64,000 nucleotides of DNA, taken from the NCBI GenBank assembly GCA_949285255.1, contig CASDXV010000002.1, positions 1 through 64,000 of the forward strand. Direction: 5' to 3'. Both the position numbers and the translations under genes were made by a program. This stretch comes from an uncultured bacterium (GTDB lineage Bacteria > Cyanobacteriota > Vampirovibrionia > Gastranaerophilales > Gastranaerophilaceae). The notes beneath the pieces were generated by a model that was not told the DNA's origin, did no database searches, and was given only the letters and a program-made list of their open reading frames with translations. This document shows, piece after piece, positions 1 to 64,000 of the stretch (the stretch's first letter is position 1; every line of letters starts with the position of its first letter).

Positions 1-11
1 GCAAGCGCGAA

Positions 12-73
12 GACGTGGAGTGCGTAGTTCAAATTCTACCATTCCGCCATGTTGGCAGATTGAAAATTGAATA
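12..73 (+). repeat. tRNA-Leu leader: forward and inverted self-copies
   Basis: Seen directly: bases 12-18 (GACGTGG) repeat tRNA bases 90-96. Bases 35-49 (TCTACCATTCCGCCA) are the exact reverse complement of tRNA bases 94-108, the D-arm. They are followed by GATTGAAAATTGAATA at 58-73, 13 nt before the tRNA. The same order occurs before tRNA-Arg and tRNA-Ala. The left part of the element may be cut off by the window edge, so its promoter cannot be seen. Function is unknown; a folded pre-tRNA leader is inferred. Confidence 0.7.
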
Positions 74-86
74 ATGTTTATTAAAT

Positions 87-167
87 GTCGACGTGGCGGA
101 ATGGTAGACGCGCATGCTTGAGGTGCATGTGGGGAGACCTGTGGGGGTTCAAGTCCCCCCGTCGACA
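87..167 (+). tRNA. tRNA-Leu (anticodon GAG)
   Basis: A complete class II cloverleaf can be drawn. The acceptor stem GTCGACG pairs with CGTCGAC, the anticodon stem CATGC/GCATG encloses loop TTGAGGT (anticodon GAG at 120-122, reading CUC/CUU), a long variable arm is present, and the T-arm carries GTTCAAGTC. The discriminator base is A167 and no CCA is encoded, so CCA must be added by a nucleotidyltransferase. Confidence 0.96.
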
Positions 168-196
168 TTTTTCTATGCAAAATTAAACCAAACCTT

Positions 197-245
197 GGGG
201 GACTTGAACAATTGGCAAGTCTGCCGTTGCAAAGCAAGTTTGCAA
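197..245. repeat. Inverted T-arm copy and hairpin downstream of tRNA-Leu
   Basis: Bases 197-209 (GGGGGACTTGAAC) are the exact reverse complement of the tRNA-Leu T-arm at 147-159. Eighteen bases further on, TTGCAAA (227-233) and TTTGCAA (239-245) form a 7-bp hairpin with a 5-nt loop. There is no T-run after it on the plus strand, so it is not an obvious terminator. The block looks like a scrambled partial tRNA copy and mirrors the inverted D-arm copy on the 5' side of the same gene. Confidence 0.55.
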
Positions 246-271
246 GCCCCAGTCCAGATTTTTGCCACAAC

Positions 272-445
272 CTAAAAATTATCTTTTATAAACCTTGCAA
301 TGCCCGCTAAACCCTTAGAAGATTTCATCTGCTCTCTTAAATTTTTTGTCTTTTTAAAATCCTGACAAAACAACAAATCAAGACTATCTTCAAGCGTTTT
401 ATTCAATAAAATAGAATCCTGTGACCAAATAAGCTCTTTTGGCAT
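272..445 (-). CDS. Small hypothetical protein, 57 aa
   Basis: This short ORF starts at an ATG preceded by a good ribosome binding site (GGAGG, 7 nt upstream) and ends at a TAG. The product begins MPKELIWSQDS, is mostly helical and charged, has one cysteine, and has a basic middle part (residues about 30-45). There is no signal peptide or membrane segment. I do not recognise a family. It lies 87 nt downstream of the YgjP-like gene on the same strand and could be the last gene of that operon. The strong SD and normal codon use are the only evidence that it is real. Confidence 0.5.
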   Translation of the reverse strand: MPKELIWSQDSILLNKTLEDSLDLLFCQDFKKTKNLREQMKSSKGLAGIARFIKDNF

Positions 446-532
446 ATGTAAACCTCCGCATAAACAATTTATATAACCTAAAACACGCGCTCAATTATCC
501 AAGCGGGTAGTTTACTAAACAGTATAATGATT

Positions 533-1147
533 TTAAATCACTTTTCTACTTTTAAGTATTTTCTGCCTTATACGGGCATCGGGCATATGTGAATTAATCC
601 TTGCCCAAAAGGTTTTTGCATGGTTTTTTTCAACCGTATGCACAAGCTCATGCAAAAGAACATAGTCAATAAGTTCCCTATCAAGCGTCACAAGAGAAAC
701 ATTTAAGTTGATATTATTTTTAAAAGAGCAGCTCCCCCAGCGGGTTTTCATATACTTTAGTGCAACTTTATTGTACTTATACCCGTATTTTTGAGCCAGC
801 TCATCAAGCCTCTTTGGCAAAAACTCTTTCGCTTTTTTCTTCAACGCAAGCACATAGCTTGAGGAGGTATCAAACTCAACACCATCTAAAATATATTTCT
901 TAGGCTTAATCTTGCTAAGTGCATTTTTAATCTCATCAATATTATCAAGGGCAAATTTTCTTGCAATAGAAAAAGAAGCCCTCTTTGGCATACTGACAAG
1001 AACGTATTTATCAGCTTTTATAGAAATTTTTATATACCTTGAGAGTGTATTTTTTCTGAAAACAAATTTAACACCCTCAATCTGCTCGGTTTTTTGACTT
1101 TTATTTTCTTTCTTTTTTAAAAAACTAAGCAGACTCTTCGGTATCAT
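533..1147 (-). CDS. YgjP-like metallopeptidase-domain protein (DUF45/M48-like)
   Basis: The 204-residue product has the DUF45 signature in its C-terminal half: a TRWGSCS motif followed by HELVH, a zinc-binding HExxH, and a third ligand region near NHAKTFW. In this family (E. coli YgjP and relatives) the fold is a minimal zinc metallopeptidase; physiological substrates are poorly known. No signal peptide is seen, so it is probably cytoplasmic. The start overlaps the 3' end of the upstream R3H ATPase gene by 23 nt, which suggests translational coupling in one operon. The N-terminus is very lysine-rich (KKKENKSQK). The family call is firm; a proteolytic role is only inferred from the motif. Confidence 0.85.
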   Translation of the reverse strand: MIPKSLLSFLKKKENKSQKTEQIEGVKFVFRKNTLSRYIKISIKADKYVLVSMPKRASFSIARKFALDNIDEIKNALSKIKPKKYILDGVEFDTSSSYVLALKKKAKEFLPKRLDELAQKYGYKYNKVALKYMKTRWGSCSFKNNINLNVSLVTLDRELIDYVLLHELVHTVEKNHAKTFWARINSHMPDARIRQKILKSRKVI

Positions 1148-2723
1148 CTCTAAAAACTTTCAAATGCCGCGCATCGCCCTCGCCTACACTTATTGAGGAC
1201 AAGTTATGTGCTTCAACAAGCTCATGCTGAAGCTTCCTTACGCTTTGAACTTGGGGCTCAAGCTCAACCGATTCTGCTCCCTCAAAAATCTTTGCTATAG
1301 CAGCTTTTGTTTCATCAAGCGCAAGCTCAACACCGTCTTTATAGTTGTTATGATGTTCAACATCCTGAGGCTCTTGAGTCAAATGCAGCGCATCTTTTAG
1401 AACCTTTTGAATTTGCGACATAGAATTTGTTCTGACAAAAAATACGGGCAAGCGATACTCATTTGCAGTAGCCAAAATTCTTGTGCCGCCTTTTGCAAAG
1501 TTCTTATGAGCAATTACAAAATCGGCATCTTCCACATTTCTTACAATCTCTGCGTTAATATCCAGCCGCTCGATAATTTTATCCACAATTGAGCGAGAAA
1601 CGGCGTAGATGTATATTTTCTTGTGTTTTTTAACATCATCAATATATTTTTGACGATTAAAACTAAAGTTCAGCGGGCTTTGCGCTTTTTTATCCAACTC
1701 CTGAACCTTTTGAGCTATATTTTGTACCGCAGCTTTTGTTTCATAAGACTGGTCAACTTTTCTTATCTCAGGGGTAATGGGCCAGCCTCTTAAAATATAA
1801 TCAACCGCCTCTGCGGTGTCTTTATACACGGCAAGGGTATTTCTGTCAATTATTTCAATAACTATATCAAATGTCGGCTGCTTTTCACGTTCAAGAATGG
1901 TTTTTTGCGAGCCTCTGTGCTTAGCTTCATCATCACCTAGAGTAACAGAACTTACTCCGCCTACAAGGTCTGACATTGTAGGGTTTTTAATAAGGTTTTC
2001 TAAAGTGTTACCATGAGCCGTTGCTATAAGCATAACACCACGCTCGGCTATTGTTCTTGCCGCTTGGGCCTCAAGCTCCGTACCTATTTCATCTACGACA
2101 ATAACCTCAGGAGTATGGTTTTCAACCGCCTCTATCATAACATCTTTTTGAAACTCGGGCTGCGACACTTGCATTCTGCGGGCTTTACCTATTGCAGGGT
2201 GCGCAACATCCCCGTCCCCCGCTATTTCATTTGACGTATCAACAACAACCACGCGCTTACCCAGGTCATCTGCCATAAGGCGCGCTATTTCTCTTAATTT
2301 TGTTGTTTTACCGACACCCGGGCGGCCTAAAAACAAAATACTTTTATTCTGTACGACAAAATCTTTTATACAACTTATAGTGCCTGTAATAACTCTACCT
2401 ATACGACAGGTAAGCCCGATTATTTTACCTTGTCTGTTTCTTATGGCACTTATTCTATGTAATGTACCCGGAAGCCCCGAGCGGTTGTCGTTTGTAAATT
2501 CGGGAATTTTTGAAACGATAAACTCTAAATCATCACTTGTGACATTTTCTGAGCCAAGATAAATAATCTTTCCGTTACCAAGACGAACTTCGGGAATTCT
2601 ACCTATATCAAGAACTATCTCAATAGCATCATCCAATAAATCCTTCTGGATATTTCTTCTGATTTTTGAGGGGAGAATCTCAATTAACCTCATCAGGTCA
2701 TTGTGAAATTGCACTTCGCTCAT
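1125..2723 (-). CDS. R3H-domain AAA ATPase (Ycf45-like)
   Basis: The protein is 532 aa from the chosen start. The central domain is a P-loop ATPase with Walker A GRPGVGKTTK and Walker B VIVVDEIG, related to the SpoIIIAA/Ycf45 family. The C-terminus carries an R3H single-strand nucleic acid-binding motif (RKLQHELVEAHN). Cyanobacteria and plastids encode this architecture as Ycf45, which supports the phylogenetic placement. I chose the ATG at 2723 because AAAGG lies 6-7 nt upstream. An in-frame ATG at 2771 overlaps a TATAAT box and lacks a ribosome site. The downstream metallopeptidase gene overlaps its end. Function in vivo is unknown; ATP-dependent nucleic acid binding is inferred from the domains. 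Confidence 0.88.
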   Translation of the reverse strand: MSEVQFHNDLMRLIEILPSKIRRNIQKDLLDDAIEIVLDIGRIPEVRLGNGKIIYLGSENVTSDDLEFIVSKIPEFTNDNRSGLPGTLHRISAIRNRQGKIIGLTCRIGRVITGTISCIKDFVVQNKSILFLGRPGVGKTTKLREIARLMADDLGKRVVVVDTSNEIAGDGDVAHPAIGKARRMQVSQPEFQKDVMIEAVENHTPEVIVVDEIGTELEAQAARTIAERGVMLIATAHGNTLENLIKNPTMSDLVGGVSSVTLGDDEAKHRGSQKTILEREKQPTFDIVIEIIDRNTLAVYKDTAEAVDYILRGWPITPEIRKVDQSYETKAAVQNIAQKVQELDKKAQSPLNFSFNRQKYIDDVKKHKKIYIYAVSRSIVDKIIERLDINAEIVRNVEDADFVIAHKNFAKGGTRILATANEYRLPVFFVRTNSMSQIQKVLKDALHLTQEPQDVEHHNNYKDGVELALDETKAAIAKIFEGAESVELEPQVQSVRKLQHELVEAHNLSSISVGEGDARHLKVFRDDTEESA

Positions 2724-2769
2724 TAAACGCCTTTCAAACACCGCTGCGCAAGGCAGTCCTTGCACTTTC

Positions 2770-2798
2770 ATTATAACTCATTTTAGATTAAATATGAA
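2770..2798 (-). promoter_or_regulatory. Putative promoter of the R3H ATPase operon
   Basis: On the minus strand a perfect TATAAT (2775-2770) sits about 47 bp upstream of the chosen start. A weak -35 candidate (TTCATA-like) lies about 17 bp further upstream. The box overlaps the alternative upstream ATG, which argues against that ATG being used. Confidence 0.45.
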
Positions 2799-2831
2799 GT
2801 ATAAATTTACAAAATGCTACAAAAGTAGCAA

Positions 2832-3632
2832 TTAAATTAATTTAATTGTCTCATCTAAAAGCTCACAGAGTTTTGCACCTGCTATTTTTCCCATTTCAAC
2901 AACTTCTTTATGGTTTGGCGCAACATCAGACAAGCCTGCGGCATAGTTTGTAATAAGGCTTATACCTAAAACCTCCATAGAGCAGTATTTTGCAACAATC
3001 GCCTCAGGAACTGTCGACATGCCTGTAGCACTGGCACCTAAAAGCGCCAGCATACGCACCTCGGCGGGTGTTTCATAGCTTGGGCCGCTAAGAGCACTGT
3101 ATATCCCATATTTAAGTTCAATATTTAACTTATCAGCACAGGTTTTTACAATATCCCTTAACCTTTTTGAATAAAGGTCATTCATATCGGGAAATCTTGT
3201 ACCTAAAGTTTCATCATTTTCGCCAATTAGAGGATTTGAACCCATAAAATTAATATGGTCTTCAATTAGCATAATGCTACCGGGTGTAAGTTCTTTTTTA
3301 AGAGAACCAGCGGCGTTAGTTATGATAATCTTATCAACTCCAAGCTTTTTAAAGACTTTTATAGGGTAAGTTGTAGCACTTAGAGAATGCCCCTCATAAA
3401 AATGAAATCTGCCTTGCATAATTACCGCTTTTTTTGAGTGAATTTCACAAAATAAAAGCTCGCCTTTGTGTCCTTTTACTTTTGAAGGGGCAAAACCTGT
3501 GATATCAGCATAGGGAATTCTTATACCCTCTAAATTGTCACAAAATGCACCTAAACCCGAGCCAAGCACAATTGCTAACTCGGGTTTAAAATCGCCTATT
3601 TTACTTCTTATAAAATTTATAGTATCTTGCAT
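2832..3632 (-). CDS. punA: Purine nucleoside phosphorylase (trimeric class)
   Basis: The 266-aa product matches the trimeric PNP family: an N-terminal phosphate-binding SGLGAF motif, the GxFHxYEGH-like element (GRFHFYEGH), and GPSYETPAEVRML for base and ribose binding. The enzyme cleaves purine (deoxy)nucleosides with phosphate to free base and ribose-1-phosphate, in the cytoplasm. Length is normal for the family. It follows rpoZ with a 6-nt gap, so the two are probably co-transcribed. The nucleoside transporter gene near 21 kb would supply its substrates, which points to nucleoside scavenging. Confidence 0.93.
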   Translation of the reverse strand: MQDTINFIRSKIGDFKPELAIVLGSGLGAFCDNLEGIRIPYADITGFAPSKVKGHKGELLFCEIHSKKAVIMQGRFHFYEGHSLSATTYPIKVFKKLGVDKIIITNAAGSLKKELTPGSIMLIEDHINFMGSNPLIGENDETLGTRFPDMNDLYSKRLRDIVKTCADKLNIELKYGIYSALSGPSYETPAEVRMLALLGASATGMSTVPEAIVAKYCSMEVLGISLITNYAAGLSDVAPNHKEVVEMGKIAGAKLCELLDETIKLI

Positions 3633-3638
3633 AAATTA

Positions 3639-3884
3639 CTAGCCGACAAGTCCGCTGTCGTCTGATTCAGATGCCTTTACCATAATTGCATGCTGTACGG
3701 GTTTTTCTTTTTTTATAGCAGGGTCAAATGACATTTCAAAGTCATAACCAAAATCGTCTTTTGATTTTTTCATTTGAGATTCATCAACAAGTTTTTTTGC
3801 AAGTTCAATTAATTCATAAACAAGTTGATATCTGTTGTTTGTTTTTTCGTTTAAATCCCACGCTATTTTTGTAATTTGGCTCAT
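3639..3884 (-). CDS. rpoZ: RNA polymerase omega subunit (RpoZ-like)
   Basis: This 81-residue protein has the omega-type layout: NRYQLVYELIELAKKL near residue 17, then a KPVQHAIMVKASE segment. That spacing resembles cyanobacterial omega (NRYRI...NRAKR...KPVIRAI). Omega helps assemble RNA polymerase by holding beta-prime. The ribosome site AAGGAG lies close to the ATG. It is the first gene of a probable operon with punA. The N-terminal residues are less conserved than in typical omega, and the assignment rests on pattern recognition rather than a profile search. Confidence 0.72.
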   Translation of the reverse strand: MSQITKIAWDLNEKTNNRYQLVYELIELAKKLVDESQMKKSKDDFGYDFEMSFDPAIKKEKPVQHAIMVKASESDDSGLVG

Positions 3885-3941
3885 AAAATTCTCCTTATAA
3901 CAATAATATACAATGACTTAAGTGTCCATGCAAGAAGAATT

Positions 3942-4505
3942 TTATTCCCAACCAAAGTATTCAAACTGTCTGTCGTTCCTGTATTTTAGCTTTTGATAAA
4001 AATCAGGCGCATAAAGCCTTAAAAGCCCGTCTATTATACCCACTTGCTCTCTTTCTCTAAGCTCAATTGAATCGTTTCTTATCCTCTTTGGTGAATATAT
4101 ACGTGCAAGATTGTTTGGCAGAGAAGTTCCAGCAAGCATTGTCCTTTGAGATGCCAATTTTAATCTTCGCATTCTTGTTTCAAGAGGAGAAAAACTCCAC
4201 ACTCTACCCATTAGTTCACTTTCAAGGCGGGCAATTCTGTAGCTGTCTGTTTCATTTGTCACTTTGTTATGAAAATGTCTTTTCTCCATTATGCTTACTT
4301 CTTTTTCAATCTGAGGAGTAAAAACAACCTCGGGCTCTTTTGGCTGCGCTTTAATCAAATCTTGTTTTGTTATTGTAACTTCAGCCTGATACGGGTTAGT
4401 TTCATCATCTGCAACACAAATATATGGCAGAGGTGCAATCAGCACCAAAAACAGCCACAGTGACATTACAGTTAGCATAGCAAAAAGATATTTTCTGTTT
4501 TCCAC
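3942..4505 (-). CDS. Membrane-anchored hypothetical protein with RLE-type motifs
   Basis: The product is 187 aa from a GTG start that has AGGA about 7 nt upstream; another GTG at 4553 has a poorly spaced site. Residues about 5-28 form one hydrophobic segment (YLFAMLTVMSLWLFLVLIA), a signal anchor or signal peptide. The rest is charged and presumably outside the cytoplasmic membrane. It contains RIARLESELMGR followed by SPLETRMRRLKLASQR. This RLE..G...pl..R+.RL pattern recurs in surface proteins of cyanobacteria and their relatives. No enzyme motif is visible. Function unknown. Confidence 0.65.
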   Translation of the reverse strand: MENRKYLFAMLTVMSLWLFLVLIAPLPYICVADDETNPYQAEVTITKQDLIKAQPKEPEVVFTPQIEKEVSIMEKRHFHNKVTNETDSYRIARLESELMGRVWSFSPLETRMRRLKLASQRTMLAGTSLPNNLARIYSPKRIRNDSIELREREQVGIIDGLLRLYAPDFYQKLKYRNDRQFEYFGWE

Positions 4506-4706
4506 TTTTATTTCCTGTATTAAACAGGCATAACTTTCACCCGTTAAATTCACTTTAATGTTTTTTACCCCTCAAAACCCCACCCAAGAGGGTATTTTAA
4601 AGTTTAATATTAAAATATGTAACAATGCGATTTAAAATCGTAAAGTTCACGCCATCTTTTGCCGAAAAGTTTAACAAGTTGAGAAGTTCGGTTACAAGGG
4701 ACAATT

Positions 4707-5279
4707 ATGAAAAAATTTGGAGTGCTATTCTGTCTTATTTTTGCCATTTGCTTTACGTTTAACGTAACAAATGCAGGCGGATTTGAAAAAATTACAAGCA
4801 ACACAACAATAGCTTCAGCTCTAAATGCCCTTGAAGGCGTCAACAGAGGAGATGTAATTGCCATTTTAAACGGAAGAAACTCAACAGGCAGACCTATAAG
4901 AGTTATGTTTAGAAATCTTGCAATATACGGATGCAGCAACTGTGAAGCACTGACTACAAAAACTCGCGGAGGCGACCTTGTAATATACATAAACGAAGAG
5001 CACAGAGGTGCACCTATTGAAACAATTGCTTGCTTAATAGCCCATGAAAGTCAACACCATACATTTACAAATACAAGAGCAGAAGAGCTGAGAGCTTGGA
5101 TATCAGAAACTACTACCTGGAACGCTTTTGTAAGAAAAAACAGAGCCGTAGCATACCTGAAACACCCTCTTGTAAAACGCGAAAATTATATTTCTAAGTT
5201 ATATGTAAATCAAAACGGTGTAGATAACATAAGACAACTTATCGCAAAAAATCCCGTGTACGCTAACCTTGAAAACTAA
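4707..5279 (+). CDS. Secreted protein with HExxH motif, putative metallopeptidase
   Basis: The 190-aa product begins with a clear signal peptide (MKKFGVLFCLIFAICFTF, cleavage probably after NAG). Near residue 110 is AHESQHH, an HExxH zinc motif with a nearby glutamate pair (AEELRAW) that could supply a third ligand. Two cysteines (GCSNC) lie before the motif. A good SD (AAGGGA) precedes the ATG. A secreted or periplasmic zinc peptidase is the natural guess, but I recognise no named family. The gene is transcribed away from the preceding minus-strand gene and is probably monocistronic. Confidence 0.7.
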   Translation: MKKFGVLFCLIFAICFTFNVTNAGGFEKITSNTTIASALNALEGVNRGDVIAILNGRNSTGRPIRVMFRNLAIYGCSNCEALTTKTRGGDLVIYINEEHRGAPIETIACLIAHESQHHTFTNTRAEELRAWISETTTWNAFVRKNRAVAYLKHPLVKRENYISKLYVNQNGVDNIRQLIAKNPVYANLEN

Positions 5280-5564
5280 AAAACCCTTATGCGAGTGGAT
5301 TTTGTTACCCGCGAAAGAAACGCAGGTGGGTGAGTGCCTCGATAAATCCGTTTCCTTAAATGCGCAAGCACAAGGTATACTTCAATTATCTTTTAAAAGA
5401 GCTTACTCTCCCTTTTAATCAAAATGTAGGAACAAAATTAGCACCCGCACAGGGTTAATATTATTTTAGCATAGCTTTTAATAAGTGTCGATAAAAATCC
5501 CCTTTTAGGATAGATAAAAGGGGAGGAAAGAAATTACAGGGAGAATGGTGTTGTTTTGTTATGT
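5280..5564. other. Non-coding gap with one terminator
   Basis: No credible ORF is seen here. Only very short open stretches without ribosome sites occur. Apart from the hairpin at 5499-5523 I see nothing recognisable, although the 5290-5370 part is noticeably richer in G and C than its surroundings. Confidence 0.5.
5499..5523 (-). terminator. Rho-independent terminator of the tail cassette
   Basis: CCCCTTTT (5499-5506) pairs with AAAAGGGG (5516-5523) across a 9-nt loop. On the minus strand the stem is followed by an A/T-rich tract with five Ts. It lies 42 nt downstream of the last gene of the tail-fibre-like cassette. Confidence 0.7.
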
Positions 5565-5951
5565 TTAATTAGATGAGTCAGTTATGTTTCTTAATTCTTC
5601 ACGAAGAATTTCAGCCTCATTTTCAAGCTCAAGAAGTCTTTGTGTTTCTTGAGCCCTTAGAGGGCGAATGCTCTTTGAATCAATTTCCATAAGTTCAATT
5701 TTTATCTCTTCTTCTCGAGATATGTTAGGTATATTTTGAACTTGGTAGTTTACATAGATTTTTTCATTGTCTTCACTATATGTTTCAACAAGTGTTTGAT
5801 TGCTGAGAATAGCAGGAGAGTTCTCGCAGATAAGTGGTTTATACCCCAAAAGCTTGTAGTCATTTTCTTGTGGGTTAAGAATTGTCTTACCCTCAATCTC
5901 AACAAAATGAGGGGCTAATTTAAGTTCGTTATTTATTAATTTTGCAAACAT
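5565..5951 (-). CDS. Phage tail-associated small protein, coiled coil
   Basis: The protein is 128 aa from an ATG preceded by AAAGGAAAA. The N-terminal part (residues 1-80) has the pattern of small proteins at the end of phage tail-fibre operons (NPQENDYKLLGYKPL). The C-terminal 45 residues form a coiled coil (EIDSKSIRPLRAQETQRLLELENEAE). A longer in-frame start at 6017 would run into the upstream gene and has no ribosome site. It is the last of three closely spaced genes that look phage-derived. A host-attachment or chaperone role is possible but not shown. Confidence 0.6.
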   Translation of the reverse strand: MFAKLINNELKLAPHFVEIEGKTILNPQENDYKLLGYKPLICENSPAILSNQTLVETYSEDNEKIYVNYQVQNIPNISREEEIKIELMEIDSKSIRPLRAQETQRLLELENEAEILREELRNITDSSN

Positions 5952-5965
5952 TATTTTTCCTTTCT

Positions 5966-6568
5966 TTATGTTGTATGAACCACAATAAAAGTATCCAAAA
6001 ACAGACTTGTATAGCACTCAAAATAATCATTTGAAGTTATAAAACCGCCATAAGCATATGCAAGCAACGAATCACCCGTGGCATTTTTAAGCCTAACATC
6101 ATTTGGATAATCATACCTTGTTCCATTACAAACCATATACTTTTGATAAAAAGTTGTATTATATCTGGCATCTTTAGTTGTATTTAAAAGCGTCTGCCCC
6201 CCAACAGAAATATATGACCCCCTGCCTCCACAGCGCATCATTATATATCCATTAAGCATTTGAAGATAGCCATCAGGTTGTTCTCTAACATACCAACCTT
6301 TTATTGTTTGATAATTAACACGAAAGTTAATACTTATACTTTTTGCTTTTCTCAGTCCCTTAATTGTTCGAGTTGAATTAATTTTTGGCAAAGTTGCTGA
6401 AGCCGTATAGCCTGAACAATAGGATTGAATTACGGAGTCTTTGACAAGAGAATTGCCTGCAGCCCCTGTCGTTACCCAAGTGCCCCATTCATCTTGTACA
6501 AAACAGTTGTATTGTCTTGTATATGTATACGAATTTGGTTTTATAAGTTCAATTATCTTTTTATTCAT
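5966..6568 (-). CDS. Hypothetical protein in tail-fibre-like cassette
   Basis: This 200-aa protein has no signal peptide or membrane segment. It is rich in tyrosine, asparagine, threonine and glycine and predicts mostly beta structure, as expected of a receptor-binding tip domain. An SD (AGAGGA) precedes the ATG. It lies 12 nt after the upstream fibre-like gene and 14 nt before the downstream coiled-coil gene, so the three are one unit. I do not recognise a named family. A tail-tip or adhesin role is inferred from context only. Confidence 0.55.
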   Translation of the reverse strand: MNKKIIELIKPNSYTYTRQYNCFVQDEWGTWVTTGAAGNSLVKDSVIQSYCSGYTASATLPKINSTRTIKGLRKAKSISINFRVNYQTIKGWYVREQPDGYLQMLNGYIMMRCGGRGSYISVGGQTLLNTTKDARYNTTFYQKYMVCNGTRYDYPNDVRLKNATGDSLLAYAYGGFITSNDYFECYTSLFLDTFIVVHTT

Positions 6569-6580
6569 TTACAAATCCTC

Positions 6581-7156
6581 TTAAGCTTCGCTTTGTGCTG
6601 GTATTTGATTTAAACTGTAATACCCGCACCAGTTTGTTCCGCCCGATGTTGTATCAAAAATCATACGGTTTATACTTACTCCATCTGCTAAAACTTCAGG
6701 CGGTTCACCCTCTGACCATTTGATATTTGAAGGGAGTGTTATTGTACAATCGGTATTTAGGGTAAATTCAAAAAGACAGTTTGTATATTTCTCACTATCA
6801 TCCAATGTAGGCATGATAATTTCAGAATTAGCCAAAACAGAGGCAGTGTTTATTCTATTTGCTTCAAGCTCAATTTGAGCAGTAGGTATCTGCCCGTCTT
6901 CAGTCGGGTCGGGGGTTACAATACTGCCAAGCCTTAGGATTGTTTCTTCTGCAGTAATATTTTCAGATATTGTTTCAATATCTGTTCTTATTTCTTCAAC
7001 ATCATCACCATGCGTTGTGTTTATCGTGTCTATTCTTACTCCTAAAGTATCGTTAACCTGTTCAAGAGATTGTTTTAAGTAATTAAAATTTTCATTTATT
7101 TGCTCGGCTATTGCTTTTTCACCGGCTTTAAAAGTATTGGGGATGATAAATGGCAT
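6581..7156 (-). CDS. Tail-fibre-like protein with N-terminal helical stalk
   Basis: The 191-aa product begins MPFIIPNTFKAGEKAIAEQI, a common start of phage tail-fibre proteins (a short adaptor, then NFNYLKQ). It continues with a heptad-like helical stalk (residues about 20-75) and a beta-rich C-terminal half with several TDCTITLP-like strands, which resembles trimeric fibres. A strong SD (AGGAGA) precedes the ATG. It is the first gene of the cassette. No other capsid, terminase or integrase genes are nearby, so this is either a prophage remnant or a domesticated fibre module. Confidence 0.62.
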   Translation of the reverse strand: MPFIIPNTFKAGEKAIAEQINENFNYLKQSLEQVNDTLGVRIDTINTTHGDDVEEIRTDIETISENITAEETILRLGSIVTPDPTEDGQIPTAQIELEANRINTASVLANSEIIMPTLDDSEKYTNCLFEFTLNTDCTITLPSNIKWSEGEPPEVLADGVSINRMIFDTTSGGTNWCGYYSLNQIPAQSEA

Positions 7157-7314
7157 TTTGTCTCCTCTCTTTTGTCCTACAAGTTATAGGATAATTTCTA
7201 TAATAAGGTTTAACAATTACCAAAAATACATGAGTAATTTGAATTAGGTAATTGGCAAAAAGCTTGCAGTAAGAGATTTTAAAAGATTTTTAAAAAAATA
7301 AACTTATGTAAAAT

Positions 7315-7342
7315 TTGAATAAAATTGTTGTTTAGGTATAAT
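7315..7342 (+). promoter_or_regulatory. Promoter of tRNA-Arg
   Basis: TTGAAT at 7315-7320 and a perfect TATAAT at 7337-7342 are separated by 16 bp. The start site is expected near 7349, just before the first tRNA self-copy, so the whole leader should be transcribed. Confidence 0.7.
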
Positions 7343-7352
7343 TAGTTTGTTG

Positions 7353-7447
7353 AAATATGTCCACGTAAGTATCAGATGGCAGAGTGAACGCCAGTTTGCG
7401 ACAGTCCAAATCAAGTTCTATCCATCTGAATGATTGAAAATTGAATA
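7353..7447 (+). repeat. tRNA-Arg leader: forward and inverted self-copies
   Basis: Bases 7353-7367 (AAATATGTCCACGTA) repeat 7452-7466 exactly, i.e. the flank and 5' end of the tRNA. The copy continues in degenerate form, with TCAGATGG at 7372-7379. Bases 7415-7430 (GTTCTATCCATCTGAA) are the exact reverse complement of the D-arm at 7468-7483. GATTGAAAATTGAATA follows at 7432-7447, identical to the box before tRNA-Leu. The inverted copy can pair either with the imperfect forward copy or, perfectly, with the real D-arm. Confidence 0.78.
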
Positions 7448-7457
7448 GCTTAAATAT

Positions 7458-7531
7458 GTCCACGTAGTTCAGATGGATAGAACGTCACCCTCCTAAGGTG
7501 AATGTCGGAGGTTCGAATCCTCTCGTGGACA
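7458..7531 (+). tRNA. tRNA-Arg (anticodon CCT)
   Basis: This is a full cloverleaf. The acceptor GTCCACG pairs with CGTGGAC, the anticodon stem TCACC/GGTGA has loop CTCCTAA (CCT at 7492-7494, reading AGG), and the T-loop TTCGAAT is standard. The discriminator is A7531 and CCA is not encoded. A long T-run follows directly and may terminate transcription. Confidence 0.96.
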
Positions 7532-7550
7532 TATTTTTTTCGTCAAGACT

Positions 7551-7579
7551 CGTCTAGTCCTCTTACGGACATATTTTTT
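7551..7579 (+). repeat. Degenerate copy of the tRNA-Arg 3' end
   Basis: Bases 7551-7579 align without gaps to 7511-7539 at an offset of exactly 40 nt. About three quarters of positions match, including TCCTCT, GGACATATTTTTT and the T-run. It is a decayed duplicate of the T-arm, acceptor strand and terminator. Confidence 0.65.
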
Positions 7580-7740
7580 GCCTATCTATGCCCCTTTAAA
7601 CATACACTATAAATACTATAATTCTTGACAATAGTATTTATATATTATAAATTATATTTGTATATAGTTACTTTAAACTTTTGATAAACCAAAAACACAT
7701 TACGGGAGTATGAATTTTATACTCTCTTTTTTTACACTAA

Positions 7741-7765
7741 AAAACCCGCTACAAGAGCGGGTTTT
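7741..7765. terminator. Bidirectional rho-independent terminator
   Basis: AAAACCCGCT (7741-7750) and AGCGGGTTTT (7756-7765) form a 10-bp stem with a 5-nt loop and T-rich flanks on both strands. It lies 26 nt past the stop of the minus-strand gene at 7792. Confidence 0.85.
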
Positions 7766-7791
7766 GGTTAAAGAAAATTTCCCTTTTTCGC

Positions 7792-8154
7792 TTATGAGCT
7801 AAAAGACATCAAAGCTTTTACCGAGCGAGCAGTGTCTTGCACATCTTTTTCAGAGTGCATATTAATTGTATCATCAAGAATTTTAATAGCTTCTTCTTTG
7901 TCTTTAAGAGCCAGAAGTTCGTTAATAGCTGTCATTGCAACACGAGCGGACAGGTCGTTTATACCTTTTCCTTTATTTACAATAACTGTTTCAAGAGACC
8001 TGTGAGTGTTTTTCTTAATTAGAGCTTTGCTTGTCATTTCACGAATTTCATCAATCGGACAGTTTGTACCCAATTCGTCAAGTACTCTGATTGACTCTTC
8101 ATCATTGTGACGAGCAAGTGCCTCGATAATGTTTTTAATTCTTCGATTGTTCAT
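7792..8154 (-). CDS. HEAT-like helical repeat protein, 120 aa
   Basis: The product is almost entirely helical, with repeated helix pairs of about 35 residues. Examples are IIEALARHNDEESIRVLDEL and AINELLALKDKEEAIKILDD, both of the xxALxxxxDEEAIxxL type seen in HEAT/ARM or TPR-like scaffolds. No catalytic motif, signal peptide or membrane segment is visible. The ATG lies 3 nt after the stop of the upstream gene at 8158, so the two genes form an operon. A protein-binding role is the most that can be inferred. Confidence 0.6.
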   Translation of the reverse strand: MNNRRIKNIIEALARHNDEESIRVLDELGTNCPIDEIREMTSKALIKKNTHRSLETVIVNKGKGINDLSARVAMTAINELLALKDKEEAIKILDDTINMHSEKDVQDTARSVKALMSFSS

Positions 8155-8157
8155 AAC

Positions 8158-8592
8158 TTACGCCCCCAATTCTTTCCTTAGCATATCCTCAAGTTCAGAT
8201 ACAGGCTGCTTTTGCAGTCTTGATACATTGTATTTGAAAATATCAAACTCAACATTTGTATTGTTTAACATATCAATTGTATTCTTTGTAGTTTCTTTGA
8301 TTTTTCTGCCAAAAGAAATTGCAGCACCTTTCATGGAATTAAATTTGTTAATTGTGCCAACCCAAGCGCTTGCAAGAAGTTTTGTACCTGATGCAAGTCT
8401 GTCTTTTAGTGCGGGTTTTTGACTGGCTGTGCTTGATTCAAAAACATCACTTTGTAACAGTACACCTCTGAATGTAATTCCAAAAGGATTTGTGTGTAAA
8501 TTTTCGTTGTTTTCGGTTTTCTTTGCTCTGTTGGCTTTAAAGTCGTTAAAAGCTTTAGCCACGCTTGCGCGTAAGGGGGAAATTTTTTGCAT
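8158..8592 (-). CDS. Lineage-specific protein with NPFGITF tag
   Basis: The protein is 144 aa from the ATG at 8592, which has GAGAGG 6 nt upstream. A GTG at 8637 is possible but its context is poorer. Near residues 35-55 it carries NPFGITFRGVLLQSDVFES, a short hydrophobic/aromatic tag in a basic region. As I recall, similar NPFGxxFxG...DVFE stretches occur in many otherwise unrelated proteins of Gastranaerophilales genomes; this is from memory and not checked. The rest is amphipathic helix. No enzyme motif is visible. It lies directly upstream of the helical-repeat gene, so the two products may work together. Confidence 0.6.
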   Translation of the reverse strand: MQKISPLRASVAKAFNDFKANRAKKTENNENLHTNPFGITFRGVLLQSDVFESSTASQKPALKDRLASGTKLLASAWVGTINKFNSMKGAAISFGRKIKETTKNTIDMLNNTNVEFDIFKYNVSRLQKQPVSELEDMLRKELGA

Positions 8593-8672
8593 AACAGCCT
8601 CTCTATTCACTAACTCCTGTAGAATCGAGGTTATCACACTTTATTTTTCAAAAAATCATCTTTTTAGTGTAA

Positions 8673-9206
8673 TTAAATCCTAAAGCAGCCAATGGCAGAT
8701 GAGGAGTCTAATTCCCACCTTATAACCCAGCAGGAATTTTTTTCATCATAGCTCATTTTAACCGAGCTAAAAGACAAATCCTTTGGATTTTCGCCTTTTC
8801 TATATTTATAATCTTCTTTTTGGGCTTTTTTGGCTTCTTTCCTCAGTTTCTTTGCAAGTTTTTTATCTGAAATTTTTCCCTCGGGAGGCTTTTTTTCTTG
8901 TTTTTCTTCCGTTTTATAAAAAATCACGGGAATTTTTGCCTTTAGATTTCCCGACTGCACAAGAAGTAAGAACCTGTTTTCAGGGTCAATTCTTACCTCG
9001 TAAAATCCTTTTTTTAATCCTCTGCCGTCTTGACCTATGATATTATCTTCAAGCGCTAAAATAGGGTATTTTGTAGATGGAGGGCCATAGTTATAGGAGG
9101 GCTTTTGGTCTTCCTTCTCGCCGCTTAGCGTACCCTTATAAGGCCTCAATTGGTCAATTGCAGGCCCGTATGGGTTCATTTGTGCATCATAAGCGAGTAA
9201 AAGCAT
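8673..9206 (-). CDS. Hypothetical protein, basic coiled segment
   Basis: The 177-aa product starts MLLLAYDAQMNPYGPAID after a good SD (AAGGTG). It has a predicted beta-rich N-terminal part (residues 40-100), a very lysine-rich stretch (KKLAKKLRKEAKKAQKED, around 115-135) and a C-terminal beta segment ending in SSAIGCFRI. It lacks a normal signal peptide. I recognise no family. The lysine-rich middle could bind nucleic acid or an acidic surface. It is separated by about 80 nt from the next gene downstream on the same strand. Confidence 0.55.
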   Translation of the reverse strand: MLLLAYDAQMNPYGPAIDQLRPYKGTLSGEKEDQKPSYNYGPPSTKYPILALEDNIIGQDGRGLKKGFYEVRIDPENRFLLLVQSGNLKAKIPVIFYKTEEKQEKKPPEGKISDKKLAKKLRKEAKKAQKEDYKYRKGENPKDLSFSSVKMSYDEKNSCWVIRWELDSSSAIGCFRI

Positions 9207-9305
9207 AATTCACCTTTTTTTGAAATTCTAGCACAAATTATGCAAACACTTAAAACTTATTCTGTGGTATTTTTAAAATTTTTACCCAAATCACATCTTG
9301 CAGAG

Positions 9306-9394
9306 CTAATCTGTGATTAGACCAAAAATTTTAACATGGTTTTTTACACGTGTAAATACACCTATTAATTTATATCCTAGAATTTACATGTAAA
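9306..9394 (+). promoter_or_regulatory. Twin palindromic operators before the RHH gene
   Basis: Two perfect palindromes share TTTACA/TGTAAA arms: TTTACACGTGTAAA at 9343-9356 and TTTACATGTAAA at 9383-9394, with centres 39 bp apart. An unrelated inverted repeat, CTAATC-TGT-GATTAG, lies at 9306-9320. The palindromes sit just upstream of the small ribbon-helix-helix gene. Since RHH dimers bind short palindromes and usually autoregulate, these are its likely operators (inference). Confidence 0.65.
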
Positions 9395-9416
9395 ATATGG
9401 CATTTTACTGTTAACC

Positions 9417-9605
9417 ATGAAAAGTATTGATAAAGAATTAAAGAAAACATATTTAAAGAAAGATAAAACCAGAAAATTAACTCTTATGTTAAATAATGAA
9501 CTGGTTGAAATGTTTAAAGATGCTGCAAAATCAAACAATATCAAAATAACCCAGCTTATTGAAGCTTGGATTATAAATTATTTAGAAAACAATGACAAGT
9601 TATAA
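9417..9605 (+). CDS. Ribbon-helix-helix transcriptional regulator
   Basis: The 62-aa protein has a basic N-terminal tail and then KLTLMLNNELVEMFKDAAKSNNIKITQLIEAWIINYL. This is the beta-strand, helix, helix pattern of the CopG/Arc/MetJ class. The strand (KLTLML) would insert in the major groove as a dimer. No SD is visible before the ATG. Two perfect TTTACA-type palindromes lie within 75 bp upstream, consistent with autoregulation. No toxin gene is adjacent, so a toxin-antitoxin role is not supported. Targets outside its own promoter are unknown. Confidence 0.72.
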   Translation: MKSIDKELKKTYLKKDKTRKLTLMLNNELVEMFKDAAKSNNIKITQLIEAWIINYLENNDKL

Positions 9606-9609
9606 ACAA

Positions 9610-9635
9610 AAAGCACTCCAATAAAGAAGTGCTTT
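9610..9635. terminator. Terminator between RHH gene and thiC
   Basis: AAAGCACT (9610-9617) pairs with AGTGCTTT (9628-9635) over a 10-nt loop. On the minus strand the stem is followed by a T-rich tract (TTTTTGTTT), so it mainly ends thiC transcription. It may also serve the convergent RHH gene. Confidence 0.75.
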
Positions 9636-9659
9636 AGTTATAACAATTAATTATTCTAT

Positions 9660-10931
9660 TTAAAAATACTCTTTAAATATCTTCATTGAGCAGTAATCAC
9701 CGCACATTGTACAGGGTGCGCCGTCTTTTTCGCAGTTAATACCGCTAAATACAGACTTATCTATCGCATATTCCTTTTGTTTTGTCCAGTCAAGATTTTT
9801 CCTTGCAATAGACATTTCTCTATCAGCCTCAATTGCTTTTTTATATCCTCTTGCAACATCAGCCGCGTGAGCTGCTATTTTTGAGGCAATTATACCCTCT
9901 CTTACCTGTTTTGAATTAGGTAAGCCTAAGTGCTCAGCCGGTGTAACATAACACAAGAAATCAGCACCGTGCATGCCTGCAAGTGTTCCGCCTATAGCAG
10001 ATGTAATGTGGTCATAACCGGGGGCAACATCTGTAACAAGAGGCCCAAGCACATAAAGCGGTGCAAAGTCTGTTAATTCTTTTATAGTTTTTATCATAGA
10101 TGGTATTTGATTAAGAGGAACATGCCCGGGGCCCTCTACCATCGCCTGCACCCCTGCTTTTTTAGCTCTTTTTACAAGTTCACCCAAAACAATTGTTTCA
10201 GCTACTTGTGCTCTATCACCCGCATCAGCACCGCAACCGGGGCGAAGTCCGTCCCCTAAAGATAAAGTTACATCATATGTGCGTGCAATATCTAAAAGCT
10301 CATCATAATAAGCATAGAGCGGGTTTTCCATGCCTGTTGCTTTTATCCAGCAGGCAAGCATAGCACCGCCTCGAGATACAATGCCTGTTACTCTGCCTTG
10401 ACGCTCAAGCTGGTCAATTACAAACTTTGTAACACCGCAGTGAACGGTAATAAAGTCTACCCCGTCACGGCATTGTTTTTCAATATCTGCAAAAAGCTTA
10501 TCTTTTGAAAGCTTTGCAATATTATGGTGCTCATCAAGTGCCTCTTTACCCGCTTGATACATAGGAACAGTACCAATGGGCAGAGTTGTTGAAGCTATAA
10601 TTTTTCTTCTTACTTCATCAATATCCTTACCCGTTGATAAATCCATTAAAACATCAGCACCCGTCTGCTCGATAACTCTAACTTTATCAAGCTCCTGCTC
10701 CAGTGTTGAGCGCTCATTTGAAGTACCGATATTTGCGTTTATTTTTATACTCATACCCTCGCCAACTGCTACAGGGATTGAGTTTTGCCTTTGATTATTC
10801 TTTAGGATAACTATTCTGCCTTGAGCTACTTTTTCTCTGACAAATTCCTCGGATACTTCTTCTTTTTGAGCAATAAAGCTCATCTCTTGTGTTATATTAC
10901 CTGCTTGAGCTTCAATTATTTGAGTTGACAT
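9660..10931 (-). CDS. thiC: Phosphomethylpyrimidine synthase ThiC
   Basis: The 423-aa protein is the shorter bacterial form of ThiC, a radical-SAM enzyme. It converts aminoimidazole ribotide to hydroxymethylpyrimidine phosphate in thiamine synthesis. Characteristic segments are visible: TVHCGVTKF, SRGGAM, LSLGDGLRPG, EGPGHVP, and the C-terminal iron-sulfur motif CTMCGDYC (CxxCxxxxC). A clear SD (AAAGGA) precedes the ATG. It follows the class II aldolase gene by 17 nt, so both are probably transcribed together. I saw no TPP riboswitch upstream of the pair. Confidence 0.96.
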   Translation of the reverse strand: MSTQIIEAQAGNITQEMSFIAQKEEVSEEFVREKVAQGRIVILKNNQRQNSIPVAVGEGMSIKINANIGTSNERSTLEQELDKVRVIEQTGADVLMDLSTGKDIDEVRRKIIASTTLPIGTVPMYQAGKEALDEHHNIAKLSKDKLFADIEKQCRDGVDFITVHCGVTKFVIDQLERQGRVTGIVSRGGAMLACWIKATGMENPLYAYYDELLDIARTYDVTLSLGDGLRPGCGADAGDRAQVAETIVLGELVKRAKKAGVQAMVEGPGHVPLNQIPSMIKTIKELTDFAPLYVLGPLVTDVAPGYDHITSAIGGTLAGMHGADFLCYVTPAEHLGLPNSKQVREGIIASKIAAHAADVARGYKKAIEADREMSIARKNLDWTKQKEYAIDKSVFSGINCEKDGAPCTMCGDYCSMKIFKEYF

Positions 10932-10948
10932 TATAAAATCCTTTCAAA

Positions 10949-11593
10949 TTACTGTAGTTTCAATTTCCTTATTTCATTTATTTGTTTTTTGGTTAATTTT
11001 TTATATCCACCTAAAACCTGTGTACCAAAGTATGTTTCAGCGTACGCTCTTATGGATTCAAGCGAATAAAAGCACTGTTGCAGAGTATTTGCACCGCAAA
11101 CCACACCGTGGTTTTGCATTAAAACAACATCAGACTTCTTAAAGCACTCTGCCGTATCAATGGCTAATTGCATAGAAGATGGCAATCCGTAGGGCGCTTT
11201 TGGTATTTTATCAAAGTAGAATATAAACTCAGGCAAAATAGGTTCTTCAATTGTTTTGTCCGAACAGGCAAAAGCTGTGATGTAAGGGCAGTGAGAGTGA
11301 ATTATAGCATTAATATCATCTCTTAAATCGTAAATCTGAGCGTGCAAAAACTTCTCACTGGAGGGCTTTTTATTGCCCTCAAGCAAATTGCCGTCAAAAT
11401 CTATTAAAACAATATCGTCTTCATCCATATCATTTAGGCACACGCCTGATGATGAGATTAAAATACCCTTATCTGTTCTTACACTTATATTTCCGCTTGT
11501 AGCAGGTGACATACCTTTTTGATACAGTCTTTTTGACCAATAAAGTATATCTTTTTTTGTTCCCACTTCAAAATATTCCACCGTATACTCCAA
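10949..11593 (-). CDS. Class II aldolase/adducin-family protein
   Basis: The 214-aa product matches L-fuculose-phosphate aldolase-type enzymes. Visible elements are SPATSGNIS for phosphate binding, a catalytic glutamate in PSSEKFLHAQIY, zinc ligands in HSHCPY, and QNHGVVCGA. The family includes FucA, AraD and methylthioribulose-phosphate dehydratase (MtnB); sequence alone does not fix the substrate. It sits directly upstream of thiC in the same operon. This suggests either a shared promoter only or a link to dephosphorylated-sugar salvage. No other fucose or methionine-salvage gene is nearby. Confidence 0.85.
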   Translation of the reverse strand: MEYTVEYFEVGTKKDILYWSKRLYQKGMSPATSGNISVRTDKGILISSSGVCLNDMDEDDIVLIDFDGNLLEGNKKPSSEKFLHAQIYDLRDDINAIIHSHCPYITAFACSDKTIEEPILPEFIFYFDKIPKAPYGLPSSMQLAIDTAECFKKSDVVLMQNHGVVCGANTLQQCFYSLESIRAYAETYFGTQVLGGYKKLTKKQINEIRKLKLQ

Positions 11594-11695
11594 TATTTTA
11601 TTATTTTTTATTGTACTAAAAACATGTTCATGATTAAATAATATCAGCGTACTAATTTTTTTTGGTGCGACTCTGATATAAAGGACGTGTTTTAA

Positions 11696-12574
11696 ATAAC
11701 TAAAAATATTAAACTAGCCAGACATGCCGGCTTTTGTTACGGCGTTAAAAGGGCGGTTGAGACTACAAAAAAATTAAAATCCCAAAACCCGCAAAAAAAT
11801 ATTTGTGTACTCGGGGAGTTAATTCATAATTCTCAAGTTATTAAAGAACTTGAAAACCTCGGTATAAAAACAATTGACACGCTGCCCAAGCAGGGTGATG
11901 GCATTTGTGTAATAAGAAGCCACGGGGCGTCTTTAGAAGTTTTAAAAGATATTGAAAACAAAGGGTTTGAGATAGTTGACCTTACTTGTCCGGACGTTAA
12001 AAAAGTCCAAAACAAAGCAATTGAGCTTGTGGATGAGGGGTATTTTGTAATTATTCTTGGCAGACCCGAACACCCTGAGGTTATGGCAATTTCATCCAAC
12101 GCAAGAGCACATGCAAAAAATATCGAGGATGTTTTTGTTGCAAAAAATATTTATGCCCTAAAAGAAATTGAGGAAAAATTAAAAAAACAAACCAAAATCG
12201 GCGTTGTGGTGCAAACGACTCAGAGAATAGAGTTTTTAAAAGAAGTTTTAGACTACCTGACACCGATTTGCAAGGATTTGCGCATAATGAACACTATTTG
12301 CGCTTCAACTTCTCTAAGGCAAAATGAAGCAAAAACCCTTGCCAAAGAGAGCGACCTTATGGTTGTCGTAGGTTCTAAAAAAAGCGCAAATACGACACAT
12401 TTGGCTGAAATTTTGTGCAACATAACCCGCACAATTCACATTGAAACGGATATGGAACTTGATAATTACACAGATATTATTGAAAAAGCTCAAAATATAG
12501 GTGTAACAGCAGGTGCTTCAACCCCAGATTACATCATTAACAAAGTTATAGAAAAATTATCGAAAGGAGAATAA
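11696..12574 (+). CDS. ispH: 4-hydroxy-3-methylbut-2-enyl diphosphate reductase; nonstandard start
   Basis: The reading frame contains all three iron-sulfur cysteines of IspH (HAGFCYGVKRAV, LTCPDVKKV, NTICASTSLRQ) and covers the full normal length (about 292 aa). IspH makes IPP and DMAPP in the last step of the MEP pathway. In frame, a TAA at 11693-11695 is followed directly by ATA ACT AAA AAT ATT AAA. No ATG, GTG or TTG occurs until well inside the fold (12029), which would delete two of the cysteines. Initiation must therefore use ATA (11696, with AAAGGA 10 nt upstream) or ATT (11708), or an ATG has been mutated or misread. rpsA follows after 3 nt. Confidence 0.9.
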   Translation: MTKNIKLARHAGFCYGVKRAVETTKKLKSQNPQKNICVLGELIHNSQVIKELENLGIKTIDTLPKQGDGICVIRSHGASLEVLKDIENKGFEIVDLTCPDVKKVQNKAIELVDEGYFVIILGRPEHPEVMAISSNARAHAKNIEDVFVAKNIYALKEIEEKLKKQTKIGVVVQTTQRIEFLKEVLDYLTPICKDLRIMNTICASTSLRQNEAKTLAKESDLMVVVGSKKSANTTHLAEILCNITRTIHIETDMELDNYTDIIEKAQNIGVTAGASTPDYIINKVIEKLSKGE

Positions 12575-12577
12575 TAA

Positions 12578-13648
12578 ATGAGTACACTTGAAACAATCTC
12601 ATCTGAAGAGTTCGAGAAAATGCTGGAAGACAGCTACACTTACAAACTTAATGTTGCAGACGTTGTTAAAGGCGTTGTAGTAAAAAAGGAAAAAGACGGA
12701 TATCTTGTTGATATCGGTGCAAAAACAGAGGCATTTTTGCCAAATCGTGAAGTTTCAAACTTCTCTGACAAAGACCCCGATGAAGTTATTAAACTTTGGG
12801 ACGAAAAAGAATTTTACGTTATGAAAGACGAGGAAGACGACGAAGTAGCCGTTTTATCTCTTAAAAAACTCTCTTGCGCTCAAGCTTGGCAAAAACTTTC
12901 CGATTCAAAAGCAGCTAATGAAAATATCATGGCAAAAATCGTTTCAACGGTTAAAGGCGGCTTAATCGCTGAAGTTGAAGGCTTAAGAGGCTTTATCCCA
13001 TCTTCTCAACTAAGAACCGGCTCACCCTCCGACACTCAAATCGGTCAGGAAATCGAAGTTAAAATCCTTGAAGCAGACCCCAAAAGAAATAAACTTATCC
13101 TATCTCAAAGACAAGTTTACACTCAACAAAGAGAAATGGTTGCAGACGAGGTTATCTCTCGCTTAGCGGTTGACCAAATCGTTGAGGGTGAAATCGTAAG
13201 AATAGCTGACTTTGGCGCTTTTGTTGATATAGACGGCATTGACGGCTTACTTCCTATTTCTGAAATTTCTTGGGAAAGAATTAAACACCCCTCCGATGTT
13301 GTTACATTGGGACAAAAAATCGAAGTTAAAGTTATTAAAATCGATGAAGAATTAAAAAGAATTTCTCTTTCACTTAAGAGAATGGGTGCAAACCCTTGGG
13401 ATGAAATTGCCGACAAATTTAAAGAAGGCGATGTTATTAAAGGTACAATAAATAAAATCACTTCTTTTGGCGCATTTATTAACATCTACCCCGGAGTTGA
13501 AGCACTTCTGCCTTCATCTGAAATATCAGACGACTATGTAAATGTTAATCAAATGTTCAATCTTGGAGATGAAATTGAAGTATTAATCAAAAAATTCACT
13601 CCTCAAGAACACAGAATCGGTCTTTCTATCAAAGATATGAAAAACTAG
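12578..13648 (+). CDS. rpsA: 30S ribosomal protein S1 (four S1 domains)
   Basis: The 356-aa protein carries four S1 RNA-binding repeats at roughly residues 20-90, 105-175, 190-260 and 275-350. Typical strands are seen, such as VDIGAKTEAFLP, GLRGFIPSSQL, GAFVDIDGIDGLLP and GAFINIYPGVEALLP. S1 promotes mRNA binding to the 30S subunit. Four domains is the short form; E. coli S1 has six. A strong SD (AAAGGAGA) precedes the ATG. It is 3 nt downstream of ispH, an ispH-rpsA order also known from Clostridia, where the two can be fused. A perfect terminator follows. Confidence 0.93.
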   Translation: MSTLETISSEEFEKMLEDSYTYKLNVADVVKGVVVKKEKDGYLVDIGAKTEAFLPNREVSNFSDKDPDEVIKLWDEKEFYVMKDEEDDEVAVLSLKKLSCAQAWQKLSDSKAANENIMAKIVSTVKGGLIAEVEGLRGFIPSSQLRTGSPSDTQIGQEIEVKILEADPKRNKLILSQRQVYTQQREMVADEVISRLAVDQIVEGEIVRIADFGAFVDIDGIDGLLPISEISWERIKHPSDVVTLGQKIEVKVIKIDEELKRISLSLKRMGANPWDEIADKFKEGDVIKGTINKITSFGAFINIYPGVEALLPSSEISDDYVNVNQMFNLGDEIEVLIKKFTPQEHRIGLSIKDMKN

Positions 13649-13653
13649 TTTCT

Positions 13654-13682
13654 AAAAAGCGCCCTTTTAGGGGCGCTTTTTT
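13654..13682 (+). terminator. Strong terminator after rpsA
   Basis: AAAAAGCGCCC and GGGGCGCTTTTTT form a GC-rich stem with a 5-nt TTTTA loop and a run of six Ts. It ends 13 nt before the dtd start. Confidence 0.93.
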
Positions 13683-13695
13683 ATAAGGAGAAAAA

Positions 13696-14127
13696 ATGAA
13701 ACTTGTTATACAAAGAGTCACGCGCGCAAGCGTTACAATAGAAAACAAGCTCTTTTCATCCATTCAAAAAGGAGCTCTTGTGTTGTTTGGAGTTGAAAAA
13801 GACGATAGTGAAGATATGCTTGACTATTACGCTCAAAAGCTCCTTAAATTAAGGATTTTTGAAGATGAACAGGGCAAAATGAATAAATCACTCCTGGATA
13901 TTAAAGGAGAAATCCTTGTAGTGTCGCAGTTTACCCTCTGTGCAGACTGCAAAAAAGGTACTCGCCCCTCTTTTGATAACGCAAAAGAGCCAAAAAGCGC
14001 AAAAGAGTATTATGAAAAATTTGTACAAATACTTAAAACCTCAGGCCTAAACGTCCAAACAGGCGTTTTTGCGGCACATATGGATGTCGAACTTGTAAAT
14101 AACGGCCCTGTTACAATTATTTTATAA
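13696..14127 (+). CDS. dtd: D-aminoacyl-tRNA deacylase
   Basis: The 143-aa product has both catalytic signatures of DTD: SQFTLCAD (the SQxTL motif) and the C-terminal NNGPVTI (NxGPVT, the cis Gly-Pro motif). The enzyme removes D-amino acids wrongly attached to tRNAs. Length is normal. The start has AAGGAG at ideal spacing, immediately after the rpsA terminator. One small deviation is cysteine in SQFTLCAD, where tyrosine is common. Confidence 0.94.
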   Translation: MKLVIQRVTRASVTIENKLFSSIQKGALVLFGVEKDDSEDMLDYYAQKLLKLRIFEDEQGKMNKSLLDIKGEILVVSQFTLCADCKKGTRPSFDNAKEPKSAKEYYEKFVQILKTSGLNVQTGVFAAHMDVELVNNGPVTIIL

Positions 14128-14167
14128 TCATCTATACAAGTGTTAAAATTTAGGTTAAAATTAAAGA

Positions 14168-15535
14168 ATGTTTGAAAAGTTTACGCAAAAAGCGATAGAA
14201 ATTGTTACTCAAGCACAAGAAGAAGCCGTTAGGCTGGGGCATTACAAAATATGCTCCGAACATCTTTTATTGGCGCTTTTTATTCAGACAAAAGGCGTTC
14301 AGGCAAAAATTCTTAATTTTGACAAAATCGAGCGCTCAAAATTAATCGAAAAAATAAGTTTTTCAATAGGGGCAAAAATTAACCCCTCAGGGCACCATGA
14401 GGTGACTTTCAGCCAGAGCGCAAAAAGCATTTTGGATGAAACTCTTGCCCTTGCAAAAAAATACAAAAGTCGCTTTATTATGCCTCAACACATAGCTCTT
14501 GCGCTTTTTTCATCTAAAAATTCCGGAGCTTATAAAATTATAAAAGAATTTGACCTTGATGAAGATAAAATAATTTCAAACCTGACAAGGCTTTTGGATA
14601 AAAATTCAAACGAGGATTTTGAGCACCCCGAAAATCTTCAGGAGAGTGCAAACCCTACTCTTGCAAACATTAACAACTTTTTTAAAGAAAAAAATGTTGA
14701 AGAAATCCTAAACAATGCCGCCTCAAAACTCTCGACAAAGGGTTATGAGATTTTAGGCACAGAGCAGATTTTGCAATCTATACTTGAAAATGACGACTAT
14801 GAAGTTACAAAATTTTTAACAAATAACGGCATAAATAAAGAAATTTTTATAGAAAAGCTCCAAAACTTTTCTTCAAGAAGTGCCGAGTTTGAAAACTCCG
14901 AAAAGCAGATTATCTTTACTCCTAACGCTTTTAAAGCAATGCTCCTTGCAATTGATACTGCGCGCGAGCTTGGAAGTGTGGAGATTAAGCCTGAGCATAT
15001 AATCCTTGGTATGCTAAAAACAAAAACAGGCATTGCCTATCATATTTTAAAAGATTTAGTCAGCGATACGGATAATTTTGAAGAAAAAGTCACAAAAGAA
15101 ATAACGGGCAAAACCCCTGAAATGCTATCTATTCTAAGACTGGCAAGAGAAGAGGCGCAAAATCTTAACAGAACAAACATCGGTACAGAGATGCTTCTTT
15201 TAGGAATTTTAGCCCACGGTACGGGTCTTGGTGCTTCAGCGCTGCATAAGTTAGGTATTACACTCAAAGACGCTCGCTATGAGGTAGAAAAGCTTGTAGG
15301 CTGCGGAAGTGAGCCTTATGAGGGAGCATATGAATACACCCCGAGAGCAAAAAAAGCCCTTGAGTGCGCTTATGAAATTGCAAAATCTCATAACAAAACA
15401 AAAATAGTATCCGAAAACCTGCTCTACGCCATTACAAGGCAGAAAGAATGTCTTGCAATGAAAGTCCTTGAGGCTCTTGGAACAGATGTTTTAGAAATTA
15501 AATACGGTATAAGAAAAGAAATAGGCGAGGACTAA
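14168..15535 (+). CDS. ClpN-repeat protein without ATPase domains
   Basis: All 455 residues consist of six repeats of the Clp N-terminal helical motif (three double domains), at about 1-70, 78-145, 175-235, 248-312, 316-376 and 388-450. Typical cores are SEHLLLALF, PEHIILGML and GTEMLLLGIL. The last two repeats (LGITLKDARYEVEKLVG, then YTPRAKKALE) closely resemble cyanobacterial ClpC. No Walker motifs occur. In ClpC this domain binds adaptors and substrates, so a free array could act as a decoy or scaffold (inference). A TAAAAT box lies 6 nt before the ATG and no SD is seen. The 3' end overlaps convergent pcrA by 4 nt. Confidence 0.85.
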   Translation: MFEKFTQKAIEIVTQAQEEAVRLGHYKICSEHLLLALFIQTKGVQAKILNFDKIERSKLIEKISFSIGAKINPSGHHEVTFSQSAKSILDETLALAKKYKSRFIMPQHIALALFSSKNSGAYKIIKEFDLDEDKIISNLTRLLDKNSNEDFEHPENLQESANPTLANINNFFKEKNVEEILNNAASKLSTKGYEILGTEQILQSILENDDYEVTKFLTNNGINKEIFIEKLQNFSSRSAEFENSEKQIIFTPNAFKAMLLAIDTARELGSVEIKPEHIILGMLKTKTGIAYHILKDLVSDTDNFEEKVTKEITGKTPEMLSILRLAREEAQNLNRTNIGTEMLLLGILAHGTGLGASALHKLGITLKDARYEVEKLVGCGSEPYEGAYEYTPRAKKALECAYEIAKSHNKTKIVSENLLYAITRQKECLAMKVLEALGTDVLEIKYGIRKEIGED

Positions 15536-18030
15536 AAAGTCTTTAAATTGCCTATTGAGGCGTCAACCGACTTAACACCGTTTTTTGCAAAGTCGACTTT
15601 ATACGCTGCACTTAACCCCTCTCCCTCTACTTCAAGGATATGCCCTATTCCAAATTGAGGATGAAAAACTCTTGTACCTGTCTTATACGTGTTAAAAGTG
15701 GGTTTAACAGCGCTTCCTGCAGGGCTTTTTGCCATAGCCTTGCACCTTGCGATAACATCTGCCATACTCTGCTCTTTAGCAGGTTTTTCAGGAGTATTTG
15801 CCTTTTTCTTAACTGCAAAAGACTTATTTGGCGTCCTCTCGACAGACTGCAGGGGCGGTTTTTTGATATTTTTAAGACTTGAGGCAAGGTTGTTTGAAAG
15901 CCCTCCGCCCGAGCTTGATGAACCTGCGTATGAAGATGAGGATTTAAACTCCTTTTTTTCTTTAATTTTACTTGCGGCACTTTTAAATGTTGAGCGCTTG
16001 TAGTCATCTTCATATTCTCTGTTTAATCTTCTTTGAGAAGAATTATCCTCCTCAAGCAGATTTGAGGGGATTTCATCTATAAATCTGCTTTTTGGAAAAT
16101 ACTTAATATCTCCCCAAATTCTTCTTCTCTGAGCCCAGCTAAGGTATAAATCATCTTTTGCTCGAGTTATGCCCACATACATAAGTCTGCGCTCTTCTTC
16201 AAGCTCGCCTGACGGCGCACCGAAGGCTATACTTCTTGAGTGCGGAAACATTCCCTCCTCTAACCCCGCAAGGAAAACTACAGGAAACTCAAGCCCTTTT
16301 GCTGCATGCAGAGTCATTAGAGTGACTGACTTATCATCTTCATTCAGCTGGTCAATGTCAGATACCAGTGCTACCTGAGAAAGGAAATTGCCCAAAAGCC
16401 CTAAGTCATCTTCCTCATCGCCCAAGAACTCGTCACTTTCAAACTCTCTAACTACATTTACAAACTCTTGCAGGTTCTCTATTCTGGATTGAGATTCTAT
16501 GGAATTTTCTTCTCTCAATTCTGCCATATACCCTGAGCGCTCAAGCACAATAGGTACAAACTCAGACAGCTCAACAGAGTTTTGATTTCTGGAAAAATCT
16601 TTTATCAAATCTCTAAAACCTATAAGTCGAGTCTTTGTTGAGGCGTTAAAATCATCAATATTTTCAATATCATCTAAAACATCAAAAATCGAACAATCCA
16701 TCTCATCGGCAAGCGCAGCAAGTTTGCTTACCGTAGTATCGCCTATTGAGCGCTTAGGAGTGTTTATAATTCTTCTTAAACTCGCTGAATCACTGTGGTT
16801 ATATATGAGTTTTAAGTAAGCGATTATGTCTTTTATTTCTTTTCTGTCGTAAAACTTTAAACCCCCTACGATTTTATAAGGAATGGAATTTGACATAAGG
16901 GCTTCTTCAATACCGCGTGATTGAGCGTTTGTGCGATACAAAACCGCTATATCATCAAGACTTATACCGAGATTTCTTATCTTGCCTGCAATGTAACTTG
17001 ACTCTTCATAATCATCCCCCGCTTCAAAGATTTTTATCTTTGAGCCCGAGCCTTTTTGGGAGTATAGGTTTTTCTCCATTCTCTCGTTATTATTTATAAT
17101 AACCGCATTTGCAGCATCAAGAATATTTGCGGTTGAGCGATAATTTTGCTCAAGTTTTATGAGTTTTGTATTTTTATAATCTTTTTGAAAATTTAAAATA
17201 ATCTTAAAATCAGCTCCGCGCCAAGAGTAAATTGACTGGTCAACATCACCCACGGCACACAGACTGCCTGATTTGTCTTTAGAACCATCTGTCGGGTAGA
17301 GCATATTTATAAGGTCATATTGAGCTTTGTTTGTATCTTGAAACTCATCTACCAAAATATGCAAAAATCTATTAGCGTATTTTTCCCTGACTTCAGGGTT
17401 ATTTTCAAGCAAATTTACACTAAGCATTAGCATATCGTCAAAATCAAGCGCGTTATTTTGTGACAGTTGTTTTTCGTATTCATAATACACCTGCGCTATT
17501 TTGTCCGACTGATAATCTCTTGCAGTGGTAGAAAAAGCATAAGCGTCCTGCATTTTGTTTTTAGCATTTGAGATGACGGACTTTATCATCTTTGGCTCAA
17601 AGCTTTTCTCATCAAGGTTGAGTTTTTTAAGAGCGTTTTTAATAACAGTTTTTGTATCCGTATCATCGTAAATTACATAGTTATTATTCCAGCTCCTGCC
17701 GTCTTTTGTCTTATAGTTTTCTAAATCTCTTCTTAAAATCCTGCCGCAAATGTTGTGAAATGTGCCTACCCACATACGTTTTACCACTTCTTCGCCAAGA
17801 TAATTTGAAAGCCTTTGCTGCATTTCTTTTGCAGCTTTATTTGTAAAAGTAACCGCTAAAATATCATAAGGATTGACACCTGATTCAACAAGGTTAGCAA
17901 TGCGCGAAGTCAGGACTTTGGTCTTGCCGCTGCCAGCTCCTGCCAATACTAAAATCGCTCCGTATTTTTCCTCTACTGCCTGACGCTGCTGTTCATTTAG
18001 CCCGCTCAGAAAAGATTTATCCGCAATCAT
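15532..18030 (-). CDS. pcrA: UvrD/PcrA-type DNA helicase
   Basis: The 832-aa protein has the superfamily 1A motifs: GxGKT (AGAGSGKTKVL), VDEFQDTN, GDVDQSIYSWRGAD, LEQNYRS, TLHAAKGLEFPVVF and RLMYVGITRAK. It unwinds DNA 3' to 5' in repair and in clearing replication conflicts. After a disordered serine/lysine-rich linker (residues about 680-780), the C-terminus forms a Tudor-like domain (GTRVFHPQFGIGHILEVEG), which in PcrA contacts RNA polymerase. Length is at the upper end of the family. It is convergent with the ClpN-repeat gene. Confidence 0.95.
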   Translation of the reverse strand: MIADKSFLSGLNEQQRQAVEEKYGAILVLAGAGSGKTKVLTSRIANLVESGVNPYDILAVTFTNKAAKEMQQRLSNYLGEEVVKRMWVGTFHNICGRILRRDLENYKTKDGRSWNNNYVIYDDTDTKTVIKNALKKLNLDEKSFEPKMIKSVISNAKNKMQDAYAFSTTARDYQSDKIAQVYYEYEKQLSQNNALDFDDMLMLSVNLLENNPEVREKYANRFLHILVDEFQDTNKAQYDLINMLYPTDGSKDKSGSLCAVGDVDQSIYSWRGADFKIILNFQKDYKNTKLIKLEQNYRSTANILDAANAVIINNNERMEKNLYSQKGSGSKIKIFEAGDDYEESSYIAGKIRNLGISLDDIAVLYRTNAQSRGIEEALMSNSIPYKIVGGLKFYDRKEIKDIIAYLKLIYNHSDSASLRRIINTPKRSIGDTTVSKLAALADEMDCSIFDVLDDIENIDDFNASTKTRLIGFRDLIKDFSRNQNSVELSEFVPIVLERSGYMAELREENSIESQSRIENLQEFVNVVREFESDEFLGDEEDDLGLLGNFLSQVALVSDIDQLNEDDKSVTLMTLHAAKGLEFPVVFLAGLEEGMFPHSRSIAFGAPSGELEEERRLMYVGITRAKDDLYLSWAQRRRIWGDIKYFPKSRFIDEIPSNLLEEDNSSQRRLNREYEDDYKRSTFKSAASKIKEKKEFKSSSSYAGSSSSGGGLSNNLASSLKNIKKPPLQSVERTPNKSFAVKKKANTPEKPAKEQSMADVIARCKAMAKSPAGSAVKPTFNTYKTGTRVFHPQFGIGHILEVEGEGLSAAYKVDFAKNGVKSVDASIGNLKTF

Positions 18031-18131
18031 TTGTAAAAAACTTCCTCTAAAATTGTTAAGGACTTCCCAAAATGGGCAAAGTCATGGTATTATTAACATT
18101 ATAATATAAAAACAGATAACAGGGAAATTAA

Positions 18132-18698
18132 ATGAGCGAAAACGAAAAAGAAAACCGACAACAATCAATTGTAGTACCTCTTGATGATTTAGACAAGGTA
18201 TCTGAAGATGATATTCACAAAGTTGATACACTGGCTCAGGAGCTTGCAACAATAAGACAAAGCGCTAAAAGAATAGCAATAATCGGTAGTCGTAACCTCA
18301 CAATTACCCACCAGCAAATAATTGAAACACTTACAACAAGCCTTGTTATGCAAGGTAACACAATAATCACATCGGGCGGTTCTTCAGGAACAAATGCAGC
18401 AGCCATAAGAGGCGCTATGAAAGCAAACCCCGATAAATTAAAAGTTATTCTTCCCCAGACAATAGGCCAGCAGCCATCAGACGTACAAGACCAGCTTATC
18501 GGCGTACCAAACATTATTGAGCACCCCGACAGAGCTATGATGACACTTGCTGATGCTTCAAGAATATGCAACAGAGAGATAATAAGCGAATGTCAGCAGC
18601 TTATTTGTTTTCTTTCTCATACTTCAAACACTTTACACAAAGCGGTTGATTTTGCAGAAGATTCTCACAAAGTTGTTACGGTATTTTACCTTGACTAA
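18132..18698 (+). CDS. DprA-like SLOG-superfamily protein
   Basis: This 188-aa protein has a Rossmann-type core: RIAIIGSRNLT, GNTIITSGGSSGTNAAAIRGAM, and a later ICFLSHTSNTLHKAVDFAED. This matches the short DprA/Smf-related proteins annotated in cyanobacteria as DNA recombination-mediator protein A. The GGxxGT nucleotide-binding loop is intact. Full DprA is longer and has extra SAM and winged-helix domains, which are missing here. Role in transformation or in nucleotide binding is not certain. SD AGGGA is well placed, and a weak terminator follows. Confidence 0.75.
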   Translation: MSENEKENRQQSIVVPLDDLDKVSEDDIHKVDTLAQELATIRQSAKRIAIIGSRNLTITHQQIIETLTTSLVMQGNTIITSGGSSGTNAAAIRGAMKANPDKLKVILPQTIGQQPSDVQDQLIGVPNIIEHPDRAMMTLADASRICNREIISECQQLICFLSHTSNTLHKAVDFAEDSHKVVTVFYLD

Positions 18699-18701
18699 TA
18701 T

Positions 18702-18725
18702 AAACGGTTGAAATTAATCCCGTTT
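18702..18725 (+). terminator. Weak terminator before atpD
   Basis: AAACGG and CCGTTT form a 6-bp stem with a 12-nt loop, then a short T-run. It separates the DprA-like gene from atpD. Confidence 0.45.
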
Positions 18726-18774
18726 TTAACAAAATTGAGAAAATTTTTCATATAATTATCTTAAAAGATTATAA

Positions 18775-20207
<1,433 letters not shown>

Positions 20208-20208
<1 letters not shown>

Positions 20209-20624
20209 TGAATGAAAATTCAAATAAAATTAAAGTAAAAGTAATAACTCACGAAAAAGTAGTCTTTGAGCGCGATGTTGACGAGCTTTATGTTCAAAGC
20301 ACAGACGGAAGATTGGGTATTTTGCCCAATCACATCCCTATAGTTTGCGCTCTTGATATCGGTGTGACAAAAGTTATAGCTGATAAAGAACCAATTCATA
20401 TCACAACTATGGCGGGCGTTTTGCAGTTTAGCCAAAATGAGGCGACAATTTTAACCGATATTGCTGAACTTGGCGACGATATTGACCTTGCTCGCGCAAA
20501 CGCTGCAAAAGAGCGTGCTCAAGCAAGAATTAACGCTAAAGACGAGAAAGACGATATTTTAAGAGCGCAGTTTGCCCTTGCAAAAGCAATCGCAAGAATT
20601 AGCGCAAAAGAAAAACATATCTAA
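20208..20624 (+). CDS. atpC: ATP synthase F1 subunit epsilon
   Basis: The 138-aa product has the N-terminal beta-sandwich (TDGRLGILPNHIPIVCALDIG) and a C-terminal two-helix part (IDLARANAAKERAQARI) of epsilon. It links F1 to the rotor and inhibits wasteful ATP hydrolysis. The ATG overlaps the atpD stop by one base, so translation is coupled. Its end overlaps a convergent small ORF by 4 nt. Confidence 0.95.
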
Positions 20625-20788
20625 ATTTCATATCCCGCAACAGATAAAATAAGAGTGTTTTCTTTTGTATCAATTACTGCCCACCTGATAGGGTCAATGC
20701 CTTGTGCTTTTATCTCTTGTTCAATAAATTCAGTCTTTGGGGGCAAATTATTTGCTTTTATTTGAATTATTTTATCAACTATTTTCAT
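20621..20788 (-). CDS. Small conserved-looking protein, 55 aa
   Basis: The ATG at 20788 overlaps the TGA of the upstream nucleoside transporter in an ATGA junction, a classic coupling signal. The product (MKIVDKIIQIKANNLPPKTE...) ends in PIRWAVIDTKENTLILSVAGYEI and predicts helix-helix-beta-beta. There is no membrane segment. A longer in-frame start at 20812 would lie inside the transporter gene. I recognise no family. The tight coupling to the transporter, rather than homology, supports its reality. Confidence 0.55.
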   Translation of the reverse strand: MKIVDKIIQIKANNLPPKTEFIEQEIKAQGIDPIRWAVIDTKENTLILSVAGYEI

Positions 20789-22062
20789 CCAAGCAAAATT
20801 CCTGCCATACAAGCTGAAATATATGAGGCAAAAGTACCACAGATAAGGGCTTTTATACCAAGTGTTGCAAGGTCTTTTCTCCTTGTAGGCGCAAGCTCAC
20901 CGATACCGCCTATTTGAATTGCAACAGAGCCGAAGTTTGCAAAACCGCACAGTGCAAAGCTTGCAATAACTTCTGCCTTATGCGTGATAATTCCTTGCAA
21001 ACCGACTAAATCCGTATAGGCAATAAATTCGTTTAGTACGAGTTTTTCGCCCATCATAGCGCCAACACTGGCGCAATCTGTAAAAGGAACACCCATAATA
21101 AGCGCAAAGAAAGAAAAGATTGAGCCCAAAATTGTCTTTAAATTCAAATCCGTAAGGTCAATAAAGGGCAGATTTATATGTAAAACATTATGCAAAAACA
21201 ACCCTACATAACCAAGCGACCAGTCAATCATAGAAATTAGCGCCAATAACGCAACAAGCATTGCTATAACATTCAATGACACCCTCATACCATCTGAAGC
21301 ACCGTGTGCTATAGCATCAATAAGATTGACATAAGGACTTTTTATGTCAATTTTGACTTCATCTTTTGTCTTTGACTCCTCAGTTTCAGGGAAAACAATT
21401 TTTGAAACAACAAGCGCGCCGGGTGCTGCCATGATACTTGCAGCAAGCAAAAACTTAGCATCTACACCCATTGCAATGTAAATTGCCATAACCCCGCCTG
21501 CAATACAGGCCATTGAACCTGTCATAGAGGCCAGAAGTTCTGATTTTGTAGCGGTTGCAAGGTAAGGGCGAATAAGAATTTGAGCCTCAACCTGCCCTAC
21601 AAAAGCACTTGCAATATTAGAAAGCGCCTCAGCGCCTGAAACATTCATAATTTTATACATAATTTTTGCAAAAAACTGCACCACTCTTTGCATTATGCCA
21701 AAGTGATAGAGAATATTAACTATTGCCAATACAAAAATTATTGTTATTACAAGCTTTGTGGCAAATAAGAAATTAGCCCCCGGGTAGAAAATAGAGTCAA
21801 TTTTCTCCGGTGAATCATTCAAAAAGCCAAAAACAAAGTCGCCACCTGCGTTTGCAAAGTATAAGATTTTTTCAATACACTTTGCAACTCCTGAAATTAT
21901 CTTTTGACCAAGAGGTATTGTTAATATAAAAACAGCAAGCAAAAACTGAAGCAAAAGGCCCGATATAACGGTTTTTAAGCTGATTGCTTTTCTGTTGTTA
22001 GACATAAGGTAACATATGCCTAGAATAATTACTATACCTATAATTCCGACAAATCTTTCCAA
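20785..22062 (-). CDS. nupC: Concentrative nucleoside transporter
   Basis: The 425-aa integral membrane protein matches CNT/NupC transporters. Conserved segments include GQVEAQILIRPYL, SMTGSMACIAGGVMA, GASDGMRVSLNVIAMLVALLALI, GVPFTDCASVGAMMGEKLVLNEF, and ALCGFANFGSVAIQIGGIGELAP. About ten membrane segments are visible. It imports nucleosides with H+ or Na+. The start is a TTG with AGGAG about 10 nt upstream. It works naturally with the purine nucleoside phosphorylase at 2.8 kb. It is co-transcribed with the 55-aa ORF downstream. Confidence 0.95.
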   Translation of the reverse strand: MERFVGIIGIVIILGICYLMSNNRKAISLKTVISGLLLQFLLAVFILTIPLGQKIISGVAKCIEKILYFANAGGDFVFGFLNDSPEKIDSIFYPGANFLFATKLVITIIFVLAIVNILYHFGIMQRVVQFFAKIMYKIMNVSGAEALSNIASAFVGQVEAQILIRPYLATATKSELLASMTGSMACIAGGVMAIYIAMGVDAKFLLAASIMAAPGALVVSKIVFPETEESKTKDEVKIDIKSPYVNLIDAIAHGASDGMRVSLNVIAMLVALLALISMIDWSLGYVGLFLHNVLHINLPFIDLTDLNLKTILGSIFSFFALIMGVPFTDCASVGAMMGEKLVLNEFIAYTDLVGLQGIITHKAEVIASFALCGFANFGSVAIQIGGIGELAPTRRKDLATLGIKALICGTFASYISACMAGILLG

Positions 22063-22490
22063 AACCAGAGAGCTCCTTTTTGTTTAATTATAACCAAAAA
22101 GAAACTTCCATGCAAAATTAAGATTTATTGCTTGCTAAGCGCCCTCGCGCTAAGCTCGTACTTGCTTACGCAATGCTCCTGTGGGTATCTCGCGCCGTTG
22201 CGCTCGATTATCCTACGCACCCCAAGGGCGTTTCCAAACTCTAAGGCTCGCTTTAGCTCGCTAAGAGTTTGTGGGCATCGCCTATCAACAGTTGCGCCTG
22301 CGTACTTGCTCATCGCAAGTCCTTAGGCTCACTCTGGCTTACGCAATAAAAAAGCGAGCCGACCAACATTTTGAACCCGTCCAAAAATCTTTTATCGCAA
22401 CCCCGAATATAGATGACAGGTAGTTATCGACTCACCTCTTATATATTACACTATTTTTTAGCGCATTTTATCGCCCGTTAGAATTAACGC
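22063..22490. repeat. GC-rich repeat island in a 430-bp gap
   Basis: Bases about 22130-22350 are clearly richer in G+C than the rest of the window and internally repetitive. GCTTACGCAA occurs at 22164-22173 and 22337-22346. CGTACTTGCT occurs at 22157-22166 and 22301-22310. GTGGG(T/C)ATC occurs at 22181 and 22271, so there are two degenerate tandem units of about 90-140 bp. A 62-codon minus-strand ORF crosses it but has low-complexity repetitive codons and no ribosome site. I see no RNA gene. It looks like an intergenic repeat family or a mobile-element remnant. Confidence 0.5.
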
Positions 22491-23255
22491 TCAGGCATTA
22501 TTTTTTGTATAATTTTCATACAAAAAATTAATAATATAATTTGCACACAAAAGTCCGCTGACAGCAGGTACTACAGGGGTTGAGGCGGGGGTGAATTTTG
22601 TTATCTCAATTTGAGTTTCATCCTTTTTAGTTATTTTTTCTATCGTTTTTATTTTTTTAAGAGATTTAGGGCTCTCATCGCTCCAGACAACCATCATGCC
22701 CGAGTCTATTCCCTCTTTTTTTAAACGGGAAATTACATTTTTTACAAAAGGGCATTTTGTCTTAATTTCAGATAAATCGCTGACTCTAAGTCTTGACGCA
22801 TCAAGTCTGTTACCTGCCCCAAGAGAAGTTATAACTTTGATATTATTATCTTTACAGTATTTTAAAAGCCCTATTTTTGAGCGCAGAGAATCAATCGCAT
22901 CTACCGTAAAATCAACGCCGCTACCAAAAATTTGCTCATTTTGCGACCCGTCATAAAAATCTTCATAAACAAAAATCTCTACATCAGGATTTATATCTTT
23001 CATCCTTTTTTTAAAAACTTCCGCCTTTTTAAACCCAACAGTAGAATTCAGCGCTATTATCTGCCTGTTTATATTGCTTTTTGAAACAGTATCAAAATCT
23101 ACAATGCTAAAAGTTCCGACCCCCGCTCTTACAAGCGCATCAAGAGCGTATCCGCCAACTCCGCCAAGGCCAAAAACCGCTATATGCAAGCCCTTTAGAT
23201 ACTCTTGAAACTCATCACCCCAATACATTGTACTTCTTGAGAAAATCTCATCCAT
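22491..23255 (-). CDS. tcdA: tRNA threonylcarbamoyladenosine dehydratase (TcdA)
   Basis: The 254-aa protein is a ThiF/MoeB/E1-fold enzyme with the ATP-binding GLGGVGGYALDALVRAGVG and DFDTVSKSNINRQ. The sequence order and the MYWGDEFQEYL N-terminus fit TcdA/CsdL, which cyclises t6A37 in tRNAs at ATP expense. It lacks the paired CxxC zinc motifs typical of ThiF and MoeB. It follows the sugar permease genes by only a few nucleotides, so it is probably read from their transcript. The very short SD spacing makes the exact start slightly uncertain. Confidence 0.85.
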   Translation of the reverse strand: MDEIFSRSTMYWGDEFQEYLKGLHIAVFGLGGVGGYALDALVRAGVGTFSIVDFDTVSKSNINRQIIALNSTVGFKKAEVFKKRMKDINPDVEIFVYEDFYDGSQNEQIFGSGVDFTVDAIDSLRSKIGLLKYCKDNNIKVITSLGAGNRLDASRLRVSDLSEIKTKCPFVKNVISRLKKEGIDSGMMVVWSDESPKSLKKIKTIEKITKKDETQIEITKFTPASTPVVPAVSGLLCANYIINFLYENYTKNNA

Positions 23256-23258
23256 GCC

Positions 23259-24104
23259 TTATCCCTTAACAGCTCCCTCGTTTGCCCCTGAGATAAAGTA
23301 TTTTTGCAAAGATACAAAGAAAATTACAATGGGCACAATTGATATCATTGAACCTGCCGCAATAAGCCTGTAGTCAGCGCTAAATGCACCTTGCAGATTA
23401 TTGATACCGACAGGCAGAGTGAATAACTTTTCGTTTGTTAAAACAATGCTGGGCCACAAAAACTCTCCCCAGCTGCCAATAAATGTAAATATTGCAAGAA
23501 CCGCAAGAGACGGTTTAATCATAGGAAGTAAAATCCTAAAGAAAATCTGCCAAGAATTGCACCCGTCAACAACGGCGCTTTCCTCAAGCTCTTTTGGTAT
23601 AGATAAAAACGCCTGCCTTAGGAGGAATATTCCAAATGCATTAACCGCAAAAGGAAGTATCATCCCGATATATCCTGCAAGCGCCCCGTATGAATCAACA
23701 AGATTTAACTTTAGAGTGATTATATAAACGGGAAGCATTATGGCTTGAAAAGGAACCATAATAGTTGCAAGTATTGCAAAGAAAGCTATTTTTTTACCCG
23801 CAAATTCCATTCTTGCAAGGGGATATGCCGCCATAGCAGAGAATATTAAATTTAAAATAACGGTAAAAAAAGCGACTATAAAGCTGTTTATAACATAGCC
23901 TACAATTGGTACAAGTCTTAATACTTCTTTGAAATTCTCAAGCGTAAAATCCTGCGGTATAAAAACCGGCGGATATTGAAAAATATTCTCCCCCGGCCCT
24001 TTAAGCGCGGTTGATAATAACCACAAAAAAGGCAGCAGTGATAAAACACAGACCAGAAGTAAAATTATATGAGCAGATATGCCTTTTAAAAAATTTTTAA
24101 TCAC
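23259..24104 (-). CDS. Carbohydrate ABC transporter permease, MalG type
   Basis: The 281-aa protein has six membrane segments and the EAA loop (EESAVVDGCNSWQIFFRILLP) that docks onto the ATPase. It belongs to the MalG/UgpE/LacG group that imports sugars or glycerol phosphates. The GTG start overlaps the TGA of the MalF-type gene upstream, so the pair is translated together. No substrate-binding protein or ATPase gene lies in the window next to it, so substrate cannot be inferred. A shared housekeeping ATPase elsewhere is common for this family. Confidence 0.92.
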   Translation of the reverse strand: MIKNFLKGISAHIILLLVCVLSLLPFLWLLSTALKGPGENIFQYPPVFIPQDFTLENFKEVLRLVPIVGYVINSFIVAFFTVILNLIFSAMAAYPLARMEFAGKKIAFFAILATIMVPFQAIMLPVYIITLKLNLVDSYGALAGYIGMILPFAVNAFGIFLLRQAFLSIPKELEESAVVDGCNSWQIFFRILLPMIKPSLAVLAIFTFIGSWGEFLWPSIVLTNEKLFTLPVGINNLQGAFSADYRLIAAGSMISIVPIVIFFVSLQKYFISGANEGAVKG

Positions 24105-24970
24105 AGTCCGTATTTTTTCCTTTCAAATACAAAAATATTGATTAGCGAAAAAGCCATAACCACAACAAGCAAAATTACCGCTGCAGCAGACGCTATACCT
24201 AAATCAAGGTTTTCAAAAGCTCTTTCGTAAATGTAGTACACAATTGTTTTTGTTGAATCAAGCGGGCCGCCTCGCGTCATAACATAAATTTCAACAAAGA
24301 CTTTTAGAGCCGATATTGAACTTATGGTTGAAACAAGGGCAATTGTAGGCATAATATGAGGAACCGTAACATTCATATGTTTTTGCCAGGATGATGCCCC
24401 GTCAACATCAGCAGCATCATAGAGGTCTTTTGGTACACCCATTAGGGCTGCAAGATAAATCATCATATAGTACCCGACACCTTTAAAAATAGTGACAAGA
24501 GCAACGGATATCATCGCAAACTTAGGGTCAGAAAGCCAGCCTATGGGTTTTATATGCAAAATATCAAGAAAATAGTTAAATAACCCCTCAGGAGCATACA
24601 ACCACTTAAAAGCTATTGCCACAACTACAATTGAGACAACAACGGGAAGATAAATTACAAGCTTGTATAAAGTCTTTCCTCTTATTTTAGTATTTAAAAG
24701 TACTGCCAAAAACAGCGGAAAAATAACCAAAAAAGGCACACATAAAATCAGAAAATAAAATGTATTTAAAATTGTTTTTAAAAATTGAGGGTTCTTTATA
24801 AGGTAAATATAATTAGCCCATGACGCGAATTGCGGATTGTATATGTCTTTTGAATAATCAAAAAAACTAAGATGTATCGTTTGCACAAAAGGTACAAAAA
24901 AGAACACTCCTAAGAGCACAAAGGCGGGTATTAAAAACAAATAGGGTGTTAAACGAAACATAAAACTCAT
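24101..24970 (-). CDS. Carbohydrate ABC transporter permease, MalF type
   Basis: The 289-aa membrane protein starts with a long hydrophobic segment (PYLFLIPAFVLLGVFFFVP). It has the EAA motif (DLYDAADVDGASSWQKHMNVTVP) of the MalF/UgpA/LacF permeases. With the MalG-type partner (4-nt overlap) it forms the membrane channel of a sugar ABC importer. About six helices are visible; the large periplasmic insertion of E. coli MalF is absent, as usual in UgpA-like forms. The ligand-binding protein is not present in the window. Confidence 0.92.
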   Translation of the reverse strand: MSFMFRLTPYLFLIPAFVLLGVFFFVPFVQTIHLSFFDYSKDIYNPQFASWANYIYLIKNPQFLKTILNTFYFLILCVPFLVIFPLFLAVLLNTKIRGKTLYKLVIYLPVVVSIVVVAIAFKWLYAPEGLFNYFLDILHIKPIGWLSDPKFAMISVALVTIFKGVGYYMMIYLAALMGVPKDLYDAADVDGASSWQKHMNVTVPHIMPTIALVSTISSISALKVFVEIYVMTRGGPLDSTKTIVYYIYERAFENLDLGIASAAAVILLVVVMAFSLINIFVFERKKYGL

Positions 24971-25063
24971 CTTCTAAATAATAAATGAATGACAAAAAAA
25001 ATTCAAATCCGTGGTTTAAATATTACAAAATATATGTTAAAATATATTTAGAAGGTATTGATA

Positions 25064-25123
25064 ATGTGGCAAGAAATTTTATGTTCGGGTTTTATATCCT
25101 TGAAGGAGGCAGGACATGATTGA
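25064..25123 (+). CDS. Possible 19-aa leader peptide overlapping tagged protein
   Basis: An ATG at 25064 opens a 19-codon frame (MWQEILCSGFISLKEAGHD) that ends at TGA 25121-25123, overlapping the start (25116) of the next gene by 8 nt. A weak SD-like AGAAGG lies 10 nt upstream. The last codons contain the strong SD of the following gene. It might be a uORF for translational coupling; coding status is unproven. Confidence 0.3.
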   Translation: MWQEILCSGFISLKEAGHD

Positions 25124-25313
25124 ACCTATTAAAATGAAACCTCAAAATTCAACAAATTTTAAGGGAATTAATGCAAATCATGACCCCCTAAATGCAAGAA
25201 ATTCCTACGCCAGTGTGCTTAAGGACAACGAGGGTGTACTTTATCAGGAAGCGCTTAAATTGCAGCGACAAGACCCCTCAAAAAACGGTAATTTAATAGA
25301 CCTAAAAGGCTAG
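25116..25313 (+). CDS. Small protein with NFKGI N-terminal tag
   Basis: The 65-aa product starts MIEPIKMKPQNSTNFKGI after an excellent SD (AAGGAGG). The N-terminal basic/polar stretch ending in NFKGI resembles the tags at the starts of several other proteins in this window (INFGG in the Clp/FtsH-like protein, NPFGITF in the 8.2-kb gene). The rest is polar helix without known motif. A terminator follows. Function unknown; a lineage-specific sorting or assembly tag is a guess. Confidence 0.6.
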   Translation: MIEPIKMKPQNSTNFKGINANHDPLNARNSYASVLKDNEGVLYQEALKLQRQDPSKNGNLIDLKG

Positions 25314-25314
25314 A

Positions 25315-26316
25315 TTAACAAATTTTATAAAGGAGCGCTTTAAGCGCTCTTTTTATTGTCACAAAATTAAAAGAGAAAATTATTTTAAATATAAGCTTTT
25401 TTGTATTCATAGTATTTAAACGTGCACAAAAGTACGAGTAATTTTTGATTATAAAATCAAGCATTACAATGTGAATTTCTTTATTCCATTTAATAAGCCT
25501 ATCCACTGCCTCAGGCTTCAGGTAAGTAAAATTGCCGATAAGAGGGTTAGTACCCGAGCAGTTACTGTTGTGACGTCTGTAGGCAAATAGCGGCTTTGAT
25601 ACTACAGCGCTTGAGCCCAGAAGGTGCAAGAAAGAGAATATAAACTTGTCTGCGCCTGTTTTATATTTTTCTACATTTTTAAACAAAAATAAAAACTCAA
25701 GAGCGCTTCTTCGCATCATGGCCGAAGTTGAGGGATTCCAACACCAAGCGCCAAAGGGGCATTGCTTATCTGTTATTGTTTTTACTTCAAATTCTTCAAA
25801 ATCAGTATCAAATATTTTATCGGCGCTTAGTTTTTTGTATATACCGCCTGTGTTTTTAAATAACGGAGATGAGATGGAATTTAGGCAATGAATGGTAGAA
25901 TTTTCATCTATTTCGCACTGCGCGGCACTTACAAAAGCAACACTTACATTCATATGAGCCTGCAGAAGAGTTGACAGATAATCTTCCAATAATACATCAT
26001 CAGCATCTATCATGCAGACAAACTCACCTTTTGAAACCTTTAAACCTGTTAAAAAAGCGCCCAGCTGACCTTCGTTTTTTTTGGTTTCAATAACCCTTAT
26101 ATCACTCGCGCCAAAAAACTTTGAAATTATATTTTTATTTTTATAATTTTTCTCAATTACCGCCTTTGTATCATCATCCGAGTAATCATCGACGATTATT
26201 ATTTCAAAATTTCTATAGGTCTGAGCCTCAATGCTTTTAATACATTCGGGCAAATATGTGCCTAAATTGTGGCATGTAACTATAAGACTGACAAAAGGTT
26301 TATTAAATTCATTCAT
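25315..26316 (-). CDS. Family 2 glycosyltransferase
   Basis: The 333-aa protein begins with the GT-A fold: PFVSLIVTCHNLGTYLPECIKSIEAQTY, then IIVDDYSDDDT and the metal-binding MIDADDVLLEDYL (DxD). It would transfer a sugar from a nucleotide donor during synthesis of surface polysaccharide; acceptor and sugar are unknown. Near residue 190 is CPFGAWCWNPS. The C-terminus is basic and amphipathic, which may contact the membrane. It stands alone and its 3' end overlaps the terminator of the convergent tagged gene. Confidence 0.9.
   Translation of the reverse strand: MNEFNKPFVSLIVTCHNLGTYLPECIKSIEAQTYRNFEIIIVDDYSDDDTKAVIEKNYKNKNIISKFFGASDIRVIETKKNEGQLGAFLTGLKVSKGEFVCMIDADDVLLEDYLSTLLQAHMNVSVAFVSAAQCEIDENSTIHCLNSISSPLFKNTGGIYKKLSADKIFDTDFEEFEVKTITDKQCPFGAWCWNPSTSAMMRRSALEFLFLFKNVEKYKTGADKFIFSFLHLLGSSAVVSKPLFAYRRHNSNCSGTNPLIGNFTYLKPEAVDRLIKWNKEIHIVMLDFIIKNYSYFCARLNTMNTKKLIFKIIFSFNFVTIKRALKALLYKIC
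25333..25354 (+). terminator. Terminator inside the 3' end of the convergent GT gene
   Basis: GAGCGC (25333-25338), loop TTTAA, GCGCTC (25344-25349), then TTTTT. It ends the small tagged gene. On the minus strand the same bases encode the last codons (KRALKALL) of the glycosyltransferase. Confidence 0.85.
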
Positions 26317-26400
26317 AGGACAATTGTAGCATATTTTGTAAGTCTTAGAATAAACTATAAGAAGTATTTAGGGGTTTTTAAAAAAAATTTAAAAAATGTA

Positions 26401-26429
26401 TTGATTATTTTTTTTGTCTTTGCTAGTAT
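26401..26429 (+). promoter_or_regulatory. Promoter of tRNA-Ala
   Basis: TTGATT (26401-26406), a 17-bp spacer and TAGTAT (26424-26429) preceded by TGC, giving an extended -10. The expected start is near 26436, upstream of the entire self-copy leader. Confidence 0.72.
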
Positions 26430-26459
26430 GAAAAATGTCGCAAGGCTTCGGTCTGGGCG

Positions 26460-26570
26460 AGTTGAAAATTTAATATGGGGGATTAGCTCAGTCCCGTAAA
26501 GCAAATGCTTTACAAAGTTAGTATAAGCACCGTGGGTGCTCTACCAACAGAGCAAGTTGAAAATTTAATA
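26460..26570 (+). repeat. tRNA-Ala leader: 33-bp direct repeat plus inverted D-arm
   Basis: Bases 26460-26492 repeat 26555-26587 exactly (33 bp), covering the pre-tRNA box GTTGAAAATTTAATA and the first 16 tRNA bases. A perfect hairpin GTAAAGCA-AA-TGCTTTAC (26496-26513) follows, then a degenerate forward copy of the rest of the D-arm (26518-26531). Then comes an inverted D-arm copy (26535-26553), which matches the reverse complement of 26581-26599 at 18 of 19 positions. AGCACC/GGTGCT pair to close the inner hairpin. Architecture equals that of the other two tRNA leaders. Confidence 0.82.
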
Positions 26571-26571
26571 T

Positions 26572-26644
26572 GGGGGATTAGCTCAGTTGGTAGAGCACCT
26601 GCTTTGCACGCAGGGGGTCAGGAGTTCGAGCCTCCTATCCTCCA
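26572..26644 (+). tRNA. tRNA-Ala (anticodon TGC)
   Basis: A standard cloverleaf. The acceptor GGGGGAT pairs with ATCCTCC, the D-arm is GCTCAGTTGGTAGAGC, the anticodon loop TTTGCAC carries TGC at 26605-26607, and the T-loop is TTCGAGC. The discriminator is A26644 and CCA is not encoded. Confidence 0.96.
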
Positions 26645-26653
26645 AAATTAATC

Positions 26654-26678
26654 AAAGGGCCTAAAAGGCTCTTTTTTA
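26654..26678 (+). terminator. Terminator after tRNA-Ala
   Basis: AGGGCC and GGCTCT (with a G-T pair) form a short stem around TAAAA, followed by six Ts. It lies 10 nt after the tRNA and just before the TATAAT box of the cupin gene. Confidence 0.7.
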
Positions 26679-26691
26679 GTATAATAAAATT

Positions 26692-27000
26692 ATGACAGAA
26701 ATTATTAATTTAAAAGATATTGAATATTTAGACTCAATTAACAAAAAATTTATATTTGATAACAATCAAAGCTCTCTTACCCTGCTCTCTTTTAAAGCAG
26801 GAGTGCAAAGAGCCTTGCATGTTGATGAAAAAGATGAGGTTGCAATAATTATCGAGGGGCAAGCGCAAATCACAATAGGAAAAAACCCTCATATACTGCG
26901 CTCAGGTGAAATGATTGTTATGCCTGCAAAAATTCCCCACGGACTAATGGCAATAAAAGACACAAAAATGCTTTTATTGCGCCCTAAGCACACCCATTAA
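26692..27000 (+). CDS. Small cupin-domain protein
   Basis: The 102-aa protein is a single cupin barrel. Its two motifs are AGVQRALHVDEKDEVAIIIEGQAQITIG and GEMIVMPAKIPHGLMA, with histidines that could bind a metal. Such small cupins act as regulators, isomerases or dioxygenases; the role is not decidable here. No SD is visible, and TATAAT ends 6 nt before the ATG, so the mRNA may be leaderless. It converges with the flavoprotein gene with zero gap. Similar cupins often sit beside LysR and flavoprotein genes in gut bacteria (from general knowledge). Confidence 0.82.
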   Translation: MTEIINLKDIEYLDSINKKFIFDNNQSSLTLLSFKAGVQRALHVDEKDEVAIIIEGQAQITIGKNPHILRSGEMIVMPAKIPHGLMAIKDTKMLLLRPKHTH

Positions 27001-27543
27001 TTAAACACTATAGCCCATTTGGTAAGCTTCTTTTAAATATTTTTCATATTGTTTAACTTCATTTGGAGAACTTACACCGACTGCCTTTATAACCCCTTTT
27101 AATCTTGTGTTGCTTAAGCACTCTATCCAACCTTCAACACCCTTTATTGTACCGTCAACTGCAGACTTGTCAGGCTCTGCTGCCGTTGCTATAAGGTAAA
27201 CATCCCTAAATTTATAATCAGATACATAAAGCGGATTTAGCCTGTCGATAAGCGTTTTCATCTGCCCTGACATAGCATAGTAATAAACAGGGGTTGCCCA
27301 AACTACAACGTCAACTTCTTTTATTTTTTCAAAAATTTCCGTAACATCATCATCTATTGCGCATTTTTTTGTATGAGCGCATGATAAACACCCTTTACAG
27401 AAAGCAATTTTTTTATCTTTCAGGGTAATTTTTTGCGCATCATTACCGCCCTCAATTGCACCTTTTACAAACTCATCCGCCAAAATATCGGAATTAGCGT
27501 TATTTCTCATGCTTGTTGATATTACTAAAACTTTCTTTGCCAT
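27001..27543 (-). CDS. NADPH-dependent FMN reductase / iron-sulfur flavoprotein
   Basis: The 180-aa protein has a flavodoxin fold with the FMN phosphate loop STSMRNNANSD and WATPVYYYAMSGQMKTLIDR. The cysteine-rich segment CKGCLSCAHTKKC is typical of the iron-sulfur flavoprotein branch of the NADPH-dependent FMN reductase family. It would shuttle electrons to quinones, nitro compounds or oxygen. It is 12 nt downstream of the secreted hydrolase gene, so both are probably under the LysR-type operator at 28.65 kb. Confidence 0.88.
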   Translation of the reverse strand: MAKKVLVISTSMRNNANSDILADEFVKGAIEGGNDAQKITLKDKKIAFCKGCLSCAHTKKCAIDDDVTEIFEKIKEVDVVVWATPVYYYAMSGQMKTLIDRLNPLYVSDYKFRDVYLIATAAEPDKSAVDGTIKGVEGWIECLSNTRLKGVIKAVGVSSPNEVKQYEKYLKEAYQMGYSV

Positions 27544-27555
27544 ATTTAGCCCCTT

Positions 27556-28587
27556 TTATTTTAAATTATTTTTATAAAATTCTTCTATTTTATCAAAAGG
27601 TATTTTCTCAAGATTATCGTACAAATCTGTATGATTTGCACCTTTGATAATATATAACTCTTTATTTTCTCCTTTTAATTTTTTAAATACATCCTCGCTA
27701 AAATATCTGCTGTGAGCGTTTTCACCGTGTATTATTAAAACAGCACTTTCAATTTCATCAGCGTAGCATAGTATGGGTTGATTTATTAAAGAAAGCGAAG
27801 AGGTTAAATTCCAGTTTCCGTTTGAATTAATAGAATTTTTATGAAAACCTCTTTTTGTTTTGTAGTAATTCCAATAATCTTTAACAAACTGAAGCTCGCT
27901 GCCATCAAGCTTTTGCGGCAATCCGTCGGCTTTTGCATAAGTATTTTGAGCAAAGTCTTTTGTTCTTTGATTATTTAGTGCAACTTTCATATCATATCGA
28001 GCTTTTTTGTCAATCGTGTCATTGTAGCCTTTAGCACTGACTCTTGTCATATCATACATAGTAGATGTTACAGTTGCCTTAATTCTTGTATCGATTTGAG
28101 CGGCATTTATGGCAAAGCCGCCAAAACCGCAAATACCAAGTATTCCTATTTTATCGGGGTCAACATTTTTATAATTACTCAAAAAATCTACCGCAGCGCT
28201 AAAGTCTTCCGTGTTTATGTCAGCAGATGCCACATGTCTTGGCTCTCCCGAACTTTCTCCCGTATAAGAAGGGTCAAAAGCAAGAGTTATAAAACCTCTT
28301 TGCGCTAATGTCTGAGCATACATACCTGAAGCCTGCTCTTTAACCGCGCCAAAAGGCCCTGAAACAGCTATTGCAGGCAGTTTGTCATCATCTTTTATCC
28401 CTTTTGGCAGATACATATCAGCGCTCAGCACTATGCCAAACCTGTTTTTAAAATGCACTTTTTTAACTTCAACTTTGTCACTTTTAGGAAAAACCTTGTC
28501 CCAAGAATCGTTTTTTGCGCTAACCATATTTTGAACTCCCATAAAAAGAAAAATTACCAAACAAAAAAGTAAAACATTTTTAACCAT
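27556..28587 (-). CDS. Secreted alpha/beta hydrolase, dienelactone-hydrolase-like
   Basis: The 343-aa protein has an N-terminal signal peptide (VLLFCLVIFLFMGVQNMVSA). The hydrolase core carries a cysteine nucleophile elbow (GILGICGFGG), an acid in the strand-7 region, and the catalytic histidine in KGANHTDLYD. The Cys nucleophile is the mark of dienelactone hydrolase-type enzymes, although substrate is unknown. It is the first gene of a two-gene operon with the flavoprotein. About 45 bp upstream lies a 21-bp element and LysR-type palindrome shared with the acetyltransferase promoter at 31.5 kb. Confidence 0.85.
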   Translation of the reverse strand: MVKNVLLFCLVIFLFMGVQNMVSAKNDSWDKVFPKSDKVEVKKVHFKNRFGIVLSADMYLPKGIKDDDKLPAIAVSGPFGAVKEQASGMYAQTLAQRGFITLAFDPSYTGESSGEPRHVASADINTEDFSAAVDFLSNYKNVDPDKIGILGICGFGGFAINAAQIDTRIKATVTSTMYDMTRVSAKGYNDTIDKKARYDMKVALNNQRTKDFAQNTYAKADGLPQKLDGSELQFVKDYWNYYKTKRGFHKNSINSNGNWNLTSSLSLINQPILCYADEIESAVLIIHGENAHSRYFSEDVFKKLKGENKELYIIKGANHTDLYDNLEKIPFDKIEEFYKNNLK

Positions 28588-28631
28588 AACTTCACCATAA
28601 AACTATTTTTTTATTATTTACTATATTCTAT

Positions 28632-28680
28632 AAAATAGCAAATACTTATATTGTATTATTATTTATACCTATAAAGCATA
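28632..28680 (-). promoter_or_regulatory. Composite LysR-type operator, hydrolase side
   Basis: Read toward the hydrolase gene: a 17-bp imperfect palindrome (28680-28664) matching TATGCTTGTCAAGCATA at 13 of 17 positions, an 11-bp gap, then a 21-bp block (28652-28632) identical to the block at 31539-31559. The layout and orientation relative to the gene equal the acetyltransferase promoter. TTTGCT within the block may be the -35, with AATAAT about 18 bp further as the -10. Confidence 0.75.
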
Positions 28681-28709
28681 ATAAAACCTGTTGTGTTAAA
28701 ATAAATACT

Positions 28710-29282
28710 ATGCTTACAAAAACAAAAAACTTTAACATAATATATGATGATATGCTCAAACAATTCCCAAAAGAAGAGTTGAAACAAAGAGAGTATTTTC
28801 TGGAACTTTTTAATAACAACTATGTACTTTATGAATACAGTGAAGAAAAAAACACTGATACAAAAGGCTACTGCATTGTTTTTGAAGGGAAAGAGTATAT
28901 TCTGACAGATTATTTAGCGATATTTAAAAAATTTCATTCAAAAGGCTTTGGTGCAAAAATCATTGAAGAGCTTAAACACTTTTACCCTGAAAAGCTCGGT
29001 TGCTTTTTTGAAGTTGAACCCATTGAAGCAAATAATATACAAACTCAAAGAAGAGCAAAATTTTACCAAAAACAAAATGCAAATAAACTTAACTTTAACT
29101 ATCTTTATCCAAATCAAAACGGCTATATGCCGCTTGATTTGTATTATTTGCCATACAGCAAAAATACACCTGCAAAAAAACAAATTGCAAATTTCATAAA
29201 AGAATTTTTCTTTTGCGTGCACAAGGATATAGAACACATTGAGCAGGTTTATGAAAAAATCCTTAAAATAAATCAAATTTAA
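28710..29282 (+). CDS. GNAT-like acetyltransferase
   Basis: The 190-aa protein shows a GNAT-type core. It includes an acetyl-CoA loop (KFHSKGFGAKII, the Q/RxxGxG/A motif), then FFEVEPIEANN and RRAKFYQKQNANKL, where the family usually has a (R/N)R.. FYE segment. Substrate is unknown. No SD; TAAAAT ends 7 nt before the ATG, suggesting leaderless translation. It diverges from the hydrolase gene, so the LysR-type site between them could affect both. Similarity is moderate and the family call is from motif pattern. Confidence 0.65.
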   Translation: MLTKTKNFNIIYDDMLKQFPKEELKQREYFLELFNNNYVLYEYSEEKNTDTKGYCIVFEGKEYILTDYLAIFKKFHSKGFGAKIIEELKHFYPEKLGCFFEVEPIEANNIQTQRRAKFYQKQNANKLNFNYLYPNQNGYMPLDLYYLPYSKNTPAKKQIANFIKEFFFCVHKDIEHIEQVYEKILKINQI

Positions 29283-29346
29283 TTTACAGCCAAAAATCCC
29301 CCTCCTATACAATTAAAAACAGCTCATAATACTCTTAAAATACATT

Positions 29347-30618
29347 ATGCCAAGAATATTAAGAGAAACTCTCATTGACTACATTAAAGATGTTTTTGAG
29401 TTTGAAAATAAAATAAACCCAAAAAGAGTTTATCATTACAACGACAAAAAATACTCCGGCGGGGATGTTTTTTATCTTATTGAAAGAGAATTAAGACTAA
29501 ACAACAACCCGGCACTTTTATATGCAATTAAAAAATCTAAAGAACTAAATGTAAAATTAAAAATAATTTGTCCAAAACTTACATACGATGTCAAAAATAA
29601 GCAGGAGTTTATTCAAAGGCAAATTTCACAATGCGAAAAAAATTTTTTAAACTCGGGCTTTGATTTTTCTTTTGTTGATAGCTCTAATCTTATAAAATTC
29701 CTTAAAGAGAGTAATATAGGGCTTTTAATTATCGATTTTAACCCGATTGAGGATAAAAACCGTTTCTATAACTTTCCTTTTAAAATTATAGAAATTGACG
29801 GGCACAATATAATCCCCGCAAGATTTTTATCCGATAAGCAAGAATATAGCGCCGCAACCATAAGAAGAAAAATCTACCTAAATATCGCCCCCTTTTTAAC
29901 TTGGGATAAAGACCTTACGCAAACTAAAGTTGAGGCGGATTTTGTACTTGAAGATTTTATTAAAAACAAACTTGATTACTATAGAGAATTTAGAAATGAC
30001 CCGACAAAAGATGTGCAATCAAACCTTTCTAAATACCTTAATTTAGGCTTTATTTCTTCAAAAAAAGTAGCGCTTGAAATTATTAAATCAAATGCTAAAA
30101 GAGAAAATAAGGAAGCATTCCTTGAAGAATTAATCGTAAGAAAAGAGCTCTCGGATAACTTTTGCCTATACTGCAAGGATTTTAAAAGCCTTACCTGCGC
30201 GCCACAGTGGGCAAAAATGTCACTTAAAGAGCACAAAAGTGATTTAAGAGAATATATTTATTCAAAAAATGAACTTGAACACTCTAAAACCCACGATGAA
30301 CTCTGGAACGCAACACAAAGGCAGCTTGTAAGAGAAGGCAAAATACAGGGGTATTTAAGAATGTATTGGGCAAAACAAATACTAAGGTGGTCAAATGACC
30401 CAAATTGCGCCCTTAAAAATGCAATTTATCTGAATGACAAATACGCATATGACGCAAAAAGCGCAAACGGCTATGTATCAATCCTCTGGGCAATAGCAGG
30501 GCTGCATGACAGAGCCTTTAAAGATAGATACATAACAGGCAAAATAAGAATAATGACAAAAAAATCTATCGCAAAAAAATTTGATATTAAAAAATATATA
30601 GAAAAATATTCAACCTAG
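29347..30618 (+). CDS. phr: Class II CPD photolyase
   Basis: The 423-aa protein has the class II photolyase layout. It has an N-terminal Rossmann-like domain with VFYLIERELRLNNNPAL (the RD.R..DN-type core) and the FAD domain with LWNATQRQL, GKIQGYLRMYWAKQIL and WSNDPNCALKNAIYLNDKY. It repairs UV-made cyclobutane dimers using light and FADH-. Length is slightly below the usual 440-480 aa. TAAAAT lies 5 nt before the ATG and no SD is seen. Light-driven repair is unexpected for a presumed gut bacterium. Its end overlaps convergent lysR by 4 nt. Confidence 0.92.
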   Translation: MPRILRETLIDYIKDVFEFENKINPKRVYHYNDKKYSGGDVFYLIERELRLNNNPALLYAIKKSKELNVKLKIICPKLTYDVKNKQEFIQRQISQCEKNFLNSGFDFSFVDSSNLIKFLKESNIGLLIIDFNPIEDKNRFYNFPFKIIEIDGHNIIPARFLSDKQEYSAATIRRKIYLNIAPFLTWDKDLTQTKVEADFVLEDFIKNKLDYYREFRNDPTKDVQSNLSKYLNLGFISSKKVALEIIKSNAKRENKEAFLEELIVRKELSDNFCLYCKDFKSLTCAPQWAKMSLKEHKSDLREYIYSKNELEHSKTHDELWNATQRQLVREGKIQGYLRMYWAKQILRWSNDPNCALKNAIYLNDKYAYDAKSANGYVSILWAIAGLHDRAFKDRYITGKIRIMTKKSIAKKFDIKKYIEKYST

Positions 30619-31487
30619 CCTTTTAACTTTTCAAGAAAAATTCTTGACGCTTTAGTTAAGACCTGCTCTTTTTTCCACACAACATCAAGAGCGGATTCAA
30701 GCTTTGGATAAAACGGCCTAAAACAGAGGTTTTTATTTGAAACAAGTTTATCAAGCCCTATGGCATAGCCTATTTTAGACTCGACCATAACAGAGGCGTT
30801 GTATATTAAATTATAAGTAGCTACAATATTTAACTTATCAATATATTCGCCAAACCACTTTGTAAAATCATTTTGCACAAGATATTTTTTTGATAATTGT
30901 CTTGAGGCGATAAGCGGGATGTTTTCTAAATCCTTAACCGTTACAAATTTCTTTTGCGCAAGCTTGTCATCTTTTCTTAAAATCAAGCCCCAGGTGTCTT
31001 TTGAGTTAAGTGATACAGAATTATATTTTGATAAATCAATAGGTTGTATTAACACTCCAAAGTCTAAAAGTCCCTTATCAAGCTTCTCTACAACATCTTC
31101 ACCGTTACCGCTATACATATGAAACTTAATTTGAGGATATTCTTGTTGAATTTCTCTTATAATTTCAGCTATATGAAAAATTGACTCGCTCTCGCCGCCG
31201 CCTATATAAACATCACCCGAAACCGAGTTTTTATCGTTTTTAAATTCCGAATAAGTTTTATCCGCAAGCTCTACAATCTCTTGCGCCCTCGCTTTTAGTA
31301 CAAGACCTTCTTGTGTTAAAGAAATACTGTGTTTTCCTCTTACAAAAAGCTTATGCCCCAACTCTAGCTCTAAATCCATCAACTGCCTTGATAGTGTCGG
31401 CTGAGTAAGGTGCAAAACATTTGCAGCCTTTGTTATACTGCCACTTTGCGCTACCGCAAGAAAATACTTTAAAACCCTAAGTTCCAT
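30615..31487 (-). CDS. LysR-family transcriptional regulator
   Basis: The 290-aa product has the N-terminal winged HTH (MELRVLKYFLAVAQSGSITKAANVLHLTQPTLSRQLMDLE) and a two-lobed effector domain starting near residue 90. It is divergent from the sugar acetyltransferase gene, with a perfect 17-bp palindrome between them, the usual LysR arrangement. The same operator structure is found before the hydrolase-flavoprotein operon 3 kb away. Its likely targets are those two units. The effector is unknown; flavoprotein and hydrolase targets suggest a xenobiotic or redox signal. Confidence 0.93.
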   Translation of the reverse strand: MELRVLKYFLAVAQSGSITKAANVLHLTQPTLSRQLMDLELELGHKLFVRGKHSISLTQEGLVLKARAQEIVELADKTYSEFKNDKNSVSGDVYIGGGESESIFHIAEIIREIQQEYPQIKFHMYSGNGEDVVEKLDKGLLDFGVLIQPIDLSKYNSVSLNSKDTWGLILRKDDKLAQKKFVTVKDLENIPLIASRQLSKKYLVQNDFTKWFGEYIDKLNIVATYNLIYNASVMVESKIGYAIGLDKLVSNKNLCFRPFYPKLESALDVVWKKEQVLTKASRIFLEKLKG

Positions 31488-31510
31488 AGGAAAATGATAT
31501 TTTATTTATT

Positions 31511-31559
31511 TATGCTTGTCAAGCATAGATTAATATTTAATATAAGTATTTGCTATTTT
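31511..31559 (+). promoter_or_regulatory. Composite LysR-type operator, acetyltransferase side
   Basis: TATGCTTG-T-CAAGCATA (31511-31527) is a perfect 17-bp palindrome, 11 bp before a 21-bp block at 31539-31559. The reverse complement of that block occurs exactly at 28632-28652. TTTGCT (31549-31554), a 17-bp spacer and AATAAT (31572-31577) form a plausible promoter for the acetyltransferase gene. The palindrome lies 24 bp upstream of the lysR start, so it may also autoregulate lysR. Confidence 0.8.
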
Positions 31560-31598
31560 TCAAAAACAATAAATAATAAAAATAAATGAGGTGATTTT

Positions 31599-32156
31599 AT
31601 GAATACAAAAACACAAAGAGAAAAAATGCTCTTAGGTGAAGAGTACATCGCTTACGATGAAGAACTAACAAAAATGCGCCAAAGGTCTTTTAGCGCAACA
31701 ATGAAATTTAACACAAGCGGGGATAAAAAATACATAGAAGAAATTTTTTCAAAGAAATTTGAAAATTTTATAATAAATCCTCCTTTTTACTGTGATTACG
31801 GGGAAAATATAGAAATAGGAAAAAATGTCTTTATAAACTTTAACTGCTCTGTCTTATCCTGCGCAAAAGTAACCATAGGCGATAATTGCTATATCGGCCC
31901 GAATGTCCAAATATATACTGCTCAGCACCCGCTTGAACCAAAGAAAAGAAATAAAGGCATAAATATGGCAAAACCGATTAAAATAGGTAAAGACTGCTGG
32001 CTTGGCGGCGGGGTTATAGTGCTTGCGGGAGTTGAGATAGGAGAAGGTACAACAATAGGCACAGGCAGCGTCGTTACAAAAAATATCCCGAAAAACTGCA
32101 CTGCTGCAGGAAACCCTTGCAGGGTAATAAGATATTTAGACAATAAAAATTCTTAA
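31599..32156 (+). CDS. Maltose/galactoside O-acetyltransferase family protein
   Basis: The 185-aa protein matches Maa/LacA. It has an N-terminal helical cap (REKMLLGEEYIAYDEELTKMRQRS) followed by a left-handed beta-helix of hexapeptide repeats (IEIGKNVFINFNCSVLSCAKVTIGDNCYIGPNV, KIGKDCWLGGGVIVLAGVEIGEGTTIGTGSVVTKNIP). The active-site histidine is in YTAQHPL. It acetylates sugars from acetyl-CoA. SD GAGGTG is well placed. It is expected to be under LysR control. The 3' end overlaps the convergent CoA-transferase gene by 4 nt. Confidence 0.93.
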   Translation: MNTKTQREKMLLGEEYIAYDEELTKMRQRSFSATMKFNTSGDKKYIEEIFSKKFENFIINPPFYCDYGENIEIGKNVFINFNCSVLSCAKVTIGDNCYIGPNVQIYTAQHPLEPKKRNKGINMAKPIKIGKDCWLGGGVIVLAGVEIGEGTTIGTGSVVTKNIPKNCTAAGNPCRVIRYLDNKNS

Positions 32157-32833
32157 ACTTCCATTTTTTTAAGCTCGGGGCTTACTTTAAAATCAGCACC
32201 GGTAGATTGTCTTATATCATCAATAGTAAACATCGGGTTAATTTCGCTCATTAAAAGCCCTTGATTTGTGACTTCAAAAACACATCTTTCGGTTATTATT
32301 AAATCCACTTCAGATGTCGCAGTAAGCGGCAAATCGCACTTTTTAACAATTTTTATCTGATTTTTTGATAAATGTTCCATTACAACAATGACTTTTTTTG
32401 AACCTACAACAAGGTCCATAGAGCCGCCCATGCCCGGTACAAGCTTGTTTGGAATCATCCAGCTTGCAAGGTTACCCTCCTCATCTACCTGCAGCGCACC
32501 AAGAACGGTGGCATCAATATGCCCGCCTCGCATAATCGTAAAAGCCATTTGTGTGTCATAAAAACAACATCCCTTAATAGGCTCAACAAAAGCGCCTCCG
32601 GCATTTATTATCCTTGGGTCAGGTCTTTCTCCCTGATGCAGTCTGCCGGCGCCCAAAAGTCCGTTTTCCGATTGAAAAATTACACCTACGCTATCATCTA
32701 CGTAATTAGCTACTTCTGTAGGCAGCCCTATGCCAAGAGTCACGACATCGCCTCTTTTAAACTCTTTTGCAGCTCTTTTTGCTATAATTTCTCTTATTTT
32801 TTCTTTAGTAAGTTCACTTTGCACAACAGGCAT
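32153..32833 (-). CDS. atoA: CoA-transferase subunit B (3-oxoacid/acetoacetate type)
   Basis: The 226-aa protein is the beta subunit of a family I CoA transferase. It has GDVVTLGIGLPTEVANYV and the catalytic glutamate in QSENGLLGAG, followed by GGAFV and MGGSMDLVVG. With subunit A it moves CoA between acyl-CoA and free acids (for example acetoacetate, butyrate or acetate). It is coupled to the subunit A gene by a 1-nt overlap. Substrate is not settled by sequence; butyrate-acetoacetate type is one option in a fermenter. Confidence 0.93.
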   Translation of the reverse strand: MPVVQSELTKEKIREIIAKRAAKEFKRGDVVTLGIGLPTEVANYVDDSVGVIFQSENGLLGAGRLHQGERPDPRIINAGGAFVEPIKGCCFYDTQMAFTIMRGGHIDATVLGALQVDEEGNLASWMIPNKLVPGMGGSMDLVVGSKKVIVVMEHLSKNQIKIVKKCDLPLTATSEVDLIITERCVFEVTNQGLLMSEINPMFTIDDIRQSTGADFKVSPELKKMEV

Positions 32834-33483
32834 TAATCTTCCTCGCGCTTTACAATGTAGTCTACAAAAAGCCCCGGTATAACAACGTCGTTAGGGTCAA
32901 TACAGTCAACAATCTCATCGGCTTGAACAATTACAACATCAGCCGCTGTTGCCATAACAGTGTTAAAATTCCTTGTTGTACCGTAAAATGAAACATTGCC
33001 GAACTTATCCGCTTTTGTGCCGTAAATAAGTGCAAAATCAGCTCCCAGAGGCTTTTCAAAAATAAATTTTTTACCCTCAACTTCAATAACTTCTTTGTTA
33101 TCTTCAAGGATTGTACCAATACCTGTTTGAGTAAGGACACCGCCAAGCCCTGCGCCTTTTGCCCTTATTTTTTCTACAAGAGTTCCCATAGGAACAAGCT
33201 CGACTTCAGTCTCGCCGCTTTGCATTTGCCTGCCTGTTTCGGGGTTTGTGCCTATGTGGGCTGCTATTACTTTTTTTGCAAGCTTATTTGTAATGATTTT
33301 ACCCTTATCGACATTAGGGTATGATGTGTCATTGCAAATCATTGTAAGATTTTTTTTGCCCTGAGCCACAAGCTCGTCAATAAGTTTATCGGGCGCTCCG
33401 CAGCTTAAAAAGCCGCCAATCATAACACTGGCACCGTCTTTTATTAAATTTATGGCATCTTTTGCGCAGACAATTTTTTTCAT
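32833..33483 (-). CDS. atoD: CoA-transferase subunit A (3-oxoacid/acetoacetate type)
   Basis: The 216-aa alpha subunit shows the SxGGFxxCGxP signature (IGGFLSCGAPDKLIDEL) and the GADFALIYGTKADKFGNVSF region of AtoD/ScoA/CtfA. It pairs with the B subunit whose start codon overlaps its stop. Together they would allow short-chain acyl-CoA exchange in fermentation. It is the first gene of a two-gene unit; only 37 nt separate it from the porin gene upstream, so read-through from that gene is possible. Confidence 0.93.
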   Translation of the reverse strand: MKKIVCAKDAINLIKDGASVMIGGFLSCGAPDKLIDELVAQGKKNLTMICNDTSYPNVDKGKIITNKLAKKVIAAHIGTNPETGRQMQSGETEVELVPMGTLVEKIRAKGAGLGGVLTQTGIGTILEDNKEVIEVEGKKFIFEKPLGADFALIYGTKADKFGNVSFYGTTRNFNTVMATAADVVIVQADEIVDCIDPNDVVIPGLFVDYIVKREED

Positions 33484-33520
33484 GCTTTATCCCTTGCGCA
33501 AAATTCTACCATAAATAATA

Positions 33521-34723
33521 CTATAATACAATTTGTGTGCCGACTATGAACTTATGAGAATCGGGTTTTGCGTCATTTTGGCAAAATACATAGTTAAAAA
33601 TAAGCTTTAGTGCCTGCCCTTTAATATAGTAATTAAGCCCTGCCGTGTATTCTCTTTGGTTATTGTGGTCTTTTGACCTGTCAGGGTTAAATTCGTCATA
33701 TCTTGCCAGAACTTCTAATTTTTTTGTCAAACGATAAGCCGCCGTAGCATAAAAACCCTCTGCTCTGTTTGATGTCGGGCCGCTTCCGCCGTTAGAGCCA
33801 TCAGAGTTAGCATATTCTGCTCTTGCCCAAAATCTTTTATATTCATAACTTAGTGCGGCTCCTGTCATAAAGTAGTCAAGGGAGTGTTTTTTGCCCGCCA
33901 CAATGCCGCCGCCGGCTACTATTTTTCCCCATTTACCATCGGTCTTGCCAAGAGGTTTAATATTTACCCAGCCGTCAAATTCAAAGCCGGGGAAAAATTC
34001 TCTAAAAAACGTATCGGAACTGTATCCGCCAAAGTCATAATCTACAAGGGAATAATCCCCTCTTACTCTAAGACCGAATTTTCTGACGTTTGCCAAGTTT
34101 CTTGAAATTTGAGAACGGGCAACAAAAGGCAATGTGTAGGGAGATTGAGCACCTTCATATCCTACCCCCGGTCGAGAATTACCTATTAAGACATTATGGT
34201 GAGGTATTCTGTTTGTTTCAAAGTAAGCATCTTGTATAAACTGCTGCAAAAAGCCTCTTGCATGGGTTGGCGTCGGGTCTAACATCAAGCGAAAACCTTC
34301 TTTACCGCCTCTAAATTTACCGTCAAATATGATATTTATAAGTGCCATATTAAATTTAGTGTCAGTATCTGAGTTTTCATTCATTTGAGTTGTTATATTA
34401 CCTTGAAGTGCTACCCATGTTTGAAAACTCTCCAGAGGCCCTCTGTCAAATTTCATGGTAAGTTGTTTTTTAAGCAGCTGCGAAGGTACATCAGTACGCT
34501 CGATTTGAAGTTTTAAGACATCTTTTGGAGCACTTTTTAAATTAGATAAAAACGTGTCTTTATCTGCTTGCAGCTGTTGTTCAAATTCTTCTTTTGTCTG
34601 CCCCGTAACACTTTGCACAAAATCCCCGTCAGGATTTTGCTCAAGGTGAATTTCCTCCTCAATAGCAAAAGCACAGGGAGAAAAAATAAAAAGAAATAAA
34701 AGAGCAGATAAAATCTTTTTCAT
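33521..34723 (-). CDS. Outer-membrane porin
   Basis: The product is 400 aa from the ATG at 34723, which begins a clear signal peptide (MKKILSALLFLFIFSPCAFA); an upstream in-frame ATG at 34765 would disrupt it. The mature part is a beta-barrel pattern of alternating residues with many aromatic-ended strands (FWARAEYANSDGS, YATAAYRLTKKLEVLARYDEF) and a terminal strand ending in VGTQIVL. It resembles the phosphate-selective porin O/P family. It implies a Gram-negative envelope. Substrate is unknown. It follows focA with a strong hairpin between them. Confidence 0.82.
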   Translation of the reverse strand: MKKILSALLFLFIFSPCAFAIEEEIHLEQNPDGDFVQSVTGQTKEEFEQQLQADKDTFLSNLKSAPKDVLKLQIERTDVPSQLLKKQLTMKFDRGPLESFQTWVALQGNITTQMNENSDTDTKFNMALINIIFDGKFRGGKEGFRLMLDPTPTHARGFLQQFIQDAYFETNRIPHHNVLIGNSRPGVGYEGAQSPYTLPFVARSQISRNLANVRKFGLRVRGDYSLVDYDFGGYSSDTFFREFFPGFEFDGWVNIKPLGKTDGKWGKIVAGGGIVAGKKHSLDYFMTGAALSYEYKRFWARAEYANSDGSNGGSGPTSNRAEGFYATAAYRLTKKLEVLARYDEFNPDRSKDHNNQREYTAGLNYYIKGQALKLIFNYVFCQNDAKPDSHKFIVGTQIVL

Positions 34724-34742
34724 TGTCCCAATTAATTTATAA

Positions 34743-34762
34743 GGCGGTCTATTTAGACCGCC
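34743..34762 (-). terminator. Hairpin between focA and porin gene
   Basis: GGCGGTCT-ATTT-AGACCGCC is a perfect 8-bp GC-rich stem just after the focA stop. On the minus strand it is followed by TTATAAATTAA rather than a pure T-run. It may therefore be a weak terminator or an RNA-stabilising hairpin that separates focA from porin expression. Confidence 0.6.
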
Positions 34763-34771
34763 CATAATAAG

Positions 34772-35647
34772 TTACTTACTTAAGTCTTTTCCGTGGTCAT
34801 CTCTTAGATATGCTGTCCAGAACAAAAGAACAACAAATACAAAAGCACCTACCATATTACCCAAAGTAACAGGCAACAGGTTACCAAGTAAGAATGATTT
34901 TATGTTAAGTGTTGCAAGCTGCTCAGCACTCAAGCCTGAAGCTGCAGCGATAGCAGGAGTAGCTTTCAAGAATAAACCGTTTGAGATAAAGTACATATTT
35001 GCAATACTGTGCTCATAGCCCGATGCAACGAATGTTGTGATAGGGAAAAATATTGCAAAAATCTTACCTATAACGTGGCGAGAAGATGAAGCCATCCAGA
35101 TAGCAAGACATACAAGCCAGTTACAAAGGATACCTCTTGTAAATGCTTCAACAAAAGTTAGGTTTACTTTTGTATAAGCGGTTGTTAAACCTAAAACACC
35201 AAGAGCTTCATGGGAGTTATGAGAGCAGCCAGTAAAATATATTATAGTAGCTAAAATTACAGAACCTACAAAGTTTCCTATATAAACTATTGTCCAGTTA
35301 CGAAGAAGTTTAGCAAGGCTTGTTTTCTTCTCAATTACGGAAAAAGTCATCATAACATTACCGGTAAAAAGTTCGGCACCTGTTAAAACAACCATCATAA
35401 GACCTGTAGCAAATGTCATTGCTCCGATTAACTTTGCAAAGCCCCAGCTTACAGCTTCCGTCCCTGTCATAACATTAAGTGAAACCTGCGCACCAAAAGC
35501 AATAAGTGCACCTGCTGCTATTGCAAGTACAAATGTTTTTGATTTTCTGAAGTTAGCTTTTGCAGGCATAACATTGTCAGCAAGTTCATGGGCGACATGG
35601 TTTGGTGAAATACAATCTTTTGTATCTAAGTTTTGTTGTTCAGTCAT
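34772..35647 (-). CDS. focA: Formate/nitrite transporter family channel
   Basis: The 291-aa product (start 35647, SD AAAGGAG) has six membrane segments and the FNT signature regions, including GAELFTGNVMMTF and GNFVGSVILATI, then FTRGILCNWLVCLAIWMASSS. FNT channels move formate, nitrite or hydrosulfide with protons. A longer ATG start at 35668 overlaps the ribosome site and is less likely. It is divergent from the Hyf/Ehr operon, which supports a formate- or redox-linked role, but no formate dehydrogenase gene is present nearby. Confidence 0.92.
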   Translation of the reverse strand: MTEQQNLDTKDCISPNHVAHELADNVMPAKANFRKSKTFVLAIAAGALIAFGAQVSLNVMTGTEAVSWGFAKLIGAMTFATGLMMVVLTGAELFTGNVMMTFSVIEKKTSLAKLLRNWTIVYIGNFVGSVILATIIYFTGCSHNSHEALGVLGLTTAYTKVNLTFVEAFTRGILCNWLVCLAIWMASSSRHVIGKIFAIFFPITTFVASGYEHSIANMYFISNGLFLKATPAIAAASGLSAEQLATLNIKSFLLGNLLPVTLGNMVGAFVFVVLLFWTAYLRDDHGKDLSK

Positions 35648-35690
35648 CTTTTTCTCCTTTAATTCCATACCTTTAAGACATCAACAAGAG

Positions 35691-35710
35691 CGCAAAACAT
35701 AACTTTTGCG
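35691..35710. promoter_or_regulatory. Inverted repeat in the focA 5' region
   Basis: CGCAAAA and TTTTGCG form 7-bp arms around CATAAC, about 45 bp upstream of the focA start. It could be an operator or an mRNA hairpin; no known regulator motif is recognised. Confidence 0.45.
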
Positions 35711-35780
35711 AGTATACGGTGCATATATAAAATACGGCTCTGTATAAAAATCTTAAGTTGTTAATGACCAAAGTCCGATG

Positions 35781-35868
35781 AAAATTTTATATCGTAAAAT
35801 TTTAATTTCAAGCAAAAATTTTAATTGTAAAATTTACACTTGACTTTCATTTTTGTTGGATTTATAAC
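35781..35868 (+). promoter_or_regulatory. Promoter of the Hyf/Ehr operon with A/T repeats
   Basis: TTGACT (35840-35845), a 17-bp spacer and TATAAC (35863-35868) form a strong promoter. Upstream, AAAATTTTA-type blocks start at 35781, 35796 and 35815, with AAAATTTA at 35829. They resemble an extended UP element or repeated regulator contacts. Confidence 0.72.
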
Positions 35869-35897
35869 ACCGTTTGTTAATGGACAGATAATCCGGG

Positions 35898-37886
35898 ATG
35901 GAAGTAATGAACAGTTTTTTTACAGGAATAATCACACTTGTTTTAAGTGGTTTTATAGCAGCGCTTTTTAGCAAAAAATATAAAGTTGCAATTTTATCGT
36001 TTTTAACAACAGTTGCATTTGTTTTTTGTTTAATACCTGCTTTTAAGGTTTTTATTGAGGGAGAAAATTTAACCTATAGTGCTAATTTTAACCCGATTTT
36101 TCAGACGGTTAATTTTACTATAGACCCGCTTGGCGCATTTTTTATAACAGTAATATCAATAATGAGCCTTATGGCGGTTATTTATTCTAACGGATATTTA
36201 AAACCCTACCTTGAAAAGTCAAAAAACATAAACTCGCACCTTGTATTTTTACCGCTTTTAACAGCTTCAATGCAGTTGGTTGTGACTTGCTCAAACGCGC
36301 TTATGTTTCTTATTTTTTGGGAAATAATGTCACTTAGCTCGTTTTTCCTTGTTATTTTCGAATCGGATAAAAAAGAGGTTCTAAAAGCAGGTATAAAATA
36401 TCTTGTATTTATGCATGTGTGCGTAATATTTATAATCCTTGCCTTTGCACTTTGTGCAATAAACTCGGGAAGCTATGACTTTAGCGCATTTTCTGAAGTT
36501 CTAAAAAATAACTCGCACCTTGCAAATCTTGTTTTTGCCTTTGCTTTTATCGGCTTTGGCACAAAAGCAGGCTTTGTTCCTTTTCACAACTGGCTGCCTG
36601 ACGCTCACCCCGCTGCACCAAGCCATGTAAGTGCAATTATGTCAGGTGTTATGATTAAAACAGGTATTTACGGTATTTTAAGAATGCTATCAATTATGGG
36701 CACACCCTCAAAAGGTATTGCCTACGCTGTTTTAATTATCTCTGTTATATCAGCTCTTTATGGTGTGCTCTACGCCATAACTCAACACGATTTAAAACGC
36801 TTGCTTGCTTACCACTCAATAGAAAATATAGGTATAATAGGTATCGGCACAGGGGTTGGTATGCTATCTTTAAGCTACAATAATCCCTCTGTTGCGATTC
36901 TTGGTTTTGGCGGTGCTATTTTGCACATATTAAACCACTCTATATTTAAGGAATTACTGTTCTTAAGCGCAGGAAGCGTTTATATTAAAACTCATACAAG
37001 AAATATTGAAATATTAGGCGGACTTATTAAGTCTATGCCATATAGTGCAGTACTATTTTTAACAGGTTCGGTTGCAATATGCGCTCTGCCTCCTTTTAAC
37101 GGATTTATAAGTGAGTTTTTAATATACTTTGCAATGCTAAAAGGACTTTTAATAAATAACTTCTTTGCATTAATTGTCCTTTTGTTCTCAATAGCAGGTT
37201 TGGCTCTTGTCGGTACAATGGCTATATTATGCTTTACAAAAGCATTCAGCATAATATTCTTAGGCATGCCAAGGAGCGAAAATGCTAAAAATAACACCAA
37301 AGACTCTGACAGAGTAATGCTTATACCAATGGGGTTTTTAGCGCTTTTGACACTTTTAATAGGTGTAGCACCTCAATATATGTTTAACTTTGTTCTAAAA
37401 CCCGCTCAAGTGGTTATGGGAGCACAAACACTTGCAATACCCGCTCAATACGGCGATATTATGCAGACGATTTCAATCTGTGCTTTGTCGTTCTTGGCTT
37501 TTGTAGTTGTTTTACTTCTTATAAAAGCAAAATTCTCAAACAAAGTTGCACTGCATGAAACTTGGGGCTGCGGTTATGATAAACCCAATAACTTTATGCA
37601 ATACAGTGCTTCATCTTATGCAAGCCCGTTTTTATCTATGTTAAAACCTTTATTTAAGAAAGTTTTTGACATAGAAAAACCAAAACAACTCTTCCCCAAA
37701 AAAGCTCATTTCAGCTTACACATTGATGATATTGAAGAAGCATACATAATAAATCCGCTTGTTAAATTTGACGAATGGTTCTTGTCAAAATTTGAAAGCA
37801 TTCAAAGCGGCAATATTCAAAGCTACATAAAATACGGCTTGATATTTTTAGTACTGATAATAATTGGAAGTTTCTATATAGGATAA
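35898..37886 (+). CDS. hyfB: Hyf/Ehr complex antiporter-like subunit (HyfB-like)
   Basis: The 662-aa membrane protein belongs to the NuoL/MrpA-like proton-transporting subunits. Key charged residues are present: the TM5 glutamate in FLIFWEIMSLSSFF, the TM7 lysine in GFGTKAGFVPFHNWLPDAHPAAPS, and HDLKRLLAYHSIENIG. It has about 14-16 helices and a C-terminal extension after residue 540, as in HyfB. In the complex it would pump H+ or Na+ coupled to redox chemistry. It heads a six-gene operon with gaps of 3-11 nt or overlaps. An internal ATG at 35907 is an alternative start. Confidence 0.92.
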   Translation: MEVMNSFFTGIITLVLSGFIAALFSKKYKVAILSFLTTVAFVFCLIPAFKVFIEGENLTYSANFNPIFQTVNFTIDPLGAFFITVISIMSLMAVIYSNGYLKPYLEKSKNINSHLVFLPLLTASMQLVVTCSNALMFLIFWEIMSLSSFFLVIFESDKKEVLKAGIKYLVFMHVCVIFIILAFALCAINSGSYDFSAFSEVLKNNSHLANLVFAFAFIGFGTKAGFVPFHNWLPDAHPAAPSHVSAIMSGVMIKTGIYGILRMLSIMGTPSKGIAYAVLIISVISALYGVLYAITQHDLKRLLAYHSIENIGIIGIGTGVGMLSLSYNNPSVAILGFGGAILHILNHSIFKELLFLSAGSVYIKTHTRNIEILGGLIKSMPYSAVLFLTGSVAICALPPFNGFISEFLIYFAMLKGLLINNFFALIVLLFSIAGLALVGTMAILCFTKAFSIIFLGMPRSENAKNNTKDSDRVMLIPMGFLALLTLLIGVAPQYMFNFVLKPAQVVMGAQTLAIPAQYGDIMQTISICALSFLAFVVVLLLIKAKFSNKVALHETWGCGYDKPNNFMQYSASSYASPFLSMLKPLFKKVFDIEKPKQLFPKKAHFSLHIDDIEEAYIINPLVKFDEWFLSKFESIQSGNIQSYIKYGLIFLVLIIIGSFYIG

Positions 37887-37892
37887 TAAAAA

Positions 37893-38810
37893 ATGGCGAT
37901 TAAGATTTTAAATTTGATAATTGTTTTATTTGTACCTTTCCTAATGCTTGGAATAATCAAAAAAACTAAGGCATTCTGGGGCGGAAGGTACGGCGCACCG
38001 GTTTTGCAGCCGCTATATGACTTTGTAAAACTTATGAAAAAAGATTTTGTAATAAGCAAAACCACAAGCGGTATTTTTAGAATTACACCTGTAATTGTTA
38101 TCGCAAGTGCTTTGTTTGCAGCACTTTTTGTACCGCTTGCCTCATCAAGCGCCATTATTAATATCCCCGCGGGATTTATAATCTTTGCGTATATTTTAGG
38201 ACTTTCAAAGTTCTTTTCTCTAATAGGTGCAATGGACACAGGCAGCAGCTTTGAGGGTATGGGGGCTTCTCGCGAGGCTTGTTTTACAACAATTGTAGAG
38301 CCTGCGTTTTTTATGCTTTTGGCCTCAATTATGGCACTTAGCGGAAATTACACATTTGATGCTCTTTCAAAAATTATAGAAAACTCGGGAAATTACGGCA
38401 TATTGATTTGCATATTTGCGCTAATTGCGCTATTTATAATGATTTTAACGGAAGGCTCAAGAGTTCCCGTGGATGACCCTGCTACTCACCTTGAACTTAC
38501 TATGATTCATGAAGTTATGATTTTAGACAACTCTGCTGCAGATTTAGCACTCATTACTTGGGCATCGGGCATTAAGATGCTGCTTTTATCATCGCTTATT
38601 GCAGCAATTGTTATACCGCAAGGGCTTCCTCAGTGGATAGCTGTTTTAGCTTACCTTGCTTTAATGTTTATAATATCCGTTATTATCGGAACTATTGAAT
38701 CTGCTACGGCAAGAATTCGTATGTCACACGTTTTTGAGTTTATTTTTGTAATGAGCTCATTTGCGCTTGTTGTACTTGCTCTTGTTGTTGCAAGGATGTT
38801 TGGAGGCTAA
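37893..38810 (+). CDS. hyfC: Hyf/Ehr complex NuoH-like membrane subunit (HyfC-like)
   Basis: The 305-aa protein with about eight helices matches the HyfC/HycD/NuoH family: RYGAPVLQPLYDFVKLMKKD at the N-terminus and the conserved acidic segment EGSRVPVDDPATHLELTMIHEVMILDNS. This subunit anchors the peripheral arm and carries the charged channel that couples electron flow to ion pumping. It begins 6 nt after hyfB. Confidence 0.94.
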   Translation: MAIKILNLIIVLFVPFLMLGIIKKTKAFWGGRYGAPVLQPLYDFVKLMKKDFVISKTTSGIFRITPVIVIASALFAALFVPLASSSAIINIPAGFIIFAYILGLSKFFSLIGAMDTGSSFEGMGASREACFTTIVEPAFFMLLASIMALSGNYTFDALSKIIENSGNYGILICIFALIALFIMILTEGSRVPVDDPATHLELTMIHEVMILDNSAADLALITWASGIKMLLLSSLIAAIVIPQGLPQWIAVLAYLALMFIISVIIGTIESATARIRMSHVFEFIFVMSSFALVVLALVVARMFGG

Positions 38811-38813
38811 TTT

Positions 38814-39467
38814 ATGGAAAACGGTTTTATAATACTATTTGGGCTAACGATGCTCTACTTGGCTGCAACAAGCAGGCTGGTAGCACATATAAGACTGCTT
38901 GTAGTGCAAGGCATATTGCTGTTTTTAATTTGCGCTTGCAATTTTGAACATCAACACGCTTTAAACATAGCTTTCTTAACCGTTGAAACACTCATTGTAA
39001 AATCAATCGTTATACCTTGGTTTTTGTTTAAAGTTGTTAAAAAAACCCACGCTAACCGTGATATCGGGGCAAACATACCTCACTTTTACTGCCTTGTAAC
39101 GGCAAGTATAATACTTATAGCAGGTTTTTTGGTTTCAAATTATTTTACAGGCTCAAGCACAATGAAAATGATATCTCCGATTTATTTTGGAGTTTCAATT
39201 GCAACAATAATAATAAGCTTGTGGCTTATCACAATTAAGCATAAAATCATCTCTAACGTCATTGAATTTATCACAATGGAAAACGGTATTTTTCTTTTGT
39301 CATTATCAGTCGCAAAAGAAATGCCCGTGCTTGTGAATATGGGCGTTTTGCTTGATGTATTTATTGCTATATACATTCTCGGTTTATTCGTAAATGAAAT
39401 AAACAGAGAATTTAATGACCTAGAAGTTTCTAACCTGTCAGATTTAAAGGACTACAACAATGATTAA
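38814..39467 (+). CDS. hyfE: Hyf/Ehr complex membrane subunit (HyfE-like)
   Basis: The 217-aa protein has seven or so helices and fits HyfE, a NuoK-like membrane subunit. It shows TVETLIVKSIVIPWFLFKVVKKT, followed by the helix with ITMENGIFLLSLSVAKEMPVLVNMGVLLDVFIAIYI, which has the buried glutamate. It lies between the NuoH-like and second NuoL-like genes, exactly the hyf gene order. Its end overlaps the next gene by 8 nt. Confidence 0.88.
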   Translation: MENGFIILFGLTMLYLAATSRLVAHIRLLVVQGILLFLICACNFEHQHALNIAFLTVETLIVKSIVIPWFLFKVVKKTHANRDIGANIPHFYCLVTASIILIAGFLVSNYFTGSSTMKMISPIYFGVSIATIIISLWLITIKHKIISNVIEFITMENGIFLLSLSVAKEMPVLVNMGVLLDVFIAIYILGLFVNEINREFNDLEVSNLSDLKDYNND

Positions 39468-40890
39468 TGTGATTTTGATATTTCCGATTGTAGCTTGCAT
39501 ACTTATGGCACTTATTAAAAAAAGAGCCTTCGACTGTGCAATGGTTAATGTTTATGCGCTTTTACACATCGTATCAACGACGTTACTTGCGCTAAACATA
39601 GGAAGAGAAAACAATATACCCTACTTTACCGTAGATAATACCAATTTGATATTTTTGATAATTTTATCTTTGGTATTTTTTATGGTTGCAATTTATAACA
39701 CAGGATACACAAAAACTCTTGATTATCCTGACAAAAAAATAGGGCACTACTCGTTTATGATAATGGTTTTTGTCCTTGCAATGACAGGAACTATTTTATC
39801 AAGCAACTTAGGTATAGCGTGGATTTTTGTTGAGGCAACAACACTCTCAAGTGCTTATTTAATTTATTTCAACAAAACAAAGCACTCAATTGAAGCGGCT
39901 TGGAAGTATGTTTTCATATGCTCAATAGGTATTGCGCTTGCTTTTGTGGGAATAATTTTCTTAAACATAGCACAAGGCAATATAAACACACTTGATTTTG
40001 CACAACTCTACAAAAATGCTCTGCTTTTTGACCCTTTCTGGTTAAAGTTGTCTTTTGTGTTTATGCTATTTGGTTTTGGTACAAAAATGGGTCTTGCACC
40101 TGTTCACTTCTGGCTGCCTGACGCGCACTCGGAAGCACCCTCGCCGATTTCTGCACTTTTATCTGCAACGCTTTTAAACTCTGCATTTTTGGTTATTGTA
40201 AGAGTATTTAAAGTCCTAGACATTGCTCAATGCGACGCTTGGGCAAGAACAATGCTTTTAATAACAGGTTTTGTATCACTTTTTGTAACGGCAGTATTTG
40301 TATATCACATAAAAAACTACAAAAGAATGCTTGCATACTCTTCAATTGAAAATATGGGCATTTTGGCAATAGGTACGGCTCTTGGCGGAGCAGCTTTGTA
40401 TGCCGTTATTTTACACCTTATAGGCCACTCGCTTGCAAAGGCATCATTCTTTTTAACATCAGGGAATGTACTTGAACTTTTCAATACAAAAAGAATAAAA
40501 TCCGTTCGCGGTCTTATGGAAGCAGACAAAAAAACAGGCTGGCTGTGGATATTTTCATTCCTTGCAATATGTGCTTTCCCTACATCAGTCTTGTTTATCA
40601 GCGAATTTATAATGATAAAAACGATGATTATTGAAAAACACTACCTGCTATGTGCCTTATTTGTAATTCTTTTAACAATAGTACTTTGGGGCATAGGAAG
40701 AGTTGTTATAAAAACTACATTTGACAAATTAAGCGAGGATAAAGTTCAAAGCGTACAAGAAAACAAGAAAAAACTCTGCGCTTGTATGTTTATACCTCAA
40801 GCAATTATGCTTATTATAGTGTTTGTCTTGGGCGTATACATTCCTCCTTTCTTAAACAGCATAATTAACTGCGCAACTGCAGGATTTTAG
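39460..40890 (+). CDS. hyfF: Hyf/Ehr complex second antiporter-like subunit (HyfF-like)
   Basis: The 476-aa membrane protein is a second NuoL/M/N-type subunit. It has the TM5 glutamate in AWIFVEATTLSSAYLIYF, the TM7 lysine in GFGTKMGLAPVHFWLPDAHSEAPSPISALLS, and KNYKRMLAYSSIENMGILAIG. It corresponds to HyfF, so the complex has two antiporter-like pumps. The ATG lies 8 nt inside the end of the hyfE-like gene. Length is normal. Confidence 0.92.
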   Translation: MINVILIFPIVACILMALIKKRAFDCAMVNVYALLHIVSTTLLALNIGRENNIPYFTVDNTNLIFLIILSLVFFMVAIYNTGYTKTLDYPDKKIGHYSFMIMVFVLAMTGTILSSNLGIAWIFVEATTLSSAYLIYFNKTKHSIEAAWKYVFICSIGIALAFVGIIFLNIAQGNINTLDFAQLYKNALLFDPFWLKLSFVFMLFGFGTKMGLAPVHFWLPDAHSEAPSPISALLSATLLNSAFLVIVRVFKVLDIAQCDAWARTMLLITGFVSLFVTAVFVYHIKNYKRMLAYSSIENMGILAIGTALGGAALYAVILHLIGHSLAKASFFLTSGNVLELFNTKRIKSVRGLMEADKKTGWLWIFSFLAICAFPTSVLFISEFIMIKTMIIEKHYLLCALFVILLTIVLWGIGRVVIKTTFDKLSEDKVQSVQENKKKLCACMFIPQAIMLIIVFVLGVYIPPFLNSIINCATAGF

Positions 40891-40901
40891 GGGATAATAA
40901 A

Positions 40902-42365
40902 ATGAACTGGATTAAAACAAAAAATAATACTAAAATTAACTTAAATGAAATTCCCTCCCTTGATATAGACACCCTAAGGGATGAGATAATCAAGCTAAAT
41001 AAGCGCCCTGTAGGCTTTTTTGGCAAGGAATGGGGCGAAGGGTCTACAAGACTTTTTGTTATTCTTGCAGATGATGAAAACTCAGACCTTTACGTTTCAT
41101 CTTGCATATTTGACGCAGATGAAAAAGGCTATGAGTCACTGACACAGACAATACCGTCTTTCCACGTATTTGAAAGAGAGTTTTATGAGCAATTCGGCAT
41201 AAAACCGCTCAACCACCCTTGGCTAAAGCCTCTACGCTCTCACAAAAAAGAATATAAGTTCTTTGAAATGGAAGGTGAAGAAGTCCACCAAGTAGCGGTA
41301 GGGCCGATTCACGCCGGCGTTATTGAGCCGGGGCACTTTAGATTTATGTGCAACGGAGAAACCGTTTATCACCTTGAAATTATGCTCGGTTATCAAAACA
41401 GAGGGGTTGAAAAACTTATGGTTGAATACCCCACAAACCAGCTTGCAGAGTCAATTTGCGGTGACAGTGTAATTGCTCATAACCTTGCTTATTCAAAAGT
41501 TATGGAATGCCTAAAAGATGTAAAAGTTTCAAAAAGAGCCCAGCTTATAAGGACTATGGCGCTTGAGATGGAACGGGCTGCAATTCACATAGGGGACTTA
41601 GGCGCTATAGCCGGTGATATCGCTTATCTTATGGGAGCATCGGTTTTTGGCGCTACAAGAACTCTTGTAATTAACACTATGCTTGAATTCTCAGGCAGCC
41701 GCTTTGGCAGAGGCTTAATAAACGTAGGCGGTGTTAATTTTGATATAGATAACGAAAAAATTGAACGTGCTACAAAAACCCTTACTAAAGTTGAAAAAGA
41801 CGTAGACAGAATGGTTAAAACAATGTTAAAGAACTCTTCTGTTATGTCAAGGTTAGAAAAAACAGGTACAGTAAGTACTGAAAAAGCCCTTGAAATAGGT
41901 CTTGTAGGTATGGCAGCAAGAGCTTGCGGGGTTAACTTGGACTCTCGTTTTGACTTTGCCGATGAATGCTTTAAAAGTTTGGCACTGCCAAGAAAACTCT
42001 TTAAAGGCAAAGGAGATGTTAATTCAAGATTTAAGTTAAGATATCAAGAAACCATGGAATCCTTAAGTATAGCAAAAAGAATACTTGATATGCTTAAAAA
42101 CGGATATAAAGAAGAAGTTTTAAACACCGAGCAAAATGCGCTCAGCGCAAATTCTATGGCTATTTCAATTGTTGAAGGCTGGAGAGGCGAAGTTGTTCAT
42201 ATAGCCCTCACCGATATGAATGCAAACCTTTCAAGGTACAAAATTAAAGACCCGTCGTTTAACAACTGGTACGGTCTTGCTCTTGCGGTCAGAAACAACG
42301 GGGTATCTGACTTCCCGCTTTGTAACAAGAGCTTTAACCTATCGTACTGCGGAAATGATTTATAA
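40902..42365 (+). CDS. hyfG: Hyf/Ehr large subunit, NiFe ligands partly lost (HyfG-like)
   Basis: The 487-aa protein fuses a NuoC-like N-terminus (residues 1-120, with FHVFEREFYEQFGI) to a NuoD/hydrogenase large-subunit domain (PIHAGVIEPGHFRF, YQNRGVEKL). In true NiFe hydrogenases two CxxC pairs bind the metal. Here the L1 site reads C186-G-D-S189 before H193, and the C-terminal L2 site reads C483-G-N-D486, so one cysteine of each pair is replaced. This fits the Ehr group (hydrogenase-related complexes lacking the NiFe site). It probably does not make H2; its real substrate is unknown. Confidence 0.88.
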   Translation: MNWIKTKNNTKINLNEIPSLDIDTLRDEIIKLNKRPVGFFGKEWGEGSTRLFVILADDENSDLYVSSCIFDADEKGYESLTQTIPSFHVFEREFYEQFGIKPLNHPWLKPLRSHKKEYKFFEMEGEEVHQVAVGPIHAGVIEPGHFRFMCNGETVYHLEIMLGYQNRGVEKLMVEYPTNQLAESICGDSVIAHNLAYSKVMECLKDVKVSKRAQLIRTMALEMERAAIHIGDLGAIAGDIAYLMGASVFGATRTLVINTMLEFSGSRFGRGLINVGGVNFDIDNEKIERATKTLTKVEKDVDRMVKTMLKNSSVMSRLEKTGTVSTEKALEIGLVGMAARACGVNLDSRFDFADECFKSLALPRKLFKGKGDVNSRFKLRYQETMESLSIAKRILDMLKNGYKEEVLNTEQNALSANSMAISIVEGWRGEVVHIALTDMNANLSRYKIKDPSFNNWYGLALAVRNNGVSDFPLCNKSFNLSYCGNDL

Positions 42366-42375
42366 GGAAAAAATT

Positions 42376-43134
42376 ATGTTTGATACACTAAAATCAAGAA
42401 TTTATCAGGGAAACCAATTTATAAAAGACATTAAAAACGCCCCTATGCGAGAACAATTTAGAGGACTGCCAAAACTGTGCAAACAAAACTGTACAGAGTG
42501 CAAAAAATGCCTCTCTATCTGCCCTACAGGAGCGCTTAGCCTTGAACCTTTCTCAATTGATATGGGAAAATGCACATTCTGCGGAGCTTGCAAAAACATC
42601 TGCAAACACGGGGCAATTGATTTTACAAACTTCTACAAACTAAGCTCTACAAAAAGAGAAAACTTAATCATAAAAGAAAATATGACTCCTCAAGAGTATG
42701 AAAAAACAGCTATTGAGGTTAGAAAAGAAATCAAAAGAGTATTCAAAAAATCTCTAAAATTAAGACAAGTATCGGCTGCAGGCTGCAACGGATGTGAAAT
42801 GGAGCTTAACGCTTGCTCTAACGTAAACTTTGATATGGGAAGATTTGGTATAGACTTTGTCGCATCGCCACGTCACGCCGACGGGCTTGTAATAACAGGG
42901 CCTATTTCAGAAAATATGGCTTACGCACTTGAAGACTGCTACAAATCAACTCCTGACCCAAAAATCGTCATACTTTGCGGCTCATGTGCTATCTCAGGCG
43001 GAGTTTTCCAAAACAGCGACAAACTAAATCGTGAATTTTTAGATAAGTATCCTATAGACCTATACATCCCGGGTTGCCCCGTGCATCCGCTAACCTTTAT
43101 TAACGGGGTGCTGGGATTTATATCTGACAAATAA
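42376..43134 (+). CDS. Fused ferredoxin-like + small subunit (HyfH-HyfI-like)
   Basis: The protein is 252 aa from the ATG at 42376, which has AAGGAAAAA upstream. The upstream ORF extension overlaps hyfG and has no ribosome site. Residues about 35-85 carry two 4Fe-4S motifs (NCTECKKCLSICP and CTFCGACKNIC; the second lacks the usual proline). Residues about 130-252 are NuoB/HyfI-like with all four cluster cysteines (GCNGCEMEL, CGSCAISGG, PGCPVHP). The electron-input and docking subunits, usually two proteins, are thus joined. It ends the operon and converges on metY. Confidence 0.9.
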   Translation: MFDTLKSRIYQGNQFIKDIKNAPMREQFRGLPKLCKQNCTECKKCLSICPTGALSLEPFSIDMGKCTFCGACKNICKHGAIDFTNFYKLSSTKRENLIIKENMTPQEYEKTAIEVRKEIKRVFKKSLKLRQVSAAGCNGCEMELNACSNVNFDMGRFGIDFVASPRHADGLVITGPISENMAYALEDCYKSTPDPKIVILCGSCAISGGVFQNSDKLNREFLDKYPIDLYIPGCPVHPLTFINGVLGFISDK

Positions 43135-43136
43135 AT

Positions 43137-44402
43137 CTATACGCTTTTTAAGGCGTCTTCAATATCATTTAGAATATCGTCAACATTTTCTAAGCCGACA
43201 GAAAGCCTTACAAGACCGGGGTTTATACCGCAAGCTACAAGCTGCTCATCGGTTAATTGTCTGTGTGTAGCCGAAGCGGGGTGAAGTACGCAAGTTCTGA
43301 TGTCCGCTACATGCACTTCATTTGATGCCATTTTTAGACTGTCCATAAACTTAATGCCGTTTTCTTTACCGCCCTTAACAGTCACTGCCATAACTCCGCT
43401 TTGACCGTCAGGTAAGTATTTCATCGCCAGTTTATGGTACTTATTATTCTCCAAACCGGGGTAGTTAACATGTTCAATTTTAGGGTGTTTTTCTAAGTAT
43501 TTAGCCACTGTTATAGCGTTTTCACAGTATCTTTTCATTCTAACTGCAAGTGTTTCTAACCCAAGGTTCAAAAGAAAACCGCTATGACCCGAAGGATACG
43601 CGCCAAAGTCGCGCATTAACTGCATTCTTGCTTTTATTATGTATGGAGCAAATGAATAATCCCTTGTGTATATTGTCCCATGGTAAGATTCATCAGGTTC
43701 ACAAAACTCGGGGAACTTACCGTTAGTATAGTCAAACTTGGCTCCGTCAACTATTACGCCGCCTACTTGCAGGGCATGTCCGTCCATATACTTTGAAGTA
43801 GAGTGAATTACTATATCCGCACCAAAGTCTATAGGCTTACACAATATTGGTGTAGCAAAAGTATTATCTACAATAAATGGAAGTCCGTTTTTATGAGCAA
43901 CTTTAGCAAACTTTTCAATGTCTAATATTTGTAGCGAAGGGTTAGTTAGAGTTTCACCAAATATTGCTTTGGTATTAGGCTTAATCTTGGATTGTATTTC
44001 CTCTTCATCAGCATCAACATCTACAAATATACACTCTATTGCAAGTTTTTTTAGAGTATATGCAAAAAGATTTACCGTACCGCCATATATTGCACTTGTG
44101 CTAATGAAACTATCTCCCGCCTGACACAGGTTCAATATAGACATCAAAGACGCCATCTGCCCTGATGAAGTACACATAGCAGCTACACCGTGCTCTAGGT
44201 CCGCAATTTTCTTTTCTACAACATCAACTGTAGGGTTAGTAAATCTTGAATAGATGTGAGATTTTGTAGGGTCATCAAAAACCGCTGCAATCTCTTGAGT
44301 GGAAGTGTAGCGAAATGTAGTACTTTGATATATAGGCATTACCCTTGGGCCGCCGTTTTCCGGTGTGTAGCCTGAGTGCAGGCATTTAGTTTCATCTTGC
44401 AT
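43137..44402 (-). CDS. metY: O-acetylhomoserine sulfhydrylase family enzyme
   Basis: The product is 421 aa from the ATG at 44402, which has GAGG 9 nt upstream; the ATG at 44420 lacks a site. It is a PLP enzyme of the Cys/Met metabolism family, with the cofactor lysine in HSTSKYMDGHA, GETLTNPSLQ and VDNTFATP. Length and MPIYQSTTFRYTSTQEI suit O-acetylhomoserine aminocarboxypropyltransferase (MetY), which makes homocysteine from sulfide. Methionine gamma-lyase is a close alternative. No SAM riboswitch was found upstream. Confidence 0.88.
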   Translation of the reverse strand: MQDETKCLHSGYTPENGGPRVMPIYQSTTFRYTSTQEIAAVFDDPTKSHIYSRFTNPTVDVVEKKIADLEHGVAAMCTSSGQMASLMSILNLCQAGDSFISTSAIYGGTVNLFAYTLKKLAIECIFVDVDADEEEIQSKIKPNTKAIFGETLTNPSLQILDIEKFAKVAHKNGLPFIVDNTFATPILCKPIDFGADIVIHSTSKYMDGHALQVGGVIVDGAKFDYTNGKFPEFCEPDESYHGTIYTRDYSFAPYIIKARMQLMRDFGAYPSGHSGFLLNLGLETLAVRMKRYCENAITVAKYLEKHPKIEHVNYPGLENNKYHKLAMKYLPDGQSGVMAVTVKGGKENGIKFMDSLKMASNEVHVADIRTCVLHPASATHRQLTDEQLVACGINPGLVRLSVGLENVDDILNDIEDALKSV

Positions 44403-44447
44403 ATTTTTAACCTCAATCATTTTAATATTACAGTAAACTTATTTATA

Positions 44448-45329
44448 TCATAGTGCAAATTTTGTTAAATAAATTATAACACCCGCAAACGCACTTATTA
44501 AAAACAGTGCACCAATCAGGATGAGTGAGTCTTTTTTATTTTTATTTCTTGTTAAAATAATCCATATTCCAAGCCCCGAATTTGAGCAAAGACCCGCTAT
44601 TAATGAGCTAAAGGCAATTGAACCTTTTATAAAGAGCATAATAAGTGCAACAGATACGGCGCAATTTGGAATAAGACCAAAAAACGCTGCCATAAAAGGT
44701 TGAACAATAGAATCTGACATAAGGTGCGCGCCTAAATTTTCTGCCGAGCCAAAAAGAGTTATTAAAATATTAATTATTAAAGTCAAAACAAAAATAAAAA
44801 GACTTATTGTAAAAGTATGAACCAAAGGGTGCAAAATAAGCTCTTTTTTTATTTTTTTACCTATATTATGCTCACAGCAACCAACTTCAGACGTTATTTT
44901 AAGCGTTTTATCTTCTTTTATTTCTTTTGGAAAAATAAAGTCAAAAGCATATCCAGCCATAATTCCTATTAAAATTTTTATCAAAATAACAGGAATAACA
45001 AGAGAGGATTTATCAGGCATAGAGAGTAAAACAGGTATGGCCTCATCTGAAGTTGACAGATAAACTGCAAGCAAAGTACCTCTTGTAATTAAACCTCTGA
45101 TGTATAAAACACTTGCTATAATTGAAAATCCGCACTGCGGAAAAGAAGCAACAAAAGCACCGATTAAAGGCGCGTATTTACCCGAGCGCCTTATATAGCT
45201 TGAAACTTTGTCAAATTGATAATACTCGATAAACTCTGTTGCAAGAAAAGTTAAAAACAATAAAGGAATTATAGGAACCAAATCCAAAAGTGCGTCTTTA
45301 AAACTTTCCAAAAAAATAATGCCCGACAT
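44448..45329 (-). CDS. Putative heavy-metal/manganese permease (ArsP_2-like)
   Basis: The 293-aa protein has about ten hydrophobic segments in two similar halves. Each half has a loop with conserved polar residues (GAFVASFPQCGFSIIASVLYIRG and GLIPNCAVSVALIMLFIKG). This duplicated PQCG/PNC pattern fits the permease family annotated as putative manganese transporter or 10-TM heavy-metal exporter. Between the halves is a cytoplasmic loop with GCCEH, a possible metal ligand. The start codon lies inside the loop of a terminator-like hairpin, suggesting controlled expression. Confidence 0.72.
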   Translation of the reverse strand: MSGIIFLESFKDALLDLVPIIPLLFLTFLATEFIEYYQFDKVSSYIRRSGKYAPLIGAFVASFPQCGFSIIASVLYIRGLITRGTLLAVYLSTSDEAIPVLLSMPDKSSLVIPVILIKILIGIMAGYAFDFIFPKEIKEDKTLKITSEVGCCEHNIGKKIKKELILHPLVHTFTISLFIFVLTLIINILITLFGSAENLGAHLMSDSIVQPFMAAFFGLIPNCAVSVALIMLFIKGSIAFSSLIAGLCSNSGLGIWIILTRNKNKKDSLILIGALFLISAFAGVIIYLTKFAL

Positions 45330-45359
45330 AATAAAATCTTATTACTCAAGGGCATTATT
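45315..45359 (-). promoter_or_regulatory. Terminator-like hairpin overlapping the permease start
   Basis: On the minus strand AATAATGCCC and GGGCATTATT form a perfect 10-bp stem with a 25-nt loop, followed by seven Ts. The stem lies between the peroxiredoxin stop and the permease gene. Its 3' arm encodes codons 3-6 of the permease, and the ATG is in the loop. It can serve as the peroxiredoxin terminator and as an attenuator of the permease. Confidence 0.7.
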
Positions 45360-45382
45360 TGCATCAACCGTTTCTTTGAATT

Positions 45383-46141
45383 TTAGTTTTGATTGTTTAA
45401 TTTATTTTCTATTTCATCTCTTGATATTGGTCTTGTACAAAGATACCAATCGCTGCAGTATATCTGCTTTTCACTTGCTTCTTGCTCGCTTAATTGAAAA
45501 GGTCTTTGCGATGTCGGCACTATAACATCATCTCCCTCCTGCCAGTTAGCAGGGGTTGCAACTTCAAAGTTATCTGTTACCTGAAGCGCCTTTGTAAGTC
45601 TTAAAATCTCATCTAAATTTCTGCCTGTAGTTTGGGGGTAGTAAATAATAGCTCTGACGACACCTTTGGGGTCTATGACAAAAACAGCCCTTACCGTTCT
45701 TGAGTCGTTTTGGAGCATACCGTATTTTCTTGCTATTTCACCTTTTTCATCATCTATTAGAGGAAAACTTATCGCTAAATTTTCTAAACCTTTGTATTTG
45801 ATTTTGTCTTTAATAGATAAAAACCAACTCATATGAGATTCAAGATTATCTACAGATAAGCCTATAAGTTCCGTATTTATTTTTTTAAATTCATCATAAT
45901 ATTTTTGAAAAAACATTATCTCTGTTGTGCAAACCGAGGTAAAATCCGCAGGGTGAGAAAAGAAAACCACCCATTTTCCTTTGTAATCACAAGGGAAATT
46001 TATTTTACCTAGTGTAGTTTGAGCACTAAAGTATGGTGCCATATCGCCAATTAAGGGCATCTTGTGCAGTTTTTTTACAGCCTTAACTCCAATAGCACCT
46101 GCAGCCAGAGCAAGTGATGTAAGCATTATTTTTTTAAACAT
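45383..46141 (-). CDS. Membrane-anchored peroxiredoxin (AhpC/TSA, Prx6-like)
   Basis: The protein is 252 aa from the ATG at 46141 (AAAGGA at good spacing). The N-terminus is a hydrophobic anchor or signal (MLTSLALAAGAIGVKAV). The peroxidatic cysteine is in HPADFTSVCTTEI (C71), and the later PxxxGR-type region is TTGRNLDEILRL. The long C-terminal domain resembles 1-Cys/Prx6 forms; extra cysteines (CSDWYLC) near the end might resolve. It would reduce peroxides outside the cytoplasm. The anchor is unusual for this family. Confidence 0.9.
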   Translation of the reverse strand: MFKKIMLTSLALAAGAIGVKAVKKLHKMPLIGDMAPYFSAQTTLGKINFPCDYKGKWVVFFSHPADFTSVCTTEIMFFQKYYDEFKKINTELIGLSVDNLESHMSWFLSIKDKIKYKGLENLAISFPLIDDEKGEIARKYGMLQNDSRTVRAVFVIDPKGVVRAIIYYPQTTGRNLDEILRLTKALQVTDNFEVATPANWQEGDDVIVPTSQRPFQLSEQEASEKQIYCSDWYLCTRPISRDEIENKLNNQN

Positions 46142-46312
46142 AGCATTCCTTTCTTTTTTAGGATTTATAAAATAAAATCTCAAAAAAACCATTACCCGAA
46201 ACTACAAAATATTAATTTATGTAAAACATGTATTTTAGAGCAACGAAAAATTAACAAAAAAACTTTTTCACATCGTTTATAGTGACAAATACACTTTATA
46301 GCGAGGAAAAAT

Positions 46313-48685
46313 ATGAAAATAGAGCGCATTGAGAGCCTGAAAGCAAATACTAACAACAATTTTAAAGCTAAATCAACAAATAATCCCATTAAAACAAACA
46401 CCTTTTCTTCGCTAAATGAACTTAACGGCATAACTGCCACCTATTACGATATAAACTTTGGCGGAAGCTATGAAGCCAATAACAAAAGGAAACTTGCAAA
46501 GGCAAGTGCAAATTTTACTCCTGAAGCACACAGATTATGGAAAGAAATTGAAGATATTACAAAAAAATTCGGACACTCTAAAATTACTCATCAGCACGTA
46601 TTTTTAGCGGTGTTGTTAGATTTGAACAATTTTATCGAAAGCTTAAACTCCGGCACTAAAAAATATGACGAAGAAGAACAATACTTGACCGCAAAAAGCC
46701 TTGAATCATTTGTTGGAGATTTTAATGTATTAAAAAACGAAGAAACAAGAAAAAAGATCGAACCCATCATAAAAAAATACATAAGAGAAACCGCTCAGGA
46801 AATCAGAAACTTAAACTTACCAAAGTCTAAGTTCTTTACACCTAAGCCTACTGACGAACTTATTGCAGACCTAAACATAGCTTACTCTGCCACAACTCAA
46901 ATTGCTGAGACGGACGAATTCCTTGATAACAACTTTATGGTAGCGCTATTGTCTTCAAATGACAGAAAACTTTTGGGTAAATTAAAAGATTTTAAATTTG
47001 AAATGCAAAAAGAAATTATGATTGACAATTTGCCCGAAAAACAAAAAACGCATTTGAATTTTTATGACGATAAAGCTGATCAGCTCTGGAAAAGCTTAGA
47101 CCATGGCAATGATACATACATTACTTATGAAGGTGACAATAAAACATCAGTCAAACATTTAATTTCAAGCTTTACAAATTTAATTAAAAAACCGGGACAA
47201 AAATATAATAAATTAAACGAGCAAAATACAAAGATAGTATTATTCAACAGCAAAACAACTTTTGATGTCATAAAATCTATGGCAGAAGAAGCTAAAAAAG
47301 ACCCTGACACAACATATATCTTCATGGTTAATTTTGCCGAATTGCTAAAAGCAAATACGGTGGCGGAACAACGCGAATCAATGTATTTAGACGAAAACGA
47401 GCTTGCATTGCTTGAAAATAAAGGCAAAAAAGGTGTGCCCTCTAACATTAGAATGGTGCTTATTTCAAATAAAGACACATACTACGGCAACACTCAAGCA
47501 GGTGCAGGCGTGAAACCATACATTGAGCACTACAATACTTTATCAATACCTATGGTAAATTCTTCAGATGCAAAAGAAATACTAAAAGGTGAAACAGGCA
47601 GAGCCTTTATTGACACACAGATTAAAAAAGAATTTGACCCTGAGGCTATTGATTCAATAGTAAATGCAACAGATAAGCAAGAAGGCTATTACCCTGAAAA
47701 AGCTCTAAGATATATGAAAAAAATTGCCGCATTTTACTCGGATAAAGAAAAAATAACGGCAGCTGATGTTGAAGAATACGAAATACAAACTTCAGACATT
47801 AAAAAAACAGATGAATCCCAAAGTGAATTTAGGGTTGTTTTTGACACAGGTAAAAAACTTGATGATATAGTAGGCAACCCTATGACAAAAGCTGAAGCTC
47901 AAAGTATTGTAAATCAAATACTCATGAGGAAAAAAGGCTTTACAAGGGGTTATACAACATTCCTTGATAACGGAACTTCATACGGCGGCGGTAGAAGGCA
48001 CACGGCTGAAGCAATTGCGGGGGAAGCAAATATACCGATGGTTATGATAGACGCCAAAGAATTTGCCCTAAAAGACATTGAAGCACTCTCGCAAAACGCC
48101 AACTTATCTGAAATTAAAATCAAAAAACTTATAAATACTGCAAAAACTCAAGCTGAAGCAAACAAAAATAAAACCGCTATGATATTTATTGAAAACTTCG
48201 ATAACTTCGGCTCAAACCCTTTATATGGAATATCTTCAATATATGAACAAAAGGCATTTTCTCAACTGCTATCCGAAATGGAGCAGGTAAGGAGGAACGA
48301 AAATGTTAACCTCATAGTGGTAGGTTCGACAAATTATCCTGATTATTTAGATGAAAATATCATGAAACCATATAAATTCTTGGATAAAATTATAATCTAC
48401 TCACCACAGGATGTAAGGGACAGAAGCGACATACTTAAATACTATATAGATAAGAATAATCTTAAAATAGCCGCTCAAAACGAAGGAGAAAAAGAACAGC
48501 TAATAAGAAATGTTGCCGAAACAACTAATTACTTCAGCGTTGTAGATTTAATTTATCTGCTTGAAAAAGCTGATGACATATCTCGTGAAAGAGGAAAAGA
48601 TGCAATAGATAAGCACCGATTTTACGGAAGCATATCTGCAGGTTACAACAGGCAGGGTATCTACAAGAGCCCGAGCCGAGCATGA
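46313..48685 (+). CDS. Clp/FtsH-like AAA protein with degenerate ATPase, frame interrupted
   Basis: This is the first 790 codons of what appears to be a protein of about 1020 aa. The N-terminus has the tag DINFGGSYE. A ClpN-like helical domain follows (about 68-240: ITHQHVFLAVLLDL), then a worn AAA-like region (about 245-500). From about 505 there is an FtsH-like AAA domain: Walker A is replaced by DNGTSYGGGRRHT (no GKT), Walker B is MIFIENFDNF, and the sensor is VVGSTNYPDYLDEN. ATP hydrolysis is doubtful. The frame stops at TGA 48683, just before the M41 protease domain in the +1 frame. SD GAGGAAAAA precedes the ATG. Confidence 0.78.
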   Translation: MKIERIESLKANTNNNFKAKSTNNPIKTNTFSSLNELNGITATYYDINFGGSYEANNKRKLAKASANFTPEAHRLWKEIEDITKKFGHSKITHQHVFLAVLLDLNNFIESLNSGTKKYDEEEQYLTAKSLESFVGDFNVLKNEETRKKIEPIIKKYIRETAQEIRNLNLPKSKFFTPKPTDELIADLNIAYSATTQIAETDEFLDNNFMVALLSSNDRKLLGKLKDFKFEMQKEIMIDNLPEKQKTHLNFYDDKADQLWKSLDHGNDTYITYEGDNKTSVKHLISSFTNLIKKPGQKYNKLNEQNTKIVLFNSKTTFDVIKSMAEEAKKDPDTTYIFMVNFAELLKANTVAEQRESMYLDENELALLENKGKKGVPSNIRMVLISNKDTYYGNTQAGAGVKPYIEHYNTLSIPMVNSSDAKEILKGETGRAFIDTQIKKEFDPEAIDSIVNATDKQEGYYPEKALRYMKKIAAFYSDKEKITAADVEEYEIQTSDIKKTDESQSEFRVVFDTGKKLDDIVGNPMTKAEAQSIVNQILMRKKGFTRGYTTFLDNGTSYGGGRRHTAEAIAGEANIPMVMIDAKEFALKDIEALSQNANLSEIKIKKLINTAKTQAEANKNKTAMIFIENFDNFGSNPLYGISSIYEQKAFSQLLSEMEQVRRNENVNLIVVGSTNYPDYLDENIMKPYKFLDKIIIYSPQDVRDRSDILKYYIDKNNLKIAAQNEGEKEQLIRNVAETTNYFSVVDLIYLLEKADDISRERGKDAIDKHRFYGSISAGYNRQGIYKSPSRA

Positions 48686-49373
48686 TAACGAGCTTGTAGC
48701 AAAACACGAATGCGGCCATGCTCTTGCGCTTCAGGTTATGTACGATATAGCCAAAAAAGAAGAAAAACCTTGGCATCTGCCTGATAAAGTAAACTTCATT
48801 ACCCTTGACCCGAGAGGCAATTTTGGCGGAGCAATGTTCCCAAAAGACTCCGAAAATGACCAGTGGAGCTTTGAGAAAATATTCTCCGACCTTGTGTGCG
48901 ACTTTGGAGGCCACGCAAGCGAAAAGAGATTTTACAACATGGATGGCAGCTGGGGCATAACTCAAGATATGGCAATGGCAACACATATGGCAAAACTTGC
49001 GGTACAGAAAATGGGTATGGGGCCAAAAACAGGAAGAATATCCGTTGAGAGAAACCAACTGGGTATGAGCGATATCTCTGAAGAGCTAAAAGCCAGAATG
49101 GATTCTGATATGGAAGTGTTCCTCAAAAATGCCGAGATTGTTTCGGATAAAATTGTTGAAGCTTACAGTGATTTTGTTGATATTTTCGCCGAAAAATACA
49201 AAGACATTGTAGGAACAGGTGATTGTATTATAAGCTCGGATGAATTCAGCAAAATGCTTGAAGATTGGAAGAAAACCCTGAGCGAAGAAAAACTCAAAGA
49301 GCTTGATGCACTTGAGGGTGAAATCCTTGATATAATTACAAAAACCAAAAAAGGTGAAGTAGCAAAAAAATAA
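48675..49373 (+). pseudogene. M41 (FtsH-type) peptidase domain, continuation in +1 frame
   Basis: Reading resumes in the +1 frame at 48675 (AEHDNELVAKHECGHALALQ) with the zinc motif HECGH at 48705-48719, followed by a normal M41 helical domain to 49373. The first ATG in this frame (48738) lies after the zinc motif, and no other start codon precedes it. A separately initiated protein would therefore lack its active site, which argues for one original gene. Possible causes are a real +1 mutation, programmed +1 slippage near CCCGAG (48671-48675), or a sequence error. The long, clean C-terminal frame suggests recent or tolerated interruption. Confidence 0.72.
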
Positions 49374-49446
49374 TCTCTTAGCCTTGTGTCTATAGCGCAG
49401 TGTGCTAATTTACGCACTTAGTATTCAAATTATAATTTGAAACAAA

Positions 49447-50799
49447 ATGAAAACAAAAGTGCAAAAATTACTACTGCTGTTTTTAGTTGTTTTTATATTC
49501 TCAACACCCTTATACTCTAAGGACTTTCAAATTGATATTAATGAAAAAACAACTCTTATTAACCTGCCTTTTTGGGAAAAATTTGAAGACGAGTTTCTTA
49601 TTTACTATATAGTATGCGCGATAAAAAATAACCACAAGGCAAAAAGCGCCATATATAAAAGCGAACAGTTAAGGCAAGAGATGAAAATGACCCTTGCAAA
49701 GCAGTTTCCGACCCTTAGCGTTGCTTCTAATTACCTTGGGGTAAATATCCCCTACCTTGATAATTTTCAACTGGATAAAAACGGGTTCATTTTACCTTTT
49801 CAATTTAGGTATGAAGCGGATTTGCTCTTAAAAAACAAAGACAAAACAAAATCTAAAAATAAACTCTACAAGGCTCAAAAACAAGATGAAAATACAGCCT
49901 ACATAGTTCTTGCTTCTGATGTTGCAACTGCATACATTAATATTTTAAAATTTGATAAAACAATAGAGCTGCAAGAAAAACTGATTAAAAACAAAGAAGA
50001 TATTTTCTTAAGAACAAAAAATAAATTTAAACACGGGGTTGTATCTAAAAGTGAGCAAAACGATAAATACAAAGAACTAATAAGCGCACAAGAAGAGCTT
50101 GAAGAACTAAAAAAACAAAGAAAACTCGCTATAAATAACCTAAAGCTGCTTTTAGGAGATACAAGCGAATGTGACAAAACCATAAAAAGAGCGGATTTTG
50201 ATAAATTTGCAAATAATATAAATGCTCCAAATGAAATTAACTCAAGCTTGATATACTCTCGCCCCGATGTATTATCAGCACTTTATAAGCTGGAAAGTGC
50301 AAAAATAAATATAAAAATAGCCAAAAAAGACTTTCTGCCGACATTTAACATTAACGGCTTTTTAGCCTTTGACACTTTTGGTGCGGGCAACTTTTTTGCT
50401 TGGAGCTCAAGTTTTGCAGCCCTTATTGCAGGCGCTACACAGGATATTTTTAGAGGCGGAGAAAAAATAGCAAACCTAAAATACGCTAAAGCACGCTATG
50501 GCGAGCTTTTTGAGTTATTTTTAGAGGCTAATCTAACTGCAATGAAAGAAGTAAATGATGCACTGTATAAAACAAAATGCGATTTAAAAATCTATAATCA
50601 GGAGCTTGATAAATACCAAGTTGAAAAAAACAACTGGGAACTTGAGAATAAAAGATTTATCCAAGGGACAAAAAGTTTTATAGATTTAGCCCAACAAACA
50701 TCAAAACTTATAACCTCAAAGCAAAGCTGCGCTCTTACAAAAGCTCAAAAACTAATAGATATGGTATCTTTGTACAAATCTGTGGGAGGAGCGCTATGA
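49447..50799 (+). CDS. TolC-family outer-membrane efflux protein
   Basis: The 450-aa protein has a signal peptide (LLLLFLVVFIFSTPLYS). It has the two-fold helical-hairpin pattern of TolC: ATAYINILKFDKTIELQEKLIKNKED... and a second repeat with ALYKLESAKINIKIAKKDFLPTFNINGFLAF. It would form the outer-membrane channel of a tripartite pump together with the downstream HlyD-like and ABC genes. Its stop overlaps the next start in an ATGA junction. The SD is weak. Confidence 0.88.
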   Translation: MKTKVQKLLLLFLVVFIFSTPLYSKDFQIDINEKTTLINLPFWEKFEDEFLIYYIVCAIKNNHKAKSAIYKSEQLRQEMKMTLAKQFPTLSVASNYLGVNIPYLDNFQLDKNGFILPFQFRYEADLLLKNKDKTKSKNKLYKAQKQDENTAYIVLASDVATAYINILKFDKTIELQEKLIKNKEDIFLRTKNKFKHGVVSKSEQNDKYKELISAQEELEELKKQRKLAINNLKLLLGDTSECDKTIKRADFDKFANNINAPNEINSSLIYSRPDVLSALYKLESAKINIKIAKKDFLPTFNINGFLAFDTFGAGNFFAWSSSFAALIAGATQDIFRGGEKIANLKYAKARYGELFELFLEANLTAMKEVNDALYKTKCDLKIYNQELDKYQVEKNNWELENKRFIQGTKSFIDLAQQTSKLITSKQSCALTKAQKLIDMVSLYKSVGGAL

Positions 50800-51670
50800 A
50801 AAAGAAAAAATTATACTATTAGCTGTTTTTCTTATAGTTTTTCTTATTGTTTTTCTGATTATAAAACTAAACGGAAAAAACCCCGATGAGCTTGTGCTAT
50901 ATGGGAATATAGAAATACGTCAGGCAGATGTAGGTTTTAGAGTAGAGGGAAGAGTAAAAAAACTCTTTAGAGAAGAAGGGGACGAGGTAAAAAAAGGCGA
51001 ACTGCTTGCAATAATTGACGATACAACCTATAGCGCAAGATATAAAAAATCCCTGGCAGATATTGAACAATATAGAGCACAAAGCATAAACTCAAACTCT
51101 ATTTATCAAATGCACAAATTACTATGTGCTGAGGGCACAACGTCAAAAGAGCGCTGCAGTGAGATTTTAAAAGACAAAGACGAGAGCAATGCAAAACTAA
51201 AATCTGAAATAAATCAAAATAAAATCTACAAAGATGACTTGGATAACACTAAAATCTACGCCCCAAATGACGGGATTATCACAACAAGAATAGTAGAGGA
51301 GGGAACTGTTGTGGGAGCTCAAAACCCCGTCTATACAATATCTCTTAACAATCCCATTTGGATTAGAGCTTATGTATCAGAGAAGAATTTAGGTAACATA
51401 AGCTATGGTATGAAAGCTCTTGTACTGACAGACTCAATTGACCCTATTACAAAAGAAAAAAGAAAATACGAAGGCAAAATAGGCTACATCTCGCCTGTTG
51501 CGGAGTTTACTCCAAAAACCGTACAGACTGAGGAGCTAAGGACTGACCTTGTTTACAGAATAAGAATTTATGTAGATAAAAAAGACCAATATTTAAGGCA
51601 AGGAATGCCCACTACCGTTATCATCAACCTAAAGCAAGGCAAAGGAAATGACAAGCGCAGTAGAGATTAA
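50796..51670 (+). CDS. HlyD-family membrane-fusion protein, start region frameshifted
   Basis: The main frame (GTG 50894 to 51670, 258 aa) contains the biotinyl-lipoyl hairpin (EVKKGELLAIIDDTTY), a short coiled coil, and the barrel (IYAPNDGIITTRIVEEGTVV) of periplasmic adaptors. Upstream, an open stretch in the same frame encodes a perfect membrane anchor (IILLAVFLIVFLIVFLII). The natural ATG (50796, in an ATGA overlap with tolC) is out of frame by one base. The two join if the six-A run at 50805-50810 is read with one extra A. This suggests a one-base loss, slippage or a sequencing error. Confidence 0.82.
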
Positions 51671-53156
51671 AAATATCACAAAGATTTTTAATGAGGACAT
51701 AAAAGCGCTTGATAATTTATGTCTTAACATTAAAAGGGGGCTTATAACGGGTATCGTTGGAGCGGATAGCGCAGGCAAAACAACGCTTTTAAGAAGTATT
51801 ACAGGCTTTATTGTGCCCGATAAGGGAAAAATTACCACACTTAATCTTGACCCTGTTGAGCAGAGAGATGAACTTAACTCACATCTTGGTTATATGCCTC
51901 AAAAATTCGGACTTTATGAAGATTTAAGCGTTATAGAAAACCTTGAATTGTATGCAAAATTAAAAGAACTCCCTTTAAGTGAGAAAGAAAATACATTTGA
52001 AAAACTTTTAAAATTCACTAACCTTGAACCTTTTAAAAAGCGCCGCGCAGGAAAATTATCAGGAGGGATGAAACAAAAACTGGGGCTTGCCTGTGCACTT
52101 TTGGGCTCGCCCGAGCTTTTAGTGTTAGATGAACCATCAGTTGGCGTTGACCCTATTTCAAGAAAAGAACTTATGAAAATGGTCAAAGAGCTCTCTTTAA
52201 AAAATACAACGACAATATGGTCAACTTCGTACCTAGATGAGGCTATGAGCTTTGATATGTGTGTTGTTATGGACAAAGGGAAAATTATTTTTTGCGGCAA
52301 GCCAAAAGAGCTTGGCAAGGACTCTAAAGACTTTCAAAAAAGTGTTATAGAGCTTATGGGAGGCTACAGGGAAACTAAAAGCCTCCTTACCAAAGATTTT
52401 GAATTAAAAGAAAATAGTATAAAATACCCGATTGAAGCTGTTAATCTTGAGAAAAAATACGGAGATTTTTTTGCGGTTAAAAATAACACATTTTGCATTA
52501 AAAAAGGAGAGATATTCGGACTCTTAGGCCCTAACGGGGCAGGGAAATCCACATCTTTTAAAATGATGTGCGGACTTATAAAACCGACATCGGGAAGCGC
52601 TAAGATTATGGGTGTTAATATAGTTAAAAACCCCACAAAAGCTCGCTCCTACATTGGTTATATGGCACAGAAATTCTCTCTTTACGGCTCACTTGACACA
52701 GCGCAGAATCTGGACTTTTTTGCAAGTGTATACGGGCTAACCGGTGAAAAAAAAGAAGAAGAAATAAAAAAAATGGTTGAGATTTTTGAACTTGAGCCGT
52801 ATTTAAAAAGAGATACAAAAGAGCTCTCCTTAGGCTTTAAACAAAGGCTTGCCCTTGCCTGCGCCATTATGCACAAGCCCCCTGTTTTGTTTCTTGATGA
52901 ACCCACATCAGGGGTTGACCCCATAGCAAGAATGGATTTTTGGTCACATATTAAAAGCTTATCCAAAAAGGGCGTAAGCGTTATGGTGACTACTCATTTT
53001 ATGGATGAAGCGGAATACTGTGACAGAATAAGTTTATTTTTTAAAGGAGAAACCATAGCCACGGGAACGCCTTTTGAACTTAAGGAAAAAGTGTCGGCTG
53101 ATAATATGGAGGAGGCTTTTTCAAGACTAATTGAAAAATCGCAAAAAAATGAGTAA
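51648..53156 (+). CDS. Fused double ABC ATPase (YbhF-like)
   Basis: The 502-aa protein contains two ATP-binding domains. Domain 1 (1-245) has GADSAGKTTLL as Walker A, LSGGMKQKL and LLVLDEPSVGVDP. Domain 2 (250-500) has GPNGAGKSTSF, LSLGFKQRL and VLFLDEPTSGVDP. In domain 1 Walker A is GADSAGKT, where GPNGAGKT is standard. This is the YbhF type of drug exporter ATPase, matching the two permease genes that follow. It overlaps the HlyD gene by 23 nt. Confidence 0.94.
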   Translation: MTSAVEIKNITKIFNEDIKALDNLCLNIKRGLITGIVGADSAGKTTLLRSITGFIVPDKGKITTLNLDPVEQRDELNSHLGYMPQKFGLYEDLSVIENLELYAKLKELPLSEKENTFEKLLKFTNLEPFKKRRAGKLSGGMKQKLGLACALLGSPELLVLDEPSVGVDPISRKELMKMVKELSLKNTTTIWSTSYLDEAMSFDMCVVMDKGKIIFCGKPKELGKDSKDFQKSVIELMGGYRETKSLLTKDFELKENSIKYPIEAVNLEKKYGDFFAVKNNTFCIKKGEIFGLLGPNGAGKSTSFKMMCGLIKPTSGSAKIMGVNIVKNPTKARSYIGYMAQKFSLYGSLDTAQNLDFFASVYGLTGEKKEEEIKKMVEIFELEPYLKRDTKELSLGFKQRLALACAIMHKPPVLFLDEPTSGVDPIARMDFWSHIKSLSKKGVSVMVTTHFMDEAEYCDRISLFFKGETIATGTPFELKEKVSADNMEEAFSRLIEKSQKNE

Positions 53157-54255
53157 ATTAAAAGCACTTATAAAAAAAGAATTTTTTCAGATAATAAGAG
53201 ACCCCTCAAGCATAATGATAGCTTTTGTTATGCCGCTTTTATTACTTTTGATTTATATGTACGGGGTAAACCTTGATACCTCAAAAATTAAACTGGGGTT
53301 AAAATTTGAGGACACAAGCCCTGAACTTTCCACCCTTATGCGCTCTTTTGACACAAGTAAATACGTAAGAGCAAAAATATACGCTTCAAGAGATGAAATG
53401 TATAAAGACTTAACAAGGGGTAAAATTAACGGCTTTGTAGTCATTCCAAACGATTTTAGTTCAAATATTCAAAGAAAAAAACCGGCACACGTGCAGATTG
53501 TAACAGACGGGTCAGAGGTGAATCTGTCTAACTACATAAAAAGCTACCCTCCAAGCATTATAAGGCAGTGGTTTAGCCAAAGCGACTATAAGTACAATAT
53601 TCAAAAAGAGCCGATAAACACACAGATTAGATACTGGTACAATCAAGACATAAACAGCCACCACTTTATACTGCCGGGGTCTCTTGCAATTACAATGACA
53701 CTAATAGGTATGCTCTTAACCACCCTTGTTATGGCAAGAGAATGGGAAAGGGGGACAATGGAGGCACTTTTATCTACAAGAATAACCAAACTTGAAATCA
53801 TTGCAAGCAAGTACATACCCTATTTTATTTTAGGTATGCTCTCTATGGCGTTTAATGTTTTTGTATGCACCGTGATATTTAAAATCCCATTTAGAGGAAA
53901 TTACTTTGTACTCTTTGGCGTTTGCGCGCTTTTTCTTTTTTGTGCACTTGGAATAGGGCTTTTAATTTCATCAAATTTTAAAGACCAGTTTCTTGCAAGC
54001 CAAAGTGCTCTATCTATTGGTTTTTTGCCCGCACTTATGCTATCGGGGCTAACTTTTCCGATAAACTCAATGCCTCAGATTTTGCAGAGCATAACCACAA
54101 TTATCCCCACAAGGTACTTTGTAACTTTTATACAGAGTGAATTTTTGGCAGGAACAATATGGGAAATAGTCCTTATGAATTCCGTTTTTCTTTTTATTTT
54201 AGGGGTTTTAATGGCTTTTATCGTTTATAAAAACACAAAAACAAGGATACAATAG
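53149..54255 (+). CDS. ABC-2 type efflux permease (YbhS-like)
   Basis: The protein is 368 aa from the ATG at 53149, which overlaps the ATPase gene by 8 nt. It has an N-terminal membrane segment (DPSSIMIAFVMPLLLLLIYMYG), a large extracytoplasmic domain, and five more helices. The conserved REWERGTMEALLSTRI motif of ABC-2 permeases couples to the ATPase. It forms a heterodimer with the next gene's product in an export pump for drugs or lipophilic compounds. Confidence 0.92.
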   Translation: MSKLKALIKKEFFQIIRDPSSIMIAFVMPLLLLLIYMYGVNLDTSKIKLGLKFEDTSPELSTLMRSFDTSKYVRAKIYASRDEMYKDLTRGKINGFVVIPNDFSSNIQRKKPAHVQIVTDGSEVNLSNYIKSYPPSIIRQWFSQSDYKYNIQKEPINTQIRYWYNQDINSHHFILPGSLAITMTLIGMLLTTLVMAREWERGTMEALLSTRITKLEIIASKYIPYFILGMLSMAFNVFVCTVIFKIPFRGNYFVLFGVCALFLFCALGIGLLISSNFKDQFLASQSALSIGFLPALMLSGLTFPINSMPQILQSITTIIPTRYFVTFIQSEFLAGTIWEIVLMNSVFLFILGVLMAFIVYKNTKTRIQ

Positions 54256-55355
54256 TGTTTAAAAGAATCTTATCTCTTGTAAAAAAAGAATTTCTTATAA
54301 TCTGGCGCGACCCAAAAAGCCGCATGTTAATTGTTTTGCCTCCTTTAATGCAGCTTTTTATTTTCGCTCATGCTATGACAATGGAGATAAAAAATATAGA
54401 TTTGAGCGTACTTGACAGGTCAAATACTTATGAATCAAGGGAACTTATCTCAAGATTTGAAAACTCAAAGTGGTTTAGAAAGATAATTTATGTTCAAAAT
54501 GAAAAGCAGTTAAGAAAAAATATAGAAACACAAAAAACCTCTATGGCTCTTGAGATTAACTCCGATTTTGCAAAAAATTTAAAAAGAGGAAAATCAACTG
54601 ACCTGCAGGTTATTACAGATGGCAGACAAACAAATACGGCAGCTATTGCAGGCTCTTATGCAAGCGAGATAATAGCGCAGTATTCTGATGAATTTAAAAA
54701 AGACAAAGGCTCAAACATACAAACAGACACAAGGAGCTGGTACAATCCAAACCTTGAATACCTTTTCTACACTCTTGCATCTCTTCTTGTGCTTCTTGCA
54801 ATGGTGGTAACTCTTCTTTTAACTTCACTTTCTATAGCAAGAGAAAGAGAAATGGGAACATACGAGCAGCTTATAGTTTCACCTTGCACCCCCTTTGAAA
54901 TCCTTGCAGGAAAGACCATTGCCCCTATGGCAGTAGCTATAGGGCTATCAGGGTTTATGCTTGTTGTTACGGTAACATTTTTTAAAATGCCTTTTAGAGG
55001 CTCGCTGTTTTTGTACTTTATAAGCACCATTGCAGCGCTTTTATCTATAACGGGAGTGGGGCTTTTTATCTCTGCACTGTCTAAAACCCAGCAGCAGGCG
55101 ATTTTAGGAGCTTTTACCTTTCAGACTCCCGCTTCTCTTTTATCAGGATTTATTTCTCCTATCGATGATATGCCCGTATTTTTTCAATATCTTACATACC
55201 TTGACCCTTTAAGGTTTTATATGGTAATAGGCAAAGGAATAATTTTTAAAGACATGGGGGTATATGATGTTTTAGCAAATATTATACCGCTTATATTAAT
55301 TGCCATATGTACGCTTACGGGAGCCTTGTGGCTGTTTAGAAAACAACTTGACTAG
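54255..55355 (+). CDS. ABC-2 type efflux permease (YbhR-like)
   Basis: The 366-aa protein repeats the layout of its neighbour: an N-terminal helix (MLIVLPPLMQLFIFAHAM), an extracytoplasmic domain, SIAREREMGTYEQLIVSP, and helices ending in GALWLFRKQLD. The GTG start shares one base with the stop of the preceding gene. It completes the TolC-HlyD-ABC-permease-permease operon, a YbhFSR-like tripartite exporter. Confidence 0.92.
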   Translation: MFKRILSLVKKEFLIIWRDPKSRMLIVLPPLMQLFIFAHAMTMEIKNIDLSVLDRSNTYESRELISRFENSKWFRKIIYVQNEKQLRKNIETQKTSMALEINSDFAKNLKRGKSTDLQVITDGRQTNTAAIAGSYASEIIAQYSDEFKKDKGSNIQTDTRSWYNPNLEYLFYTLASLLVLLAMVVTLLLTSLSIAREREMGTYEQLIVSPCTPFEILAGKTIAPMAVAIGLSGFMLVVTVTFFKMPFRGSLFLYFISTIAALLSITGVGLFISALSKTQQQAILGAFTFQTPASLLSGFISPIDDMPVFFQYLTYLDPLRFYMVIGKGIIFKDMGVYDVLANIIPLILIAICTLTGALWLFRKQLD

Positions 55356-55373
55356 ACTCCCGTAAAAGTAAAA

Positions 55374-55658
55374 TTATATTCTGTTATGCCATACTCCGCC
55401 GTCACGGTCAATTAAGCCGTCATAAAATGACCAAAATCTAAAAATACCCGTTAGGCCTAAAAGCGCGTGAGTAACAACTTTATCTTCATGCTGGTCGTTT
55501 ACTATCTGACCTAATCCCGGCCAAATGATAAGAGATAGCAAACCTGCGCCGACTGACCTTGCGCTAACATGCCCGTCAACACCGTGAGTTCCTGCAAAAC
55601 AAGGAGCAGATAAAGACAGTACAGAAGCTAACATCAAAACTGCAAAAAACTTTTTCAT
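55374..55658 (-). CDS. Small secreted/membrane protein, PGLGQ motif
   Basis: The protein is 94 aa from the ATG at 55658 (SD GGGAGA). It has a signal peptide (MKKFFAVLMLASVLSLSAPCFA), then a hydrophobic segment LLSLIIWPGLGQIVND and a second one (ALLGLTGIFRFWSFYDGLIDR). PGLGQ followed by two hydrophobic stretches occurs in small DUF5683/TM2-like membrane proteins. Function is unknown. It converges on the efflux operon with an 18-nt gap. Confidence 0.65.
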   Translation of the reverse strand: MKKFFAVLMLASVLSLSAPCFAGTHGVDGHVSARSVGAGLLSLIIWPGLGQIVNDQHEDKVVTHALLGLTGIFRFWSFYDGLIDRDGGVWHNRI

Positions 55659-55750
55659 AATATTCTCCCAATAAATTCTAAAACTCATTTTATCAGACTT
55701 TTTTAAAAAAGCTTTTATGTTTTAGTTTTTTGTTACATAAAATTAAAATT

Positions 55751-56299
55751 TTATTTTATTAAAGCTTGAACTTCCTTGAAGTTAGGATGTTTAGCACCCT
55801 TTAGCCAAGCAAAAAGAACCATCTCAAGAGATAAAACCTTGGCTCCTGCTTGCTTTAAATACTCCATAGCACACTTAAATTCATACTTACTTCTTGAAGC
55901 ACAAGCATCCTGTACGACAAAAACCTCATGCCCCTCATTTATAAGTGCTAAAGCACTTTGCAGTACACAGATGTGAGATTCTATACCGCAGATGACAACT
56001 TGTTTTTTGTGCGAGTGTTTAATTTTATCAGCTATTGGCTGCTCATATAAAACACTGAAAGCAGTCTTTTCATAAGGGCTATAATCTTGAGCAAGTACAT
56101 TTTTTATCTCATCAATTGTCTGTCCCAAGCCCTTTGGATACTGCTCGGTTAAAACCACATCTATACCAAGAGTCTTTGCAGCCTGCACAAGTTTTGAAGA
56201 TTTTTCCACCACTTGAGCGCTCACGTCTTCTTTTAGCATTTTTGTAAGTTTTTCTTGTATATCAATAACTAAAACAATTGAATCTTGAGTATTTAGCAT
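55751..56299 (-). CDS. Isochorismatase-family hydrolase
   Basis: The 182-aa protein matches the YcaC/nicotinamidase-related fold. It has the catalytic aspartate in LVIDIQEKL, a lysine in YEKTAFSVL, and the nucleophilic cysteine in CGIESHICVLQSAL. It hydrolyses an amide or similar bond; substrate is unknown. SD GAGGAGA precedes the ATG. The gene stands alone. Confidence 0.9.
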   Translation of the reverse strand: MLNTQDSIVLVIDIQEKLTKMLKEDVSAQVVEKSSKLVQAAKTLGIDVVLTEQYPKGLGQTIDEIKNVLAQDYSPYEKTAFSVLYEQPIADKIKHSHKKQVVICGIESHICVLQSALALINEGHEVFVVQDACASRSKYEFKCAMEYLKQAGAKVLSLEMVLFAWLKGAKHPNFKEVQALIK

Positions 56300-56338
56300 A
56301 TTATCTCCTCTAGTATTTTCTTTTAGTATAGCAAAAAA

Positions 56339-57982
56339 TTACCTGAGTGAGAAAATTTCTCTTGCTTTTTTATGATGAGGAATAATAAAACCGAAAGATG
56401 TGTGATTGTTTTTTGATGAAGCTATCATTGAACCTAAGTGAGCGCTTATAATCCTTTGTGACAAATATAGCCCGAGCCCTGTGCCCACTTTGTTAAATTT
56501 AGCCGCACCCGATACGTATTTTTCAAAAACTTTATCCAATATTTCATCAGGAATATCAGGACTTTGATTATTTGAAGTAAATACTATACCCTCACTTGTC
56601 TGCTCTATAACTACGTTTATGTCGCTTCCCTCATAGCCATGGGATATTGAGTTAGATATAAGATTCATAACAACTCTTTTAAGCTGTGTCCTATCTCCAT
56701 ATACAAGAGGCGTTTTATCAACGCATTTAAGATTGATTTTCTGTCCCTTGGTGCTTGCAAGATTAGTAAGCTCAAGGTAGCACTCTTTTGCAAGATTATA
56801 AAAATCAAAATCTTCATTAACAAGTCTGGCATCCCCGTTTTCGTATTTATAGGTAGATAAAACATCGCTAATCATAGTGAGCATATACCTGCATGAATCA
56901 AGAGTTTGCGACACCATCTCATTTTGTTCTTCATTTAATTTACCGAAAGTTCCCCCTAAAAGCAGCTCAAGCGAGCGAATTTGCGCTATTGTAGGAGTTT
57001 TTAGGTCATGAGTAAGAGTTGCAACAAATGTTTCTTTATGAGTTTCAATTATTTTTTCCTGCTCGATATTTCTTACAAAAACGGTTATACCTTTGATTTG
57101 ACCGTCTTTGTTTTTAATGGGAGATTTTTCTATCCTGTACCAGTACTCGCCTGCATTTGCAAGATTAAATTTGCACTCTTCAACAAGAGATTGATTATAT
57201 CTTATAATGTCATCATCTTTTACTTTGGTAAATATTTTCTCGTTTTTAAAAACATCATTTGTGCTCATACCGACAAGTTCCGAACACTTTATACCGCTTA
57301 GCTCTTCAAGCCTTTTATTTGCACCGACAATTTTGCCGTCCAAGTCCTTAAGAAAGGCAACAAAAGGAAGATTATCAAGAATAGAATTCATATAGTATTG
57401 TTTTTGCAAGAGCACTTTTTTTAATTCTTCTTCTTTAGTAATGTCCCTTGAAATACTCATTATGCCAACGACATTATTATCCTCTATCATTGGCGCCATG
57501 AATGTATTAAAATATTTTCTTTCGCCGTCTTTAGCATTAAAACTGATTTTAAAATCTACTGATTTTGCGGTTTTTATAACGTACTCAGAGTGCCTTACAA
57601 TAATATCAGCTATATGAGCAGGCAAAATTTCGGTATCAGTTTTACCTATAACATCATCTTCTTTTGCCCCTATAAGATTTAAAAGCGCCTCGTTCATAAC
57701 TATATAGCGTCTTTTGTAATCTTTATAAGAAATTAAATCAGGGCAGTATTTACAGATACTTTTTAGCAGTTGTTGAGAGTTATCGCATTTTACACTCAAT
57801 GATTTAAGCAAAAATCTGTTTTCAAAATTTGAATGTATAAGCCAAGCTATCACAAAGACTACAATAGCGCTTTTTATACCTATATAGGGTTCATTTAGCG
57901 TATTTAGGACCAAAGATAAAACAAAAAACGCAAACAGTATTACATAAAATATTATTTTCAAGGTTGTTTTTTTATTTTTCAT
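56339..57982 (-). CDS. PAS-domain sensor histidine kinase
   Basis: The 547-aa protein has two N-terminal membrane helices (residues about 8-50). Two PAS domains follow (about 70-190, with KRRYIVMNEALLNLIGAKEDDVIGKTD, and 195-310), then HisKA with the phosphorylated His in LTHDLKTPTIAQ (near 324), then the ATPase domain (GTGLGLYLSQRI). It lies 9 nt after the response-regulator gene. The sensed signal is unknown; PAS domains suggest redox or small ligands. A HisKA-class kinase next to a NarL-type regulator is an atypical pairing. Confidence 0.93.
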   Translation of the reverse strand: MKNKKTTLKIIFYVILFAFFVLSLVLNTLNEPYIGIKSAIVVFVIAWLIHSNFENRFLLKSLSVKCDNSQQLLKSICKYCPDLISYKDYKRRYIVMNEALLNLIGAKEDDVIGKTDTEILPAHIADIIVRHSEYVIKTAKSVDFKISFNAKDGERKYFNTFMAPMIEDNNVVGIMSISRDITKEEELKKVLLQKQYYMNSILDNLPFVAFLKDLDGKIVGANKRLEELSGIKCSELVGMSTNDVFKNEKIFTKVKDDDIIRYNQSLVEECKFNLANAGEYWYRIEKSPIKNKDGQIKGITVFVRNIEQEKIIETHKETFVATLTHDLKTPTIAQIRSLELLLGGTFGKLNEEQNEMVSQTLDSCRYMLTMISDVLSTYKYENGDARLVNEDFDFYNLAKECYLELTNLASTKGQKINLKCVDKTPLVYGDRTQLKRVVMNLISNSISHGYEGSDINVVIEQTSEGIVFTSNNQSPDIPDEILDKVFEKYVSGAAKFNKVGTGLGLYLSQRIISAHLGSMIASSKNNHTSFGFIIPHHKKAREIFSLR

Positions 57983-57991
57983 AATTTTCTC

Positions 57992-58657
57992 TTAGAAAAG
58001 CTGCGACCTTACAGCCTTTACCGCAGCTTGCACTCTGTCATCCACATTTAATTTATCTAAAATTGCACCTACATGAGCTTTTGCCGTGTGCGCACTTATT
58101 GATATTTCATCTGCTATTTCAACATTTGACTTACCGTCAACCAAAAGCTCAAGCACCTCCAGCTCTCTTGGCGTGAGCATTTTTTTAATTTTTTCTCTAT
58201 CAGGATATAATTTATCAAACTCGTATGACTCGGGCTTTGGTATAGAGCTGAAGGGAACTTTTTCTATTTGCGGGTCATACCAGTGAGCACCAAAACTTGC
58301 CGCCTTTATAACCTCAACAAGGGTTTCAATTTTTATATCTTTAAGGGCGTAACAGCTTGCACCCGAAGCAATTGAAGCTCTTACTTCGCTATCGTTTTCA
58401 TGAGAGGTTAGTATGACAACTTTTGTATTAGGGTATTTTTCCTTAATTATTTTTGTCGCCTCAATACCGTTCATATTTTCTAAGCCTAAATCCATAAGAA
58501 CAACATCGGCCTGTCTTTTTTCCATAGCGCAAATACACTCATCCGCGCTTTCAAAATCGCCGATGAGCTCTATTTCATCAAACTTCTCAAGAGCATATCT
58601 GTATGAAATTCTCGCCAGAAAGTAGTCTTCTACAAGATAGATGGAAATTTTTTTCAA
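57992..58657 (-). CDS. NarL/FixJ-type response regulator
   Basis: The 221-aa protein has a receiver domain with the phospho-acceptor aspartate in DVVLMDLGLENMNG, a conserved lysine in YALKDIK, and a C-terminal LuxR-type HTH (LTPRELEVLELLVDGKSNVEIADEISISAHTAKAHVGAIL). It starts at TTG with GAGG 5-6 nt upstream. It is the first gene of the two-component operon; targets are unknown. Confidence 0.94.
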   Translation of the reverse strand: MKKISIYLVEDYFLARISYRYALEKFDEIELIGDFESADECICAMEKRQADVVLMDLGLENMNGIEATKIIKEKYPNTKVVILTSHENDSEVRASIASGASCYALKDIKIETLVEVIKAASFGAHWYDPQIEKVPFSSIPKPESYEFDKLYPDREKIKKMLTPRELEVLELLVDGKSNVEIADEISISAHTAKAHVGAILDKLNVDDRVQAAVKAVRSQLF

Positions 58658-58753
58658 ACCAGCCTCACAGTTTTTAATAGTATAAATTATATTTATAGAA
58701 AACTACAAGAAGAATTTTTTTTACATTACCCATATGGGCAATATTATCAATAA

Positions 58754-60664
58754 TTAACCTATATAATTTTCATAACTGTGATTTGGGTCAATGAAAGCAT
58801 AAACGCTGTTCCATCTGTTTTGCCAGCCTTTTTCAAAGACCTGTTGAGATGGGTTATTTGCAACTATGCTTATATATTTTTGTTTCCTGATTTCCATAAA
58901 TTTATCAACATCGCCGCCTGCTTGAGAATCCATTTTCTTAGCAGCTCCGACACCGTGATTTACTGCAGCGTCAAATACCGCAAACGCATACGCACTGTCG
59001 CCGTTTTTAGCGTACTCCTCGGCACCTGAGGCTTGGTAGTAATTTTTATAGTAAATATCCATTACTTCTTCTTTTGTTATGTTTCTAACATCAGCGTTAG
59101 GGTCGCCCTTGTAGTTTCTGTAAGTTTCTTCTGTTATACCGTAGTTTGTAGCACCGCCATTATCTGCGGGGTGGTCTGAAAATCCGCCTTCAGAGCCTAA
59201 AATATGCCCCAGCATTTCATCAAAATCAGCATCGAATGTATTTTGAGCTTTTTTGTTTTCTGATGTTTGTATTTCATCTTCTACTTTTTTAAGCTCGTCT
59301 TGAGCGTTTTTCAGCTTGTCTTGAACGTCGCTGAGTCTTTTTGCCTTAATGTCTTCAACTGCTGTTTCTTTTTCTTCATAATTTGCTATTGCTTCTTTTG
59401 TATCTTGAGAGCAATTTTTTTCAATTTTTTCCTGTAATTGCGCCTTTTTAGTTTCAAGCTCTGATTTTTCCTTTTCAAGAGTTTCTTTTTTGGCCAATAA
59501 ACCATTTTCAGGGTCATTTAGTTTTTCTTCAAGCTCTTTATTTTTATTTTCTTGTTCTTCTATTTGAGAATTTAGTTCGGATTTTCTTTCCTCAAGCTTT
59601 GCCTTAGCGTCTTCATTTCCTTCTTCAGGCTCTCCAAGTGAATCAAGTGCTTGTTTTAGAGAACTTAGAGTATTTTCGCCTTTTGTAAGGTCAGATTCGG
59701 TTTGAGAAATTTGCGATTCTACTTCAGATATTTCAGCTTCTTTTGCTTCAATATCACCTGTAAGTTGCATAAAATCTTCTTTTGTCTTTTTATCTACTTT
59801 TTCATCATTTTTAAGCTGTTCTTCCATTTGTTCTTTTGCAGCTTCCTGCTCTTGAAGAGCGGCCTTAACTTCGCTGTCTGTGCCATTATTTATCCCTGCC
59901 ATTTCTTCGTTTAGCTCTTCTATTTTTGTTTCAAGCTCTTCTTTAGTCTGCTCGGGAGTTTTTGTTTCAGTTGCACTTTGAGTATTAGAATTTGCATTTG
60001 TTCCTTGAGATGAAGAATAAGGATTGGAAGCTATACCGCCGCCTGAGGGAAGATTAAGAGGGCCTTGGTTTTTAGCATTATCTATTTGCTCAATCATTTT
60101 ATCGGCAAAATTATCAAAAGAGTTTTTAAAATTGTCAAACATTTTACTCAACGGGTCATCTTGTTTATTTTGCTGCGCAATTTTATCTATTGCAACTGCA
60201 ATATCATCAAGTGAAAAATTATTTGAATCAGAATCCATTCCTTTAAACGCATTAATAAAATCTTTTGCCTCTTCATCGCTTATCTTACCATCGCCGTTAG
60301 TATCAATGGTTTGCGAAAATACTTCATTGTCATAGATTTTATCAAGCATGGTATAAAAAGCCGAGTCGTCATTATCTTGAGAAGCTTGTTTTTCAACGGT
60401 TAGACCTGACAAATCAAGGCTTTCAAGTTCTTTTATCGATTTTGTAAAAATAGATTCATCAACACCGGTAGACGAGGTTAGGTAGTTTTTAAAATTTTGG
60501 CCTGATGCAAAAATATCAATGCCGTTTTGCTCGGCAAGCTTTGCTAAATCAGAATCCATAGAGTCAACATAGCTTGATGCTTTATCAATTGCATCTTTTT
60601 TAGATGAAGACGAAATTGCATTTTGCACATCCGCCATTAATTGTCTGATTTTATCAAAAGCCAT
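58754..60664 (-). CDS. EF-hand, coiled-coil and GH108 muramidase-like protein
   Basis: The 636-aa protein joins three unrelated parts. Residues about 1-160 are helical with a canonical EF-hand loop (DTNGDGKISDEE, 121-132) and a second, poorer one. Residues about 230-475 are a long charged coiled coil. Residues about 480-630 are a glycoside hydrolase 108-type lysozyme (HILGSEGGFSDHPADNGGATNYGIT, with the catalytic Glu in SEGG). GH108 enzymes cleave peptidoglycan, usually in phage lysis. No signal peptide is seen, so export or release by lysis is required. SD AGGAAAA precedes the ATG. TTAGTATATA is repeated in the promoter region. Confidence 0.85.
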   Translation of the reverse strand: MAFDKIRQLMADVQNAISSSSKKDAIDKASSYVDSMDSDLAKLAEQNGIDIFASGQNFKNYLTSSTGVDESIFTKSIKELESLDLSGLTVEKQASQDNDDSAFYTMLDKIYDNEVFSQTIDTNGDGKISDEEAKDFINAFKGMDSDSNNFSLDDIAVAIDKIAQQNKQDDPLSKMFDNFKNSFDNFADKMIEQIDNAKNQGPLNLPSGGGIASNPYSSSQGTNANSNTQSATETKTPEQTKEELETKIEELNEEMAGINNGTDSEVKAALQEQEAAKEQMEEQLKNDEKVDKKTKEDFMQLTGDIEAKEAEISEVESQISQTESDLTKGENTLSSLKQALDSLGEPEEGNEDAKAKLEERKSELNSQIEEQENKNKELEEKLNDPENGLLAKKETLEKEKSELETKKAQLQEKIEKNCSQDTKEAIANYEEKETAVEDIKAKRLSDVQDKLKNAQDELKKVEDEIQTSENKKAQNTFDADFDEMLGHILGSEGGFSDHPADNGGATNYGITEETYRNYKGDPNADVRNITKEEVMDIYYKNYYQASGAEEYAKNGDSAYAFAVFDAAVNHGVGAAKKMDSQAGGDVDKFMEIRKQKYISIVANNPSQQVFEKGWQNRWNSVYAFIDPNHSYENYIG

Positions 60665-60739
60665 AATTTTCCTCGGTGCTATACTATATATATACTAAGT
60701 ATATACTAAGGAAAAAATTTACCTTTTTATTTTAGTTTA

Positions 60740-61396
60740 TTAACTTTTGTTAATAAACTCATCAAGCTTAAGTCTTAATTCGTCTTTTGTACTTACAACA
60801 ATTGTTCCTTGTTTATCAAGTTTATCTTTATCACAATACCCCCAACAAACACTTATTGATTGAATTTGCGCATTTTTTGCCGTATTTATATCAACCAAAG
60901 AATCACCAATGTATATAGCGTCTTTTTTTGAAATATTAAAATGCTCTAAAATCTTATTCACACCGTCAGGAGAGGGTTTTTTGGCACAGTTTGGTGATTC
61001 TCCCACGCTATACAGTATCAAATCCTTAAAATATTTGTCGCACAAGTCTTTTACCGCAGCGTCAAATTTATTGGAATTTACCGCCGTATAAACATTTTTT
61101 GACCTTAGATATTGAAGTATTTCAATAACACCATCATAAGGGCGGGTGTTTTTTGAGGAATTTTTACTGTAGTGCTCTTTAAAGATTTCTAAGCAATCAC
61201 TAATTTCTCTTTCATCAACCCCTTGAGGCAGCGAGCGCTCGATGAGTTTTTTTACTCCGTTACCGACAAAATTTCTGACTTCATCTAAAGTGCGCTTATT
61301 ATAACCCAGTTTATCCAGAGCAAAATTAACACTTATCCATAAGTCTTCAAGCGTGTATAAAAGTGTACCGTCTAAATCAAAAATAACGCACTTCAT
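60740..61396 (-). CDS. gph: HAD phosphatase, phosphoglycolate phosphatase-like
   Basis: The 218-aa protein has all HAD motifs: VIFDLDGTLLYT (motif I), AVNSNK (motif II), and KPSPDGVNKIL with YIGDSLVDINTAKNA (III/IV). A helical cap lies between motifs I and II, as in Gph. It would dephosphorylate 2-phosphoglycolate or other small phosphates. The exact substrate cannot be decided from sequence. Confidence 0.86.
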   Translation of the reverse strand: MKCVIFDLDGTLLYTLEDLWISVNFALDKLGYNKRTLDEVRNFVGNGVKKLIERSLPQGVDEREISDCLEIFKEHYSKNSSKNTRPYDGVIEILQYLRSKNVYTAVNSNKFDAAVKDLCDKYFKDLILYSVGESPNCAKKPSPDGVNKILEHFNISKKDAIYIGDSLVDINTAKNAQIQSISVCWGYCDKDKLDKQGTIVVSTKDELRLKLDEFINKS

Positions 61397-61442
61397 TTTA
61401 AACTCACAAACTGTAACTTTTAAAACAAATATACTACAAAAA

Positions 61443-64000
61443 CTAATATTTACCGATTAAGAAAATAGGAAGATTATTCTCATTAGCATAATCTCTTAAA
61501 TACTGCGGTGTATCATCAAGCTTATCCTCTTTTGCAACTACCGCCTTAATTTTAGGATAATAAGCCACAAACTCACAATGACTGTCTTGTTCTTTATTTG
61601 TGTTCATAAAATCATCCATGACATTTAAGAGGGCTTTTTTGATTTCACTTGAATCAAATTCATACTGTCCTATTTGATATTTTCTGTTTGTACCAAATTG
61701 GGTTAATTTGTTTCTGTAAATTAAATCTTTAAGATAAAACTCGCTATACTCATCTTCGCTTACTTTACCCAAAATATTTAATTCATCTAAAAACGCATCT
61801 CTAAAATTATTTCTTTCTAAATCACTCTGACAAGCGCGAATTGCATATTTAAAGTCTTTTTTTGTACCTGAGCCAATGTTGCTGCCTGACATTTGAACTA
61901 CATTATAGGGCATATTGCTAAGCACTACGCCATATCTTCTGTTACAGTATGTTCTTTTATTATCAAGGCTTATTAAAGACTCGCTTAGAACACCTGCATT
62001 ATTAATATCTGCAAGGTATTTAAGCTTGCTTAAATCGCTTTCTTCTTCTACCATATGAACAAGCAGCCTTACATCATCTTTTTTTACACCTTTTGAAAAA
62101 CCGTATTGATAAAGGTCTTCATCATCATTTATTTTAGTAAAATTAACTACTTTGTATTCTCTGCCGTCAGATGATTTCTCGACAGGAATTTTTGCAGGCA
62201 TTACTACCTCTGTTGAATAAACAGCATTACCGCTTTGATTAATTTTATCTGTTTTATCTTGTATAGGCTGCATTCTATATGGGTTTAAACCGTCACAGTA
62301 CTGACTGAAAAGAGATGAACCTACGCCTAATAAATCGGCTCTGGCGAATATTTGTGCAACTTTAAAATCCTGAGGTCTTCTAAACATAAAAGCAGGAGTA
62401 TCAGCGTCACAACATCCGGTATTGTAGTCTTCAAACCAATGGTGATTTTTTATTAATTCAAAAACTCTATCTGAAATTTCAGAGCCGATATTTAGTTTAT
62501 CGAGTATAGATTTTACATAATAAGCGCTTGTATTCTGATGCCCCCTATCCACGACGCCATCAGCCTTACCCAAGTCATGAAAAAGCGCCATTAACTTGAG
62601 AGAAGTTCTCGAGGTAGGATTAAGCTCTTTATACATAGGATTTGAAATACAACTGTTTAATACAACAAGGGTGTGTATGTCATTTGAATAGATGTGTGTT
62701 GGGTTTTGGGGTTTTCCTATTGAATTTATAAACTCGGGAAAAGCTGAAATGATTGTATTTAGACAATCATCGAGTTCACTTGAGCCTGTTTGGGCTTTAT
62801 TTGAGTGCAAAAAATTATAAGTTATATCATACACAGCCTTTTCTTGAGGAGAATTTAAATTGAGTTTATTTAATCTTAAAAGACCGTTATAACCCGTAAT
62901 TTCATCATTTTTAATAACGGGAATTATACCGAGTTTAGAGTATACTTCCTCCCTTTTTTGCTTATCAAGGGTTTTTGTCAGTTTATTTAAGTCATCTATG
63001 TAGGCATTTCTGGAATACGACAATGGTATACCGCTTTTACCAAATGACCTTATAAGCCTGTCGTTTTCTATAAGCACATTTTCAAAATTTGTTAAAGAGG
63101 GGTCATAGCCATCTTTTGCGCTTTCTGCTACAGGCACATTTGACAAGAATTTCTGAAAAAGCCTTACTACATTTACTTTTGGTACATCTATTGCAACATC
63201 GGAACCCATTAAAGAAGCCTCAAGAGATAGTGCCGCTTTTTCAAAATAAGGGTCTTTAATGTTCAATATTTCAAATTTGTCCCTTATACCCTTAAACTTT
63301 GATGCCATCTCGATACGTTTGATTAACGGCAGGTCAAAAGTGTTTGAAATAGAGTAAATATCAATATAAGCGCGTCTTTCATCCCAGTCCAAGAATTTAG
63401 TGTTTTCAAAAAGCTTATCTGCAGTTTTATCATCCATATTAACAAGTTTTACAACATCATCAACAAAAAGCGGGGAAGAGTATCCGACAATACTTGGCAC
63501 TCTTTGTGCGCCTTTATCTATATAATTAATTGCGCGATTAAATTTTATTTCATCAAGTTTTGCAAGGGACAAAATATCATATGCGCTTATATAATCATTT
63601 TCTTGTACCCTTGAATCAATATACACTTTAGCCCTTTGCATTTGTTCTTCATCTAAATCAGACAGCTCATCAAGTCTGTTTAGCTCTATTGCAACAACGT
63701 TTTTAAAGCAGTCTTGAAGATTCATAAAATACTTAGCCTTTTCCCACTTGTCTTCTTTTGCCAATGCCAAATTTTTAATAGAGTTTGACGCACCATAGAA
63801 GCTCAAGAATGTCTTTTCCTCAAGTGCTTTGTAGTATCCTAAAAGCTCTTCCATGCGAGCTTTAACCGTTTCAAAGTCGGTATCAGTGTGCATAATATCT
63901 TTAATTGCAGAACCGCTCAGCTTTTCCTTGAAACATTTTTTAAAATCATCATTATATTTTTTCAGATATTCAAGTTTTCTAAAATACTCTTCATCCCCAT
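61443..64000 (-). CDS. Large helical HD-domain protein, N-terminus cut by window edge
   Basis: At least 816 residues are visible. The frame stays open upstream of the ATG at 63893 to the window end (reading EEYFRKLEYLKKYNDDFKKC), so the true start probably lies outside. The N-terminal half is helical repeats (ARAKVYIDSRVQENDYISAYDILSLAKLDEIKFNRAINYID). A metal-dependent phosphohydrolase motif lies near residue 435 (MALFHDLGKADG with a later NHHW), typical of HD domains that cleave nucleotides or cyclic dinucleotides. Substrate is unknown. There is no signal peptide in the visible part. Confidence 0.75.
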   Translation of the reverse strand, partial: GDEEYFRKLEYLKKYNDDFKKCFKEKLSGSAIKDIMHTDTDFETVKARMEELLGYYKALEEKTFLSFYGASNSIKNLALAKEDKWEKAKYFMNLQDCFKNVVAIELNRLDELSDLDEEQMQRAKVYIDSRVQENDYISAYDILSLAKLDEIKFNRAINYIDKGAQRVPSIVGYSSPLFVDDVVKLVNMDDKTADKLFENTKFLDWDERRAYIDIYSISNTFDLPLIKRIEMASKFKGIRDKFEILNIKDPYFEKAALSLEASLMGSDVAIDVPKVNVVRLFQKFLSNVPVAESAKDGYDPSLTNFENVLIENDRLIRSFGKSGIPLSYSRNAYIDDLNKLTKTLDKQKREEVYSKLGIIPVIKNDEITGYNGLLRLNKLNLNSPQEKAVYDITYNFLHSNKAQTGSSELDDCLNTIISAFPEFINSIGKPQNPTHIYSNDIHTLVVLNSCISNPMYKELNPTSRTSLKLMALFHDLGKADGVVDRGHQNTSAYYVKSILDKLNIGSEISDRVFELIKNHHWFEDYNTGCCDADTPAFMFRRPQDFKVAQIFARADLLGVGSSLFSQYCDGLNPYRMQPIQDKTDKINQSGNAVYSTEVVMPAKIPVEKSSDGREYKVVNFTKINDDEDLYQYGFSKGVKKDDVRLLVHMVEEESDLSKLKYLADINNAGVLSESLISLDNKRTYCNRRYGVVLSNMPYNVVQMSGSNIGSGTKKDFKYAIRACQSDLERNNFRDAFLDELNILGKVSEDEYSEFYLKDLIYRNKLTQFGTNRKYQIGQYEFDSSEIKKALLNVMDDFMNTNKEQDSHCEFVAYYPKIKAVVAKEDKLDDTPQYLRDYANENNLPIFLIGKY

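Follow-up and report, generated by a model that had tools for sequence, protein, structure and literature searches.

An Ehr complex lacking Ni-Fe ligands and an associated FNT channel gene in gut Gastranaerophilales

The operon and its neighbors

The window analyzed here, a 64,000-nucleotide stretch of DNA from an uncultured bacterium, contains a six-gene operon on the forward strand (35898–43134) whose products matched HyfB, HyfC, HyfE, HyfF, HyfG, and a fused HyfH-I, in that order, in profile searches. The first gene (35898–37886) encodes a 662-aa HyfB-like antiporter subunit (PF00361, 1.8e-55). It is followed by genes for a 305-aa HyfC/NuoH-like membrane anchor (37893–38810; PF00146, 1.2e-33), which was aligned with E. 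coli HyfC, HycD, and NuoH; a 217-aa HyfE-like membrane subunit (38814–39467); and a 476-aa HyfF-like antiporter subunit (39460–40890; PF00361, 1.3e-47). The matches of the HyfB-, HyfE-, and HyfF-like proteins to hydrogenase 4 subunit B (1.3e-172), the NCBIfam hydrogenase 4 membrane subunit (8.9e-18), and hydrogenase 4 subunit F (6.7e-94), respectively, were all below the cut-offs of those models. The last two genes encode a 487-aa NuoC-D/HyfG-like large subunit with neither Ni-Fe ligands nor a C-terminal tail (40902–42365; PF00346, 8.7e-33; PF00329, 6e-07) and a 252-aa fusion of a HyfH-like ferredoxin to a HyfI-like small subunit (42376–43134; PF01058, 4.7e-28, with Fer4 domains). The fusion gene probably starts at 42376, in agreement with its relatives, rather than at the mechanically assigned position 42220, which overlaps the large-subunit gene. 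A preliminary description of this DNA covered only the interval 40902–43134. The two genes that it recognized there, the large-subunit ORF with its C186-G-D-S189 motif and the fused ferredoxin/small-subunit gene, are real, but they are only the last two of the six. The operon is not a chance arrangement: the same six-gene order recurs throughout the order, and many other phyla have it as well.

Upstream of the operon, and divergent from it, is a gene on the reverse strand (34772–35668) for a 298-aa FocA-like anion channel of the FNT family (PF01226, 4e-75). Downstream of this gene on the same strand is one for a 414-aa outer-membrane porin (33521–34765; PF07396 Porin_O_P, 5.6e-09). These two genes, missed in the preliminary description, are the most informative neighbors of the operon. 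At its other end the operon is adjoined by a gene for an O-acetylhomoserine sulfhydrylase (43137–44420). This gene and one for an ArsP-like permease (together 43137–45329 of the window) run opposite to the operon and are likewise found behind it in a genus-mate (G091, locus L186).

The source genome is 1.6 Mb and 92% complete; its gene content was assessed through family searches and individual stretches. The named close full-length matches came from Candidatus Gastranaerophilales or Melainabacteria; very probably the host belongs to this group and lives in the gut, in line with the earlier presumption of a gut fermenter.

The large and small subunits are homologous to those of group 4 hydrogenases and complex I, the Ni-Fe-binding CxxC motifs have been lost (in comparison with 35 relatives), and the operon includes a NuoH-like anchor and antiporter-like membrane subunits. 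These are the features by which Ehr complexes are recognized, and on this basis we assign the predicted operon product to the Ehr complexes and not to the hydrogenases; published Ehr complexes, including that of Geobacter (GSU0739-45), were compared by description. The same assignment had been proposed earlier, and it is now backed by sequence, operon composition, fold, and tree. A six-subunit membrane-bound NiFe hydrogenase without hydrogen-binding motifs was described in gut Melainabacteria (eLife 2013, PMC3787301), and such complexes were named Ehr in a study that proposed an FDH-Ehr complex for sibling lineages (PMC6349859). The sections of these two papers available to us thus already report Ehr in gut Melainabacteria and related lineages, and complexes of this kind are known. 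As described in those sections, published Ehr complexes share with ours the group 4 hydrogenase architecture, the absence of Ni-Fe ligands, the antiporter-like subunits, and the bacterial group; those of Margulisbacteria and Saganbacteria are described with an fdhA or nuoEF partner, whereas the window Ehr has neither. The function of Ehr complexes was still termed unknown in 2023 (PMC10284858).

A further close parallel is E. coli hydrogenase 4/FHL-2 (hyfABCDEFGHIJR-focB), whose genes B-C-E-F-G-H-I are arranged identically and whose operon region likewise includes a formate channel gene. In contrast to E. coli hyf, the window operon contains no hyfA, hyfD, hyfJ, or hyfR, and H and I are fused; the complex lacks the Ni-Fe ligands and C-terminal tail of hydrogenase 4, and searches of the order revealed no formate dehydrogenase.

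The former Ni-Fe site and the predicted electron and ion paths

Conservation in the large subunit was determined with two sets of sequences, 44 relatives from the same order and 35 relatives from many phyla. Alignments with these relatives showed that the two CxxC pairs of a group 4 [NiFe] hydrogenase are not present in the large subunit. The former L1 motif (R-x-C-G-x-C in hydrogenases) is S184-I-C-G-D-S189 (41451–41468, forward strand; alignment of the 35 relatives). The C186-G-D-S189 sequence reported earlier is therefore present, with C186 at the position of the first Ni-Fe cysteine, but C186 is not conserved: within the order position 186 was Cys in 31 relatives and Val, Asn, Ala, Thr, or Ser in 12, and in the multi-phylum set it was Ala in 24 of 35, Cys in 9, and otherwise Val or Ser. 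Because of this variability C186 is unlikely to be a metal ligand. Position 189 was Thr, Ser, Glu, or Ala in the multi-phylum set.

The former L2 motif lies at the C-terminus (S481-Y-C-G-N-D-L487; 42342–42362, forward strand), where it aligned with C-Y-S-C-T-D-R of HycE. The alignment of SFNLSYCGNDL with SLDPCYSCTDR of E. coli HycE/HyfG was free of gaps, and HMMER and MAFFT agreed on it. The true L2 ligand positions are thus occupied by S481 and G484, both of which were invariant, and C483 stands opposite the Ser between the two; within the order position 483 was Cys in 38 of 44 relatives and Ser or Ala in 6. The second motif of the preliminary description, C483-G-N-D486, cannot be read as half of a CxxC pair, since it is out of register and C483 is not at a ligand position. 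With S481 and G484 at the L2 positions and C186 variable, we conclude from the alignments that the Ehr family has lost every Ni-Fe ligand and has not simply retained one half of each pair. A mononuclear metal site formed by half CxxC pairs was rejected on the same grounds. None of the four Ni-Fe positions was a conserved Cys among the 35 multi-phylum relatives, and no relative examined had the full set of four ligands.

The large subunit stops at L487, just past the L2 motif, at a point where E. coli HycE runs on. The HycE maturation protease cleaves after the Arg aligned with L487, and the large subunit, which ends there, has no C-terminal tail for such a protease. The missing tail is consistent with the absence of HypD, which was found neither in the source genome (G000, 92% complete) nor in 145 relatives (0 of 146, with a positive E. 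coli control); the earlier statement that no maturation (hyp) genes are nearby thus holds, for HypD, for the genome and its relatives. A hydrogenase with unusual ligands, of which C186 and C483 might look like leftovers, or a decaying pseudo-complex is barely credible and is already contradicted by these results: neither cysteine is both conserved and in register, HypD is absent, and six genes conserved across many phyla do not have the appearance of decay.

Although the ligands are gone, the pocket is far from variable. Residues H137, E142, H145, G187, D188, D239, S481, Y482, G484, and D486 were invariant among the 35 relatives from many phyla; the codons for H137, E142, and H145 lie within 41310–41336 on the forward strand, and E142 aligned with MbhL E21. 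This invariance over many phyla argues that the altered pocket has a specific function. An AlphaFold model of the large subunit (pLDDT 87 overall) had HycE (7z0s_E, TM 0.86) as its best fold match; confidence was low at the pocket loop (134–143) and the C-terminus (483–487), and pocket geometry was left out of the interpretation. In a small tree, with Hyc/Hyf, MbhL, and complex I as its few references, the Ehr sequences formed one clade (support 94) that joined Hyc/Hyf (support 100) and fell outside MbhL and complex I. The tree placement called for in the preliminary description therefore groups Ehr with Hyc/Hyf.

The small subunit had been described as having intact iron-sulfur cysteines, and the proximal [4Fe-4S] cysteines C137, C140, C204, and C234 were indeed invariant in 43 close relatives. 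The proximal motif has hydrogenase C-x-x-C spacing, and the nearest solved chains were MbhJ and HycG. About five small-subunit homologs had Asp or Asn at the positions of C137, C204, and C234, perhaps representing a subgroup without a proximal cluster. The ferredoxin domain keeps one full [4Fe-4S] set (C49, C66, C69, and C72); the other set (C39, C42, C45, and C76; window positions 42490–42603) was incomplete in approximately half of the homologs.

Alignment of the two antiporter-like subunits with NuoM showed that HyfB retains the Glu/Lys/Lys/Glu equivalents of the proton-path residues E144, K234, K265, and E407, and that HyfF retains those of E144, K234, and E407, the same three of four as E. 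coli HyfF. Key charged residues are thus present in both of the subunits previously proposed to be proton pumps, and redox-driven ion translocation by the complex would be consistent with them.

Some of these features are shared with respiratory complex I, which belongs to the same superfamily, has the pump residues, and has a His/Asp pair in its pocket. H137 and D239 occupy the positions of a His and an Asp that in complex I lie close to where quinone binds. The pocket might accordingly bind quinone, with the complex acting as a small ferredoxin dehydrogenase, that is, a ferredoxin:quinone oxidoreductase, and a MenA-like protein of the UbiA family is encoded in the source genome. We consider this unlikely. 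The complex has no NADH module, its proximal motif is the hydrogenase-like C-x-x-C and not the CC of complex I, and the quinone Tyr of complex I (Nqo4 Y87; PMC7684303) is not in the large subunit, where G187 aligns with it. The available sections of the eLife 2013 study report that neither quinones nor terminal reductases were found in gut Melainabacteria (PMC3787301). Quinone synthesis was rejected as support, since the MenA-like protein scored far below the family cut-offs and almost every genome had a UbiA match whether or not it had Ehr.

Association of the FNT channel gene with Ehr

The FNT gene was found in 35 of 146 genomes of the order, and 34 of these 35 also contained the Ehr large subunit; the genomes surveyed were mostly metagenome-assembled and fragmented. 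When the FNT genes were shuffled within genera, 23.2 shared genomes were expected compared with the 34 observed, and none of 20,000 shuffles reached 34 (p<=5e-5). A held-out set of 179 further genomes gave the same result: FNT matches, three of them broken or partial, were found in 50 genomes, all 50 of which had Ehr, and there were no matches among the 118 held-out genomes negative for Ehr. Ehr does occur alone, with no FNT gene in 23 of 107 Ehr genomes. In three genomes (G226, G304, and G323) the FNT gene was broken or a remnant and the Ehr large subunit was intact.

The channel gene tracks Ehr and not pyruvate formate-lyase (PFL): 13 FNT genomes had no PFL, and all 23 genomes with PFL and no Ehr were also without FNT. 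A PFL association was considered as evidence and set aside, because it was significant only without stratification (p=1e-4) and not within genera (p=0.13). The near restriction of the FNT gene to genomes with Ehr in Gastranaerophilales is the new observation of this study; the available sections of PMC3787301 and PMC6349859 contain no mention of it.

Joint gain of neighboring genes could produce such a pattern, with the FNT gene traveling in a cassette and having no functional tie to Ehr. FNT and Ehr were within 10 kb of each other in 24 genomes, and in two more (G063 and G083) they were adjacent across a contig break. However, the association still held in at least 15 genomes, from six genera, in which unrelated genes surrounded FNT; therefore linkage alone is an insufficient explanation. 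Together with the result for the 118 Ehr-negative genomes, this makes hitch-hiking quite unlikely. Co-occurrence is nevertheless no proof that the channel and the complex take part in a common reaction.

The porin gene adjoined FNT in 29 of 34 loci examined. Its position was different in genus g3 and G081, after the gene for the Ehr small subunit, and in G078, a genome with no FNT, where it was divergent from Ehr.

The transported anion and a working model

Several observations bear on the anion carried by the channel. Against solved structures the FNT protein scored 190 bits with FocA, 86 with HSC, and 75 with NirC. Nearly all of 53 FNT orthologs kept the FocA residues T91, K156, and H209, together with the terminal Y-L-R, which is reported to be typical of formate-type FNT channels (PMC5572259). 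At the position of FocA Leu167, the invariant Leu of the FocA subfamily (PMC5525234), 51 of the 53 had Arg. Identity was 38–40% to FocA structures and 46% to the algal channel LCIA. Formate is our best guess for the anion; it is not certain, because by identity the channel resembles LCIA a little more than FocA and has Arg at the Leu167 position. Formate is favored by three further, independent hints: the E. coli hyf operon ends with focB, the subunits of Geobacter Ehr (GSU0739-45) were more abundant on formate (PMC7894505), and one genome with Ehr and no FNT (G035) carries pflB and a gene for a pflA-like radical-SAM protein immediately after the Ehr operon (L185:12153–15302).

Hydrosulfide channels also belong to the FNT family, and the sulfane sulfur reductase MBS of Pyrococcus is, like Ehr, a hydrogenase relative without a Ni-Fe site that pumps ions and uses a pocket near the proximal cluster (PMC7684303). 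A sulfane-sulfur (polysulfide) reductase of this archaeal type, with hydrosulfide exported through the FNT channel, might therefore be envisaged, and the O-acetylhomoserine sulfhydrylase gene beside the operon would fit. However, MBS activity needs a three-Cys proximal cluster with a shortened loop, which the window small subunit does not match, having four cysteines (C137-x-x-C140, C204, and C234) with C-x-x-C spacing. MBS also has other pocket residues, and MbhL E21, which is lost in MBS, is retained here as E142. In addition, the channel scored much higher with FocA than with HSC, and among the loci read, those of the window's genus were the only ones with the sulfhydrylase gene next to Ehr. 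An MBS-like reaction is thus highly improbable.

We favor the reading that Ehr is a Hyf/Hyc-derived, ferredoxin-linked ion pump without a Ni-Fe site, partnered by an FNT channel and linked to formate, and consider it reasonably probable. With no Ni-Fe site there would be no H2 chemistry. Electrons would enter through the fused ferredoxin domain, with ferredoxin as the likely carrier because the complex has its own ferredoxin domain and no NADH module is encoded in the operon. From there they would move through the conserved proximal [4Fe-4S] cluster to the remodeled pocket at the old Ni-Fe position. This redox step may be coupled to movement of H+ or Na+ through HyfC/HyfE and the two antiporter-like subunits. 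The FNT channel, usually together with the outer-membrane porin, would be the physiological partner of Ehr, exchanging a small anion, most likely formate, with the outside while Ehr works. The pump could serve redox balance in formate-exchanging cells and work both ways as conditions demand, oxidizing ferredoxin while pumping ions or, driven by the proton motive force, reducing it.

The molybdopterin oxidoreductase family PF00384 was found in none of the 146 genomes of the order, with positive controls, and thus no classical formate dehydrogenase was found in them. In its absence no known enzyme would join formate to the Ehr complex, and contact with formate would be indirect or novel. The E. 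coli FocA channel needs an active formate hydrogenlyase in order to re-import formic acid (PMC11841067). By analogy, if the channel relied on Ehr in a similar way, this would account for FNT not being kept without Ehr and for Ehr being found at times without FNT. That the remodeled pocket itself handles formate/CO2, or binds formate as a redox substrate, with electrons from ferredoxin, we regard as very unlikely; if true, it would make Ehr a Mo- and W-free formate-linked ion pump in place of H2 evolution.

The ion gradient might instead drive electrons up to ferredoxin, feeding FeFe hydrogenase, radical-SAM enzymes, and biosynthesis. This direction was put forward in the available sections of the eLife 2013 study, which reported Rnf and formate dehydrogenase to be absent from gut Melainabacteria and proposed ferredoxin reduction driven by the proton motive force (PMC3787301). 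Rnf was likewise absent from all 146 genomes here, and many Ehr genomes without FeFe hydrogenase had PFL and no long-ORF PFOR match, so that little reduced ferredoxin would be made in them. Operation in this direction would, however, require a hypothetical low-potential donor, and reversal alone leaves the FNT channel unexplained; we consider it possible but somewhat unlikely. Ehr was present in 19 of 20 genomes without FeFe hydrogenase, as if it replaced H2 evolution, but this complementarity (p=2e-10 unstratified) was dropped as main evidence, because within genera it had p=0.06 and it may reflect shared ancestry.

The tie between Ehr and FNT, replicated across the order where molybdopterin formate dehydrogenase is absent, provides a concrete substrate candidate for Ehr, a complex found in many phyla. 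Combined with the way Geobacter Ehr responds to formate, this tie makes the long-standing question of the Ehr reaction testable. For gut Melainabacteria, a group with poorly understood bioenergetics, it also adds detail on how energy is conserved at the membrane.

Among 88 Ehr loci the commonest non-Ehr neighbor was a regulator-like gene (24 loci). A formate dehydrogenase or NuoEF partner next to Ehr, as in Margulisbacteria, was rejected on this basis and on the absence of PF00384. In two loci (L088 and L090, Bacteroidota/Ignavibacteria) a gene for a SulP-like anion transporter, assigned by sequence reading only, adjoined Ehr and an HTH-EIIA gene. In 24 loci from other phyla (for example, L064, L066, L074, and L122) HTH_17 was fused to PTS EIIA_2. 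Outside Gastranaerophilales this HTH_17-EIIA_2 gene usually lies immediately 5' of the Ehr operon, which suggests that Ehr is regulated by carbon or PTS status.
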